Source: Planctomycetota bacterium
GTDB lineage: Bacteria > Planctomycetota > JACOTG01
Length of the DNA: 64,000 nucleotides
Reading direction: 5' to 3'
NCBI GenBank assembly: GCA_016178505.1
Contig: JACOTG010000052.1
Coordinates: forward strand, 1-64,000
Every line of letters starts with the position of its first letter. Position 1 is the stretch's first letter. The translations under genes and the position numbers were made by a program. The notes beneath the pieces were generated by a model. The model was given only the letters and a program-made list of their open reading frames with translations. It made no database searches and was not told the origin of the DNA. Below, piece by piece: positions 1 through 64,000 of the stretch.

Positions 1-2208
1 CAGGAGCGCGGGCGCGCCGTAGACGAGGAGCAGCCCGTTCAGGACGGGCGTGGCTCCGACGTCGTCGTGCTGCCACGCCGGATTGCCGACGACTCCGGAT
101 CCGACTATGGCGATGCCTGCCGCCACCGTGATCGCGACGGCACCGCCGAGTCGCCACGGTCGACTGTCTCGCGCGCGCGAGGCGACGAGCGCGATCCATC
201 CGAGGAGGATCCCCGCGATCGAGTACGCGCCCCACTCCGCGAATCGCACTCCCTCCTCGCGAAGCTCCGAGCGATGAAAGCCGTGTCGGATCTCGAGGCC
301 GACGAGCGCGACGGCAACGGCGAGCGCGGCGAGTTCGAGCCCTTCGGCCATCGTGACTTCCGCGTCGCGGCGAACGCGGCCCGACGCGATCACGAACGCG
401 ACGAGCGGAACTCCATAGCCGTAGAGGATCCAGTTCCAGACGGGAGCCGCTCCTGCGAAGCGGTCGAGGACCGCTGGATCCATGAAGAGTCGAAACGCGA
501 CGAGCGCCGCGAGCGGCCAGATCGGCCAGCGCAGCATCGGCAGCAAGAGCACACGCGCGGTCCACGCGAGAAGCGGCAACTCCACGGCCCACGCCACCGC
601 GAGCCACTCTCGCTTCAACTCGATCGGCACGGCGAGGCTCACGAATGCCGTCGACGCGAACGCGAGCGCCGCGAGAACCCAATCGCTTTGCAGCATCGCG
701 GCTCGTCGGCGCAAGATGGGAAGGGCCGCCGCCGCGTAGGCCGCCGCGAGCCCGAGCGCAACGACGCCGAGGTGTGACGTCCAGCGCAGCTCGTGCAGGC
801 CGTCGTACGCCAGTAGAAACGCGGTCACTCCGCTCGCCGCGGACAGCGCCGCCCAGCGTCCCGCGTCCGGCGCCCGCAGGTGCGCGACGTACGCGCCCGC
901 CGCGAGGAGCACGCCGAACGCAGAAACCGTCAACAGGAATCGCTGGCCGTCCGCGGTCGTCCGCGCGGGGATCCACAGCGCGAGAAGCCCGAACACGCTC
1001 GCCGCCGCGACCCACGCAACGCCTTGCTGTCGCGCGTCCCAACGCGCGAGCACGAACGCGCCGGCGACGAGCAAGCCGAGGAAGAGCCACTCGGTCGTCG
1101 TGCGGCCGCCCTCGTTCGTGACCAGCGCCATCGCGAGAAGGCTCCCGGCGACCGCGATTCCGTCGAGCCAAATGGATCGCAGCGCCGTGTCCGTTCGCAC
1201 GGTGACGACGAACGAGATCGATGACGCCACGAGAAACGCGCCGATCCACGGCGCATGTTCGGAACGGAGCGGCCCGAGCGTCCACACGACGACCCACGCA
1301 ATGCCGGCGAGCACGGTCGCCACGGCGATGGCCGACCAGCCGCGCCGTCGCGTCACGCCGAGGAGCCCGACTTGAAGGAGCAGGAGATAAGCGAACAGGG
1401 CGGCCGGTCTCGGTTCCTCCGACCGAACCAGTGCCGGCGTGAGGAATCCTCCGACGAGTCCCACGAGCGCGACCATCACACCGTGTCGCAGCGAAAGCGC
1501 GACTCCCGTCGCCGTGGTGAGCGCCATGAGACCGAAGCCGATCGTCGGCGTGAGCAAGTGGTAGAGATTCACGGCCGCGAAGAACGCCGCGTAGAGCACG
1601 GCGATGCCTGCGGCGGCGAGCCCTTGCGCGATGCGGCTCCCGCTGCGACGGAAGCGCTCTCCCGCAACGATGAGGGCAAGCCCAAATGCGATGCCGAGCG
1701 CGATCCGCACGGCCGGGCTCAGGAGCTTGCGGTCGAAGCTGTACTTGACGAGGAACGCGCCGGCCAGTGCAAGCGCGATCGAGCCGATCCAAACCGGCAA
1801 TCGCGTTCCGAGTTTTTCTTCGAGCGGCTCGAAGGCGGCACGTTCGCGCACGTGCGGCCGGGGCGGCAGAGTCGGCCGCGCTGCGGCTGAAGGCATGGGA
1901 GTCGGCGGCGCGCTCGGCGGCTTCGGGACGCCGGGGTCGCGAGCCGGCGGCGGCGCGACGTCCGCCGGCACAACCGCGGCGACGACGGGCGGCGGCGGCG
2001 GCGCGACGTCCGCCGAAGAGCGCAAGAACGAGACTCGGCGTTCGAGCGCCGCGATCTCGCGGCTGTTCGCGGCAACGCGCATCTCGAGATCGTGAACGCG
2101 CGTCCGCAACCGCATCGCCGTCGCAAACGCGATGATCAGCATCGCGAGGAGCGCGAGCGGAACGAGGACGAAGAAAGGCTCCATCGATGGTTCCGTGGCC
2201 GCCGCCAT
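1..2208 (-). CDS. DUF2339 family multi-pass membrane protein (3' end runs off the window)
   Basis: Continuous reverse frame from ATG at 2208 (MAAATEPSMEPFFVLVPLALLAMLIIAF...EEKLGTRLPVWIGSIALALAGAFLVKYSFDRKLLSPAVRIALGIAFG...). Open at the window edge, so absent from the ORF track. Confidence 0.85.
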   Translation of the reverse strand, partial: MAAATEPSMEPFFVLVPLALLAMLIIAFATAMRLRTRVHDLEMRVAANSREIAALERRVSFLRSSADVAPPPPPVVAAVVPADVAPPPARDPGVPKPPSAPPTPMPSAAARPTLPPRPHVRERAAFEPLEEKLGTRLPVWIGSIALALAGAFLVKYSFDRKLLSPAVRIALGIAFGLALIVAGERFRRSGSRIAQGLAAAGIAVLYAAFFAAVNLYHLLTPTIGFGLMALTTATGVALSLRHGVMVALVGLVGGFLTPALVRSEEPRPAALFAYLLLLQVGLLGVTRRRGWSAIAVATVLAGIAWVVVWTLGPLRSEHAPWIGAFLVASSISFVVTVRTDTALRSIWLDGIAVAGSLLAMALVTNEGGRTTTEWLFLGLLVAGAFVLARWDARQQGVAWVAAASVFGLLALWIPARTTADGQRFLLTVSAFGVLLAAGAYVAHLRAPDAGRWAALSAASGVTAFLLAYDGLHELRWTSHLGVVALGLAAAYAAAALPILRRRAAMLQSDWVLAALAFASTAFVSLAVPIELKREWLAVAWAVELPLLAWTARVLLLPMLRWPIWPLAALVAFRLFMDPAVLDRFAGAAPVWNWILYGYGVPLVAFVIASGRVRRDAEVTMAEGLELAALAVAVALVGLEIRHGFHRSELREEGVRFAEWGAYSIAGILLGWIALVASRARDSRPWRLGGAVAITVAAGIAIVGSGVVGNPAWQHDDVGATPVLNGLLLVYGAPALL

Positions 2209-2241
2209 GGACGGCCGGGCGATTCTCCTTCGCCTAGAACG

Positions 2242-3477
2242 CTATCGGCTGCTGCTCTCGGTGAGCAGCTCTTCGATGATCGACTCGAATTCGGCGCGAA
2301 GCGCGCGATTCGCGGCGCCGGTTGCCGGTCCCGCGAACCCGGTGTGCACCGCGCGCACGCGGCCGTCGGCGTGCAGGAAGATCGTCGTCGGGTACGCGCG
2401 AACGCGGTCGAGCGCGGGGAATGCGGCGCTCGCCTTTGCCTTGTCCGACGTGCCGGCGACGAGCAGCGGATACGTCACGCCGTCGCGCGCGGCGAGCTTG
2501 CGCACCTGCGCCGCGTCGCGCGTGAAATCGCCGGTCACTTCGAACGCGAGGCCGACGATCGACAACCCGCGCGATCGGTAGCGACGATCGAGCAGGACGA
2601 GATACTGCGTCTCGTCCTGACAGTTCGGGCACCACGAGCCCATGACTTGCAGGATGCGCGCCTTTCCGGCGAACGCGGAGTCGGCGAGCGAGCGCCGCTT
2701 GCCGTCGAGGTCGGGGAAGACGAGCTTCTCGAGCGACGCATTCCCTTCCCATTTCGTCAGGGCGAAGGCGTCGGGAAGCGCTGCGTTGTCGTCGCGGCGC
2801 GCGGTCCACGTCTCGTGCGAGCTGTCGCCGGCCCAGAAGTCGCCCGTGATCGTGCCGTCGGATTGCACGCGCGCGTCGAAGAGGAAGGCGTGCGCGCCGT
2901 CGAAGCACGAGAGTCGAATGCACGCGCCGTCCTGCGTGCCCGCAAGGTAGCGGTAGTCGCCGGTCGGCGTCAGGAACGTGCCGCTCAACGACCGGTCGGC
3001 CTGCGTCTCGAAGATCGCAACGGCGAGTTCGTCGTCCGGCGCGAATCGAACGGCCCAGCGGCCGTCGACCCGCTTCGCATCGGCGCGTGTCGAGTCGCTC
3101 GGAAACCGTGCGGCGGTCCCTGCCGTCGCGTGGAACGGGAGCTTCGCGTACGCGTCTGGGCCGCGGCGCTTCTTCCATTCGCCGTCGAGACGCGCCCCGT
3201 CGGCACTCGGTGTCGCGCGCACGATCGAGTCATAGTGGTCGACGTCGAGGACGATCTGTCCACCGACGAACGACACTTTGGGGATCTCGATGCGCTCCGG
3301 CCCGTTCACGAGCCACGCGCGCCACGTCGCGTCGCGCTCTTCGACGTCGAGACCGAACGGAAGCTCGCCGCCCGGACTGTCGAGCCAGGCGCGCCACGGG
3401 CCGACGCGGATCGACGCGTCGCCCGCAGCGGCGACGAGCGCCGCGCAAGCGAGTGCAACGCCAAGCATGCGCAGCAC
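2242..3477 (-). CDS. TlpA-like thioredoxin-fold lipoprotein/periplasmic protein
   Basis: Signal-like N-terminus; C-terminal ILQVMGSWCPNCQDETQYLVLL (CPNC active site) and typical TlpA ending. Confidence 0.85.
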   Translation of the reverse strand: MLRMLGVALACAALVAAAGDASIRVGPWRAWLDSPGGELPFGLDVEERDATWRAWLVNGPERIEIPKVSFVGGQIVLDVDHYDSIVRATPSADGARLDGEWKKRRGPDAYAKLPFHATAGTAARFPSDSTRADAKRVDGRWAVRFAPDDELAVAIFETQADRSLSGTFLTPTGDYRYLAGTQDGACIRLSCFDGAHAFLFDARVQSDGTITGDFWAGDSSHETWTARRDDNAALPDAFALTKWEGNASLEKLVFPDLDGKRRSLADSAFAGKARILQVMGSWCPNCQDETQYLVLLDRRYRSRGLSIVGLAFEVTGDFTRDAAQVRKLAARDGVTYPLLVAGTSDKAKASAAFPALDRVRAYPTTIFLHADGRVRAVHTGFAGPATGAANRALRAEFESIIEELLTESSSR

Positions 3478-3622
3478 GCTACCGCGCCACCTCGTTTGTC
3501 GCCAGGGTCCGAGTTGGAGATTCCGTCGCTGTCGAGCCCGCGATGAAGACCGGCTCGGCGGTCGGCGCGCCGTAAGTGGGAAAAATGTTCCAGGCTCCGT
3601 ACGCGTCAGTTGCTGGGACGGG

Positions 3623-5863
3623 TCAGGTGGAGAAGGTGACGCCGGTTGGGGACAGGGTTGCGCGGATGGTTCCCAGGTCTTCGCCGCGGGAGAGGACCTC
3701 TTGGGCTAGCGGTTGACGGATCACGCGGTCAAAGACGCGGCGCAGCTCGCGCGCGCCGTACTGGTCGCTCTCGCCGAGCTTCAGGAGGTGATCGTAGACG
3801 GCGTCGTCAAGCACGAGATGCAGGTGGCGCGGCTCGAGAAGGCCTTCGACCTCGCAAATGTGCTGGTCGATGATCCGCCGAAGCGAGTCGCGCTCGAGGC
3901 GGTGGAAGACGACGACCTGATCGAAGCGATTGATCAACTCGGGGCGGAAGTGTTGCACGAGTGCGGCGCGCGGATCGATCTCGGCAAGCGAAACGCTTTG
4001 CTCCTCCGCGTGGAACCCCATCGATGCGCGTCGCTGCACCTGCACGTCGACGTTCGACGTCAGGATCACGACGGCCTGCGTGAAGTCGGCGCTCTTTCCG
4101 TGCGCGCCCGACAGGCGCCCCTCGTCGAAGATCTGCAAGAAGAGATCGAACACTTGCGGGTGCGCCTTCTCCACCTCGTCGAACAGCACGACGCTGTGCG
4201 GATGGGTTCGCAGCGCCGCGATGAGGAGCCCTTCTTGTTCGTGACCGACGTATCCGGGCGGCGCGCCGATCAACTTTGCGACCGAATGCGGTTCGGTGAA
4301 TTCGGACATGTCGAATCGTACGAGCCGGCGCTCGTCGCCGAACAGAACCGACGCGACGCTCTTCGCGAGCTGCGTCTTGCCGACGCCCGTCGGACCGAGG
4401 AACAGGAACACGCCTACTGGCCGATTCGCCGGCGCAAGCCCTGCCTTCGCCGTCTGGATCGCGCGTGCGACGGCGCGCACCGCGTGATCTTGTCCCACGA
4501 CGCGCGCGCGAAGCTCGTCCTCGAGGCCGAGAATCTGGCGTGCCGCTTCCGCGGTCAATCGCTCGAGCGGAACGCCGGTCCACTGCGCCACCGTGCGCAC
4601 GATGTCGTCGCGAACGACCTCGCCGCGAGCGGTCGTACCGGCCCCGCGCCCTTTCGACGCCTGCCGGTACGACTGCAGCCGCTTTCTCGCGCACGATTGG
4701 TCGATCGCGTCCATCGCCTTGTCCGGGAGGCGGCGATCGGGAACGTGCTGCATCGTCAAGTCCACCGCGGCACGCAGCGCGTCGGCGGTGATCGTCACCT
4801 GGTGGTGCTCCTCCAGCGACGGCCGAACGCCGTCGAGGATCTCGAGGGTCTCGGCGACGGAAGGCTCCTCGACGAGGATCTTCTCGAATCGACGCTCGAG
4901 CGCCGGATCCTTCTCGATGTGTCGGCGATATTCCTCGATCGTCGTCGCGCCGATGCAGCGCAACTCTCCGCGAGCCAGCGCCGGCTTGAATATGTTGGAG
5001 GCATCGAGCGATTCGCCGCTCGACGCGCCCGCGCCGACGAGCGTGTGGATCTCGTCGAGGAAGAGAACGATCTCGGGATGGCGCGCGGCCTCCTCGGCGA
5101 TGTCGAGCAGGCGCTGCTCGAATTCGCCGCGATACTTCGTGCCGGCGACCAACGTCCCGACGGACAGCTCGATGACGCGGCGATTGCGCAGCGGCTCGGG
5201 GCAATTCGCGGAGAGGAGGCGTTGCGCGAATCCCTCGACGACCGCCGTCTTGCCGACACCCGCCTCACCGACGAGGACGGGGTTGTTCTTGTTCTTGCGG
5301 AGCAGAACTTGCGCAATCAGATCCATTTCCTTTTCGCGGCCGATGAGCGTCGAAAGCCCGCCGGTGCGAGCGAGCGCAGTGAGGTCGCGGCCGTACCGAC
5401 TGAGGAGCGGCGTCGAACTTCGCGTCGGTTTCGACTCGACCGTCAGCGCATCCTGAAGCTCGGCGACGTCGATGCCCGCGGAGTGCATCAGCCGCACCGG
5501 CACGCTGCGCCCTTCGCGCAGGATCGCATCGAGGATGTGGCTCGGTTCGACCTGTTGCGAGCCCGCGCGCGCCGCCACGCGACCCGCGAGCTGCAACACG
5601 CGGTTGCAGCGCGGCGTCACGACGAGCTGGTCTCCGATCGACGGGTGCGGAACGCTCTCGAGATTCTGCCGCAGCGTTTCCGTCACGCGCGGTAGATCGA
5701 CGCCCTGACTTCGAAATGCTTCCGAGAACCCGTCCTCCGCTTCGCGCGCAAGACCGAGGAACAAGTGCTCGACACCGAGGAAGTGGTGTTCGAGTTTCTC
5801 GCTCTCCTCGGACGCGGCAGCGAGCACTTTCTCGGCCGCGGGAGACAGCTTCGGGTAGCTCAT
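3623..5863 (-). CDS. ClpA/ClpC-type AAA+ unfoldase (Clp-N domain, two AAA modules, no M-domain)
   Basis: MSYPKLSPAAEKVLAAASEESEKLEHHFLGVEHLFLGL; Walker A motifs GEAGVGKTAVVEG and GPTGVGKTQLAKS; candidate ClpP loop MGF. Start trimmed from the 3623..6655 ORF. Confidence 0.9.
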   Translation of the reverse strand: MSYPKLSPAAEKVLAAASEESEKLEHHFLGVEHLFLGLAREAEDGFSEAFRSQGVDLPRVTETLRQNLESVPHPSIGDQLVVTPRCNRVLQLAGRVAARAGSQQVEPSHILDAILREGRSVPVRLMHSAGIDVAELQDALTVESKPTRSSTPLLSRYGRDLTALARTGGLSTLIGREKEMDLIAQVLLRKNKNNPVLVGEAGVGKTAVVEGFAQRLLSANCPEPLRNRRVIELSVGTLVAGTKYRGEFEQRLLDIAEEAARHPEIVLFLDEIHTLVGAGASSGESLDASNIFKPALARGELRCIGATTIEEYRRHIEKDPALERRFEKILVEEPSVAETLEILDGVRPSLEEHHQVTITADALRAAVDLTMQHVPDRRLPDKAMDAIDQSCARKRLQSYRQASKGRGAGTTARGEVVRDDIVRTVAQWTGVPLERLTAEAARQILGLEDELRARVVGQDHAVRAVARAIQTAKAGLAPANRPVGVFLFLGPTGVGKTQLAKSVASVLFGDERRLVRFDMSEFTEPHSVAKLIGAPPGYVGHEQEGLLIAALRTHPHSVVLFDEVEKAHPQVFDLFLQIFDEGRLSGAHGKSADFTQAVVILTSNVDVQVQRRASMGFHAEEQSVSLAEIDPRAALVQHFRPELINRFDQVVVFHRLERDSLRRIIDQHICEVEGLLEPRHLHLVLDDAVYDHLLKLGESDQYGARELRRVFDRVIRQPLAQEVLSRGEDLGTIRATLSPTGVTFST

Positions 5864-5894
5864 CGTGAATTCCCCTGTCGGTTGTCGATCCAGT

Positions 5895-6296
5895 TCAGCT
5901 CGGCATGAACTCGATGCAGGTTCGTCCGACGACGAACAATGCGCCCGTTGCGATGAGCACGCGCGCCTTGATTCGCTTGTCGCCGACGAATGTGCCGTTT
6001 CGGCTGTAGAGATCCTCGAGCCAGTAGTGCTCGCCTTCTTTGACGATTCGTGCGTGTGCCGTCGACACCATGTCGTCGAGCGGAAGCGCGAGATCGTTCT
6101 TCTCGCCGCGCCCGATCGTGAACGCGGCGCTCGACAGGCGGCGGTGGTAGCCGTCCATCGGTCCGCCGACGACCTCGACCTCGATGTGGTCGAGCTCGGC
6201 GGGGACGAGGTGCAGGTCGGGGCGCGCCGCGGTGAGCGACACGACGGTCCGACTGTGAGCCTCCGTTTGCTTCTTCGGTTTCTTGGGATCCGACAT
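5895..6296 (-). CDS. FHA-domain protein
   Basis: GRGEKNDLALPLDDMVSTAHARIVKEGEHYWLEDLYSRNGTFVGDKRI is a classic FHA signature; start at MSDPKKPK with upstream GAAGAGG. Confidence 0.85.
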   Translation of the reverse strand: MSDPKKPKKQTEAHSRTVVSLTAARPDLHLVPAELDHIEVEVVGGPMDGYHRRLSSAAFTIGRGEKNDLALPLDDMVSTAHARIVKEGEHYWLEDLYSRNGTFVGDKRIKARVLIATGALFVVGRTCIEFMPS

Positions 6297-6398
6297 GATG
6301 CCCCTCTTCCGTCGGGTTCTTGGATCCTTCCCGTTCGTCTCGTTCGCGTCTCCCACCGCGCGGTTAGTGTAGCGGAATGCGTGGCGGCGACGCCAGGG

Positions 6399-7700
6399 TC
6401 AGGCGCTCGGCGGGTCGCCGTGATAGGCGCGGTCGACGAGCTCGATGGGATGCACGACCTCGATGCGGAGCCCGCGACGCTTCGCACCGACCACGATCTG
6501 CAGAAGGCATCCGGGATTGCCCGCAGCGACGACGTCGGGCTTCGCTTCGGCGATGCAGTCGATCTTGCGCTCCAGCACTTGCATGGCGGATTCGTACTCG
6601 ACGACGTTGTAGATGCCGGCGGAACCGCAGCACTGGTCGCTGTCGCGCAGCGCAACGAGTTCGACGCCGGGAATGCGGCGCAGGAGTTGGCGCGGCTCGC
6701 GCACGATCTTCTGGCCGTGCGCCAGATGGCACGCGTCGTGGTACGCGACGCGGCGCGAGACGCGATGCGGCATCGGCGGTAGCTCGATCGACGCGAGGAG
6801 TTCGCTGACGTCGCGTACTCGTTTCGAGAACTCGGCGGCGCGTGGTGCCCACGCGGGCTCGTCCGCGAGGAGGTGCACGTACTCCTTCATCGCGGAGCCG
6901 CAGCCTGCGGAGTTCACGACGTAGACGTCGGCGCCGGTGCGTTCGAAGTTCTCGATCGTGTGACGCGCGAGGTCGCGCCCGTGCTCGAGGAAGCCCTGGT
7001 GCAGGTGAAGCGCGCCGCAGCACCCCTGTTTCTCTGGAGCGATCACCTCGAATCCCACGCGAGCCAACACGCGCACGGTCGCGCGGTTCACCGCGCCGAA
7101 CATCTGGCTCGCGAGACAGCCCTCGAGCAGAGCGACTCGACCGCGCGTCGTACCGACGGCCGCCGTGCGCCGAGGAATCGGCGCCCGAAGGCTCGCCGGA
7201 GCAACGGGCGGGAGCTCCGGCTCGAGTGCACCGACCGCGGGTCCGAAGAACCGGCGCGGCAGCCCGAGCGAACGCCCCATCGCGACGAGCCCGGTTCGTT
7301 GCATGAATCGGAGCATCGCAAACGTCGCGCGGAGCCGCCGCGGGTGAGGGACGAGAGCACGCAGCGCAAACGGCTCGCGCGGCGCGCGGTTCGTTTCGTG
7401 GCGCATGAACTCGAGCATCTCGCCGTAGCGCACGCCCGCCGGGCAGACCGACTCGCACGCTCGGCAGCCAAGACAGAGGTCGAGGTGGCGAAGCGCCGTG
7501 TCGCTCGGCTGCATGCGCCCCTCGGCAATCGCACGCATGATGACGATGCGGCCGCGCGGCGAGTCCGGCTCCATCCCCCACGAGCGATAGGTTGGGCACG
7601 CCTGCAGGCAGAGCCCGCAGTGCACGCAGTCGAGAGTCCGCTCGTACCCGAGCAGCGCCTCTCGCGTCCCGATGCGCCCGACCGAGTCGGTCGTTTCCAT
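6399..7700 (-). CDS. glcF: Glycolate oxidase iron-sulfur subunit
   Basis: DCVHCGLCLQACPTYR and CLGCRACESVCPAGVRYG ferredoxin motifs plus CCG domains (EKQGCCGALHLHQG, SDQCCGSAGIYN). Confidence 0.9.
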   Translation of the reverse strand: METTDSVGRIGTREALLGYERTLDCVHCGLCLQACPTYRSWGMEPDSPRGRIVIMRAIAEGRMQPSDTALRHLDLCLGCRACESVCPAGVRYGEMLEFMRHETNRAPREPFALRALVPHPRRLRATFAMLRFMQRTGLVAMGRSLGLPRRFFGPAVGALEPELPPVAPASLRAPIPRRTAAVGTTRGRVALLEGCLASQMFGAVNRATVRVLARVGFEVIAPEKQGCCGALHLHQGFLEHGRDLARHTIENFERTGADVYVVNSAGCGSAMKEYVHLLADEPAWAPRAAEFSKRVRDVSELLASIELPPMPHRVSRRVAYHDACHLAHGQKIVREPRQLLRRIPGVELVALRDSDQCCGSAGIYNVVEYESAMQVLERKIDCIAEAKPDVVAAGNPGCLLQIVVGAKRRGLRIEVVHPIELVDRAYHGDPPSA

Positions 7701-7914
7701 TCTCTACTCGACGCTACTCGTGAACGGTGTTCGTGTGGCGCTTCGAGCCGTTTTTCGCCCACTTCAGCCACACACTGAAAATGGGTCGGCCGATGCCCAT
7801 ATTGGAGGAACGCATCCCTCCGGCGCGAAACACTCTACTTCGAAAGCAACTTTGCCCCGAATCCAGTCGGACCGGACAATCGAAAGACGCCGTTGCGATC
7901 GCGGGATTCGACTC

Positions 7915-7941
7915 TACACCAACGCGTGGTAGTTTGGTGTA
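7915..7941. promoter_or_regulatory. Inverted repeat TACACCAA-N11-TTGGTGTA upstream of vapB (candidate autoregulatory operator)
   Basis: Perfect 8-bp arms at 7915-7922 and 7934-7941, 25 bp before the vapB ATG. Confidence 0.6.
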
Positions 7942-7966
7942 TCCCGAACAACAGGAGCCAAGCGCC

Positions 7967-8170
7967 ATGGGACGAACGAACATCGTGATCGACGACGATC
8001 TCATCGCGAAGGCCATGCGTCTAACGGGCGCGAAGAGCAAACGCGAAGCCGTCGAGATCGCACTCCACCGCCTCGTCGAGCGCGGGAGCGTGTATCGGGC
8101 CATTCGTCGGCTTCGAGGGAATCTCGTTTGGGAAGGCGAACTCGACGCATGGAGACGGGGTCGACGGTGA
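7967..8170 (+). CDS. vapB: VapB-type antitoxin
   Basis: MGRTNIVIDDDLIAKAMRLTGAKSKREAVEIALHRLVERGSV...; overlaps the PIN toxin gene. Confidence 0.85.
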   Translation: MGRTNIVIDDDLIAKAMRLTGAKSKREAVEIALHRLVERGSVYRAIRRLRGNLVWEGELDAWRRGRR

Positions 8171-8562
8171 TCGTCGTTGACACGTCGGTTTGGGTCGCCT
8201 ACTTCAACGGCCAAGCGAACCCGCACGCCGATCGCCTCGACGTGGCGCTCATTCGGGAAGAGCACATGGCCATTCTTCCGATCATCGTCACCGAAACGTT
8301 GCAGGGCTTTCGGACGGACAGTGGATTTCGCAAGGCGAAGCAGGTCCTTCTCTCGATTCCGTTGCTGATTCCGTCGATGCACGCGCACGTGCGCGCCGCT
8401 GCATTGTTTCGACTCCTTCGATCGAAGGGTGTCACCGTTCGCGGAGCCATCGACTGCATCGTCGCGCAATCGTGCCTGGATCACGGCGCCGAGCTGCTCA
8501 GCATGGACGGCGACTTCAAACGAATCGCCGAGCACACGCGCCTGAAACTCTGTGCTTGCTGA
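8149..8562 (+). CDS. vapC: VapC-type PIN-domain ribonuclease toxin
   Basis: VIVVDTSVWVAYFNGQ...ETLQGF...GAIDCIVAQSCLDHGAELLSMDGDF: PIN acidic residues in order. Confidence 0.9.
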   Translation: METGSTVIVVDTSVWVAYFNGQANPHADRLDVALIREEHMAILPIIVTETLQGFRTDSGFRKAKQVLLSIPLLIPSMHAHVRAAALFRLLRSKGVTVRGAIDCIVAQSCLDHGAELLSMDGDFKRIAEHTRLKLCAC

Positions 8563-8568
8563 AACCAT

Positions 8569-9921
8569 TCAGATGCGGCCGAGGAACCGGCCGCGGTTGA
8601 AGATGCGGTTCGGATCGTAGAGCTGCTTGATCTTGCGCTGGATCTCGATCGACTCGGCGGGTTCACCCCAGACGTCGATTCGTTCCTTTACGGCGGGAGG
8701 CGCGGCTTCGACGATGACGTTGCCGCCGCCCTCGGCCGCGATCTTGCGAACGGCTTCGATGAGCGGCGCGGCGGTCTCGATCTTCGGCGGACGCGCGAGC
8801 CGCAGGTACGTCACGCCGAGCGCGGGGTGCAGGAGCATCGCAGGCTCGAGCGAAGCCGCGCGCACGGCGTCGCGCGCTTTCGCGGCGAACGGAAGGAGTT
8901 GGCCCGGCAACGTCGTTGCCCGCAGCACGATCTTCCCCCACGGAACGGGAAAATCGGAGATCGCCGTCCAGAACTTCGCTTCCTTCTCGCCGGTGAGCGG
9001 TTCGCCGGCCTCGACGAAGCCGTGCGCTGCGGCCATGCGGCGCGTCTCGTTGCATGCCCACTCGACGACTTCGGCGGTGTCCGCGAAGCGAACGGCCACC
9101 GCGAACGCGTCCGGCCCCGGCTCGGCCAGCGGCCCGGCGTCGGCGTGCAAGTCCTTTCGGGCGGCGGCGTCGACGGCAACGAACGCGGCGGGCTGGAGCG
9201 GCGTGAGACGTCGCACCTCCTTCAGGAATCCGTCGACCGCGCTCGCCGACGGCGCGAGCCCGAGGAGCGCGATGCGATTCTCCGGAATCGGCGCGAGCTT
9301 CAAGTTGAGGCTCACGAGGACGCCGAGCGTCCCGAGCGATCCGATGTAGAGCTTCGTGAGATCGTATCCCGAGACGTTCTTCACCACTCTCCCGCCCGCC
9401 TTCGAGGTCGAGCCGTCCGCGTGAAGAAGCGTGGCGCCAAGCACCCAATCGCGCATGGTGCCGTATCGCAGGCGCGCGGGACCGTAGCGGTTCGCCGCGG
9501 CGAGTCCGCCCACCGTCGCCCTGAGGCCGAACGGCGGGTCGAGCGGCAGGAAGAGCCCGTGCACCGCGACGAGCTTCTGCAAGTCGACGACCGACATCCC
9601 CGCCTCGACCGTGCACGTGAGGTCCCGCGGCTCGAACTCGACCATTCGGTTGAGCTTCGTCGTGCGCAAGACCATGTCGACGCGCTCGGGAATGTTGCCG
9701 AGGTGCAGCCACGAGCCGTTGCCGGCCGGCGCAACCTGCAGTCCCTCGGCGTTCGCCAGCTTCACCATCTCGGTGATCTCGCGAAGATCCGCCGGCGTCA
9801 CGACGGCGAACGGAGCGCGCAGGTCCACCGACCAGGCGCCGGTGCCCCCCTGCGTTCGCACGGCCTCCTGGCCGATCAGCAACCCGATGCGCTCGCGGAA
9901 CGCATCTGAATCGATGGTCAT
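8569..9921 (-). CDS. glcE: Glycolate oxidase FAD-binding subunit
   Basis: FAD_binding_4 region (VTPADLREITEMVKLANAEGLQVAPAGNGSWLHLG), GlcE-type length; ATGA overlap with glcD. Confidence 0.85.
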   Translation of the reverse strand: MTIDSDAFRERIGLLIGQEAVRTQGGTGAWSVDLRAPFAVVTPADLREITEMVKLANAEGLQVAPAGNGSWLHLGNIPERVDMVLRTTKLNRMVEFEPRDLTCTVEAGMSVVDLQKLVAVHGLFLPLDPPFGLRATVGGLAAANRYGPARLRYGTMRDWVLGATLLHADGSTSKAGGRVVKNVSGYDLTKLYIGSLGTLGVLVSLNLKLAPIPENRIALLGLAPSASAVDGFLKEVRRLTPLQPAAFVAVDAAARKDLHADAGPLAEPGPDAFAVAVRFADTAEVVEWACNETRRMAAAHGFVEAGEPLTGEKEAKFWTAISDFPVPWGKIVLRATTLPGQLLPFAAKARDAVRAASLEPAMLLHPALGVTYLRLARPPKIETAAPLIEAVRKIAAEGGGNVIVEAAPPAVKERIDVWGEPAESIEIQRKIKQLYDPNRIFNRGRFLGRI

Positions 9922-11405
9922 GGCTGTCGCCCTCCTGTTGCCAGGGATGGCGCTCGTCGCGTGGGCGGCGTCGACGGAATGGAAGTCCCCTTCGCCTCGA
10001 TGCAACGCGGCGTCGGAAAGACCTTGCCCGGATTGCAGAGATCGGCCGGGTTGAAAATGTCGCGGACGCTCTTCATCACGGCGAGGTCGTGCTCGTCGAA
10101 CGTCCACGGCATGAACTCATTCTTCTCGAGGCCGACGCCGTGCTCGCCGGTGATCGCCCCGCCCAGCTCGACGCACACGCGAAGGATCTCCTCGCCGGCG
10201 CGCATCGCACGCTCGCGGTCTTCGGCCTTGCGTCCGTCGAAGGTGAGGATCGGGTGCAGGTTTCCGTCGCCGGCGTGGAAGACGTTCGACACCTCGAACC
10301 CGTGGCGCGCACCGACGGCGGTGACCCGACGTAATGCTTCCGGCAGTCGCGAGCGCGGCACGACGCCGTCGAGCACGTAGATGTCGGTGTTCATTCGGCC
10401 CATCACGCCGAACGCCGACTTGCGGCCGCCCCACAATCGCTGCCGGGCTTCCTCGTCGCGAGCGACCTCGATCGCGATCGCCGCGCGCGCCTTCAAGATC
10501 GTCACGATCGACGAGACCGCGCGCTCGATGCCGGCCGCGGCGCCGTCCACTTCGACGAGAAGAACGGCGTCGGCGTCGGTCGGATAGCCGGCTCGGTAGA
10601 CCGATGCCTCGATGACCTGGATCGTCATGCGATCGAGGATCTCCATCGCCGCCGGGAGGATTCCCGCAGCAATGATGTCGGACACGGCGTTCGCGCTCGC
10701 GTCCATGGTTCGAAACGATGCGAGCATCGTGCGCACGATCTGCGGCAGCGGCGTCAGCTTCACCCAGATGCGCGTGGCGATTCCCATCGTCCCTTCCGAG
10801 CCGACGAATACGCCCGTGAGGTCGTAGCCCGGCGAGTCGATCACCGGTCCGCCGAACCGCACGACGTCGCCGGTCGGCAGCACCACCTCGACCCCGATCA
10901 CGTGCTGCGTCGTCGCGCCATATTTCAGGCAGTGCGGACCGCCCGAGTTCTCGGCGACGTTGCCGCCGATCGTGCACGTCGACTGGCTCGAGGGATCGGG
11001 CGCGTAATGGAAGCCCGCGGCCGAAACAGCGCGCGTGAGATCGAGGTTCACGACGCCGGGCTCGACGACGGCGAATCGATTCTCGAGATCGATCTCGAGG
11101 ATGCGCTTCATGCGCGCACATTCGATGAGCACGCCGCCGCGAACGGCGACCGCGCCGCCGGAAATTCCGGTGCCGGCGCCGCGCGGCAGAAACGGGACCC
11201 CGTGCTTCACGCACGTGCGGACGATGCGCTGAACGTCTTCGGTCGAACGCGGGAAGACGATGGCTTGCGGCGCATGGCGACGGAGCGTCAGACTGTCCGA
11301 CTCGTAGACGAGCAGGTCTTCCGGCTGCGACAGGACGGCGTCCGCGCCGAGAAGCTGCTTCAGTTCTTCGAGCCAGGCGGGCGAAGGTGAAGGTGATGAC
11401 ACCAT
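9918..11405 (-). CDS. glcD: Glycolate oxidase FAD-linked subunit
   Basis: VFPRSTEDVQRIVRTCVKHGVPFLPRGAGTGISGGAV...GDGNLHPIL...GAITGEHGVGLEKNEFM. Confidence 0.93.
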   Translation of the reverse strand: MVSSPSPSPAWLEELKQLLGADAVLSQPEDLLVYESDSLTLRRHAPQAIVFPRSTEDVQRIVRTCVKHGVPFLPRGAGTGISGGAVAVRGGVLIECARMKRILEIDLENRFAVVEPGVVNLDLTRAVSAAGFHYAPDPSSQSTCTIGGNVAENSGGPHCLKYGATTQHVIGVEVVLPTGDVVRFGGPVIDSPGYDLTGVFVGSEGTMGIATRIWVKLTPLPQIVRTMLASFRTMDASANAVSDIIAAGILPAAMEILDRMTIQVIEASVYRAGYPTDADAVLLVEVDGAAAGIERAVSSIVTILKARAAIAIEVARDEEARQRLWGGRKSAFGVMGRMNTDIYVLDGVVPRSRLPEALRRVTAVGARHGFEVSNVFHAGDGNLHPILTFDGRKAEDRERAMRAGEEILRVCVELGGAITGEHGVGLEKNEFMPWTFDEHDLAVMKSVRDIFNPADLCNPGKVFPTPRCIEAKGTSIPSTPPTRRAPSLATGGRQP

Positions 11406-11557
11406 GAGCCACGACACGCTATCGGCGTTGGATCCGACCGTCAACGTTCGCGTCGGACAAAATACAGGACCATTCTGGTACCATATCGCGCTCTTGGACT
11501 GAAGACTCGCGATTCGGCGTCATCAACACGGCCTTACAATCGAGAGGTTCGACGATC

Positions 11558-12739
11558 ATGGCGACCTTCAAGGAGTACATCCGTCAGGTCAAAGGTCAGA
11601 TCCGCGAGGTCACTCCGGACGACGTGGCGCGGCGAGTCCAGCCGTCGAACGGCGGCGGCGCGCCGGTAGTCATCGACGTTCGCGAGAAGGACGAATACGC
11701 GCAGGGGTTCGTGCCCGGCGCGACGTGGATCCCACGCGGCTTCCTCGAACCGAAAATCGAGGAGGCGGTGCCGGACAAAAACCGCGAGATCGTCCTCTAT
11801 TGCGCGGGCGGCACGCGCTCGGCACTCGCCGCGAAAGCGCTCGGCGACCTCGGCTACGCCAACGTCGTTTCGATGTCGGGCGGGTTCGGCAAATGGAAGG
11901 AGCTGGGGCTTCCGTTCGCGATGCCGAAGATCCTCGACGAGCGTCAGACGGCGCGCTACAGCCGGCACGTGCTCATCCCCGAAGTGGGCGAGCGCGGACA
12001 GTTGAAGCTCCTCGACTCGAAGGTCTTGTTGATCGGCGCAGGAGGACTCGGTTCGCCGGCCGCGTTCTATCTCGCCGCCGCGGGTGTCGGCCGGCTCGGC
12101 ATCGTCGATTCCGACGTCGTCGACGAGTCGAACTTGCAGCGACAGATCCTCCACCGCACGAGCGGCGTCGGCATGCCGAAGACCGACTCCGCGCGGCAGA
12201 CGCTGCGCGACCTCAACCCATCGATCGACATCGTTCCGTTCCAGACGCGGCTCACCAAGGATAACGCGCTCGACATCGTGCGCGCCTTCGACGTCGTCGT
12301 GGACGGCTGCGACAACTTCTCGACGCGCTTCCTCGTGAACGATGCTTGCGTGTTCCTCAAGAAGCCGAACGTCTACGGCTCGATCTTTCGCTTCGAGGGA
12401 CAGATGACGATCTTCGTCCCCGGCGAAGGACCGTGCTATCGCTGCCTCTACCCCGAGCCCACGCCGGCGGAATTGGCGCCCTCGTGCCAGGACGCCGGCT
12501 GCCTCGGCGTGCTGCCCGGAGTCATCGGCATCCTTCAGGCGACCGAGGCGATCAAGCGCCTCATCGGCGCGGGCACGTCGATGGCCGGCCGGCTCCTCAC
12601 GTACGACGCGCTCTCCTTGAGCTTTCGCGAGTACAAGATCCGTCGCGATCCGAGCTGTCCGGTTTGCGGCGATTCGCCGACGATCACGAAGCTCGTCGAG
12701 TACGAGGAGTCATGCGCGACGGCGCCGCCTCGCCAATGA
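11558..12739 (+). CDS. moeZ: Rhodanese + ThiF/MoeB-type adenylyltransferase (sulfur-carrier activating)
   Basis: N-terminal rhodanese (IDVREKDEYAQGFVPGA...LYCAGGTRSALAAKAL), C-terminal RYSRHVLIPEVGERGQLKLLDSKVLLIGAGGLGSP with CxxC pairs. Confidence 0.88.
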   Translation: MATFKEYIRQVKGQIREVTPDDVARRVQPSNGGGAPVVIDVREKDEYAQGFVPGATWIPRGFLEPKIEEAVPDKNREIVLYCAGGTRSALAAKALGDLGYANVVSMSGGFGKWKELGLPFAMPKILDERQTARYSRHVLIPEVGERGQLKLLDSKVLLIGAGGLGSPAAFYLAAAGVGRLGIVDSDVVDESNLQRQILHRTSGVGMPKTDSARQTLRDLNPSIDIVPFQTRLTKDNALDIVRAFDVVVDGCDNFSTRFLVNDACVFLKKPNVYGSIFRFEGQMTIFVPGEGPCYRCLYPEPTPAELAPSCQDAGCLGVLPGVIGILQATEAIKRLIGAGTSMAGRLLTYDALSLSFREYKIRRDPSCPVCGDSPTITKLVEYEESCATAPPRQ

Positions 12740-13656
12740 CGGGAGCGGGAACGGGACCGGTCACCGAGTCGATCCTCGACTTGATCGGCGGCACGCCGCT
12801 CGTTCGCTTGCGCAACTTGCCCGACGTGCCCGAGCGCGTTCGGGTCTACGCGAAGCTCGAGGGACGAAACCCCGGCGGGTCCGTGAAGGATCGCGCGGCG
12901 CTGTCGATGATCCTCGGCGGCGAGCGCGACGGACGTTTGCATCCGGGCAAGACGATCCTCGAGTCGTCGTCGGGCAACACCGCGATCGGGCTCGCGCTGG
13001 TCGGCCACGTGAAGGGCTACCCCGTCGAGCTGGTGATGCCGAAGAGCGTGACGATCGAGCGACGCCGCCTGTGCGAGGCCTACGGCGCCACGGTCGTCCT
13101 GTCGGATCCGTTCGAGGGCTCGGACGGAGCGCAGCGACTCGCGCGGTCGATGGCGACGGAAAACCCCGACCGCTACTTCTACACGGCGCAGTACGACAAC
13201 CCGGAGAACCCGCTCGCCCACTACCGCACGACGGCCATCGAAGTCTGGCACCAGACGCGCGGGCAGATCACGCACTTCGTCGCCGGGCTCGGGACGAGCG
13301 GAACCGTTTCTGGCACGGGACGGCGCCTGCGCGAGCTGAACCCGGCGGTGCGCATCGTCGCGGTCGAACCGAATACCGGGCTCCACGGAATCGAGGGCTT
13401 GAAGCACATGGCGACTGCGATTCGCCCCGGCATTTTCGCCGAGTCGATCTACGACGAGAAAGTGCCGTGCTCCACGGAAGACGCCGCCCATCACGCCGCG
13501 CTCCTTCTCGAGCGCGAGGGGATCTTTGCGGGCCATTCGAGCGGCGCGGCCGTCTTCGGTGCCGTTCACGTTGCGCGAAAGCTCGACGAGGGCATCGTGG
13601 TCACGATCCTTCCGGACGGCGGCGAGCGGTATCTGTCGTTGCGGGAGGCGCCGTGA
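12736..13656 (+). CDS. cysM: Cysteine synthase / O-phosphoserine sulfhydrylase-like PLP enzyme
   Basis: ILDLIGGTPLVRLRNLP...KLEGRNPGGSVKDRAA...ESSSGNTAIGLA; ATGA overlap with moeZ. Confidence 0.88.
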   Translation: MTGAGTGPVTESILDLIGGTPLVRLRNLPDVPERVRVYAKLEGRNPGGSVKDRAALSMILGGERDGRLHPGKTILESSSGNTAIGLALVGHVKGYPVELVMPKSVTIERRRLCEAYGATVVLSDPFEGSDGAQRLARSMATENPDRYFYTAQYDNPENPLAHYRTTAIEVWHQTRGQITHFVAGLGTSGTVSGTGRRLRELNPAVRIVAVEPNTGLHGIEGLKHMATAIRPGIFAESIYDEKVPCSTEDAAHHAALLLEREGIFAGHSSGAAVFGAVHVARKLDEGIVVTILPDGGERYLSLREAP

Positions 13657-14084
13657 TCGTCAAGGTTCCGCGCGACCTGTGGGCGCGCATCCGGCGGCAG
13701 CTCGAGACGGGATATCCTTACGAACAGTGCGGGATTCTCGTCGGCCGCACGCTAGGTGCGGACGTCGAGGTAGAAGCCATCCGCGAGGCGAGGAACCTCG
13801 TCGTCGATCGCAAGGCCGATCGCTACGAGATCGATCCGCACGACCAGTTGATCGCCGAGCGCGATCTCGCAGTCGACGGACGCGCGGTCGTCGGCTATTA
13901 CCACTCGCATCCGGACCACCCTGCGCGGCCGTCGGAGACGGATGCGAAGTTCGCATGGCCGCGCACGATCTACGTCATCGTTTCGATCGAAAAGGGAGTC
14001 GCCAAGGCTGCCACCGCCTGGGTCCTCCGCGAGTCCGAGCAGCGCTTCGACGAAGTGTCGCTCGACGTCGAAAAGACAGAATGA
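13653..14084 (+). CDS. JAMM/MPN metalloprotease (Mec-like)
   Basis: Upstream Glu (YPYEQCGILVGR) and HSHPDHPARPSETD (HxHx10D). GTG start overlapping the cysM stop. Confidence 0.85.
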   Translation: MIVKVPRDLWARIRRQLETGYPYEQCGILVGRTLGADVEVEAIREARNLVVDRKADRYEIDPHDQLIAERDLAVDGRAVVGYYHSHPDHPARPSETDAKFAWPRTIYVIVSIEKGVAKAATAWVLRESEQRFDEVSLDVEKTE

Positions 14085-14094
14085 GGAAGCATCC

Positions 14095-14385
14095 ATGAGC
14101 GCGACGACGACGGTCAACGTGAAGATCCCCACGCCGCTTCGAAACTTCTCGCAGGGCCGCGACCTCGTGCCCGCGAATGGCGCGACGGTGCGCGAAGTCA
14201 TCGACGATCTCGAGAAGAGCTGCAGGGGAATTCGCGAGCGCGTGTGCGAAGCGGACGGAAAGATCCGGTCCTACGTTCGCGTCTTCGTCAACGACGAGGA
14301 TATCCGCTTCCTGAAGGCCGCGGAGACGCCGGTCAAAGCCGGCGACACCGTGACGATCCTGCCGGCGATCGCGGGCGGGCGTTGA
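14095..14385 (+). CDS. cysO: ThiS/MoaD/CysO-like sulfur carrier protein ending in GGR
   Basis: VNVKIPTPLRNFSQGRDLVPANGATVREVIDDLEKSCRGIRERV...GDTVTILPAIAGGR*; beta-grasp style, same operon as moeZ/cysM/JAMM. Confidence 0.85.
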   Translation: MSATTTVNVKIPTPLRNFSQGRDLVPANGATVREVIDDLEKSCRGIRERVCEADGKIRSYVRVFVNDEDIRFLKAAETPVKAGDTVTILPAIAGGR

Positions 14386-14389
14386 TGTT

Positions 14390-15436
14390 TCACGCAAGCG
14401 ACTTCCAGAATCGTGCGTGCGTCGCGCGCGCGCGACGCGCGATTTCGCGGGCGGCGGCGCTGGGCTCGACGTCGGCGGCGGCGGCTCGACGCGCGCCCGT
14501 CATCACCTCGAGGCCCGCGCGCACGCCCGCGACCACGCCGGCCGGGTCGTAGCCGCCCTCGAGCGCGGCGACGAGTCGGCCGGGACAGTGCGCGTCGCTC
14601 CACGCTCGGAAGATCGAGAACAGCGTCGTGAAGCCGTCCTCGTCGAGCCGCATGCCGCCGCCGAGCGGATCGTGTTTCCACGTATCGAAGCCCGCCGAAA
14701 CCAGGATGAGATCGGGCCGGTACTCATCGACGACGGGTCCGACGACCGTCTCGTAGAGGAATTGAAAGTCCGCGTTGCCGAGACCCGCCGGCAGAGGGAG
14801 GTTCATCGTGAATCCCGCGCCGCCGCCCGTTCCCACTTCGTCGAACCAACCCGTGCCCGGATAGAACGGATACCGGTGGCTCGAAACATAGAGCACGTCG
14901 CGCCGCGATTCGAAGATGTGTTGCGTCCCGTTCCCATGGTGTACGTCGGGATCGACGATGAGGACGCGGGCGCAGCCGAGGGCGGCAATCCCGTGCGCCG
15001 CCGCGACGGCGACGTTGTTGAACAGGCAGAAGCCCATCGCTGCGCCGGCCTCGGCATGATGACCGGGTGGGCGCACGAGCGCGAACGCGCCGCGTGCGCG
15101 GCCTCCGATCACGGCTTCAGCCGCTTGCATCACGGCCCCTGCGGCGCGAGTCGCGACGTCGAACGACTCTGCGCCCGTCGAGGTATCCGGGTCGAGTTGC
15201 ATTCGCTCCCGTCCTGCCGTGGCCGTCACACGTGCGACGTAGCGCGAATCGTGCACACGCTCCAACTCGTCCTGCGTCGCCGCCCGAGCCGCCTCGACGC
15301 ACGTTCCGTCGATCGGACGACGATCGAGATCTTCGTGCACGGCTCGCAATCGCTCGGCGCGTTCGGGATGTCCGACGCCTGCGTCGTGACGAAGGAAGCA
15401 AGCGTCGCGCACGATGAGCGTTGTCGCGCGATTCAT
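14390..15436 (-). CDS. Histone deacetylase / acetoin utilization (AcuC-like) superfamily deacetylase
   Basis: RPPGHHAEAGAAMGFCLFNNVAVAA...VLIVDPDVHHGNGTQHIF...LVSAGFDTWKHDPLGG. Confidence 0.92.
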   Translation of the reverse strand: MNRATTLIVRDACFLRHDAGVGHPERAERLRAVHEDLDRRPIDGTCVEAARAATQDELERVHDSRYVARVTATAGRERMQLDPDTSTGAESFDVATRAAGAVMQAAEAVIGGRARGAFALVRPPGHHAEAGAAMGFCLFNNVAVAAAHGIAALGCARVLIVDPDVHHGNGTQHIFESRRDVLYVSSHRYPFYPGTGWFDEVGTGGGAGFTMNLPLPAGLGNADFQFLYETVVGPVVDEYRPDLILVSAGFDTWKHDPLGGGMRLDEDGFTTLFSIFRAWSDAHCPGRLVAALEGGYDPAGVVAGVRAGLEVMTGARRAAAADVEPSAAAREIARRARATHARFWKSLA

Positions 15437-15862
15437 GGACGTCACAGTAACGTCATTCTGCGGGTTGGCAAGCACGCGGCCCATTGCGGCCACAGTCGAT
15501 CGATTAATTCGAACACTGTTGAGCGACGCGCGTAACCAGCTCGCCTCGCACGCCTGGATCCCGCGTTTTTCACGCGCCAAGCGCCGCGAATGACGCCTCC
15601 CGCTACGCAAGAAAAATACTGGTTCAGAAGCTTGACGGGCTTGCGTCGATGCGGTACAGGAGTCCCCGTCATCCGGGGAGCATTTATTGGCTGGGCACAG
15701 CGGGAGTTGAACGGGCCGCTCACTTCACTCAGGGCGGAACCCCAAGACAATCCCTGACTATCAGTACCCATATTCCCTGCACTGCGAGCGATACGGCGGC
15801 GTTTTCGTCGTGCGAGACGCTGCGTCGGCATAGGGTAAGAGCGAGTTTTTGAGGAGGGCAAC

Positions 15863-17449
15863 ATGACTGATCGGAGAGTCTCTGTCTTCACCCGGTCCAG
15901 TTCCAAGCTCATCCGCTTCGGGGTGCCGTTGGTGGTCCTCGCGGCGGGGAGCTTCGGTGCGTGGGCCATCGTGACGAACCTCGGACCCGTGAACGCCGTC
16001 CACGACCCGGCGTTTTCAGCGCACACCGATGCGTGTGCCCTGACGACGCTCGTTCAGAATGGTCACAACGACATGGCGTTCGACCAGGCGTTCGAGAATG
16101 GCGACACGTTCTTTTCCGCGTTTCTCAACGCGCTCGACGGCGTCGGGGCCAACGTTGGCCAAGGCAAGCGCTTCACGCGAACTCCGCGAGCCGACCTCGC
16201 CGGTGTCGGTGAATGGGCAAACCACGTCCCGGCTCGCGCGACGGGACCCAACTCCGAAAGCTGTGCGAACTGCCACCTGCCCCCTCACGACGGGGGCGGA
16301 CCGTCCGGGTCGAACGCCGTTCGCGACCCGCAGCACTCGGGAATCCTGAGCCACTTCATCGAGCGCAACACGCCGCACCTTCACGGCCCGGGCGCGATCC
16401 AAAGGCTGGCCGAGGAGATGACCGAAACCCTGCAAGCACGCCGCCAAGCCGCGATCGCTCTGGTCTGCGCGAACGGCGGATCGGTGACCGTGCAGCTCAA
16501 TGCAAAGGGAGTGAACTTCGGCTCCCTCACCGTTACGCGCACGGGAACGAATCCCTGCACGACCAACGTGAACACGTCGAACGTCGTCGGCGTGTCGTCG
16601 GATCTCGTCGTTCGTCCGTTCCAGTGGAAAGGCACCGTTGCGTTCATTCGCGATTTCAATCGCGGCGCCGCCCACAATGAACTCGGCATGCAGGCCGTCG
16701 AGATCACGGGTGACGGCGTCGACGGCGATTTCGACGGCGTCGCCGACGAGCTGAGCATTGGTGACATGACCGCCCTGGCCGTCTACGTCGCCGGGCAGCC
16801 TCGTCCGGTGACGAAGGTCGAGCTGAACAGCCTGGGGCTGCTCACCCCGCCGCTGACCAACGCCGAGATCCTGTCCATCGCCCGCGGCGCGAATCGCTTC
16901 AACCAGGTCGGTTGCAATGGCTGTCACATCCCGTCGCTGAAGCTGAACAACAACACGTTCAGCGAGCCGAGCCAGAATCCGAACTATCGCGACGCGACGT
17001 TCCCCGCCGGGCAGAACCCGGTCGCCCGTTGCGTCGACCCGGCGTTCCCGGTGACCTTCGACCTCACGAAGGACATTCCCGAGAACATCGTCACGTTGGC
17101 GAACGGTTCGACCGTCCATCTCGGCAACTTCGAAGCGGACAGTGCGGGTCGTGCCATCGTCCGGCTCTTCGGCGACCTCAAGCGCCACGACATGGGCCCA
17201 GGTCTCGCCGAGACAATCGACGAGGAGGGCACGGGCGCTTCGGTCTTCCTGACGGAAAACCTTTGGGGTGTCGGCACCACCGCGCCCTACATGCACGACG
17301 GTCGCGACTCGACGCTGGTGGAAGCGATCATCGAGCACGGCGGCGAGGCGACGGCATCGCGAAACGCGTTCCTCGCGCTCACGGTTGGTCAGCAGTCGGA
17401 CCTCGTCGCGTTCTTGAACAATCTCGTGTTGTTCGAGCCCGCGCCGTAG
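15863..17449 (+). CDS. Di-heme oxidoreductase (DUF1111-like c-type cytochrome)
   Basis: Two CXXCH motifs (CANCH, CNGCH) and LWGVGTTAPYMHDGRDSTLVEAIIEHGGEA...AFLALT ending; RBS GGAGGGCAAC before ATG. Confidence 0.85.
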   Translation: MTDRRVSVFTRSSSKLIRFGVPLVVLAAGSFGAWAIVTNLGPVNAVHDPAFSAHTDACALTTLVQNGHNDMAFDQAFENGDTFFSAFLNALDGVGANVGQGKRFTRTPRADLAGVGEWANHVPARATGPNSESCANCHLPPHDGGGPSGSNAVRDPQHSGILSHFIERNTPHLHGPGAIQRLAEEMTETLQARRQAAIALVCANGGSVTVQLNAKGVNFGSLTVTRTGTNPCTTNVNTSNVVGVSSDLVVRPFQWKGTVAFIRDFNRGAAHNELGMQAVEITGDGVDGDFDGVADELSIGDMTALAVYVAGQPRPVTKVELNSLGLLTPPLTNAEILSIARGANRFNQVGCNGCHIPSLKLNNNTFSEPSQNPNYRDATFPAGQNPVARCVDPAFPVTFDLTKDIPENIVTLANGSTVHLGNFEADSAGRAIVRLFGDLKRHDMGPGLAETIDEEGTGASVFLTENLWGVGTTAPYMHDGRDSTLVEAIIEHGGEATASRNAFLALTVGQQSDLVAFLNNLVLFEPAP

Positions 17450-17485
17450 ACGATTTGCGGACGGCGTAGCGAGAAGTATTCTCTG

Positions 17486-17528
17486 GGGGTCGCCGCGTGT
17501 GAAACGCGGCGACCCCTGTTTTGTTCTT
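17486..17528 (+). terminator. Rho-independent terminator
   Basis: GGGGTCGCCGCG-TGTGAAA-CGCGGCGACCCC: perfect 12-bp stem, then TGTTTTGTTCTT. Confidence 0.85.
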
Positions 17529-17546
17529 CACCACGCGAGTAAGGCC

Positions 17547-18575
17547 ATGGGCTCGAAGCCGGCAACGCGCAAACGAACGGTGTCCCCGAAGCGGATCCTG
17601 CAGACCTCGCGAAGTTACATCGAATCGCAGATTCTCCTCGCCGGAGCGTCGCTCGACGTGTTCGGCTTGATTCACGGCGGTGCACGCACCGCGGCGGCCG
17701 TTGCGCGCAGAGCCGGGGCGGATTCACGCGCCATGGAGATGCTGCTCGACGCGCTCGTCGCGTACGGATTCTTGAAGAAATCGCACGCCGGCTACGCGAA
17801 CACGCCTGAGTCCGAGACCTACCTCGTTCCCACGTCGAGCCTGTCGCTCGTCGACTCGCTTCGAATCTCGGAGCGCCTCTACTCGTCGTGGGCACAGCTC
17901 GCCGATGCCGTGCGAACGGGCCACTCGGTTCGCCGTCCGATGTTCGTCGCAGGCCACGAGCAAGCGTTCGTCGAAGGGTTCGCCCGCGGGATGCGTGCGA
18001 TTGCGCGCTTGGTTGCGCCGGCGCTCGTTCGCGCGGTCGACTTGCGCGATGCGCGTCGCCTCCTCGACGTCGGCGCCGGGCCGGGCACGCTCGCCGTCGC
18101 GTTCCTCCGTCGATACCCTCGCCTCGAGGCGACCTTGTTCGACTATCCATGGACGCTCGCCGTCGCGAAGACGCTCGTCGCCGAGGACGGCGTCAGTTCC
18201 CGCGTTTCGTTCGTAGGCGGCGACTTCGAGAAAGACGCTTTGCCGAGCGGGTTCGACGTCGTGCTGGCGAGCCAGATCCTCCACGGGATCGCTGAACCCG
18301 CCCTGCGATCGTTGATGAGCCGCATGCGAGGTGCGCTCGTCCCTGGAGGCCGCCTGCTGATTCGCGAGTTCCGCCTCGACCGGTCGCGCACGAAGCCGGC
18401 GTATGGCGCAGCATTCTCGCTCAACATGCTGCTCGGCACCGATGCGGGCCGGGCGTACACCGTCGACGAGTACGTGGCCTTTGCGCGCGATGCTGCGTTT
18501 GCGACCGCACGGCCCCTCGCCGTCAAAGGATTGCCACCGGAACAAGTGGTCATCGAGGCCCGAGTGCCGCGATAA
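17547..18575 (+). CDS. SAM-dependent O-methyltransferase (COMT/acetylserotonin-MT-like)
   Basis: N-terminal winged-helix dimerisation-like region; LLDVGAGPGTLAVAFLRRYPRLEATLFDYP; start moved to the ATG downstream of the terminator. Confidence 0.8.
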   Translation: MGSKPATRKRTVSPKRILQTSRSYIESQILLAGASLDVFGLIHGGARTAAAVARRAGADSRAMEMLLDALVAYGFLKKSHAGYANTPESETYLVPTSSLSLVDSLRISERLYSSWAQLADAVRTGHSVRRPMFVAGHEQAFVEGFARGMRAIARLVAPALVRAVDLRDARRLLDVGAGPGTLAVAFLRRYPRLEATLFDYPWTLAVAKTLVAEDGVSSRVSFVGGDFEKDALPSGFDVVLASQILHGIAEPALRSLMSRMRGALVPGGRLLIREFRLDRSRTKPAYGAAFSLNMLLGTDAGRAYTVDEYVAFARDAAFATARPLAVKGLPPEQVVIEARVPR

Positions 18576-18589
18576 TCCTCGGAGCGTGA

Positions 18590-19395
18590 TGCGACTCCGG
18601 CAATCCCGACTCGTTGAAAGCGTGGTGGCTCGATCGCATGCAGAAGCCGGCGAACCCCCTCGAGGAGAAGCTCGCCTCTTCTGGCATGGACATTTTGCGA
18701 CCAGCAATTCGAAGGTCGAGCGCCTCGACCTCATGCACGCGCAGAATCAACTGTTCCGACGCTATGCCGTCGGGCCGTTTCGGAGTCTGCTGGTCGGCGT
18801 CGCCAAAGATCCGGCGATGATCGTGTGGCTGGAAAGCAACGCCAACCAGAAGGGCAAGCCAAACGAGAATTCTGCGCGCGAGCGACTCGAACCGTTCACG
18901 ACGGGGCCAGGCCCCGACACCGAGCAGGACGTGGTGGACGCCGCGCGCGCCTTCACGGGATGGCATCAGCGTGGCGGCGAGTTTCACTTCGAGAGCGACG
19001 CGCACGACACGGACACGAAAACGGTCCTCGGCGAAACCGGCGACCTCGACGTCGTGCTGCGTCGGCCGGAAGCGGCCCGGTTCCTCGCGCGCAAGCTCCT
19101 TGTGGACTTCGCATTCGACGCGCCCGAAGACGCCGTCGTCGCGGCACTCGCCGACCGACTCTTGCGGGCGCAGTACGCATTGCGCCCCGTGTTGCGCGAT
19201 CTGCACGGTGCGACGCCGTCTCTGACCGACCTCTACCTGAACCGCAACTTGAAGTTCACCACCGACCTGCGATCGGTCTGTGCCACGGTCCTCGACCGGT
19301 GGCTCGAGCTGCCGTCCGAGGCGATTCGCGGCGCGAAGTACGAGCCGCTTCCGTTCGTTCGCGACGCCGCGGTGTCACCTGCTTCCGAACACTGA
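18590..19395 (+). pseudogene. Truncated, frameshifted DUF1800 remnant fused to a DUF1501 C-terminal fragment
   Basis: Frame 2 (LKAWWLDRMQKPANPLEEKLA) switches to frame 1 (LFWHGHFATSNSKVERLDLMHAQNQLFRRYAVG...ENSARERLEPFTTG...AARAFTGW...ARFLARKLL) near 18680; then PSLTDLYLNRNLKFTTDLRSVCATVLDRWLELPSEAI, a DUF1501-style end. Confidence 0.8.
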
Positions 19396-19498
19396 TCGTT
19401 GCCTGTCCGCCGCGCGCCGCACGACACGCGTGCGGTATCGAAAACGATTGTGCTCTCTCCCCTGAAGCGGCGCGGCGCATCCCGTGGGTTCCCGCCGC

Positions 19499-21007
19499 TC
19501 AACTTCGGTCGGAAACCGGCGACTTCGAGTCGGACTTGGCCGCGTCGTGCGCGCCCGGGATCCTTCGCAGCAGGTCTTCGAACTTGAGGCCAGTCAACGC
19601 TTCGATCGTCGGTGGCAGCTGCGCGAGGATGTTCGTGACGTCGCGCGTGACCTTGCTCGCGCCAGCGCCGTCTTGCGGGTTGCCACCGTTGCTGACGATG
19701 ACGATCTTGTCCGTGCGCGACAACGGTTCGGCGATCGCGCGCGCGAGTTCGGGCAGACGATCGATGATCATTTGCGCCATCGCCGCCTCGGTGTACGCCT
19801 TCCACGAGTCGGCCTTCTTCGCCATCGCCTCGGCTTCGCTTGCTCCCTTCGCGGCGATCACGGCCGCGTCGGCGAGACCTTTTGCCTTCGCCGCGTCGGC
19901 CTCTCCGACGCCCATGACGCGCGCAGCCTCGGCGTGGCCCTCGGCTTCCTGCTCGAGCTTGAATCGCTCGGCCTCGGCGAGCGCCTGGATGCGATAGCGC
20001 TCGGCATCCGCGGGACGGCTCACTGTGGCTTCCAGCTCCTTTTGGCGGCGCGTGATTTCTTTCTCCTGGATCTCGATCCCCTTCGTCTTTTCGACGATTT
20101 GCACCTGCATCTCTTCGTTTTTCACGGACTGTCCGGTTTTGTAGCGCTGAAGATCGTAGGCGAGATCCGCTTCCGCGCGCTTGAGGTTCACCGACGCCCC
20201 ATACTCCGCCTTTTTCATCTCGAAGTCGCGGTTTGCCTCGGCGATCTTCGTATCGGCGAGGATCTTCGCCATTTGCCCTTCCTGCGTCGCCTGAGCGCTC
20301 TTGATCATCGAGTCGCGATCGGCTTGCGCCTGAGCGATGATCGCGTCGCGCTTGACTTCGGCAACGCGCGGCTTGCCGAGCGCTTCGAGATATCCTTCGT
20401 TGTCTTTGATTTCGCGCAGCGTGAACGAGATGATCTCGAGCCCCATGTTCGCGAGGTCCGTTGCGGCGACGTCTTGCACTTTCTGCTGAAACATTTCGCG
20501 GTTGCGGTAGATCTCCTCCATCGTGAGCGTGCCGACGATCGCGCGCAGGTGCCCTTCGATCGTCTGCAGCGCGATCTTCATGATCTCGTTGGTGGGCTTC
20601 GACAGGAACTGTTCCGATGCCGTCGCGATCGCGACGTCGTCGCCCTTCACTTTGATCTGCGCGACGCCGTCGACGAAGACCGACACGCCGGTCACGCAGT
20701 AGACGGCGGGCGTCTTGACGTCGAGCGTCATCAGCTCGAGCGACAGGATCTCGGCTTTCTCGACGACGGGCCACACGAACGCGCCGCCGCCCTTCACGAT
20801 CCGATAGCCGACCGAGTGCTTCTTGCCGTCCGGCTCGAGGATGAGTCGCTTCCGGCCGGAAATCACGAGGACTTCGTTCGGCCCGACCTTCGTGTACCGG
20901 CTCGCGTACGTGAGCAAGAAGATGAGGAGCGCCGCGACGATCCCGCCCGCAACGACGATGACCAGTGGGTCGCTGACGTTCGCGAGCAGTACTGTTGGGA
21001 CATTCAC
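19499..21007 (-). CDS. Flotillin/SPFH-domain membrane protein
   Basis: N-terminal TM helix, SPFH domain (MTLDVKTPAVYCVTGVSVFVDGVAQIKVKGDD...), Ala/Glu-rich coiled coil and flotillin C-terminus. Confidence 0.9.
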   Translation of the reverse strand: MNVPTVLLANVSDPLVIVVAGGIVAALLIFLLTYASRYTKVGPNEVLVISGRKRLILEPDGKKHSVGYRIVKGGGAFVWPVVEKAEILSLELMTLDVKTPAVYCVTGVSVFVDGVAQIKVKGDDVAIATASEQFLSKPTNEIMKIALQTIEGHLRAIVGTLTMEEIYRNREMFQQKVQDVAATDLANMGLEIISFTLREIKDNEGYLEALGKPRVAEVKRDAIIAQAQADRDSMIKSAQATQEGQMAKILADTKIAEANRDFEMKKAEYGASVNLKRAEADLAYDLQRYKTGQSVKNEEMQVQIVEKTKGIEIQEKEITRRQKELEATVSRPADAERYRIQALAEAERFKLEQEAEGHAEAARVMGVGEADAAKAKGLADAAVIAAKGASEAEAMAKKADSWKAYTEAAMAQMIIDRLPELARAIAEPLSRTDKIVIVSNGGNPQDGAGASKVTRDVTNILAQLPPTIEALTGLKFEDLLRRIPGAHDAAKSDSKSPVSDRS

Positions 21008-21052
21008 GGCCGTTCCTCCTTGTTCTGCACTGCCGAACAGTTCATCAATTCG

Positions 21053-21686
21053 TCACGCGGAGGCGCCCGCTGGCGACTCATCGCGAACACCTTTGCGCCC
21101 GGCGACGAGAAACGTGCCCCCAATGACTCGCCGGACGATGACGGATTCGTGCGCCGTGAATCGTTCGCCGTCGACGCCTCGCGCCGGTGCAGTGAAGCGC
21201 GAGCCGCGAAGCACATACGCGATCTGCCCGACGCCGTGTTCCGGAATGGCCACGGTCACCTCGGCTTCAACGCCAAGGACTTCGCCGTGCCGAGGTTCGC
21301 TCGAGCTTTGCGTGACATCGAAAAACGCATTGAAGAGGTAGACCGTGGCGGCCGCGACCACGAGGCCCGACACGGAAGCAAGGCCGAGATGTTCGACGGT
21401 TCCGAGCCCCAACAATCGCTTGCCGAGAAGCCCCACCCCACCGAACGCCGTGATGAACATGCAAATCGTCACTGGCGAGAGCGGCGAGAAATGAATCGTC
21501 CCCGAGTCGCCGACGTCGCCCGAATCCATCTGGTGTTCGACGTTGGCGTCCACGTCGTGCCCGACGTCACCGCCGACGTGTCCACCGATGTCGCCGTGGT
21601 GGCCGCCGAAAACGCCGCTCAGCACCCCGGACAGGATTGCGAAGATGAGTCCGACAGCGAAACAAAGCAGGTAGACCTGGTCCATT
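21053..21686 (-). CDS. NfeD-like membrane protein (flotillin partner)
   Basis: MDQVYLLCFAVGLIFAILSGVLSG...; TM helices plus OB-like tail (GVEAEVTVAIPEHGVGQIAYVLRGSRFTAPAR), adjacent to flotillin. Confidence 0.75.
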
Positions 21687-21707
21687 CCGATCTCCACGTC
21701 ACACCTC

Positions 21708-22331
21708 CTATCGGGATGGAAGCCCCGGCGCCGGCACAAACGGCGCCTTATTCGCGCCCGCAATCCCGGAATTCTTCTGCGTCGGGGGCAGCTCCCCCGG
21801 AGCGAGCCGGCCGGCGATGTACGCCAGGCCACCGGTTTCGACGTCGATCACGAAGCCGTAGATGGCAATGGTCTTCGGAATGAACGGCGACGCCGCGATC
21901 GCTTGGACGACCTGCCGCACATTCTCGGATTCATCCGGAATGATCCCGAGCCACTCTCGCACGTCATGCACTCCCAGCGCCTCGCGCGGAATGCCGAGCG
22001 TTTTCATGCGGTCGAGCGCGTTCGCGACGTCCATGCGCATCCCGCAGCGCGTGTGGCCGATGACGAGCACCTCGCGGATGTCGAAGAGCAGGACTCCCGC
22101 GAGAAGGGACCGAATCACGCTGGAGTCGGTAGGAGTACGTGTGTTGCCCGCATTTCGAATCATGATCGCGTCGCCACGCCGCACTCCGATCGCACGCTCG
22201 AGGAAATCGCTCAATCGAAAGTCCATGCACGAGACGACGGCCCAGTGCTTTCGCGGCTCGTGCGGCTGCGGTTCCGGGCGGTTTTCCGCGAGGAAGCGCG
22301 CGTTGGTCTTGAGAATCTCCTCGAGCGGCAT
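21708..22331 (-). CDS. Beta-class carbonic anhydrase
   Basis: WAVVSCMDFRL...MIRNAGNTRTPTDSSVIRSL...VIGHTRCGMRM: Cys/Asp/Arg and His-x2-Cys zinc ligands. Confidence 0.9.
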   Translation of the reverse strand: MPLEEILKTNARFLAENRPEPQPHEPRKHWAVVSCMDFRLSDFLERAIGVRRGDAIMIRNAGNTRTPTDSSVIRSLLAGVLLFDIREVLVIGHTRCGMRMDVANALDRMKTLGIPREALGVHDVREWLGIIPDESENVRQVVQAIAASPFIPKTIAIYGFVIDVETGGLAYIAGRLAPGELPPTQKNSGIAGANKAPFVPAPGLPSR

Positions 22332-22462
22332 CGCATCCTCCGAAGAGCTGCGACGATGGAGAATCGTCCCCTATCCGGCCCGCGTCATTCTAGGTGACCA
22401 ACGAGGCAAGTCAACGAACGGAGCACGCCAGGACGTCGAGACTGGGAGGGAGTGACGAACCG

Positions 22463-22639
22463 CTAGCTCGGCGATCCGCCGTGCCCGGCTCGGGACGCGT
22501 GCGACTTTTCGGAGGCGTGAGACTTCTCGGACGACCTCGATCGAGGCCGCGCCTTGGCCGCCTGGGTCTTCCGCTTCAGCTTCGCCATGCGCTGCTTGCG
22601 TCGATGAAGTCGTTTCATTTCCGCTTTGTGCTTACCCAC
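22463..22639 (-). CDS. 58-aa highly basic small protein
   Basis: GAGGTAACGAC-GTG; MGKHKAEMKRLHRRKQRMAKLKRKTQAAKARPRSRSSEKSHASEKSHASRAGHGGSPS. Confidence 0.55.
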   Translation of the reverse strand: MGKHKAEMKRLHRRKQRMAKLKRKTQAAKARPRSRSSEKSHASEKSHASRAGHGGSPS

Positions 22640-22682
22640 GTCGTTACCTCCTCCGAATCGGTCGTTGCGATGAAGGGCGGAA

Positions 22683-23252
22683 CTATACCGGCTCGTTGGG
22701 CGGATCGGAAGAGAGTTTCTGTGGCTCGGACGGTGCAATCCGAGAGATCCGAAAGAGGCTCACGCCGTTCACGAGCGCATGTGCCGTAATGACCGCGAGC
22801 AGGCTCTCCCGCCACATGACGACGCCGCCGAATGCGAACCCGACGCCGAGCGCGAACAGCGTCCACGCGAAGAATCGCCGATCAGGCCCCGTGTGGACGC
22901 AGCCGAAGAGGAGGCTCGCAGGCACGTATCCGACGATCGGTTGCAGCGCGCCACGGAACAGGACTTCCTCCCCGATCCCACTCGCGACGGCGAGCAGGCA
23001 GACTTCACCGAAGGCGAGGCGCCCGAGAATCCGCGCGAACTCCGCCTCCAGCTCTTCCATGATCGGGAATCGGCCGGCGAGCGACGTGAGCCCGAGGATG
23101 ACGCCGGCCGCAGCGGCGCCAACTCCGACCTCGCATGCAATGGACGACACCGTGAGGGCGGGAACGAACACGAACCGAATGCCGGAGAGGTAGGCGATGC
23201 CGTAACCCGCGAGGATGAAGACGGCATAGAAAACGAAGACGAGGCGCGCGAT
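22683..23252 (-). CDS. CPBP (CAAX/Abi) family intramembrane metalloprotease, probable ATC start
   Basis: Motifs GEEVLFRG, FGCVHTG, HALVN. No ATG/GTG/TTG in frame covers the first TM helix; ATC at 23252..23250 follows GGAGGG. Confidence 0.8.
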   Translation of the reverse strand: MARLVFVFYAVFILAGYGIAYLSGIRFVFVPALTVSSIACEVGVGAAAAGVILGLTSLAGRFPIMEELEAEFARILGRLAFGEVCLLAVASGIGEEVLFRGALQPIVGYVPASLLFGCVHTGPDRRFFAWTLFALGVGFAFGGVVMWRESLLAVITAHALVNGVSLFRISRIAPSEPQKLSSDPPNEPV

Positions 23253-23276
23253 CGTCCAATCCCTCCGAACGACCGT

Positions 23277-24182
23277 TCAGCGCGGCCCATCACCTCGCGA
23301 ATGCGATCGCTCGGGCGCAAATCGTCGCAACTCGTGGAAGAATTCGATAGGCGGCAACGCTTCCAACCGGGTGCGTTCGTCGGTCGAGATCTCTTGCCAC
23401 CACTGCGGCGGATGCTTGAGGAAGTCTTCCTTGTGCAGCTTGTCCCATTCCCCACGACGCTCGGCTTCCGGAAGCGATTCGATTCGGAGTCGTTCGGCCT
23501 CGTCGATCCCGTGGAATCGGCCGCGGCGATGCTCGGGCTCGTTCGGGTCGTCGCGATCCCTGTCACCATTCATCCGATGGCGCAATCGTCCGATCTCGGG
23601 GCCGCGAGCCGGCGGCGGCAGCGAAAGGATTCGGTCGCGTTCCGCGGCGTCCAGGCGACCCGCATTCACTTGATCGTCGAGAAACTGCCGCTGGTCGCGT
23701 TCGATCTTCTCGAAGAACAGGCGACGAAACTGCTGCTCGCGTTCAGGTGGCTGCAGCTGTTCCAGTTGTTGGCGCTGATCGTCAGGCAGGTTCTTCAGGA
23801 ACTGCTCCTTCATTCGTCGCATCCGCTCTTCGACGACGCGATGCATCTCTCGCCGATGCTCGAAGGGAGGAAGCTTCTCGATTCGCTCGCGTTCAGGCGT
23901 CGGCGTTTCCCGCAGGCCACGCCGCTCCTGCTCTTCGAACGCTTCGTGCCGGCGGCGGACCTGTTCGCGCTCCTCGGCAGACAGCCGCTTCCATCTTTCA
24001 TGATTCTCGCGAATTCGGCGTTGCTCTTCCGGCGGTAGCTTTTTCCACCGCTCGAAGTTCTCGCGCAGCGCGTCCGGCGGTGGAGGCCCGACTTCCTGCG
24101 CCGAGGCGATCATCGAGACGAGGAACGAGAGAACGAGTGTGATGAGCGCGCGCACGTCAACCCTCCCGATCGTTGGTGTCAT
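23277..24182 (-). CDS. DUF3106-like secreted protein rich in charged helical repeats
   Basis: Signal peptide (ALITLVLSFLVSMIASAQ) then repeats LRENFERWKKLPPEEQRRIRENHERWKRLSAEEREQVRRR. Confidence 0.65.
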   Translation of the reverse strand: MTPTIGRVDVRALITLVLSFLVSMIASAQEVGPPPPDALRENFERWKKLPPEEQRRIRENHERWKRLSAEEREQVRRRHEAFEEQERRGLRETPTPERERIEKLPPFEHRREMHRVVEERMRRMKEQFLKNLPDDQRQQLEQLQPPEREQQFRRLFFEKIERDQRQFLDDQVNAGRLDAAERDRILSLPPPARGPEIGRLRHRMNGDRDRDDPNEPEHRRGRFHGIDEAERLRIESLPEAERRGEWDKLHKEDFLKHPPQWWQEISTDERTRLEALPPIEFFHELRRFAPERSHSRGDGPR

Positions 24183-24654
24183 CGACGTCCGGATCCGCCG
24201 CCCGAAGGTCTAGGTCGCTTCCGATGTCCGGCGCCATCAGGTCGTCGAGTTTGTCGTAGAGGTCGAGGTTCTGCACGATGTCGAGCACAACGGGGTCATC
24301 CAGCACTCCCGCGCTCGATGGTCCGCCGATATGCGGATGCCAAACGAGCGATCCGATCGTGACAAGCGCGGCGACGACGGCCGCAGCCGCGAGCCATCGA
24401 CGAAGCTGGACGACGCGACGGGGTCTCGACGTCGCCTCGCGTTCCACGGCGTCGAGGATCGCCAACGTGGTCTTTGTCCGCACTTCGATGCCCGGATACT
24501 CCGAGAGCAAATCGCCCGTGGCCCGATGTCCGTCGGCGAGCGCGGCGCATGCCGTGCACGTCGCCAGATGTTCGCGAACGGACTGAGCCTCGAGCTGCGA
24601 GAGCTCACCGTCGGCGAACGCTACGAGTTCGAGTCGCGTTTCATCGCAGTTCAT
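24157..24654 (-). CDS. Zinc-finger anti-sigma factor
   Basis: N-terminal SVREHLATCTAC (HxxxCxxC), single TM (WLAAAAVVAALVTIGSLVW), directly downstream of an ECF sigma gene. Confidence 0.85.
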   Translation of the reverse strand: MNCDETRLELVAFADGELSQLEAQSVREHLATCTACAALADGHRATGDLLSEYPGIEVRTKTTLAILDAVEREATSRPRRVVQLRRWLAAAAVVAALVTIGSLVWHPHIGGPSSAGVLDDPVVLDIVQNLDLYDKLDDLMAPDIGSDLDLRAADPDVDDTNDREG

Positions 24655-24673
24655 GACGTCACCTCGATTCGAC

Positions 24674-25264
24674 TCATCGAACCTCCTCGCGGAGATAGGG
24701 CATGAGCCGTTCCTTGATCCGCTCGCGTGCGCGGAACAGAAGCGATTTCACCGCCATCACTGTCAAGTCCATCGCCTCGGCGACCTCCTCGTAGGAGAGG
24801 TCTTGGTACTTGTTCAACACGATCGCGAGACGTTGCGCATCCGGAAGCCCGTCGACGATTCCACGAATCCGCTCCCCCATTTCGTCGCGAAGCAGCGCGA
24901 CCGGCGGCGCAGACGCCTTCGTGTCCTCGATCTGGATCGGCGTCGCGTTTCGTCCGTCGGCTGCAAGCCCCTCCAGCGACATCGCTCGTCGTCCCTTTCG
25001 CGCACGGAGCGCGTTGAGGCAGGCGTTCGAGGCGATCCGATACAGCCACGTCGTGAACTTGGCGTCCGGTCGGTACGACGCACGTGCGCGGTAAAGCCGA
25101 AGAAAAACGTCTTGCGTGAGGTCTTCGGCTTCGTCGCGGTCGCCGAGAAAACGGTACGCGAGGTTCAAGATCGGCTCTTGATGTCGACGGAGCAGAATCT
25201 CGAAAGCTGCGGTATCGCCCTTCTGCAGTCCAAGCATCAGGGCCACGTCGGAATCATCGTGCAT
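24674..25264 (-). CDS. ECF RNA polymerase sigma factor (RpoE-like)
   Basis: YRFLGDRDEAEDLTQDVFLRLYRA (region 2) and LSYEEVAEAMDLTVMAVKSLLFRARERIKERL (region 4). Confidence 0.93.
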   Translation of the reverse strand: MHDDSDVALMLGLQKGDTAAFEILLRRHQEPILNLAYRFLGDRDEAEDLTQDVFLRLYRARASYRPDAKFTTWLYRIASNACLNALRARKGRRAMSLEGLAADGRNATPIQIEDTKASAPPVALLRDEMGERIRGIVDGLPDAQRLAIVLNKYQDLSYEEVAEAMDLTVMAVKSLLFRARERIKERLMPYLREEVR

Positions 25265-25395
25265 CCGCCATTCCTCGAGGAAGCGGCCATGAAACACGGG
25301 CTGGTGCGCCGGGTTTCAGGAATTTCCCGCCGTTTCAAACTGGACCGGCGTCGGGGCTACGCAACTAGTCTATCGGAAACGGGCGGCTTGCAACG

Positions 25396-26586
25396 TCACT
25401 GAGATCCCCGCAGCAACCGGATCCGGGACGGCGGCCAGAAAATCATGAACGGGGTGCCGATGAGGTCCGACTTCGAAACGAGCGTGGCTCCCCATTGGCG
25501 ACTGTCCTTCGAACTGGGACTGTTGTCGCCGAGAAAGAAGTAGGAAGGCGTATCGCCGCTCGGGAGCATTCGCACGGCGCGCTGTCGAACGAAGTCGCCC
25601 TCCGCCGTGTAGTAGACGTCGCGTGAGAGTTCGAGCGACGAGAACTCCGCGCCCGCGCCGTTCACTTCGACGCCGACGTCGTTGTGCCGGACCGGAGGTT
25701 GAGCAGCACGCGTCGGAACGTAGGGCGCGGCGTAGAGCGGACGACCGTCGATCTCGACGCGCAGCTCGCCGTCCACGTTCCAGAACAAGACCGCCGCCTC
25801 GCGCCCGGTCTCGAGCGGCACGCTGCCGATGGGCGTCACATCCTTTCCATTTGCGCGCAGCGTGCCCGCGCGCGATGTCGCGCCCATCTCCAGCATGAGC
25901 TCGAATCGATCGAAGCCTTTCGCGAGCGCAATCACGACGTCGCCGTCTCGCGACAGCGGTCGGACGCGGAGACGCACGGCGAGATCGGAATCGAAGTTAT
26001 CGCCGCCCGACGGCGGGCCGTCGAGAAAATCGTAGCGATCGCGCACCTCGGAACGCGCCGACATGCGCAAGCTCGTCCCCGCGCGAACGACGAGGTGGCC
26101 GTCGACGACATCCCAGCCTGCCGCGTTCTCGGATTCGAGACTCCAAAATGCGGTCAGCTCGTCACGTGAGAAATTGCTGCGGTAGACCGGAAATAACAGC
26201 TCCTCTTGCACGTCCCTCGGCTTTCGTGCGATCGACCCGTCGACGTACACGTCGCCATCGCGAATCTCGATCGTTTCACCGGGGAGCCCCAAGAGGCGCT
26301 TCACGAAGATCGTCGGATCGTGGTCCGGTTCCTGGTAATTGAAGACCACGATTTGCCAACGCCGGGGCGGCGAGCGAAGAAACGCGAGCTTGTTGACGAA
26401 GACTTTGTCGCCATTCGGATCGCCACGCAATGTCGGCTCCATCGACGCCGTCGGGACGTGGTAGCCCTCGATCACGAGCCACCGGAGCAGCAGGAAAAAC
26501 GCGCAAAGTCCGAGCACTCCAACTCCCCATCGAAGGTGACGGAATCGAGGTCTTGCGGGGGCGGGCAACGGGGGCGACGTCGTCAT
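25396..26586 (-). CDS. lepB: Signal peptidase I with large internal insertion
   Basis: EGYHVPTASMEPTLRGD (Ser box), FVKRLLGLPGETIEIRDGDVYVDG (Lys box), GDNSPSSKDSRQWG (box E); about 200 residues between the Lys box and box E. Confidence 0.88.
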   Translation of the reverse strand: MTTSPPLPAPARPRFRHLRWGVGVLGLCAFFLLLRWLVIEGYHVPTASMEPTLRGDPNGDKVFVNKLAFLRSPPRRWQIVVFNYQEPDHDPTIFVKRLLGLPGETIEIRDGDVYVDGSIARKPRDVQEELLFPVYRSNFSRDELTAFWSLESENAAGWDVVDGHLVVRAGTSLRMSARSEVRDRYDFLDGPPSGGDNFDSDLAVRLRVRPLSRDGDVVIALAKGFDRFELMLEMGATSRAGTLRANGKDVTPIGSVPLETGREAAVLFWNVDGELRVEIDGRPLYAAPYVPTRAAQPPVRHNDVGVEVNGAGAEFSSLELSRDVYYTAEGDFVRQRAVRMLPSGDTPSYFFLGDNSPSSKDSRQWGATLVSKSDLIGTPFMIFWPPSRIRLLRGSQ

Positions 26587-26706
26587 GAATGCTCCGCGTC
26601 GAGACGATGCGGCGGGATTATAGCGTCGCGTCGCGACGGGTCGTGGCCCACGTACGGCGCACTCTCGGTATTCCCGGGGCGCGCCCGCGCGCGCGACCGA
26701 AAACGT

Positions 26707-27801
26707 CTATTTTGGGTTCCCGTCTTTGGCTTTGGGCGGCGTGGCCGGAGGCTCCCCGATTCCGAGCCGATCGCGCGCGATCGATGCCGACGGTGTTGCC
26801 GGGAAGGACTGTATGACTTTTCGGTAGAGCGCTTCGGCCTTGTCGGTTTGCCCCTTCTGCATGAGGGTCTCGGCCTGCGCGATCATCGGGCGCGCCTTTT
26901 CCTCGAGGGCCGCGAGCTTGTGCGCCTCGCCCGCATCGGGGTTCTTCTCGACGTCCGCAAGGCGAGCGCGCGCTTCTTTCTCGGCGCGGACGCCTTTGAA
27001 GACGACCGCAATTCGCGCAAGCTGCGAGTACGCGCCGACCCAGTCTTTCGCCTGTGTTTTCTGATCCGCGGCCGTGATTTCGGCCGCGCCGAGTTTGTCG
27101 ATCTCGCTGAGCCGATCCCGCGCGCGATCGACGGCGGGAATCTTCAGCGCCTTCGCCGACAGGACGAGGTACTTCGCGGCTGCGGCACCGTATGCCTTCG
27201 TGGCGAACAGTGACTCGCCATCCTTCAGCGTCTGTTGCAACTGCTCATATTCTTCCGCCCCGATCCCGGGACCGAGCTTGTCCGTCGCTTGCTTCATGAG
27301 CCTCATCAGTGCGGCTGAGTCGACGTAGTCCTCGGCCCGAAACATCTCCTTGCCGTCCGGTGACGCGAAGATGTGACAAGGAGTGTTGATCGAACCATTC
27401 GTGTATTGGCGGAACGCGAGCGTTTCGATCTTCTGGTGCTCGTTGCACGAGACGGCGCCGAACTTCGAGCACACGTTTCGCGATTTGCTGCCCGGCTCGG
27501 TCACCGAGACTTCGCCATGATCCTTCGCCGTGCCGCGACTGGCGATCAAGCAAACGAGCGCGCGCGACGCTTTCACGACCTTGGCATCCGGATAGACGAC
27601 GGCCGGCTCTTCGTCGTTTTGCGCTTCGCCGTCCTGAACGAACGCAATCATGACGGGCACGTGTCGTTCCTTCGCCTCTGCGAAGGCCTCATCGAAGTCG
27701 CGCGCCCACCGAATCCCGTTCTTCGGCGGGCCACCGGCGAACGCCGGCTCGCCGTAGAGTTGCGCCGCGAGCACGGCCAGGATGAGGACAGTGCGGCGCA
27801 C
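26707..27801 (-). CDS. Secreted thioredoxin-fold protein with TPR-like C-terminus
   Basis: Signal peptide; KNGIRWARDFDEAFAEAKERHVPVMIAFVQDGE; C-terminal AETLMQKGQTDKAEALYRKVIQSFPATP. Confidence 0.7.
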   Translation of the reverse strand: MRRTVLILAVLAAQLYGEPAFAGGPPKNGIRWARDFDEAFAEAKERHVPVMIAFVQDGEAQNDEEPAVVYPDAKVVKASRALVCLIASRGTAKDHGEVSVTEPGSKSRNVCSKFGAVSCNEHQKIETLAFRQYTNGSINTPCHIFASPDGKEMFRAEDYVDSAALMRLMKQATDKLGPGIGAEEYEQLQQTLKDGESLFATKAYGAAAAKYLVLSAKALKIPAVDRARDRLSEIDKLGAAEITAADQKTQAKDWVGAYSQLARIAVVFKGVRAEKEARARLADVEKNPDAGEAHKLAALEEKARPMIAQAETLMQKGQTDKAEALYRKVIQSFPATPSASIARDRLGIGEPPATPPKAKDGNPK

Positions 27802-27809
27802 GACCGCGA

Positions 27810-28145
27810 TCAGCCGAGGACGGGCGCGATGAATTTCTTCAACTGATCCACTGTCTTGAACCCGGCTTCCTGCTTCACGACCGATCCGCCATGGAAGAGC
27901 ATCAGCATCGGAATCGCCGTGATCTTGTACTTCATCGCGGTGTTCGGGTTGTCATCGGTGTTGAGCTTGCCCACCTTCAGCTTACCGTCGTACTCACCGG
28001 CGATCACGTCGACGTTCGGAGACATGGCCTTACAGGGTCCGCACCAAGTCGCCCAAAAATCCACGAGGACCGGAGTGGTCGATTTCAGCACGGTTTGATC
28101 GAAGTTCTGATCGGTGATCTCGATGATCTTTGCAGACGTCGCCAT
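27810..28145 (-). CDS. trxA: Thioredoxin
   Basis: PVLVDFWATWCGPCKAMSPNVDVIAGEYDGKLKVGKLNTDDNPNTAMKYKITAIPMLMLFHGG. Confidence 0.96.
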   Translation of the reverse strand: MATSAKIIEITDQNFDQTVLKSTTPVLVDFWATWCGPCKAMSPNVDVIAGEYDGKLKVGKLNTDDNPNTAMKYKITAIPMLMLFHGGSVVKQEAGFKTVDQLKKFIAPVLG

Positions 28146-28230
28146 CGGCGGAGCCTCCTACGTTTGGGGAATCGAAAACTCCGTCATCCTTACAAGCGGC
28201 GGAGGTGGACTGTCAAGCCGGAACTGCCTC

Positions 28231-29037
28231 TCATGCAGGAGGCGGCTGCGACTCGATGAACGGGTCGGGCGGGAGCGGTTTGGGGAACGGGCGTCGTCGT
28301 AAAACGATCTCGCCGAAGGGTTCCTCTTGAGTGACGATCGCCTTCCCCAGGCGAATCATTTCGAGCACTCCGAGGAACACTCCGATGACGTATCCGCGGT
28401 CGCGCCGATTTTGGAACAAACGCGAAAACGAGATTGTCTCGGACTGACGCAGGAGGGCGTCGAGGCGCTCGACGTGGGCCTCGATGGGCGTGTCGTCATA
28501 AACGATCTCGCGCTCAGAGGAGACGCGGATCTCCGAAAGCACCTTGGAGAATGCCTGGAAGAGGTCGTAGAGTTCGATCTCTCCGAGCGCCTGACCGAGA
28601 TCGACGGTTTCCTCTCCGGCTTTCTGACGTTCGAACACTTCGTCGAAGCCGCGAGGGAACATGCGCTCGACGGCTTCCATCCGCTCGCGGAGCAGCGCCC
28701 CCAGCTCCTTGAACCGGCGATACTCGAGGAGCTGTCGCACGAGATCGGTCCGCGGATCGGGCGGCTCTTCGTCCTCGTCGGCCGAGAGCTCCGGCAGCAG
28801 CATCCTCGACTTGATGACCATGAGCGTGGAAGCCATCACGAGAAAATCGCCGACCCCGTCGACGTCGAGGTCCTTCATGCTGCGAAGGTGTTCGAGGAAC
28901 TGGTCGAGAATGCGCGAGATGGGGATGTCGTAGACGTTCAGCTCGTCCTTCTTGATCAGGTGAAGAAGAAGGTCGAGCGGACCGTTGTAGATGTCCAGAT
29001 CGACTCGGTAGTCCGCTTGCGTCGTGTCGGTCACCAT
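28231..29037 (-). CDS. scpA: Segregation and condensation protein A
   Basis: YRVDLDIYNGPLDLLLHLIKKDELNVYDIPISRILDQFLEHL...; start trimmed from the 827-aa ORF. Confidence 0.93.
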   Translation of the reverse strand: MVTDTTQADYRVDLDIYNGPLDLLLHLIKKDELNVYDIPISRILDQFLEHLRSMKDLDVDGVGDFLVMASTLMVIKSRMLLPELSADEDEEPPDPRTDLVRQLLEYRRFKELGALLRERMEAVERMFPRGFDEVFERQKAGEETVDLGQALGEIELYDLFQAFSKVLSEIRVSSEREIVYDDTPIEAHVERLDALLRQSETISFSRLFQNRRDRGYVIGVFLGVLEMIRLGKAIVTQEEPFGEIVLRRRPFPKPLPPDPFIESQPPPA

Positions 29038-29705
29038 GGCCGCAGCCTCAGAAACGCTTCGTAGATTTCCACCAAGAACAGCCTGCTGTGGCCCATCGAG
29101 GTCCAGCAGCCGATGATCAGGCTGGCAAACGTCCGTGATACCGCAGGAATCTGGAAAAGCGCCACCGCGAGAAAATAACCCTCGAAGCCGACGTGCCTGT
29201 AGATCTCGGCCACCGGCCGGGGCAGGAATGGTCGGATCACGTGCGACCCGTCGAGCGGCGGGATCGGCAGCAGGTTGAAGATCGCGAGAGCGATGTTCGT
29301 GAAGACGAGCATTCCCATGAGGAGCATTGCCGGGTTTTCGGCGGTTTTCTCTCCGAACAAAGGAAGGTGCATGAGCAACCCGAAGAAGATCGCGATCGCG
29401 ACGTTCGAGAACGGACCCGCAAGGGTGACGAGAATGTCGTCGCGATGCGGATGGCGAAGCGCCGCGACGTTCACCGGAACCGGTTTCGCCCCGCCGAGCG
29501 CGTAGCCGCCGAGAAGTGTCGAAGCGATCGGCAGGAGGATCGAGCGGAAGGGGTCGATGTGAGGAATCGGGTTGAGCGTGATGCGCCCGAGCGACCTCGC
29601 CGTCGAATCGCCGCAGCGATCCGCCACCCACGCATGCGCAACCTCGTGAACGACGAACGACATGACGAACAGGAAGAAGTAAATGGCGAAGAAGACGATC
29701 GTCAT
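29031..29705 (-). CDS. M50 (site-2 protease family) membrane metalloprotease
   Basis: MSFVVHEVAHAWVADRCGD (HExxH) and NLLPIPPLDGSHV. Confidence 0.9.
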   Translation of the reverse strand: MTIVFFAIYFFLFVMSFVVHEVAHAWVADRCGDSTARSLGRITLNPIPHIDPFRSILLPIASTLLGGYALGGAKPVPVNVAALRHPHRDDILVTLAGPFSNVAIAIFFGLLMHLPLFGEKTAENPAMLLMGMLVFTNIALAIFNLLPIPPLDGSHVIRPFLPRPVAEIYRHVGFEGYFLAVALFQIPAVSRTFASLIIGCWTSMGHSRLFLVEIYEAFLRLRPW

Positions 29706-29838
29706 CGAGTCTCCCACGAAGAGAGCGGCGGATTGTAACACAGCTCGCGGTTACACTTCGGAAGCCGGCGGCGGCGACGACGCGACGCGATGGTGATAAG
29801 ATTCCGCCTCTTTTTCCCGCCGGCGGGCGAGGGCTCCC

Positions 29839-30804
29839 ATGGAAAACATCGAGTACGGGAAACAGATCCTCGAGGTCGAAGAGCTCGCGGTGCGCAAGGT
29901 GCGCGAGTCGCTCGGTCCAAGCTTCGACCAAGCCGTCTCGATGCTCCTCGCGTGCACGAGTCGTGTGATCGTCACGGGAATGGGCAAGGCCGGTCTGATC
30001 GGGGAGAAGGTCTCGGCAACGCTCGCGAGCACCGGCACCCCTTCGCACTCGCTGCACCCGGCGGACGCGTACCACGGCGACCTCGGTCGAGTCGTGAAGG
30101 AAGACATCGTCCTCATCCTCTCGAACAGCGGCGAAACGGAAGAAATCGTGCGACTCCTTCCGCTCATCCGGCGGGTCGGCGCCAAGATCGTCGCGATCAC
30201 CGGGTCGGCGACGTCGACGCTCGCGAAGCACGGTGACGTCGTGTTGTGCATGGGCGCGATCGACGAAGCGTGCCCCATCGGCCTCGCACCCACCGCGAGC
30301 ACGACGGCAATGCTCGCGCTCGGCGACGCGCTGGCGATGGTCGTGGCAAAGGCGCGGCGCTTCACCGCCGAAGAGTATGCGGCCTATCATCCCGGCGGAA
30401 GCCTGGGACGGAAGCTCTTGCGCGTGAGCGAGATCATGCGAAGCGGTGACGCAATCACCGTCGTGGCGACCGACGTCGCGGTACTCGACGCGCTGCTTCG
30501 CATGAACCGGACGAAGGGTCGACCCGGCGCTGCGTGCGTCGTCGACGACGATCGCCGTCTCGTCGGCATCGTCACGGACGGCGATCTCGTGCGGCACCTC
30601 GAGAAGGGTCCCGGTTTTCTCTCGCATCCGGTGAGCGAAATCATGGGGCGGCAGCCCAAGCGCATCGGCCTCGATCGCCTGGCGACGGAGGGACTGCAGC
30701 TCCTGCGGGATCACAAGGTCGATCAGCTCCCTGTCGTGGACGCGGACGAGCGGCCGGTCGGGCTACTCGACATCCAGGACCTCGCGAGCGCGGGGCTCTT
30801 TTGA
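29839..30804 (+). CDS. kdsD: D-arabinose 5-phosphate isomerase (SIS + CBS pair)
   Basis: VIVTGMGKAGLIGEKVSATLASTGTPSHSLHPADAYHGDLG...LSNSGETEEI and two CBS domains; kdsC follows. Confidence 0.92.
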   Translation: MENIEYGKQILEVEELAVRKVRESLGPSFDQAVSMLLACTSRVIVTGMGKAGLIGEKVSATLASTGTPSHSLHPADAYHGDLGRVVKEDIVLILSNSGETEEIVRLLPLIRRVGAKIVAITGSATSTLAKHGDVVLCMGAIDEACPIGLAPTASTTAMLALGDALAMVVAKARRFTAEEYAAYHPGGSLGRKLLRVSEIMRSGDAITVVATDVAVLDALLRMNRTKGRPGAACVVDDDRRLVGIVTDGDLVRHLEKGPGFLSHPVSEIMGRQPKRIGLDRLATEGLQLLRDHKVDQLPVVDADERPVGLLDIQDLASAGLF

Positions 30805-30806
30805 GC

Positions 30807-31352
30807 GTGGCCGATCGACGAACGACGAAGCGGGTCGACTCATCGCGCCTGCGCCGCGTTTCGCTGCTCGTCCTGGACGTGGACGGCGTGCTCACGGACG
30901 GGCGCGTTCAATTCGACTCCACGGGCAAGGAGACGAAAGTCTTCCACGTGCACGACGGTGCCGGCATCGCGTACTTCCGGAAGTGCGGTGGGCGTGTCGC
31001 GCTCCTGTCGGGTCGCTCGAGCGACGTCGTGAAGGAACGCGCGCGGGAACTCGGCATCGAGGATTGCCTGCAGGGATTCATGCAGAAGACGTCGCCGTAC
31101 GAGGCGCTGCTGACGAAGCACGGCCTCACCGACGAAGCGGTCTGCTACGTCGGCGACGATCTCACGGACCTTCCACTCCTCCGCCGCGTCGGTTTCCCCG
31201 TCGCGCCCCGAAACGCGCGCACCGAAGTGCGTCGCGTTGCCGCGTACGTGACGCGGGCGTGCGGCGGCGACGGTGCCGTTCGCGAAGTCGTCGAGCTGCT
31301 CCTTCGCTCACAGGGAAAGTGGCAGACGATGGTGGAGCGCGCGGGAATATGA
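30807..31352 (+). CDS. kdsC: KDO-8-phosphate phosphatase (HAD)
   Basis: VSLLVLDVDGVLTDGRVQFDSTGKETKVFHVHDGAGI...YVGDDLTDLPLLRRVGFPVA. GTG (or TTG 30801) start overlaps the kdsD stop. Confidence 0.9.
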   Translation: MADRRTTKRVDSSRLRRVSLLVLDVDGVLTDGRVQFDSTGKETKVFHVHDGAGIAYFRKCGGRVALLSGRSSDVVKERARELGIEDCLQGFMQKTSPYEALLTKHGLTDEAVCYVGDDLTDLPLLRRVGFPVAPRNARTEVRRVAAYVTRACGGDGAVREVVELLLRSQGKWQTMVERAGI

Positions 31353-34264
31353 GGCCGCTCGTCGTGTTCGCGGTGGCGTTGGCGCTCCTGGTGGGCCTGC
31401 TTGCCCTCGGCTCGCGGTTGTTCGACGACCCGTCCCGTCACGCGCGGACCGTTTCGCCTGCCGCCGCGTCATCGTCCGGCCCGCCTACCTCGGACGAGTC
31501 GGAAGCTCTGACGGCGATCGACGACAAGTCCGGTGGAACGGTTCGCATCGGCAAGCTCGCGAACGGATCGATCGAGATCTATCGCGAGTCGACGGTGTAC
31601 GGGCATCGCGTCGTGACGCGCTGGTGCCGGCTCGAGTTCGACGAGGTGGCGCTCCTCCCGGAGAAGAACGGCGAGCTGCATCATCCGATCACCACCTTCT
31701 ACGCGATGGACGGCGAAACCGAGCTGCTTCGCCTGACTGCCGATCGCGGCTTCGTGAAGATCGCCGAGTCGTCGAGCACCGCCAATGTCATGACTCCGAC
31801 CGCGGCGGACGTCCGGCTCGTCGGCAACGTGGTCGGCCGAGCGGCGCAGTCGACGGAGCCCGGCGTCAAAGGAGACGTGGTCGTCCTCGAGGCGGACCGG
31901 CTCGACGTTCCGTTGTCGGCCAAGAAACCCTACGTGCGGTCGCTCACCAGCGACGCGCGCGTGCACATCTTCGAAGATCCGGCGTTCGACGTCTCGGGTG
32001 CCGGGTTCCTGGCGACCGTCGACGCTCCCGGAGGCGACGCGACCGACACTCGCCCGGGATTCCACACGTACCGACTCGACCGAGACGCGCACATCGAGGC
32101 GCGCGGCAGCGCGGCTCAAGCGTTCGGCGACCAGGCGGGATCGAACGAGCCCGTCACGATCGACTCACCGGGGGGCGTCGTCGTGACGCGCGTCACCGAA
32201 GCCTCGCCGTCCGTCGATCGCCGCCGGCTCGAGTTCGCGGGGCCCGTGACGGTGACCCGTGCGACGATGCGACACACGGCGGCGCACGTCGTGCTCGAGA
32301 TCGAACGCGATGCGCAGGCGCGCGATCCGCGGGCTTGGATGCCGACCGACGTCGCCTCGGACGGTGGCGTGACCCTCGACGAGCCACGTCTTCATGCCGT
32401 CGCACGAACGATGCACATGACGTTTCGTCGCGTGACGCGCGATGCGAACCCGACGCTGGGATCGACGAAGTTCTCCGGTTCGCCGCGCCTTTCGATCGCC
32501 GGCGCCTCGACTCCGCCCGGCCTCGGCACTCCCAAGGACGCATCGAACGCAGCCGAACCGCTCACGATCGCGTGCGCGAACGACATCGTGCTTCGCGCGC
32601 CGGACCCGGGTGTCCAGGAGCTCGACGCGACGAAAGCCGTCCGCGTCGTCATCCCTTCGGCGGCCATGACTCTCGACACCGGCGTGCTGCATGCCGTGCT
32701 GCGAGGCATCGATCATCCGACGCTGCAATCGATCGACGCCACCGACGGCGCGCACGTCGTCGCCCAAGACGTCGTCGCCGACGGCAAGACGCTGCACTGG
32801 TCGGCGGGCGAGAGCGATGGCGAGCCGAGCGCGTTCGACGTCGACGGTTCTCCGCGCCTCGACATCGCGAACGGCCGAGCGTTCCGCTCGGAGCTGATGC
32901 TCGACGAGCACGAGGACGGCACCGCGGAGCCCGTCAGCGTGACGTGCACCGGCAAAATGCGCATCGAGATCGCGGCGGACGGCAGCCGGCGAACGATCAC
33001 GCTCGTCGATGACGTGCGTGTTTGGTCCGAGGCCAAGGCCGGCGACGAGGGGTTCGAGCTACGGTGCCGCGCGCTGCGGCTCGTGACTCGAGAGGTGAAC
33101 GGGAAAAGCGAGGTTCTCGATCTCGTCGCGCGAGACGCCGTCGTGATCACGAGCCCGCGGCTCGAGGGTTCCGGCGACGTCTTGCGTCTCGAGCCCATCG
33201 AGGGTGGATCGCGACGCCGCCTCGTGCTCGAGGGCAAACCGGCCTCGATCGCATTCGTTGACACCCACGAGCAACGCCAGCAGATTCGCGCGCGAATGCT
33301 CACGGCGATTTCAGATCCGAGCGAGCCGGACGTGCGCCGCGTCGAGGCTCGCGGCGACGTCTTCGCCTCCCTGCTCGGGGCGACGGCAGAAACCAAGGGT
33401 CGCGTGAAGCCGGACGCGGAGTGGACCGTTGCGGCACCAGCCGCCGACGTGACGCTTCGTCGGCGCGTCGCACCCGAAACCGGATTCGCCGTCCAATCGC
33501 TCGATGCCCGCGACGGAGTCGCGATGAAAGTCGAGGACGACGAGGCGACGGGCTCGCGCTTCACCTATTCCGCAGGAGACAAGGAATCGACGGGCTCGCT
33601 CGTGGGATCGCCGAACGGGACCGAGCCCGCGCGATTGTCGCTTCGAAACGACTACGACCCGAGCCGGCACGACACGGCGGTCGCACCCGAGATGCAATTC
33701 GTCGTCGACGAACACGCACCGCGCGCTCGCCGACTCAAGCGAGTCTTCTGTCCGAAGGGCGGCGAGTTCACTCGCTACGCACCCGTCGAAGATCTGCCCG
33801 GCATTGCGCCACCGCGCAGCGCAACCGCCAAGGATCCGCCGAAGTTCCACGAGACGACGATCACGTGCAAGCGCTCGGCGACGCTCGTGCCGTACGATCA
33901 CGTCGAGTTCCTCGGCAGCGCCGTCGCGAAGACCGAGGATGCCGGCATCATCGAAGGCGAGCGAATCGTGATCGGGCTCCTGCCCGTGGACTCCGGCTTG
34001 CGCAAGGCCGGGCAGATCGCCGGCATCGCGGTGACGGGCACGGCACACGTGCACTACGGCGACCTCGAAGGCTTCGCCGATCGCATCGAGCTGGACCCGT
34101 CAAACGAGTGGGTCACGTTCCTCGGCGAAAGCGGGCGCGACGCGCGCGTCTCGACTCGCGACATGAGCGACCATTCGTCGATGATCCACTACAACCGGCG
34201 AACCGGCTCGTTCAATACGGGGCCCTTCGAACTGACCAAACGGCCGGAAAAGAAAAAGAGCTGA
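31349..34264 (+). CDS. Very large LptC/OstA-like periplasmic protein (971 aa)
   Basis: ATGA overlap with kdsC; N-terminal TM (MRPLVVFAVALALLVGLLALGSRLF); repeated beta-rich segments such as VTVTRATMRHTAAHVVLEI and HVEFLGSAVAKTEDAGIIEGERIVI; lies between kdsC and lptD. Confidence 0.65.
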   Translation: MRPLVVFAVALALLVGLLALGSRLFDDPSRHARTVSPAAASSSGPPTSDESEALTAIDDKSGGTVRIGKLANGSIEIYRESTVYGHRVVTRWCRLEFDEVALLPEKNGELHHPITTFYAMDGETELLRLTADRGFVKIAESSSTANVMTPTAADVRLVGNVVGRAAQSTEPGVKGDVVVLEADRLDVPLSAKKPYVRSLTSDARVHIFEDPAFDVSGAGFLATVDAPGGDATDTRPGFHTYRLDRDAHIEARGSAAQAFGDQAGSNEPVTIDSPGGVVVTRVTEASPSVDRRRLEFAGPVTVTRATMRHTAAHVVLEIERDAQARDPRAWMPTDVASDGGVTLDEPRLHAVARTMHMTFRRVTRDANPTLGSTKFSGSPRLSIAGASTPPGLGTPKDASNAAEPLTIACANDIVLRAPDPGVQELDATKAVRVVIPSAAMTLDTGVLHAVLRGIDHPTLQSIDATDGAHVVAQDVVADGKTLHWSAGESDGEPSAFDVDGSPRLDIANGRAFRSELMLDEHEDGTAEPVSVTCTGKMRIEIAADGSRRTITLVDDVRVWSEAKAGDEGFELRCRALRLVTREVNGKSEVLDLVARDAVVITSPRLEGSGDVLRLEPIEGGSRRRLVLEGKPASIAFVDTHEQRQQIRARMLTAISDPSEPDVRRVEARGDVFASLLGATAETKGRVKPDAEWTVAAPAADVTLRRRVAPETGFAVQSLDARDGVAMKVEDDEATGSRFTYSAGDKESTGSLVGSPNGTEPARLSLRNDYDPSRHDTAVAPEMQFVVDEHAPRARRLKRVFCPKGGEFTRYAPVEDLPGIAPPRSATAKDPPKFHETTITCKRSATLVPYDHVEFLGSAVAKTEDAGIIEGERIVIGLLPVDSGLRKAGQIAGIAVTGTAHVHYGDLEGFADRIELDPSNEWVTFLGESGRDARVSTRDMSDHSSMIHYNRRTGSFNTGPFELTKRPEKKKS

Positions 34265-34275
34265 CCCTACCGCGC

Positions 34276-36690
34276 ATGCCACGCCGCCAACAGCGACCGA
34301 ATGTGGCGAGGTTCCCGCCGGCCCCGCATCATCGGATCGCCTCGATCGCCGTCGCTCTTCTCGTCCTCGTGTGCTCGGCGTTCGCACAGGAAATGCGCGA
34401 CGTCCAGAAACGCGAGAGCGCCGCCGAGCGCGAGGCCCGCTATCGCGCGGCCGCTGAAGGAGAAATCCGTGCATCGGGCGGCTTCAAATGTGGGTACGTG
34501 GATCCTGACACTGGACAATTCGTCGTTGGCTTCGCCGGCAACGTCAGGATCTTCTCGAAGGGCCTTCAGATTCGGGCCGAGAATGTCGTCGTGTGGTGCA
34601 ACCGCGAGAAGCTCGATGCGGCGCGGATGAAGTCCGGCGACGCAGACGCTGATCAAGGCGGCGCCGTGATTCCTCTGGAAGCCGCCGAAGAGATCTATGC
34701 CGACGAGGACGTCACGGTCGAGATGGATCACGACAAGACGCACGAGTCGGTTCGTGCGGATCGCTTCTTCTACGACCTCAAACACGAGCAGGCCATTTTC
34801 GTCGACGGCTACGTCGAGAGCTACGCCGACGTGCGCGGCCGGCGCGTGCCCCTTTTCCTTCGAGCCGAAGAGATCCGGCAGCTTGGCGCGGGCTATTTCG
34901 TCGGGACCAACGCCAGCATCACGAACTGCAGCTATGGCGAACCGCACTGGCACGTGCACGCCTCCGAGATCACGCTCGACACGCGCACGCCGGGCGCGGC
35001 GCTCTATCGCGCGGACAACGCGAGCTTCCGCATCGGCGACTTCCCCATCTTCTGGCTGCCTTTCGTCCAAGGCGATTTGAACGGCGGTTCGAATTTCTAC
35101 TTCAAGGGCGCGCGCGTCGGTCACTCGACGAGGCTCGGCACGTACGCACTCACCGAGTGGGGCGACCAAATCCGTCTCGGCAGCGGCAAGGACCGATACA
35201 CCTGGGGCGACTGGACGCTGCACCTCGATCCGATGGAGAAGCGAGGAATGGGCGTCGGCCTCGACGTCGACTATCAAACCGCGCAGTACTTTGGCCGATT
35301 CCGCTCCTACTACCTTCACGACACGGGTGAGTCGGACAAGAACGACCAACCGATCGACGATCGCAGCCGCGGGCGCGTTCGTTTGCAGCATCGGCAGGAG
35401 GACTTGCCGTTCGGCTTCGAGGGCACGGCCGAGATCTCCTACCTCACGGATGAGAACTTCCTGAACGAGTTCTTCGAGCGGGAAGCGAAGACGGGAAAAG
35501 AGCAGGAGACGGTTGCGTACCTCAAAAAGACCTTCGACGACCAAGCGTTCACCGTTCTCGGCAAGTGGCGGATCAACGACTTTCAGACGACGACGGAGTA
35601 CCTGCCTCAAGCGGGCTACCGGGTGCTGTCGAAGCCGCTGCTACCGGGCACGCCGCTCGGGACGAACCTTTATTTCACCGACGAGACCGAGCTGGCAAAC
35701 GTTCGCTTCAGTCCGAGCACGGACCTGGCTCCGGGCGTCGAGGAGCGCCGCCAGACGACTCGCTTCGACACCCGGAACCAGTTGAACGTCCCCGCGTCGT
35801 TCGGCGACTTCAACCTGAACCCGTTCGTCGAGGGACGCTACACGGTGTGGGGCGAGCCCGCGGACCCGCAGACGCAGGACGTCATCGCGCGCGTCGTGAC
35901 CGCGTCCGGCTTTCGCCTCGATACCCAAGCGTGGCGCAACTACGACGCAAACGTCGGATGGATGCGAGTACACGGGGTTCGCCACGTGATCAATCCGGAG
36001 ATCGCGTTCCTGAATCGCTGGGCCGTGACGCAGTCGCCCGACGAGCTGATCCAGTTCGACGAAGTCGACGCCGTCAAGAAGGAGCAGTTCGTGGAGCTGT
36101 CCGTGCGAAATCGACTGGAGACCCGCGGCGGGGAGACGACGCGGACCTTTTTCGATTGGCGCATGGCCAACCGGTTCTTCCCCGACGCCGAGCGCGACGA
36201 CGCCGGCGATCCTTGGGGCCATCTCGAGAACGACGTGCGCGCGACGCTGTCCGACCGGTTGCTCGTTTTGTGGGACTCGGAATACGACTGGTACGAGCAC
36301 GCGTTCGCGTCGATGAACACAGGCGTTCGCGTCCGCCCGACCGAAGAAGCGCGCGTGCTCTTGCAGCATCGCTTCGTGCGCGACACCTCGTCCATCGTCG
36401 CCGGTGGACTCGAGTATCGCCTGAGCGAGAAATGGATCGCGGACGTCTTCGAGCAGTTCGACACCGAGATCGGCCGCGAGCTGGAAAACCGATTCGTCCT
36501 ACAGCGTTACACTCACGATTGGGTCTTCGAATTCGAGATCAGCGTGAACCACAACCAAAAGGACACACGAGTGTCCGTTGCGGTTTACCCGCGCGACTAC
36601 TTCTTCGGCAGCCAGCGCCAAAAGCGGGGTTTCGACGAAGCGCCGTTCTTCGACCGTGGGGCGGGGCCTGTTCACGATTCGAACAGGTGA
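34276..36690 (+). CDS. lptD: LPS assembly outer-membrane protein LptD
   Basis: OstA-like N-terminus, YFVGTNASITNCSYGEPHWHVHASEITLD and NASFRIGDFPIFWLPF, C-terminal beta-barrel strands. Confidence 0.85.
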   Translation: MPRRQQRPNVARFPPAPHHRIASIAVALLVLVCSAFAQEMRDVQKRESAAEREARYRAAAEGEIRASGGFKCGYVDPDTGQFVVGFAGNVRIFSKGLQIRAENVVVWCNREKLDAARMKSGDADADQGGAVIPLEAAEEIYADEDVTVEMDHDKTHESVRADRFFYDLKHEQAIFVDGYVESYADVRGRRVPLFLRAEEIRQLGAGYFVGTNASITNCSYGEPHWHVHASEITLDTRTPGAALYRADNASFRIGDFPIFWLPFVQGDLNGGSNFYFKGARVGHSTRLGTYALTEWGDQIRLGSGKDRYTWGDWTLHLDPMEKRGMGVGLDVDYQTAQYFGRFRSYYLHDTGESDKNDQPIDDRSRGRVRLQHRQEDLPFGFEGTAEISYLTDENFLNEFFEREAKTGKEQETVAYLKKTFDDQAFTVLGKWRINDFQTTTEYLPQAGYRVLSKPLLPGTPLGTNLYFTDETELANVRFSPSTDLAPGVEERRQTTRFDTRNQLNVPASFGDFNLNPFVEGRYTVWGEPADPQTQDVIARVVTASGFRLDTQAWRNYDANVGWMRVHGVRHVINPEIAFLNRWAVTQSPDELIQFDEVDAVKKEQFVELSVRNRLETRGGETTRTFFDWRMANRFFPDAERDDAGDPWGHLENDVRATLSDRLLVLWDSEYDWYEHAFASMNTGVRVRPTEEARVLLQHRFVRDTSSIVAGGLEYRLSEKWIADVFEQFDTEIGRELENRFVLQRYTHDWVFEFEISVNHNQKDTRVSVAVYPRDYFFGSQRQKRGFDEAPFFDRGAGPVHDSNR

Positions 36691-36724
36691 CGGGAAAGCC
36701 TCGCGGCTCGGCGTTTGCCCGTCC

Positions 36725-36754
36725 TTGACGCGGCTCCGCGGGGAGGGCTATAGT
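36725..36754 (+). promoter_or_regulatory. Sigma-70-type promoter for tatA
   Basis: TTGACG (36725-36730) - 18 nt - TATAGT (36749-36754). Confidence 0.6.
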
Positions 36755-36829
36755 TGGGCCACTCTCCTTGGAGTCGTCTCCCTCGATCGATATCGAAGTC
36801 GTCAGTTTTTTGGAGTGCGATAACCAAAG

Positions 36830-37072
36830 ATGAATCTCGGCTGGATGGAAATGGTCGTGGTGCTCATCGTGGCTTTGCTGCTGTTCGGCAAGCGCCTCCC
36901 AGAGGTCGGCCGCTCACTCGGCAAGGGAATCCTCGAGTTCAAGAAGGGCATCAAGGGCATCGAGGATGACGTCAATCCCGACGAGCTCACGCGCGTTTCG
37001 GTGAAGCAGGATGATCGGTCGAGACAGCTCCCCAAGACCGAAGAAAAAGAGCTGAACAAGACCCCGGCCTGA
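36830..37072 (+). CDS. tatA: Sec-independent translocase TatA/TatB family
   Basis: MNLGWMEMVVVLIVALLLFGKRLPEVGRSLGKGILEFKKGIKG. Confidence 0.9.
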   Translation: MNLGWMEMVVVLIVALLLFGKRLPEVGRSLGKGILEFKKGIKGIEDDVNPDELTRVSVKQDDRSRQLPKTEEKELNKTPA

Positions 37073-37099
37073 GCCCCGATTCGGTCGAGTAAGCCCCCG

Positions 37100-40955
<3,856 letters not shown>

Positions 40956-41378
40956 GAGAAACCCTCTGCTTTTCCCTCTTCTATCTCAGGGCTTGTTGAC
41001 TATGTCTCTCTTCATTCAACTGAAACCTACTCTTCATCATCTTGTCCACCGAGACAGGTTGTGGAGAACTCGAGCGTACCGCGGCTAACTCCTAGAACCC
41101 GTGGTGCCTCGGAGCCATCGTCGGTTCCGTCGAACGTGGAGTAGCCGTGGAAACCGGCTTCAAGAAAGACCCGCCTCTTCACACCTATCCCGTCGTCTGT
41201 CCGAGCAATCGCCGCCGCCGCCGCCATTCTCCACAGGCCATCCACCGCCGCCGAACGGTCTGCCGACAAGGATGTTCTTGGTTGAAAAACCGACCCATTG
41301 TACCAGCGTGCCGGAGCACCCACAAGAAAGCGAGTGGCGCGCAGTTCGAGCGTCATTGGCGCCCCCATCGGAAGACGT
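40956..41378. promoter_or_regulatory. Candidate oriC between dnaA and dnaN
   Basis: DnaA-box-like 9-mers TTGTCCACC (41042-41050), TGTGGAGAA (41060-41068) and TTCTCCACA (41227-41235), flanked by dnaA and dnaN. Confidence 0.6.
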
Positions 41379-42737
41379 TCAGGAGACGAGTTTCTTGGAG
41401 AGCTGGTCGACCGTCGCGCGAGTTTCCGGGTTGGTCTCGACGAGGTGTTGGATCTTGTCCTCGGCGTAGAGGACGGTCGTGTGATCCCGCCCCCCGAAGA
41501 ACCCGCCGATTTCCTCGAGTGAATAGGGCGAGTGCTTTCGCGCGAGGTACATGCAGAGTTGGCGCGGCAGCACGATCGATTTGACGCGACGCTTGGACTG
41601 CAGATCGCCCTTCTTCAAATTGAAGTAGGTCGTCACGACCGCGATGATCTGGTCGATGCTGTGGATGGTCGCGGGGACCAACAAATCTCGGAACGCTTCA
41701 CGCGCGAGCGCAAGGTCGACACGCCGTGATGCCAAGGAAGCGTGCGCGAGCAGCTTCGTAACCGCGCCTTCGAGCTCTCGAATGTTCGTGTCGATTCGCT
41801 CCGCGAGAAAGAGTGCAACGTCGTCAGGAACTTCGCTGGACGCAAGGCGCGCCTTCTTCTTGATGATCGCCACGCGCGTTTCGAGACACGGCGGGTCGAT
41901 CTGCGTGACGAAGCCGCACTTGAATCGGCTGACCAAACGCTCCTTCAGAGTCGGAATCTCTTTCGGCGGCGAATCGCTGGAGAGGACGATCTGCTTGTGC
42001 GCGTTGTAGAGAGTATTGAAAGTGTGGAAGAACTCTTCCTGCGTTCGCTCCTTGTTGGCCAGGAAGTGAATGTCGTCGATGAGAAGCATGTCGACGTGAC
42101 GATAGCGGAAGCGGAATGACTCTAGCTCACCGCGCTCGATGGCGGCGACGAACTGGTTCACGAACGTCTCGCAGGAAAGATAGAGGATGTGAAACGTTCG
42201 TTCGCGACGCAGAACTTCGTGGCACACGGCCTGGAGAAGATGGGTCTTGCCGAGTCCGACCGATCCGTGGAGGAAGAGCGGATTGTACGCCCGCGCGGGT
42301 GCCTCGACGACGGCGAGCGAGGCCGCATGTGACAGCCGGTTTCCGGGACCCACGACGAAGTTCTCGAACGTGTATTGACGGTTGAGCGTCAGCTCCGACA
42401 CCGGCCGGGATGGAGCCATCGGACTCGGCTGCTCCCCCGACGAAGGCGTTTCCGTGCGGTTCGCCGCGTCCATGGGGCGAACCGTGAAGCAGAACTCGGG
42501 AACGAATCCGAGGATTCGCCCGCACGATTCACCGAGCAACTCGACATAGTGCTCGCGAAGCCAATCGCGAAAGAAAGCGTTCGGCACTGCCAGCTCGAGA
42601 GTCGAGCCGTCGAACGCGAGAGCTTCGACCTTTCGAAACCAGGTGTCGAACTGCTGACTGCTGAGAGCACCGCGAAGCTCGTGCTGGGTCTGGGCCCAGA
42701 TTTCTTGCGCGGAGACCGAAGACGAAGGCAGAGGCAT
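41379..42737 (-). CDS. dnaA: Chromosomal replication initiator DnaA
   Basis: NPLFLHGSVGLGKTHLLQAVCHEVL...MLLIDDIHFLANKERTQEEFFHTFN...ARKHSPYSLEEIGGFFGGRDHTTVLYA. Confidence 0.97.
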   Translation of the reverse strand: MPLPSSSVSAQEIWAQTQHELRGALSSQQFDTWFRKVEALAFDGSTLELAVPNAFFRDWLREHYVELLGESCGRILGFVPEFCFTVRPMDAANRTETPSSGEQPSPMAPSRPVSELTLNRQYTFENFVVGPGNRLSHAASLAVVEAPARAYNPLFLHGSVGLGKTHLLQAVCHEVLRRERTFHILYLSCETFVNQFVAAIERGELESFRFRYRHVDMLLIDDIHFLANKERTQEEFFHTFNTLYNAHKQIVLSSDSPPKEIPTLKERLVSRFKCGFVTQIDPPCLETRVAIIKKKARLASSEVPDDVALFLAERIDTNIRELEGAVTKLLAHASLASRRVDLALAREAFRDLLVPATIHSIDQIIAVVTTYFNLKKGDLQSKRRVKSIVLPRQLCMYLARKHSPYSLEEIGGFFGGRDHTTVLYAEDKIQHLVETNPETRATVDQLSKKLVS

Positions 42738-42997
42738 TCGGTAGCTCCCGACGTGTGAATTGGACTCCGTGTCTCGTGCCGACCGAAGGTCGGACCCCTT
42801 AACCTTCTCGCAATGAGATGAGGGGCACGTATTCGAACACCCCACCCCGAGTGAACGCGCGGATCCTATCTCCGACCCTCTGTCCTTCAAGGAAAAAAGA
42901 CGGCGTCCGACGACACGAGACGCGACGCGCAAACGCGGCGCGGAGTTGCGATCGTAGAACTGCAAAAAAAATTTCCGGAAGTGCCCGCCGCGATCGA

Positions 42998-44155
42998 TCA
43001 GCTTCGGAGGCACCGCACGATGTCGATCACCCGCTGCGCCGCATTTTTCGCGGCTTGTGCGTCGATCGACGCACCGAAGCTGAAGCGTACGGATCCGCGC
43101 ACGCGATCTTCGGGCAAGCCAAGCGCGCGAAGAACGTGCGACGGCTCCACAGCTCCGGATGAACAAGCAGAGCCGGACGACGCAGCGACACCGGCGAGAT
43201 CGAGATGCACGAGCAGCGATTGCGCTTCGATACCGGTGAACGCGAGGTTCAGAGTATTCGGCAGCGTGCCGTCCGAACGAGGCGGCAGTCCGTTCACGGT
43301 GAACTCAACGCCCGCCTCCTCGATCGTCTCGAGAAACGCCGCAGTCGAGGCGCGGACGCACCGCGTCGTCTCGTCCAAGCGATCGACCGCGAGCTTCATC
43401 GCGACCGCGAGACCCACGGCCCCCGCGACGTTCTCGGTCCCCGCACGCCGGCCCCCTTCTTGCCTGCCACCCCGCAGGCTTGGCTGAAACCGGACGCCGT
43501 CTCGCACATAGAGGAGCCCGGTCCCTGGAGGTCCCCCGAACTTGTGGCCGGAGATCGACAGAGAGTGCACGTCGAGGTCGGAGACTCGCACGCTCATCTT
43601 GCCGAACGCTTGAACGGCATCGGTGTGCACGAGAACACCGTTGGACGCGACCGCACGAGCGACCGCGGCGACCGGTTCGATCGTCCCGATCTCATTGTTG
43701 GCGAGCATGAGAGTGACGAGTCGTGTGCTGGGGAGCACCGCGTCGACGACGTGGGTTACCGCGATACGCCCGAACTCGTCGACCGGGAGCACCGCTGTGC
43801 GGACGTCGGGTCCCTCGAGGGCCCGAACGGATTCGAGCGTCGCCGGGTGCTCGATCGCGCTGGTGATGACGTGGAGCGGTCGGGAGCACAGACCCAACAG
43901 GCCTTGGAGGGCCAGCGAGATGGACTCGGTGCCGCCTGAAGTAAACACGACCTCGGACTCCTTCGCTCCGAGTGCTCCCGCAGCGACCGCTCGGGCTTCG
44001 TGAAGCGCCGCGCGAGCTCGACGTCCCGGTTCATGTAAGGAGCTGGGATTCCCAGGGCCGGACTGCCAGTACTGGAGCATGCTCTCCTGCACCTCTGGGA
44101 GCATGGGCGCCGTGGCGTTGTAGTCCAAGTAATAGGAAGTCGAGGGCCGGGCCAT
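42998..44155 (-). CDS. Cysteine desulfurase (NifS/IscS-like)
   Basis: YYLDYNATAPMLPEV...FTSGGTESISLAL...SISGHKFGGPPGTGLLYV...SSGSACSSG. Confidence 0.93.
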   Translation of the reverse strand: MARPSTSYYLDYNATAPMLPEVQESMLQYWQSGPGNPSSLHEPGRRARAALHEARAVAAGALGAKESEVVFTSGGTESISLALQGLLGLCSRPLHVITSAIEHPATLESVRALEGPDVRTAVLPVDEFGRIAVTHVVDAVLPSTRLVTLMLANNEIGTIEPVAAVARAVASNGVLVHTDAVQAFGKMSVRVSDLDVHSLSISGHKFGGPPGTGLLYVRDGVRFQPSLRGGRQEGGRRAGTENVAGAVGLAVAMKLAVDRLDETTRCVRASTAAFLETIEEAGVEFTVNGLPPRSDGTLPNTLNLAFTGIEAQSLLVHLDLAGVAASSGSACSSGAVEPSHVLRALGLPEDRVRGSVRFSFGASIDAQAAKNAAQRVIDIVRCLRS

Positions 44156-44219
44156 GTTGCGGCCTGTAGCACGTCCGACGTCGCTGTGTCGAGGGGGTTG
44201 TGATACAAGCGTCGCTCGC

Positions 44220-45083
44220 ATGGGAAGCGACGAATCGAGAAGCCAACGGCGGGTCGGGCTCGACGAAATCGCCGCGTACAAACGCAAGGAAGTCGCCGCC
44301 CGGAAGCGCGACACTCCCGTTTCGGAGTTGGAACGGCGCATCGCCGCGCTCGCGCCGGCGCGGTCGCTTGCCGACGCGCTTCGTCGTCGCGAGGCCGACT
44401 CCATTCGCGCGATCGCGGAAGTGAAGCGAGCGTCTCCCAGCCGCGGCCCGATCCGCCTCGATGCGAACGCGGCAGCGACGGCGTCGGCGTACGCTCGGTC
44501 GGGCGCCGCCGCGATCTCTGTCCTCACCGAGTCGCGTTGGTTTCGAGGAAGCGACGACGATGTGAGAGCCGCCAAGGCAGCGGTGTCGCTCCCGATCTTG
44601 CGGAAAGACTTCGTCGTGGACGCGTTTCAGGTGGTCGAAGCGCGCGCGATCGGAGCAGACGCCGTGCTGCTTCTGGTTTCGCTCCATCCGACGGCGGCCG
44701 CGTTGCGGATGCTCTTGACCACCGCGCGTTCGGTCGGCATCGAGGCGCTCGTCGAAGCCCACGACGAGCGAGAACTAGATGTCGCGCGCGAAGCCGGCGC
44801 GACCCTGATCGGGATCAACAACCGGAACCTCGCCACGTTCGCCGTCGATCGTGATCTTGCACTTCGACTCATCGGCACTCTTCCGCGCAGCGTCGTACGG
44901 GTCGCCGAGAGCGGCATCTCGACCCGCGAAGCCGTGGTTGCGCTCGAGGCCGCAGGGGCCGACGCGATTCTCGTGGGTGAAGCGTTGATGTCGAGCGCAG
45001 ATCCCGGCCGCGCGCTGCGTCGACTACTCGGTGATCCCGGAGCCGATCAAGCCCGTTCGAACACGGCCACCGAAGAGTCTTGA
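44220..45083 (+). CDS. trpC: Indole-3-glycerol-phosphate synthase
   Basis: IAEVKRASPSRGPIR...VLTESRWFRGSDDD...LPILRKDFVVDAFQVVEARAIGADAVLL...GINNRNLATF. Confidence 0.95.
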   Translation: MGSDESRSQRRVGLDEIAAYKRKEVAARKRDTPVSELERRIAALAPARSLADALRRREADSIRAIAEVKRASPSRGPIRLDANAAATASAYARSGAAAISVLTESRWFRGSDDDVRAAKAAVSLPILRKDFVVDAFQVVEARAIGADAVLLLVSLHPTAAALRMLLTTARSVGIEALVEAHDERELDVAREAGATLIGINNRNLATFAVDRDLALRLIGTLPRSVVRVAESGISTREAVVALEAAGADAILVGEALMSSADPGRALRRLLGDPGADQARSNTATEES

Positions 45084-45115
45084 TCGCGAGCGTCGCGCAA
45101 TGGAGCGCGTGCGAG

Positions 45116-46240
45116 TCAGCGTCGAGCGAGGATTTCGCGGTAGTAGTCTTCGTAGCGCGTGACGATTTGTTGCCGGTCGAAGAGGCGGACTGCGCGCTCT
45201 CGTCCCGCATCGCCGAGACGCCGATGATGTGCCGGGTTCTCGAGGACCTCGATCCCGCGGCGTCCCATCGCCTCGAAATCTCCGAGCTCGCAGAGAAAGC
45301 CGGTCACTCCGTCTTCCACGACTTCGACGAGACCCCCAGCACGCGCACCAATGACCGGCACGGCGCAGCTCATCGCTTCGAGTGCGGCGAGGCCGAAGCT
45401 CTCGCGTTCGCTCGGAAGGAGAAAGAGGTCCGAGACGGCGAGAATCTCCTCCGTCGCATCGCGCTTGCCGAGCGACGAGACGAAATCCGCGATCCCCAAC
45501 TGCTCTGCTAGTTCGAGCGCGCGGCCCAGCTCCGGTCCCTCCCCCACGAGAACGAGTCGGCTCGGAACTTTCGCGTGGATCGCGGCGAACGTCTGCACGA
45601 CATCGGGGATGCGCTTCACCGGGCGGAAGTTCGACACGTGGGTCACGATCTTCTCGCCAGGGCGCGCCAAGCACTCGCGCTTGAGATGGGTGCGGCCCGG
45701 GGCGAATCGTTCCGCGTCGATGAAGTTGGGCAGAACGCGAATGTCGCAGGTCACGCCGAAGATCTGACGCGTCGCGCCTTCGAGGTAGTTCGAAACCGCG
45801 GTGACGCCGTCGGAGCGCTCGATCGCGAACTTCGTCACCTGGAAGTACGAGGCGTCGTTTCCGACGATCGTGATGTCGGTTCCGTGTAGCGTGACGATCG
45901 TCTTCATGCTTCGCCCCGCGAGCATCTCTCTCGCGAGGTACGCACTGACCGCGTGCGGTATCGCGTAGTGCGCGTGCACGATGTCGAGACCGTGTCGCTC
46001 CATCACCTCGAGCAGCTTGCTGGCGAGCGCGAGGTCGTACGGCGGATAGCGGAACAACGGGTACGTCGTGACCTCGACTTCGTGGAAGAAGACGTTCTCC
46101 TGTAAGGGCTCGAGGCGAAAGGGCCGCGAGTAGCTGAGAACGTGGACCTCGTGCCCGCGCTGCGCGAGCGCGAGACCCAGCTCGGTCGCGACGACGCCGC
46201 TACCACCGAACGTCGGATAACACGCGATTCCGATCTTCAT
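45116..46240 (-). CDS. bshA: N-acetylglucosaminyl-L-malate synthase (bacillithiol glycosyltransferase)
   Basis: MKIGIACYPTFGGSGVVATELGLALAQRGHEVHVLSYSRPFRL...HAHYAIPHAVSAYLAREM; followed by the bshB1/bshC context. Confidence 0.93.
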   Translation of the reverse strand: MKIGIACYPTFGGSGVVATELGLALAQRGHEVHVLSYSRPFRLEPLQENVFFHEVEVTTYPLFRYPPYDLALASKLLEVMERHGLDIVHAHYAIPHAVSAYLAREMLAGRSMKTIVTLHGTDITIVGNDASYFQVTKFAIERSDGVTAVSNYLEGATRQIFGVTCDIRVLPNFIDAERFAPGRTHLKRECLARPGEKIVTHVSNFRPVKRIPDVVQTFAAIHAKVPSRLVLVGEGPELGRALELAEQLGIADFVSSLGKRDATEEILAVSDLFLLPSERESFGLAALEAMSCAVPVIGARAGGLVEVVEDGVTGFLCELGDFEAMGRRGIEVLENPAHHRRLGDAGRERAVRLFDRQQIVTRYEDYYREILARR

Positions 46241-46998
46241 GATTTCGACTTTCCCGTCGGTGGCACGGCGTCGGGCCAGGCCGCGACGGGATCCGCGACG
46301 CGCACGGGTCCTTCGACCCAATAGGGCTCGCCGTATCGAACGCCAATGGCCGTCCCATAATAGCGGTCGCGGGCTTCGAGCTCGTCGAGGAACTCCTTGC
46401 GGGCAAGGTTCGTCGGGCTCTCGTCGCTCTCTCCCTTGAAGAACTGCGAACCATAGCAACGAATCGCAGCCATTTTCTCGCCGAACATGTCGGTGATGTC
46501 GACCACGAACGAAGGCACGAATCGCCAGTGCTGCATGAAATGGATGACTTGGTTCGCGCGGTGCGGCGGGAGGCGATCGATCGCATCCGGCGGAAACTTC
46601 GCCACGCCGGCGAGGAAGTGGCTCTCGACGACGAGTGATCCGGCGCGTGCATGGTCGGGATGAAGATCGCGAGTCGGTGGCGCGACGAGGAGCTGCGGCC
46701 GCCACTTGCGAATTGCCGCAACGACCCCGCTTCGAGCGGACCCGCCATCGGGGACGCTGCCGTCCGGCAGCTCGAGGTTTTCCCGGGCAACGATCCCGAG
46801 GATGCGAGACGCTGCGTCCGTCTCTGCGCGACGCGACTCGACGGTTCCGCGCGTGGACAACTCGCCTCGCGTGCAGTCGACGACGACGACGCGTCTTCCT
46901 CGGCGAACGAGCGAACGGATCAGGCCGCCGCAGCCCATCTCGATGTCGTCCGGGTGTGCGCCAAAGACGAGCGCGTCGGCGGGATCGGGCAAGCTCAT
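46237..46998 (-). CDS. bshB1: Bacillithiol biosynthesis deacetylase BshB1
   Basis: VFGAHPDDIEMGCGGLIRSL...PPTRDLHPDHARAGSLV; overlaps bshA and bshC. Confidence 0.92.
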   Translation of the reverse strand: MSLPDPADALVFGAHPDDIEMGCGGLIRSLVRRGRRVVVVDCTRGELSTRGTVESRRAETDAASRILGIVARENLELPDGSVPDGGSARSGVVAAIRKWRPQLLVAPPTRDLHPDHARAGSLVVESHFLAGVAKFPPDAIDRLPPHRANQVIHFMQHWRFVPSFVVDITDMFGEKMAAIRCYGSQFFKGESDESPTNLARKEFLDELEARDRYYGTAIGVRYGEPYWVEGPVRVADPVAAWPDAVPPTGKSKS

Positions 46999-48611
46999 GT
47001 CGAAGTCTCCATTCGCGGGTCCGATTGCGGCTGGGCCACGTGTACGAAAGCATGCGCGGCGGGAAACGCCGGAAGATCAGGCGAGCCCAAGATTTCTTCG
47101 ATCCACGATGTGCGATACCGGACGACGAACGGAAGCGGGCCGAAGACGCGCTCTTGCGGGAGATCCCGCGGTAACACGCTCGAATAGAGTCGCCGCCACT
47201 GTGCTCGACCGCGGCCGCTTCCCTCTCGGAACGCGTCCTCCGCGCGACGCTCGATCAGTCGCAATCGCTCCTGGAGTGCGCCGAGCGCATTTTCGAATCC
47301 GGCTGCGGCGGAGTCGGAGACGCTTCGCAGCGTTTCTTTGATGCGAGCCATCTCGCGTTCGAGGGTCGATCGAACAGAGTCGAACGAAGCACGGACGTCC
47401 GGAGGCATGCCGCCGCTCTCCGGCATTTCGGCACCGATCTTCAGCAGCTCCTCGTAGCCGATTCCGAACGCGCGTCGCGCGGCGTCGACGCGATCTTCGA
47501 GTAGGGTTGCCGTGAGCCGCGGGGCAACGTACGGAATCGGAACGTGCAGCGCGTCGAACAGTCCACCCAGTTGCGCGACGTATGCAGCCTCGCTCGGACC
47601 GACGACGATCGCCGCGCACGGCAGTAGCGCACTCTGCGCGACGGGACGGAGCGCGACGTCCGGGCTGAAGAGTTCGGGCGATCGATGGATGTCGGCAGCG
47701 AGTCGTGCGCCGGACGTTGGTGCCACGCGCTTGCGCCGTCCGGCCTCGTCCAGGCGAAACAGGAACGGCGGCGACACGTCGCCGAGGCCCTGAGCGTGAC
47801 CGAGGCGGCGCAGTGCTGCACCGCGCTCGCGGATCGACTCAGCGACTCCGGGATCGAGAAGCGCCGCTCTGCCGAGGAGCTCGGCCGACTCGCGACGCAA
47901 CCAACGGGGCTCGAGCATCACCAGCCGATGGCCGGAGAACAGTCGGAGCATCGATCGACAACACCATTCGCCGAGACTTTCGTTGTCGTGCGGCTCGAGG
48001 AAGCCGAACGCCTCGTCGCGACGCGGCGTCGCGGGAAACGCGTCCCGCGCCTCGGCGACGAGCGCGCGGAGTGCGTCGTCGGTTCGACGCGCATGCAACG
48101 GCTCCCCCGTCGACTCCCAAGCGGCGCGCAGGCGCCGCACTTCGAACTCACGAGTGAGAACGTGCAGCTGGTTTGCCTCGTCGAGATCATGATCATCGGT
48201 GTGACACCAGAAGACCGGAACCGCGCGGAACTCCCCGCGCCGCTCGATCTCGGCCGCGACCCGAATTGCGGTGATGACTTTGTACACGGACAGAAGAGGA
48301 CCGACGAAGAGTCCCGGCTGCTGACCGGCGACGACCGCGACCGTGCGCGGGTCGGCGAGTGATCGCGCAGCATCTATGCATTCGGAGCTTGCACCCAGCG
48401 CAGCGTTTTCGGACGCGAGCCTCTCCGCGACGGCGGCCCGAGGGACTTCCGTGCGGGCGACGGCGCGGGCTGTGCGATGCAACGCCTCGGCGGCAGTGGC
48501 GCCGGCGAGCGTCGGAAAGAACGGAGCGAGCGACGGCTCCCGTCGCGCCAGGTCGCCGAGAAGGGTCGGATAGCGTGAGAGCCGTTCCAAGGCCACCCAG
48601 TCGACGTTCAA
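46995..48611 (-). CDS. bshC: Bacillithiol biosynthesis cysteine-adding enzyme BshC
   Basis: RTVAVVAGQQPGLFVGPLLSVYKVITAIRVA...VPVFWCHTDDHDLDEANQ; operon context. Confidence 0.92.
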   Translation of the reverse strand: MNVDWVALERLSRYPTLLGDLARREPSLAPFFPTLAGATAAEALHRTARAVARTEVPRAAVAERLASENAALGASSECIDAARSLADPRTVAVVAGQQPGLFVGPLLSVYKVITAIRVAAEIERRGEFRAVPVFWCHTDDHDLDEANQLHVLTREFEVRRLRAAWESTGEPLHARRTDDALRALVAEARDAFPATPRRDEAFGFLEPHDNESLGEWCCRSMLRLFSGHRLVMLEPRWLRRESAELLGRAALLDPGVAESIRERGAALRRLGHAQGLGDVSPPFLFRLDEAGRRKRVAPTSGARLAADIHRSPELFSPDVALRPVAQSALLPCAAIVVGPSEAAYVAQLGGLFDALHVPIPYVAPRLTATLLEDRVDAARRAFGIGYEELLKIGAEMPESGGMPPDVRASFDSVRSTLEREMARIKETLRSVSDSAAAGFENALGALQERLRLIERRAEDAFREGSGRGRAQWRRLYSSVLPRDLPQERVFGPLPFVVRYRTSWIEEILGSPDLPAFPAAHAFVHVAQPQSDPRMETST

Positions 48612-48669
48612 CGAGGGCGTCTCCGATGAGCGATCATGACGTAGTTTCGCACTCGCGGTGGTGCGATGG

Positions 48670-49590
48670 TCAGCGACCTAGGCGGCAAGCCGCTTCGATC
48701 TCGTCTCGAGTGCGATGCGCCGCGTCGGCGATGGCATCGATCGAACCGTCGCCGGGCGGATAGAGGATGGCCCGCGACGACGAGAGCAGTGCGCCCATGC
48801 CTTGTGTGTCGAACGCACCGCACGCGTCGCGAATGCTCGCGCCTTGCGCTCCGATTCCGGGCACGAGAAGCGGTGTCCAGGGCATCTCCGAGCGAATGCG
48901 TCTCAGCTCGTCGGGGTACGTCGCGCCGGCCACCGCGCCCACGGAACTCCACCCGGAATGTCCGCGGATTCCCTCACCCCACCGAGCGACGAGATCGGCG
49001 ATCTTCAAGAACAGCGGCTCGCCGTCGCAGTCGAGGTCCTGCAGATCCCTCGCCGAGGGATTCGACGTGCGAACGAGGACGAAAACGCCTTTGCCGCGTT
49101 GACGGCATCGCGCGAGGAACGGCTCCACCCCGTCGAGTCCGAGCAACGGGTTCACGGTTACGGCGTCGGCGTCGATTCCGGGCGAAGGGTCGAGATGCGC
49201 GGCCGCGTATGCTTCCGCGGTCGAGCCGATGTCGCCGCGCTTCACGTCGGCGATCACGAGCAGGCCGCGGTCTCGAGCATCGCGGGCATTTCTCTCGAAC
49301 GCGCGAAGGCCCGGTGAGAGCCAGCGTTCGTAGAACGCGATCTGCAGCTTCACGGCAACGGCGAAGGGCGCGACGGCCTCGATCACCGTGCGCCCGAATC
49401 GCTCGATGGCGGTCGCCGCACCCTCGGCCGGATCGCTGGCATCCTCGAGAGCGGCACGACGAATCGAATCGGGAATGCGTGCGAGGTCGGGATCGAGTCC
49501 GACGCAGAGGCGTGATCCTTTTTCGCGCGTGAGCCGATGGAGCCGATCCCCGAAGGTCTCGCCGGTACGGGAAGTCAAAGGAGCATTCAC
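48670..49590 (-). CDS. pyrF: Orotidine 5'-phosphate decarboxylase
   Basis: [13 protein letters not shown]...[13 protein letters not shown]...[24 protein letters not shown] start. Confidence 0.93.
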
Positions 49591-50207
49591 GTGCGGCGTC
49601 TCCGCGCGGTCATCACCGGCGCCCGGCGACGGCGGGACGCGAACTCGGAAGAAAGGAAGTTCTGCAGGAGTTCCGTGCCGGCTTCCGTGAGGAATGACTC
49701 GGGATGAAACTGCACGCCTTCGATCGGCAGTTCGCGATGTCGGACGCCCATCAGTTCCCCCTTCTCGGAGTGCGCCGTCGCAACGAGGCATGTCGGAAGC
49801 GACGCCTCGCGAACGATCAGCGAGTGATACCGCGTCGCCGTGAACGGATTCGGAAGGCCGCGGTAGACCCCCTTGCCGTCGTGTGTGATCAACGACGTTT
49901 TTCCGTGCATGAGGCGCATCGCGCGCACGACCTCGCCACCGAACACGGCGCCGATGCACTGATGTCCCAGGCAAACTCCGAGAGTCGGAATGCGCGAACT
50001 CAAGTGCACGAGGACACCGTTGCTCATGCCGGCCTCGCGCGGCGTGCATGGCCCCGGGGAGATGACGATGCGTTCGGGGCTCAACCGCTCGATCGCCGCA
50101 ATCGTGACGCAATCGTTTCGAAAAACCTCGACGGACTCTCCCAACTCGCCGAATCGCTGGACGAGGTTGTAGGTAAACGAATCGTAGTTGTCGATCAAGA
50201 CGATCAT
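49587..50207 (-). CDS. trpG: Anthranilate/aminodeoxychorismate synthase glutamine amidotransferase
   Basis: [24 protein letters not shown]...[12 protein letters not shown]...[15 protein letters not shown]...[14 protein letters not shown]. Confidence 0.94.
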
Positions 50208-50277
50208 GCAGCCGTCATCCTGCCGCGAGAAGTCTAGAGGCGTGGGAGATCGGTGACAAGCCGCGTTTGCGGCGACG

Positions 50278-51420
50278 TCAGCGGATGAATGCCTCGATGA
50301 CCGAGTTCGCGACGCGACGTCCGGCGTCGGTGAGAGCAATGCGATCGCCGTCGGCGGAAAGAAGTCCGGCGTTCATGAAGCCGACGATTTCCTCTGCAAA
50401 GCGCTCGGCGATATCGATGCCGAACCGTGCGCGGAGGTCGGTTCGCGATACGCCACGCTCGAGGCGAAGCCCGAGCATGAGTGACTCCCCAAGGCAGGCA
50501 TCGGCCTGAAGCGCCTCCTCGAAGACGACCGCGTGGCCGCTTTCCCGAACCGCGGCCACGTACTTGCGCCACTCGGCGACGTTTCTCCGGCGTACGCCGT
50601 TCTCATAGGAGACGGCGGACGGCCCGACGCCGACGTACTCGGCGTTGTTCCAGTAGACGAGATTGTGGCGACACTCGCGGCCCGGCCGCGCGAAGTTCGA
50701 GATCTCGTAGGGCGCGTAACCGGCCGCGCTGAGTGTCGCGCGCGTCGAGTCGAACATTTCGCACCACGTCGATTCGTCCAGCTCGCAAAGCACGCCGTCG
50801 CGATGGAGGCGCCCAAACTCCGTGCCGGGTTCGATGGTGAGACCGTATGCCGAAACGTGATCGGGCGCGAGCGCAATCGCCTCGCGCAAATCCGCGGCCC
50901 ACTCGTTGGGCGTCTCTCCCGGCACGCCGAACATGAGATCGAGGTTGACGTCGTTGCAGCCTTCCTCGCGCAGCGAGTCGACGGCACGCCGCGCGTCATC
51001 TGCGTCGTGTGCGCGCCCGAGAAACGCGAGCTTCGCCGAACGAAACGATTGCACGCCGACGCTGAATCGCGTCGCACCAGCGCCACGCCACAGACGCACC
51101 TTTTCAACGTTCACGCTCTCGGGATTCGACTCGACGGTGAATTCGCGAATCACGGTGAAGTCGATGTGGTCGTGGAGGGCGGAAAGAAAGCGCTCCGTCT
51201 GCGGAATGGAAAGGAACGAAGGCGTGCCTCCGCCGACGAAGATCGTCTCTGGTCGTAGGCCGTGCGCGCGTGATGCCAGTTCCCGCTCGAACGCACCGAG
51301 GAACTCGTCGATGGGCTCGCCGCGTTCGACCACGGAGTAGAAGTCGCAGTACGGGCATTTCACGACGCAGAACGGGAGATGAACGTAGAACGCCCGGGGG
51401 CGTGGGCCGACGCCGGTCAA
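50278..51420 (-). CDS. hemW: HemW-like radical SAM protein
   Basis: [20 protein letters not shown] (CxxxCxxC), [23 protein letters not shown]. Confidence 0.9.
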
Positions 51421-52235
51421 TCCTCGTCGTCGCGGCTCAGGATCGCGTGGAGTTTCCGTAGTGCTTCGTTCTCGATTTGTCGCACGCGCTCGCGCGTGAG
51501 GTGGACGTGCACGCCGATTTCTTTCAACGTCATCGGATCGTGCTCGCCGATGCCGTAGCGCATCTTCAGGATCGTCGCCTCTCGTTCGTCGATGGCGCCG
51601 AGAAGTTTCTCGAGCTGCTCGATCTCGAAGGCGTCGAAAACCGTTTCGTCCGGTCGCTTCACGGCGGGCGCTTCGATCGCTTCATTCGAAGCGAAGACAG
51701 AGTCGAGGCTGACGACTTGTGATGCTCCGTTCGACGCGCGAATCGCACGCTTGATGATGCGGACGCTTTCGCGCGGAATGTCCATTTCGGCGGCAACTTC
51801 TTGGACAGTGGGTTGGCGGGCGAGTCGGTACTGCAATTCCATCGCGACGTTCTTCCATCGCGCGATGAGCTCGACCATGTACGACGGAATCCGAACCGTT
51901 TTCACGGTGTTGATGAGCGCGCGACGAATCGATTGCTTGATCCACCACGTCGCGTACGTCGAGAACCGGCACTCAGCGTCGGGGTCGAATCGCTCGACGG
52001 CTTTCAACAATCCCAGATTGCCCTCTTCGATGAGATCGAGAAACGAGAGTCCGCGATTGACGTAGTTGCGGGCGATGGCAACGACGAGGCGCAGGTTTGC
52101 ACGAATCATGCGCTCGCGCGCGGCCAAATCGCCTTTGCGAATCGCGCGGGCCAATTCCTTCTCCTGGTCCGCCGTGAGGAGGGCGACTTTGTTGATGTCG
52201 TTCAGATAAGTCTCGAGAGCCGATTCGCGAGCGAT
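51417..52235 (-). CDS. Sigma-70 family RNA polymerase sigma factor (regions 1.2-4), probable ATC start
   Basis: ALETYLNDINKVALLTADQEKELARAIRKGD...STYATWWIKQSIRRAL...LTRERVRQIENEALRKL; AAGGAGG 8 nt before ATC at 52235..52233. Confidence 0.9.
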   Translation of the reverse strand: MARESALETYLNDINKVALLTADQEKELARAIRKGDLAARERMIRANLRLVVAIARNYVNRGLSFLDLIEEGNLGLLKAVERFDPDAECRFSTYATWWIKQSIRRALINTVKTVRIPSYMVELIARWKNVAMELQYRLARQPTVQEVAAEMDIPRESVRIIKRAIRASNGASQVVSLDSVFASNEAIEAPAVKRPDETVFDAFEIEQLEKLLGAIDEREATILKMRYGIGEHDPMTLKEIGVHVHLTRERVRQIENEALRKLHAILSRDDED

Positions 52236-52300
52236 GGTCGAGTCCTCCTTGCGCTTGCACTCGTCACGTCTGGGCTCAGATCGTGCAGAAGCGATCGGCG

Positions 52301-52330
52301 AGTATAGGGCCGTTCGCCACACGGTGTCAA
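52301..52330 (-). promoter_or_regulatory. Near-consensus sigma-70 promoter for the sigma factor gene
   Basis: Minus strand TTGACA (52330..52325) - 18 nt - TATACT (52306..52301). Confidence 0.7.
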
Positions 52331-52439
52331 ACAGCACCGTCCGCCCGAGCCCGGGCGCGGAGCGCGGGATCTCCGGCGATGGAACTTATCGGTCGTTCGA
52401 GCGAAAAGGATTAGCGGGAACTGGATCGGAAGCGGGTGT

Positions 52440-53843
52440 TCAGAATGCGTTCTTGTGGACGAACCCCCGAAGAAACGTCAGCAGCATGATGCGAAAGTCG
52501 AACCCGAGCGACCAATTTTCGATGTAGTAGAGATCGTATTGAAGGCGCTTTCGCAACGACGTGTCGCCGCGCCAGCCGTTCACTTGCGCCCAACCCGTGA
52601 TTCCCGCCTTGACGTGATGGCGAAGCATGTAGCGCGGAAGCGAGTTCTTGAAGTCCTCGATGAAAACGGGACGCTCGGGCCGCGGACCGACGATGCTCAT
52701 CTCCCCTTTCAACACGTTGAAGAACTGAGGGATTTCGTCGAGGCTCGTTCGACGGAGGAAGCGCCCGATCGGCGTCGCGCGCGGATCGTCACGTCGGGCG
52801 AAAGTCGCGCCGGTCTCACTCTCGGCGTCGGAGAGCATCGTGCGAAACTTGAAGATCCGGAACACGTGCCCATCGATGCCGACGCGCTCCTGGCGATAAA
52901 AGACCGGGCCCGGGCTGGTCGACCGAACGATGATGGCGATGACCGCGAGCAGAGGCGAGATCACGATCAAGACGATAAGCGAAAGGACGACGTCGATCGA
53001 TCGTTTCAGTACCCGCTGCCAGCCGTAATACGGGCTCTCCTGAAGCGTGAAAACGGGCAATCCGTCGAACACCGCGACGCGCGCACGGAGCGTCACGAGC
53101 CCAAAGAAGTCGGGCACGAGCTTCACGTCGACACATTCCTGCGACAGGGACTTGATCAGCGGCTCCATCGTGCTGACCTGATCGAGCGACAGGGCAAAGT
53201 AAACCTGATCAATTTGTCCGGTTTTCACGAGGCTCAGCAGCTCGTCTGCGCGACCGATCACCGGAACTCCGCGGATGACGCGTCCGATCCGCTCCGGTCG
53301 GTCGTCGAGGAACCCGACGAGGTGGATTCCAGTCCACGGATTGTTCTGCAACGTTTCCGCGATGTTCTGGCCGAGCTTCCCGGCGCTGACGATGATCGCG
53401 TGTCGCAGATTCCAGCCCTTTTGCCGCATCTCTCGAAGGCAAAGGCGAATCGCGGAGCGCGCGAGACCGAGGAAGAGGACGTTGAACAGCAACCAGAAAA
53501 GAAGCACGGTGCGCGAGTACTCGTATCGGCGGAAGAAGAACGTTGTGGCGGCAAGGGCCATCGCGGCCAGAAGCGTGGCTTTGACGATGTCGAGCCACTC
53601 CCCTGCCAGAGTTCCCGCGCGGCGTGGCACGTAGAGTCGGCAAAGATGGTAGCAGACCATGCAGATCACGAGCGCGACGGGGAGAACCGTTACATACTCG
53701 CGACCATCGGGGAGTCCTTTCAGCAGTGGAACCAGTACTGCGGCGAATCGAAGGTCGTATGCGACGGAAAACGCGGCCGCCGTCATGGCGCAATCCATGA
53801 CGAGGCACAACGTCACCATGAGCTGGCTGTGTTTCTTGAGCAC
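52440..53843 (-). CDS. Polyprenyl-phosphate glycosylphosphotransferase (WcaJ/WbaP-like)
   Basis: Four to five TM helices, CoA-binding-like domain, KRSIDVVLSLIVLIVISPLL...VFRIFKFRTM...RRTSLDEIPQFFNVLKGEMSIVGPRP. Confidence 0.93.
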   Translation of the reverse strand: MLKKHSQLMVTLCLVMDCAMTAAAFSVAYDLRFAAVLVPLLKGLPDGREYVTVLPVALVICMVCYHLCRLYVPRRAGTLAGEWLDIVKATLLAAMALAATTFFFRRYEYSRTVLLFWLLFNVLFLGLARSAIRLCLREMRQKGWNLRHAIIVSAGKLGQNIAETLQNNPWTGIHLVGFLDDRPERIGRVIRGVPVIGRADELLSLVKTGQIDQVYFALSLDQVSTMEPLIKSLSQECVDVKLVPDFFGLVTLRARVAVFDGLPVFTLQESPYYGWQRVLKRSIDVVLSLIVLIVISPLLAVIAIIVRSTSPGPVFYRQERVGIDGHVFRIFKFRTMLSDAESETGATFARRDDPRATPIGRFLRRTSLDEIPQFFNVLKGEMSIVGPRPERPVFIEDFKNSLPRYMLRHHVKAGITGWAQVNGWRGDTSLRKRLQYDLYYIENWSLGFDFRIMLLTFLRGFVHKNAF

Positions 53844-54073
53844 GTCTCGGTCGAGTCCTCCAGCGGATGTTCGTCGGGACTCTACACGCCACCGTGAGGC
53901 GCGGAGCCAATCGCAGCAGCCAACGTGCGGAGTGCGCGGAAGCCCGGGTTCGCCGTACGAGAACTTCTAACCGCCTACGAGAGGACTCCCGCCGAACCGG
54001 GGAACCTACCACGACCACCATTCACGTGCAATCGCCTTGATGGGAGCATGTAACGTCGTCGCGCGCGCACCGA

Positions 54074-54799
54074 TCAAACTCCGACTTTGAGTCGCTCGGC
54101 GAGGAGATTCGGCAGACCGGCCCGGATGATCTTGTCGGCGGCGGTGGCGATGTCGTAGGGAACTCGATGAATCTCGTACTCCTCGGATTCGACGTCGTAG
54201 ATGGCACAGCTCGCTCGTGGATCCTGGTCTCGAGGTTGACCGACCGATCCCACGTTGAATAGCCCCTTCTTGAATTCGGTGAGCGCAACGGTTGGGTCGA
54301 AGTTGACATGCAGTCCCGTGTCGCTCAGCAAGTAAGAAATCGGCGCATGGGAATGACCGATGAACGCCGCACGCGTCGCTTGCTGTTCGAAGCTCAGGAG
54401 GGCGTCGTGTGGCGTTCGCAGGTACTGAAACCACTCCGGGTGGTGGAGGCTTGCGTGGGCGAAGCAGACTTCGCGTTCGCAAATGACGAAGGGAAGCTGC
54501 CGAAGGAATCGGAGGTGCGCCGGCTGCATCTGGGCCTGGGTCCATCGTATCGATGAAACAGCATAACTATTGAAATTATCTATATTTATGGAATTAGAAA
54601 CCGCCGCATCATGATTTCCGAGCACGCACGAGACATCGAGGGCGCGCATTCGATCGATACACGCGCAGGGATCTGCGCCATAACCGACGATGTCGCCAAG
54701 GCAGACGAGCTTCTCGACGTCGAGACCCGAAAGGTGGGAAAGCACAGCCTCGAGCGCTTCGAGGTTCCCATGCAAGTCGCTCACGATTCCGTACCGCAC
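54074..54799 (-). CDS. Metallophosphoesterase (YfcE/ApaH-like)
   Basis: RYGIVSDLHGNLEALEAVL...CLGDIVGYGADP...LGNHD...GHSHAPI; GTG start assumed. Confidence 0.88.
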   Translation of the reverse strand: MRYGIVSDLHGNLEALEAVLSHLSGLDVEKLVCLGDIVGYGADPCACIDRMRALDVSCVLGNHDAAVSNSINIDNFNSYAVSSIRWTQAQMQPAHLRFLRQLPFVICEREVCFAHASLHHPEWFQYLRTPHDALLSFEQQATRAAFIGHSHAPISYLLSDTGLHVNFDPTVALTEFKKGLFNVGSVGQPRDQDPRASCAIYDVESEEYEIHRVPYDIATAADKIIRAGLPNLLAERLKVGV

Positions 54800-54831
54800 T
54801 AGTCCTCGCACTCTCCAGATCTGCGGCAAGC

Positions 54832-55641
54832 CTACAGATCTCTCCGTCGAAAAAGGAATTCACAGCACACCGCGAAGGCGACGGTGAAAGAGGTGCCGTG
54901 TACGAGCGCAATCAAGAGATTCGAAGTACCCATTCGCCCGCGGTCATCCAAGAGATTCGCCGGCGTCAGATCGGCGAAATGCGGAAGGAATCTGAGCACG
55001 AACGCCGCGACGTCTGAAACAACCGAGCCGAATCCGACCGGCGCGAGGCCGACCGTCGCATGAGAGATCAAGAAAACGGCGAGCGTTGCAACCGATCCGA
55101 AGGCAGGTGAAAGGATGAGGGACATCATGCATCCGAATGCGCAGATGGCAAAGATCTGGATGCCAATGGACAAATATCCAGCGGCGAGCGAACAAAACCA
55201 ATCCGCAAGCGCGACATCGCGTCCCGATTCCTGTCGCGCCCCCGGCCCGCCCTCGAGTCCCGCGAGGATCGCCGCGGGCGCCAAGACGATCAGCCATCGA
55301 GCGGCGCATAGTCCGGCAGTCACGATCGAAACGGCAGCGATTCGGTCTCGATCGATGGTCCGCACGAGGATGACGGGGCAGTTTCGGTCGTCGAGCACCG
55401 CCGCACAGACATGGTATGTCGACGCGATCGCAAGGAGCAGGCTCCCGAGTTGAACTGCCGCAAGAACGATCTCAAGGCGAGTCAGCCAGGCTCGGCCGAA
55501 TGCGTAAGGAGTGATGAAGGGCAATGCGGCGATGCTCACGGCTGTGATCCCGGCGATCCAGTACGACACGTAGTCTCGGGAGCACGGCGCACGCAGCCAG
55601 CGCCACTGTGCGATCAAGCGGTGGATTCGGAAGATCATCAA
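54832..55641 (-). CDS. Integral membrane protein resembling an ABC-2 permease
   Basis: About six hydrophobic helices, no adjacent ATPase gene. Confidence 0.45.
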   Translation of the reverse strand: MMIFRIHRLIAQWRWLRAPCSRDYVSYWIAGITAVSIAALPFITPYAFGRAWLTRLEIVLAAVQLGSLLLAIASTYHVCAAVLDDRNCPVILVRTIDRDRIAAVSIVTAGLCAARWLIVLAPAAILAGLEGGPGARQESGRDVALADWFCSLAAGYLSIGIQIFAICAFGCMMSLILSPAFGSVATLAVFLISHATVGLAPVGFGSVVSDVAAFVLRFLPHFADLTPANLLDDRGRMGTSNLLIALVHGTSFTVAFAVCCEFLFRRRDL

Positions 55642-55907
55642 TATCGAATCTCGAAGTCACTGAGCGACGGGGTTTCCGATTCGTAGTTGCCATCTTCCCG
55701 CTGAATGTGCCCGACCATTTGCCCGCGGAGATCGTGGAGGAAAGCCGCGATCATCGGTTCGGTTCCCTGCACGCAAAGCTCGACACGACCGTCGGGTAAG
55801 TTCCGTACCCAACCACTGACCCGATGGCGCAAAGCAACTCCACGAGCGACGAACCGAAAGCCGACGCCCTGAACTCGGCCGCCAAAGAAGCAATGGTACT
55901 GGGTCAT
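55638..55907 (-). CDS. acyP: Acylphosphatase
   Basis: FFGGRVQGVGFRFVARGVALRHRVSGWVRNLPDGRVELCVQG. Confidence 0.95.
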   Translation of the reverse strand: MTQYHCFFGGRVQGVGFRFVARGVALRHRVSGWVRNLPDGRVELCVQGTEPMIAAFLHDLRGQMVGHIQREDGNYESETPSLSDFEIRY

Positions 55908-56016
55908 GAAGCCGCACTCCTATCAATCGTGAATTGAACGGGCAAGTCGAAATGCACTCTCTTGGTCGCTTTTCCAGTGCGGCGACTTCGGGACTCCGCC
56001 GAAATCTAAGGATACC

Positions 56017-56036
56017 GATGTTCCACGTGGAACATC
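56017..56036. promoter_or_regulatory. parS-like site 1
   Basis: 20-bp perfect palindrome GATGTTCCACGTGGAACATC. Confidence 0.85.
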
Positions 56037-56165
56037 GTGGGCGAGGCAGAGCGCGCCACGTTCCGAAGTTGCTCCGAACTCCTGGACGTCGTAGGCTGCT
56101 CGCCCGTCGTTGAGTTGATCGAATCGGCACCCGGGCGTTGGCCTCTCGGGGCGCATGCAATGCGA

Positions 56166-56183
56166 GTGTTCCACGTGGAACAC
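56166..56183. promoter_or_regulatory. parS-like site 2
   Basis: 18-bp perfect palindrome GTGTTCCACGTGGAACAC; same 16-bp core as site 1. Confidence 0.85.
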
Positions 56184-56225
56184 CGGATCGAGGTCGAAGG
56201 GCGTCAATCGAGGGAGGGAGAAAAC

Positions 56226-57071
56226 ATGGCAGAGAAGCGCTTGGGTCGGGGGCTCGATTTCCTCATCAGCGAAGATTCTTCATTCAACGGGGATGAGGTC
56301 CTCGAAGTGGATATCAAGGAGGTGCGAGCGAACCCGCGTCAACCACGAACGAGATTTGATGATCAAACCCTCCGTGAGTTGGCCGATTCGATCAAGGAAC
56401 AAGGTCTCCTCCAGCCGATTCTCCTGCGGCCCGTTTCGAATGGATACGAAGTCGTTGCCGGGGAGCGACGACTTCGAGCCTGTCAGCTTCTGGGGCTCGA
56501 TACTGTCCGAGCGATCGTCCGAACGATTTCGGATTCTCAGCTTCTCGAGTTGGCTCTCGTCGAGAATCTGCAGCGACAGGATCTCAACCCGATCGAGAAG
56601 GCAACAGCATGCAAGCGACTGATCGACGAATCCGGGCTGACGCAAGCTGACGCCGCGAAACGCCTCGGCAAAGACCGATCGACGTTGGCGAATCTCCTCC
56701 GCCTCTTGGAGCTTCCGACAGAAATCCAAGAGCTGATTTCCGCCGGCGCGATTCTGACGGGACACGCGAAAGTGCTGCTCTCGATGCCGGATCCCAAGGT
56801 CCGGATCGCAGCGGCCAAGCGTATCGTCCTGGAAGACCTCTCTGTCAGAGCAGTCGAGAACATCGCGCGCCTTGCGACGACTCCGTCACCCGGGTCGAGC
56901 GTGGCGAAGAAACCGGCGACACTCACGGACCTGGAAGAGAGGCTCCAATTGAGGCTTGGGACGCGAGTTTCGATTCACGAAGGGAAACGAAGAGGGTTCA
57001 TCCGGATCGAATTCACATCGCCCAAGGATTTTGAGCGAGTGTTTGCTCAGCTTATGGGTGAGTCGCGCTGA
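56226..57071 (+). CDS. parB: Chromosome partitioning protein ParB
   Basis: KRLGRGLDFLI...VRANPRQPRTRFDDQTLRELADSIKEQGLLQPILLRP...VAGERRLRACQLLG...ENLQRQDLNPIEKA. Confidence 0.95.
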   Translation: MAEKRLGRGLDFLISEDSSFNGDEVLEVDIKEVRANPRQPRTRFDDQTLRELADSIKEQGLLQPILLRPVSNGYEVVAGERRLRACQLLGLDTVRAIVRTISDSQLLELALVENLQRQDLNPIEKATACKRLIDESGLTQADAAKRLGKDRSTLANLLRLLELPTEIQELISAGAILTGHAKVLLSMPDPKVRIAAAKRIVLEDLSVRAVENIARLATTPSPGSSVAKKPATLTDLEERLQLRLGTRVSIHEGKRRGFIRIEFTSPKDFERVFAQLMGESR

Positions 57072-57073
57072 GC

Positions 57074-57727
57074 CTACTTCTTATCGGTCGCGCCCGGCAA
57101 CTGGCTTCCAGGAGCACCTGATGGGGGCCCGGGAGCATTGCCCCCAGATCCTGCTCCCGAAGTGGCTGGTGGCTTTGGCCGGGGTCGAGGGTGTTCCTTG
57201 GACCACGCGAGTTCGCTATCGCAGTCTTCAATTGCTGCATCTACCTTTGAAACCATGTGATAGGACGAGTCTTTGTTGACGAGGACGTGGTCCTTGAATC
57301 GGGTCTTCAAGTCGACGAAGACGTCACGCGCTTTTTGAGCGTCGCCCGAAGCGAAGTATGCGTTTCCGAGATCGAACAGCACCCATGGTTCAGCTGAAGT
57401 ATTGCGGATCGAAGGGAGCGCCGCCTCGATGTCGCGGACGGAATCCTCGGGCCCTTTCGGCGCGTTCGCGGCGGGTGGAGCCGCGAACGACAGATTGGCA
57501 CGCGTCGTCGCGTAAGTTTCCCAGCCTTTGGTATTTGCGCTAGCGACAAGATAGCTGCGAATTCCGACTCCCGCCATCGCCAGGAGCACGACGGCCAGCG
57601 CAGCACCGATCCCGAGAAACAAGGAACGATTCCGACGAAAGCCCTCTGCGCTGAGGAAGGGCGGCTCTTCGGGGATGGCTTCGATGGGCGGCGTCTTGAG
57701 TCGCTTGGGCTGAACTTCAGGCTTCAT
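57074..57727 (-). CDS. Membrane-anchored protein with TPR-like region
   Basis: Single TM (LFLGIGAALAVVLLAMAGVGI), PWVLFDLGNAYFASGDAQKARDVFVDLKTRF, Pro/Gly-rich tail. Confidence 0.6.
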   Translation of the reverse strand: MKPEVQPKRLKTPPIEAIPEEPPFLSAEGFRRNRSLFLGIGAALAVVLLAMAGVGIRSYLVASANTKGWETYATTRANLSFAAPPAANAPKGPEDSVRDIEAALPSIRNTSAEPWVLFDLGNAYFASGDAQKARDVFVDLKTRFKDHVLVNKDSSYHMVSKVDAAIEDCDSELAWSKEHPRPRPKPPATSGAGSGGNAPGPPSGAPGSQLPGATDKK

Positions 57728-58157
57728 TTGTCGGCTCGACCTCTATCTGAACGAAGGTGAAAATGTCCTGCGTGTAGATGCTCACGGTACTTCGTGAATT
57801 CGGTTTTCGGAACTTGAGCACGTTCTTGCTGCCTTCCAACGTTTCCGGGAGCGCGGTCCAGCCGTAGGGCGGTTGGATCATCTGCGACCGGTAGAACGCC
57901 GCGATCTTTTGCGCCGAGTCCGTTCCCTTGTAGAGGAGCTTCCCACGTCGGAGCTCGCCGTCTTGATAGGTGAGCGACCGATTGCCGCTCGTCTGGAGAT
58001 CGAAGCCGAACGGAGCTGGAACGTCATTGAATTGGACCGGGCGCAACTCCGAAGAAGTGGCGTCCGGTAGATCAGAGCCCGTCCAGTGACGGGTTTCGGC
58101 GCACGAAACGAGAACCGCCAGCGACACCACGAGGATTGCCACGCGATTCGTACTCAC
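57717..58157 (-). CDS. Putative lipoprotein
   Basis: GTG start; VAILVVSLAVLVSCAETR lipobox-like N-terminus. Confidence 0.6.
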   Translation of the reverse strand: MSTNRVAILVVSLAVLVSCAETRHWTGSDLPDATSSELRPVQFNDVPAPFGFDLQTSGNRSLTYQDGELRRGKLLYKGTDSAQKIAAFYRSQMIQPPYGWTALPETLEGSKNVLKFRKPNSRSTVSIYTQDIFTFVQIEVEPTNEA

Positions 58158-58354
58158 GACCCCTCTCCCTCCCAAGAACGAGGCGGTCTCCACGAAAGAG
58201 CCGACTCGATTAGCCCTGCGAGCCAACCTCGGTACAGAAACTCTCCGTCGAGGATCGGCTCGAAACGGCGCGATTATAGAAGAGGAGAAGGGCCTTTCAA
58301 GCCGAAATCACCGGCCGTGGCGTGGGGATCGATGAAGGCCGGAGCCGCGTCGAG

Positions 58355-58516
58355 TCAACAGGCGGTACGGCTGCCGGAAGAAGGAGAGTCGGAGCCGCTC
58401 GTCGGGACGACTTTGATCAAGACCTTCTTGCACCGCGAGCACTCGAGATGTGTTCTGCAGTCGAAGAAGTAAGTCGTCCTGTGGCAGTTCGGGCAGTAGA
58501 GGTTCGAGTTTTCCAT
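58355..58516 (-). CDS. Small zinc-ribbon protein (53 aa)
   Basis: MENSNLYCPNCHRTTYFFDCRTHLECSRCKKVLIKV: two CxxC knuckles. Confidence 0.55.
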   Translation of the reverse strand: MENSNLYCPNCHRTTYFFDCRTHLECSRCKKVLIKVVPTSGSDSPSSGSRTAC

Positions 58517-59115
58517 GAGTTGCTCATCCCAGTTGCTTGCGACCGCGCGACATGCCACCGGAGCAAGCATCATGCCGCGAAACGTCGATGTGTCGGGTGC
58601 GCGACTAACAACGCGACTTCATTGTACTTCGACGACCCCTTTTCCCGTGCTCAGGAATCGCCGTAGTTTTACTGTTGTTAATCCTCGACATCCGATCTTG
58701 GTTTCGACGCAAACGTGTTCCGTGAAATCGACACGTGACCGAGCAACCGACCAGCCCGCTTCGGCACACTGCGTCGTCGGGGGTCGTTTTGCGAGCCGTC
58801 AGCCTCGGCCGATCTTCGGAAGTCGAAACCACCGCTTGCCTTCGGTGGATTAGTCGACTAGAATCGCCCAGGGTTTTGTCAAAGCCGGACACTCAGCATG
58901 TTAGTGGCGAACATTCAGAAGCTGTATCCGATGCGCGGACGACGCCAGCATTCGCGGCGGCCGTCGATGGGGAGATCCAGCGGACGCTCCGGCACGTCGT
59001 CCGAGCCTTCCACACGGTTTCGACCGAAACCCGGGACGCCGACCCAACCGCAATCGCCGTTTGCCGGCTCGAGAGAGATTCGCCACTTCAATTCCGCAGA
59101 AAGGAATCCATCGCT

Positions 59116-59709
59116 GTGTCTGCGCTGAACGATGCCACCCTCGTCTTGAATCGCTCGTGGGTCGCCATTCACGTGACGTCTGTTCGAACGGCGCTCTCAC
59201 TCGTCTATCAAGGCTGCGCTCGAATCATCTCGCCCGAGACGTACGAAACCCACGACTTCGCGTCTTGGACGGACCTCTCCGTTGCAAACGGTGACCGCTG
59301 CATCCGCACCGTCAGCCTGACGATTCGAGTCCCCGAGATCATCGTTCTCTTGGCCTATGACGGGATTCCCAAGAAGGAAGTGCCATTCTCCCGGAAGAAC
59401 ATCTACAAGCGCGACACCTACACTTGCCAATACTGTGGTCGTCGTGCGTCGAGCGAAGATCTGTCGATCGACCACATCATTCCACGCTCACACGGCGGCC
59501 GAAGCTCGTGGACCAATTGTGTGCTCGCTTGCATCCGATGCAACGTGCGCAAAGGGAATCGCACCCTGCGCGAGGCGGGCATGACGCTCCTCCACAAGCC
59601 ACAAAAACCCGACTGGTCGCCCGCGCTCACACTTACGTTCGGCGCGAAGAAGGAAAGTTGGGAGAAGTTCATCTCTGATCGCTACTGGAACATCGAGCTC
59701 TCCGAGTAG
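59116..59709 (+). CDS. HNH endonuclease family protein
   Basis: TCQYCGRRASSEDLSIDHIIPRSHGGRSSWTNCVLACIRCNVRKGNRTLREAGM; GTG start at the conserved-looking SALNDATLVLNRSW. Confidence 0.85.
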   Translation: MSALNDATLVLNRSWVAIHVTSVRTALSLVYQGCARIISPETYETHDFASWTDLSVANGDRCIRTVSLTIRVPEIIVLLAYDGIPKKEVPFSRKNIYKRDTYTCQYCGRRASSEDLSIDHIIPRSHGGRSSWTNCVLACIRCNVRKGNRTLREAGMTLLHKPQKPDWSPALTLTFGAKKESWEKFISDRYWNIELSE

Positions 59710-59839
59710 TCCGCGCGACCGACAACTTTCTCGTTTCCACTCGTATAATCCCGATTCTTCGAGCGAGAGCCCAGAACATCGCTGAGATATTGGCCGCAGT
59801 CGCTCTGCAAGCGAATGCCGAAAAGAGGAGGGGCGCAAG

Positions 59840-61675
59840 ATGACGGCGAACGTTGGATTCCAGTCGCTTCGACCGACGTCGATGGCCGCTTACTCGCTCG
59901 TCGCCACGATGCTGCTGCCGCTCGCGATCGGCGGAACGGCGCTCTGCGCTGGCTCGCCGCCGTCGAGCGACCTCACGGAGGTCGCATCCGTTCTGCCGGC
60001 GGGGACACTCGCGTTCGTCGCATTTCCAAATCTGTCGGGCTTCGAGTCGCAGTTTAGGAGCACGGCGCTCTACAAGATCTTTCAGGAAACGCAGGTTCAG
60101 AAGTTTCTCGAGAAACCCCTTGCCGCTCTGCGAGCAACGATCAAGAGCGCTGCGCCATCCGGATTCGACGACAATCTCATCGCGAGCACCTTCGACGGTG
60201 CTGCAGCGTTTGCTCTCACCAGTGTGAAGTTGCCCAAGCCCGGATCCGGTGAACGCCCTGACATCGGACTCGTCGCCATTGCCAGGGCATCCAAATCCGA
60301 CAAGCTCACGGCGTTTCGATCGGTACTGAAACAGCTCGCGCAATCCGAGGCAACCTTCAAGTCTCAGCAAACGAAGATGCTCGACGTCGATGTCGATGCG
60401 TGGACGTTTGATGAGCAATCCCCGACTGTGTTTTCGGCGCAGCTCGCCGATCGCTTCTACGTTTCGATCAGCCCGAGCGCAATGGCGTCCGTTCTCGCTC
60501 TGGCGAAGGGAAAGGGTGCTGCACTGTCGACGGATGCGACCTTTCAGAAGGTGTCGGTCCGAATTTCAACAGGCGACGCACCAATCATGGCGACATACGT
60601 CAGCATCGAAGGAATCCTCGCACTGTTCCAACCGCTGATTCCGCCGTCGGTGCGCTCGGCGTTGGAAAAGAGCGGAGTTTCTGGACTCAAAGCGATTGGA
60701 TTGGGCACCGCAGTGAAGGACGGAGTCTTCGTCGACTCGACCTTCTTCTACTGCCCGACACCGAGAACTGGCATTTTGCGTTGCATACAAAGTGAGCCGC
60801 TCGACCTATCGCATCTCGCATTCGTACCGAAAGACCTCACGAGCTTCGGCATGCGTCGTCTGAATTTGGCGTCGGTTTGGGACTCCGTTTGGGAAACGAT
60901 CGCCGCATACGATCCAACAGTTGCCGACCAAGCGAAGAAGGCCATTGCTTCGCTTGAGGAACAGTTGGGATTTGCGATCAGAGCGGACTTTGTCGAGTCA
61001 CTCGGCACCGAGTTCATTCACTACTCGAGGTCAGCGCCGACTGGTTTTCCAGAGTTGATATTCCTAGTCGAATTGAAGAACGCACAGAAATTCACGGACT
61101 GTCTGCAGAAGCTCACGGCCAAACTGCCCAACGTCAAGATCAAGGAGGTCCCGGTCGGCGAATCGGGAAAGGTCTACTACTTGGATCTCTCGCAGCTGGG
61201 ACCGATGGCGATGTTCGTTCAACCCTGCTACGGTCTCGCCGGGAATTACCTCGTGGTCTCGCTGAACCTGCAGGCCCTGAAATCGACCCTCGTTGGCTTC
61301 GGGGCGAAGGATCGACCGTCCGTTCGGGAGAACGACGGATTCAAGGCCCTGTTTGAAACCGTTCCGAAGGGCGTGTCTAGCCTGAGCTACTCCGATACGC
61401 GCAAGTCGTTCGAGTCGCTCTACAACTCGATTCGTGGGATTCTCCCGATGGTCGCGGCGTCCGCAGGGCACGAATTGCCATTCGACATGGCGCTGCTTCC
61501 GACCACCGAGTCGATTTCGAAATACCTGACGCCAGGAATGGGCTACGGAATCGTCGACGCGGACGGATTCGCGTCACGATCGCGAACGGCAATCTCGACG
61601 AACCTGTTCGTACCGCAGGCATTCGTGGTCGCCGGGATTACCGGCGTGATGTTCAGTCATTTTGATCGAAGGTGA
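59840..61675 (+). CDS. DUF3352-like secreted protein
   Basis: Signal peptide; VASVLPAGTLAFVAFPNLSGFESQFRSTALYKIFQETQVQKFLE... Confidence 0.55.
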   Translation: MTANVGFQSLRPTSMAAYSLVATMLLPLAIGGTALCAGSPPSSDLTEVASVLPAGTLAFVAFPNLSGFESQFRSTALYKIFQETQVQKFLEKPLAALRATIKSAAPSGFDDNLIASTFDGAAAFALTSVKLPKPGSGERPDIGLVAIARASKSDKLTAFRSVLKQLAQSEATFKSQQTKMLDVDVDAWTFDEQSPTVFSAQLADRFYVSISPSAMASVLALAKGKGAALSTDATFQKVSVRISTGDAPIMATYVSIEGILALFQPLIPPSVRSALEKSGVSGLKAIGLGTAVKDGVFVDSTFFYCPTPRTGILRCIQSEPLDLSHLAFVPKDLTSFGMRRLNLASVWDSVWETIAAYDPTVADQAKKAIASLEEQLGFAIRADFVESLGTEFIHYSRSAPTGFPELIFLVELKNAQKFTDCLQKLTAKLPNVKIKEVPVGESGKVYYLDLSQLGPMAMFVQPCYGLAGNYLVVSLNLQALKSTLVGFGAKDRPSVRENDGFKALFETVPKGVSSLSYSDTRKSFESLYNSIRGILPMVAASAGHELPFDMALLPTTESISKYLTPGMGYGIVDADGFASRSRTAISTNLFVPQAFVVAGITGVMFSHFDRR

Positions 61676-61740
61676 TCGCGAGGATGCGGACGTTGATGCC
61701 GTCGCTTCTCCGCGCCCGTTCCCGCGGGTATCGTGGAGCC

Positions 61741-62295
61741 GTGACGAGAATCCGAAGATTCGTGGCGCTGGCCTTGGTGACCGGCGCGTGGAACTGTGCA
61801 TCGCCAGCGCCCCAAACTCCGCCGAACGACGCGTGGTTTCCGGCAATCGTCGGTCGCACGTGGACCTTCGAGGGCCGGCAGGGTAACGAGACGTCGCGCG
61901 GCGTATTCCACCTCGAGAGCGGCGATAGTTCCAGCACGTTCACACTCGTCGTCGAGAATCCGAAAACCGGAAAGTCGGAGCGCGCACGTTTGCGCGTCGA
62001 GGGCGAGGACGTCACGATTTTCTGGACGTCGGGACGCTTCGATCTTCTTCGCGCGCCTCTGGTGCCCGGCCGAAAGTGGACTTGGGACGAGCGCGGACGG
62101 CGGACTGACGCAACGGTCGTCGGCATCGAACCGCTGCAAGTCGGGGGAAGCCCGACGCCATGCCTTCACATTCGCTACGAGCTGCTCGGCGCGCCGACGC
62201 AAGATTACTGGTTCGCGCGGGGCCTCGGCTGGGTTCGAATCCAGTTGACCTCATCCGGTTCGCCGCCTGACGTCCGAGAGCTGATCCTTCCGTGA
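61741..62295 (+). CDS. Putative lipoprotein of unknown function
   Basis: RRFVALALVTGAWNCASPAPQ lipobox-like; start (GTG) uncertain; stop overlaps the next gene. Confidence 0.55.
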   Translation: MTRIRRFVALALVTGAWNCASPAPQTPPNDAWFPAIVGRTWTFEGRQGNETSRGVFHLESGDSSSTFTLVVENPKTGKSERARLRVEGEDVTIFWTSGRFDLLRAPLVPGRKWTWDERGRRTDATVVGIEPLQVGGSPTPCLHIRYELLGAPTQDYWFARGLGWVRIQLTSSGSPPDVRELILP

Positions 62296-64000
62296 CGTCA
62301 CTACTCGTGCTGTCCCTGTCGCTGATCGTTTCGAGTCCTCCGGGCGGCGAAGGGGGCGTGATTGCGCTGCGCCAAGCACTCCAGGACGTGACGACCGACT
62401 ATCGATTGCTTGCGGTCGCAGCGCATCCCGACGACGAGGATCTGGCCACACTCGTCGTTCTGCGTCGGCGTGACGGCGTTCGAACCGACGTTGCACTCGG
62501 CACGCGAGGGGAGGGGGGACAGGACGAGATCGGTCCCGAACTTTATCGTTCGCTCGGTGTCGTTCGCACGCGGGAGATGGAGGAAGCGGCGGCGATCCAC
62601 GGCGCCCAAGTTCACTATCTGGATCTGGCCGACTTCGGATTTTCGAAAACGGCCGACGAAACGTTCGGGATATGGGGGAAAGACGAAGCACTGCGACGCT
62701 TGGTGCGGATCATCAGACGCGTTCGCCCGCAAGTGATGATTTCGAACCACGACACGAAAAGTGGTCACGGCAACCATCAGGTCATGGGACGGGCGATGAT
62801 CGATGCGTTCGAGCGCGCGGCTGACCCGGCGTTCGCGCCAGAGCTCGGGGCGCCGTGGGCAGTCGCCAAGTGCTACGTCCGCTCGCCGCGCTCGCGCGCC
62901 AACGTCGTGATCGAGTCACAAGAACGCGATCCGACGCGCGGCGTGACCTACTTCGACCTCGCGGCCGAAGCGCTGCGGCACCACCGCTCGCAGGGCACCT
63001 GGGATTCCCTCATCGGCGGAGAGGACGGCGCGCGCGGCTATGAGCGCGTCCTGACTCGAGTGGGCACAGGGAACGAAACGAGCCTCTTTGACCACGTGCC
63101 AACGCTCGTGGATCGACTTCGAACCTCCGGTGCGTCGGCGGAGGCCCGGGCTTTGGACGACATCACGGCGCAGTTTCGAAGTGTCGCGATTCCAAGCCAT
63201 CCTGAAGCTCTGGCCCCGTGGATCGCCGGCAATCTGACGCGCGTGCGATCCCTGGCCGGCGGTGCAAGGGATCGCGATGTCGCAAGCGCGCTTCAGGACT
63301 TTGCGGGTCGAATCGAGCAAGCACTGATCTGTTCGCTCGGGGCCAGAATCGATGTCGCCGTCAAGCCGGCGATCGTCGTGCCGGGGGAGCCCGTTCGCGT
63401 TACCGCGAGGTTCACGTCGATCGGGACTCCGCTCGACTCCGTTCGTCTTGGACTCTCGGGCCCACTCTTGGGCGCGTCGATCGCTGCGCCGTCGCCTGCC
63501 GATTCGCACGACCTCCTGTTCGCCGGTCGGCTAGACGCGGGTGTGACGGCGACGCGACCGGTCGAAGACCACCTCTACGATTACGACGAGGATCGTCCTG
63601 CGCTGGAGATCCGCGCGAACTGCCGCGTGAGCGGCGCGGACGTGTCGCTCTCGAAGCGGCTCCCGTTGGATGTGACGTCGGCGATCGAGGTCGAAGTGTC
63701 GCCACGAATCCTGCTCATGCGCGGCGGCGTCCCAGCGATGACTGCGGTGCGTTTGCACAATCGGCTCGAGCGGCCCTGGACGGGGCGACTCGTCGTCTCC
63801 GGGCGAGAGCCGCTGGCGATATCGTTGCCGGCGCGCGGCGAGGCCTCGCAAACGATCGAGCTTGCTTCCTCGAACGCGCCCGTCGAGACGCGCACGATTC
63901 AGCTCGTTGCGGATGGCGTGAACACGCCCGTCTCGTCGACCGTCGTCACCACGCGAATGGCCAATGTCTCGGTTGCGCCGGGTTTGCGAGTTGGCGTCGT
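62292..64000 (+). CDS. Secreted PIG-L/LmbE-family deacetylase with C-terminal beta-rich extension (runs off the window)
   Basis: VTSLLVLSLSLIVSS...RLLAVAAHPDDEDLATLVVLRRRDG...GTRGEGGQDEIG...SNHDTKSGHGNHQVMGRAM; open to the window end. Confidence 0.85.
   Translation, partial: MTSLLVLSLSLIVSSPPGGEGGVIALRQALQDVTTDYRLLAVAAHPDDEDLATLVVLRRRDGVRTDVALGTRGEGGQDEIGPELYRSLGVVRTREMEEAAAIHGAQVHYLDLADFGFSKTADETFGIWGKDEALRRLVRIIRRVRPQVMISNHDTKSGHGNHQVMGRAMIDAFERAADPAFAPELGAPWAVAKCYVRSPRSRANVVIESQERDPTRGVTYFDLAAEALRHHRSQGTWDSLIGGEDGARGYERVLTRVGTGNETSLFDHVPTLVDRLRTSGASAEARALDDITAQFRSVAIPSHPEALAPWIAGNLTRVRSLAGGARDRDVASALQDFAGRIEQALICSLGARIDVAVKPAIVVPGEPVRVTARFTSIGTPLDSVRLGLSGPLLGASIAAPSPADSHDLLFAGRLDAGVTATRPVEDHLYDYDEDRPALEIRANCRVSGADVSLSKRLPLDVTSAIEVEVSPRILLMRGGVPAMTAVRLHNRLERPWTGRLVVSGREPLAISLPARGEASQTIELASSNAPVETRTIQLVADGVNTPVSSTVVTTRMANVSVAPGLRVGV

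Follow-up and report, generated by a model that had tools for sequence, protein, structure and literature searches.

To our knowledge, natural non-canonical start codons are known for just a handful of bacterial genes. The classic IF3-controlled example is infC, which encodes IF3 itself and is autoregulated. Where codon and anticodon pair weakly, as in AUU/CAU, IF3 reduces initiation in vitro (PMC10158994), and a demonstrated precedent among sigma factors is sigR of Streptomyces, which starts with GTC and is repressed by IF3 (PMC5472188). In Staphylococcus, two further genes with a strong Shine-Dalgarno (SD) sequence, cvfC1 (AUU) and ccpN (AUA), are expressed at roughly 10–30% of the level given by AUG (PMC13009471).

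The gene described here lies in a 64,000-nucleotide stretch (henceforth the window) of contig JACOTG010000052.1 from the Planctomycetota assembly GCA_016178505.1. It occupies positions 51417..52235 of the minus strand, runs from ATC to TGA and encodes a sigma-70 factor of 272 aa, in which sigma regions 1.2, 2, 3 and 4 all gave Pfam matches above cut-offs and to which SigA and RpoS come closest among solved structures. Its nearest named homologues are from Planctomycetota too, the phylum to which the relatives of this genome also belong. Region 1.2 (Pfam PF00140, residues 6–38; 52122..52220, minus), a part of the protein that contacts promoter DNA, starts five codons past the ATC. As expected of a group 2 sigma factor, the protein combines these four regions with the lack of region 1.1, beginning only five residues before region 1.2, and is distinct from the primary sigma of the same genome, RpoD, a separate 570-codon open frame. 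Since the cut-offs of both NCBIfam RpoS equivalogs were missed (NF004207, 254 vs 394 bits; TIGR02394, 250 vs 378.7), we call it group 2-type and RpoS-like in architecture, but not RpoS.

The sigma gene is flanked by genes for a WcaJ-type sugar transferase (52440–53843) and hemW (50278–51420). The latter likely starts at a TTG that overlaps the sigma stop codon (ATTGA, window 51417–51420), an arrangement that suggests translational coupling of hemW to the sigma gene; hemW follows the sigma gene in 31 loci. Neighbours differ by lineage, the sugar transferase and hemW being common to many lineages, and no anti-sigma partner gene was recognised among the common ones. In Brocadiales (L069, L076, L077, L082–L084) the sigma gene comes about 30–45 nt after a putative rpsA (ribosomal protein S1) and is followed by a putative apt, both names being our reading of the protein sequences.

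The initial annotation had proposed that translation begins at the ATC (52233..52235, minus) behind a perfect SD. Letters and coordinates were as described: AAGGAGG (52244..52250, minus; duplex −11.4 kcal/mol) stands 8 nt 5′ of the ATC, and the codons after it encode Ala-Arg-Glu-Ser-Ala-Leu-Glu. The promoter named there was recovered too by a consensus scan, with a −35 element TTGACA (52325..52330, minus) and a −10 element TATACT (52301..52306, minus) separated by a spacer of 18 and 11/12 consensus matches. Within 3.5 kb no other site of this kind occurs (0.7 in shuffled sequence), and the promoter would place the transcript start near 52294, with a predicted 5′ UTR of about 60 nt. The same simple scan did not find this promoter in the two closest (same-order) relatives. 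It is a minor point, and the argument about the start codon is independent of it.

That argument is comparative. Homologues were gathered from whole-genome searches, a scan of GTDB contigs and fetched stretches; each was anchored on the conserved ALETYL core and its codons were read back to the in-frame stop, giving 178 distinct planctomycete homologues, among which Brocadiaceae are over-represented. Seventy-eight of them have no in-frame ATG, GTG or TTG within 18 codons of the core; for 46 this holds all the way to the in-frame stop, and for the other 32 within the 18 codons. Of these 78 genes, 77 carry a near-cognate codon at codon −3 to −7 together with an SD pairing at −5.5 kcal/mol or stronger (28 ACG, 26 ATC, 20 ATT, 2 CTG and 1 ATA). 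Repeated in the two other frames, the count came to 30/78 and 3/78, and in a first sample of 52 the true frame gave 51 vs 14 and 3; since one frame-shifted control reached 30/78, the count by itself is suggestive of near-cognate initiation but does not decide the matter. Automatic start calls are heuristic and a few are ambiguous (L047, L145, L051); a distant homologue, L088, was not accounted for. The trait is not universal, as about half of the homologues start with canonical codons. Whether orthologues carry ATG at the same column was a check put forward by the initial annotation: many have ATC, ATT, ATA or ACG there, and in some ATG takes the place of these codons (L310, where its family has ACG; L152 and L267, where L129 and L137 have ATT), an exchange that speaks for the proposal.

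The substitution pattern points to the same codon. When related non-canonical genes were compared in 260 pairs, mismatches at positions 1, 2 and 3 of the start codon were 0.00, 0.08 and 0.40, the first base being invariant in close pairs. Mismatch in the same pairs is flat from 20 to 7 codons upstream (0.70, 0.69, 0.71) and periodic in the core (0.20, 0.11, 0.42), so that coding begins at the near-cognate codon. Codon choice is also unlike that of ordinary isoleucine: ATT accounts for 20 of 49 ATH starts, where the Ile usage of those genes predicts 4.3.

Judged by sequence, the clearest case of a non-canonical start is the anammox family Brocadiaceae. Of 30 distinct genes (L282–L311), 28 have ACG at the start column, although it makes up just 26% of the Thr codons in the family's genes; Brocadia and Kuenenia records (L077, L082, L084) belong to this family. 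No canonical codon occurs back to a stop in 26 of the 30, and in L308 an in-frame TAG lies immediately 5′ of the ACG. L310, from one genus, has ATG in the family's ACG column, and L309 has GCG there, with an ATG in frame a few codons before it. Scalindua (L076) also has an ACG start. Our literature search, which covered few subscription journals, found neither a bacterial precedent for a family-wide ACG start nor an earlier report on planctomycete or anammox sigma starts.

Other genes of these genomes start in the usual way. Among 30 of them, rpsL was found 29 times and always starts with ATG, GTG or TTG; rpsG, rplT and rpmI showed canonical starts on inspection, and the RpoD of the window genome starts with ATG. 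The infC gene of that genome (L144, G000:C194, about 1491) has ATT behind AGGAGG, and many other planctomycetes have ATT, ATC, ATA or ACG at infC. An in-frame TAA is found three codons before the ATT of the window genome.

Non-canonical starts go with stronger SD sequences. The median of the strongest upstream SD, measured independently of the start call, is −9.3 in non-canonical vs −5.95 in ATG genes (p = 1.4e-7), and phylogenetically independent pairs agreed with this on average 8.5 times vs 0.3 opposite. A general link of weak starts with strong SD sequences, in the same direction, has been described (PMC5622118). A quick tree built from 142 proteins, with changes counted without direction, shows 25 switches from one class of start (canonical or non-canonical) to the other vs a mean of 46.9 for shuffled labels, so that the trait is clustered and yet has switched many times.

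Taken with these independent lines (homologue codons, SD and substitution pattern), the ATC is very probably the start site of the sigma gene, as first proposed. The ordinary initiator tRNA would read it as formyl-Met, the strong and well-spaced SD compensating for the weak codon. The codon itself varies among lineages, with ATC, ATT or ATA in many, ACG in Brocadiales and CTG in one small clade; there are repeated switches to and from canonical starts, and genes that start with ATG have a weaker SD. Two features of the IF3-responsive class are found here, a near-cognate start with no usable canonical alternative and a strong, well-spaced SD (the −11.4 kcal/mol of the window, plus the group medians). 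By analogy with infC, sigR and cvfC1/ccpN, start-codon discrimination may keep this sigma scarce: the near-cognate codon would hold its synthesis to a fraction of ATG output and make it dependent on initiation stringency, most likely through IF3, as with infC of these genomes. The sigma level would then track the amount of IF3 relative to initiating ribosomes, not transcription alone. The near-cognate start with its compensating SD is conserved across the phylum, old and widespread in Planctomycetota; that it limits sigma output and makes it stringency-dependent we consider likely. That IF3 is the controlling factor has, from the known systems, about an even chance; control by IF3 that ties transcription to initiation fidelity, as the initial annotation had imagined, is plausible on the model of Streptomyces sigR. 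A broader view, in which the start codon has been kept and re-invented as a phylum-wide translational switch placing a global sigma under IF3 or fidelity control, with ACG a conserved natural start in anammox bacteria, we hold tentatively, at a little under even chances.

A serious competitor, to which we would give somewhat less than an even chance, accepts the weak codon as real but has it fix a constant low level of sigma, with no variation by IF3 or any other signal. The strong SD does resemble compensation for yield, and the many codon switches, with weaker SD beside ATG, look as if output were being held level. However, non-canonical codons have been kept over deep time though one substitution restores ATG, which hints that the weak codon is itself useful, and infC has the same codon class. 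A start at an upstream GTG on a longer transcript, with the ATC an ordinary isoleucine codon, is very unlikely. Two GTGs are indeed in frame, within a frame open for 55 codons, and they are the only upstream canonical codons, as had been noted; one (52335..52337, minus) lies upstream of the −35 element and the other (52320..52322, minus) within the promoter spacer. But SD pairing is weak at both (−5.2 and −3.0 kcal/mol, respectively, vs −11.4 at the ATC), neither is seen at that place in the two same-order relatives, 46 of the 178 homologues offer no canonical codon at all back to an in-frame stop, the region upstream lacks coding periodicity, and the codons at the start site depart from ordinary Ile and Thr usage. 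We regard as similarly improbable an internal start giving a sigma that lacks region 1.2, at TTG (52152..52154, minus; residue 28), the first canonical codon downstream, or at ATG 52109 (residue 43), the next. Such a start is what annotation pipelines would probably pick, and a moderate SD-like sequence (−7.4 kcal/mol) precedes the TTG. Yet that sequence encodes conserved residues, TTG occurs at the residue-28 site in just 2 of 78 homologues, L076 has no downstream canonical codon until 114 codons into the core, and region 1.2, under strong constraint at the protein level, spans residues 6–38 and would therefore be destroyed or deleted. Programmed frameshifting or reinitiation from an upstream ORF that is shorter and in a different frame is barely credible: about half of the homologues have an alternative-frame canonical codon with an ORF overlapping the start, but such ORFs are no commoner than in canonical-start genes (0.53 vs 0.50; with SD, 0.13 vs 0.10) and the two candidates in the window have no SD (−1.9). 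A base miscall is excluded by the recurrence of the same codon class across many independent assemblies and, for the ACG group, because several Brocadiaceae genomes are single contigs; C-to-U editing of ACG cannot account for ATC, ATT or ATA, and no support for it was found.

Near-cognate initiation at the ATC would have practical consequences, as gene callers limited to ATG, GTG and TTG would truncate region 1.2 in many planctomycete genomes. The non-canonical start here belongs to a sigma factor, extends over a phylum and takes in an ACG shared by a whole family, and with this gene one can test directly whether cells use initiation stringency as an input to regulation. With Streptomyces sigR it shares a sigma factor product, a single non-canonical start and a strong, conserved SD. 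However, sigR encodes an ECF sigma paired with the anti-sigma RsrA, whereas the planctomycete protein is a four-region, group 2-type sigma with no such partner recognised beside it; the sigR codons are GTC and GTT, confined to Streptomyces in that study (PMC5472188), in contrast to ATC, ATT, ATA and ACG across the phylum. The likeness to cvfC1 and ccpN lies in a conserved non-canonical codon with an extended SD, mapped experimentally in Staphylococcus; those are other genes, from Bacillota, and ACG is not among their codons in the available portion of the source (PMC13009471). With infC the sigma gene shares the codon class (AUU/AUC/AUA) and the strong SD, but infC is autoregulated, while any effect of IF3 on the planctomycete sigma would act in trans.
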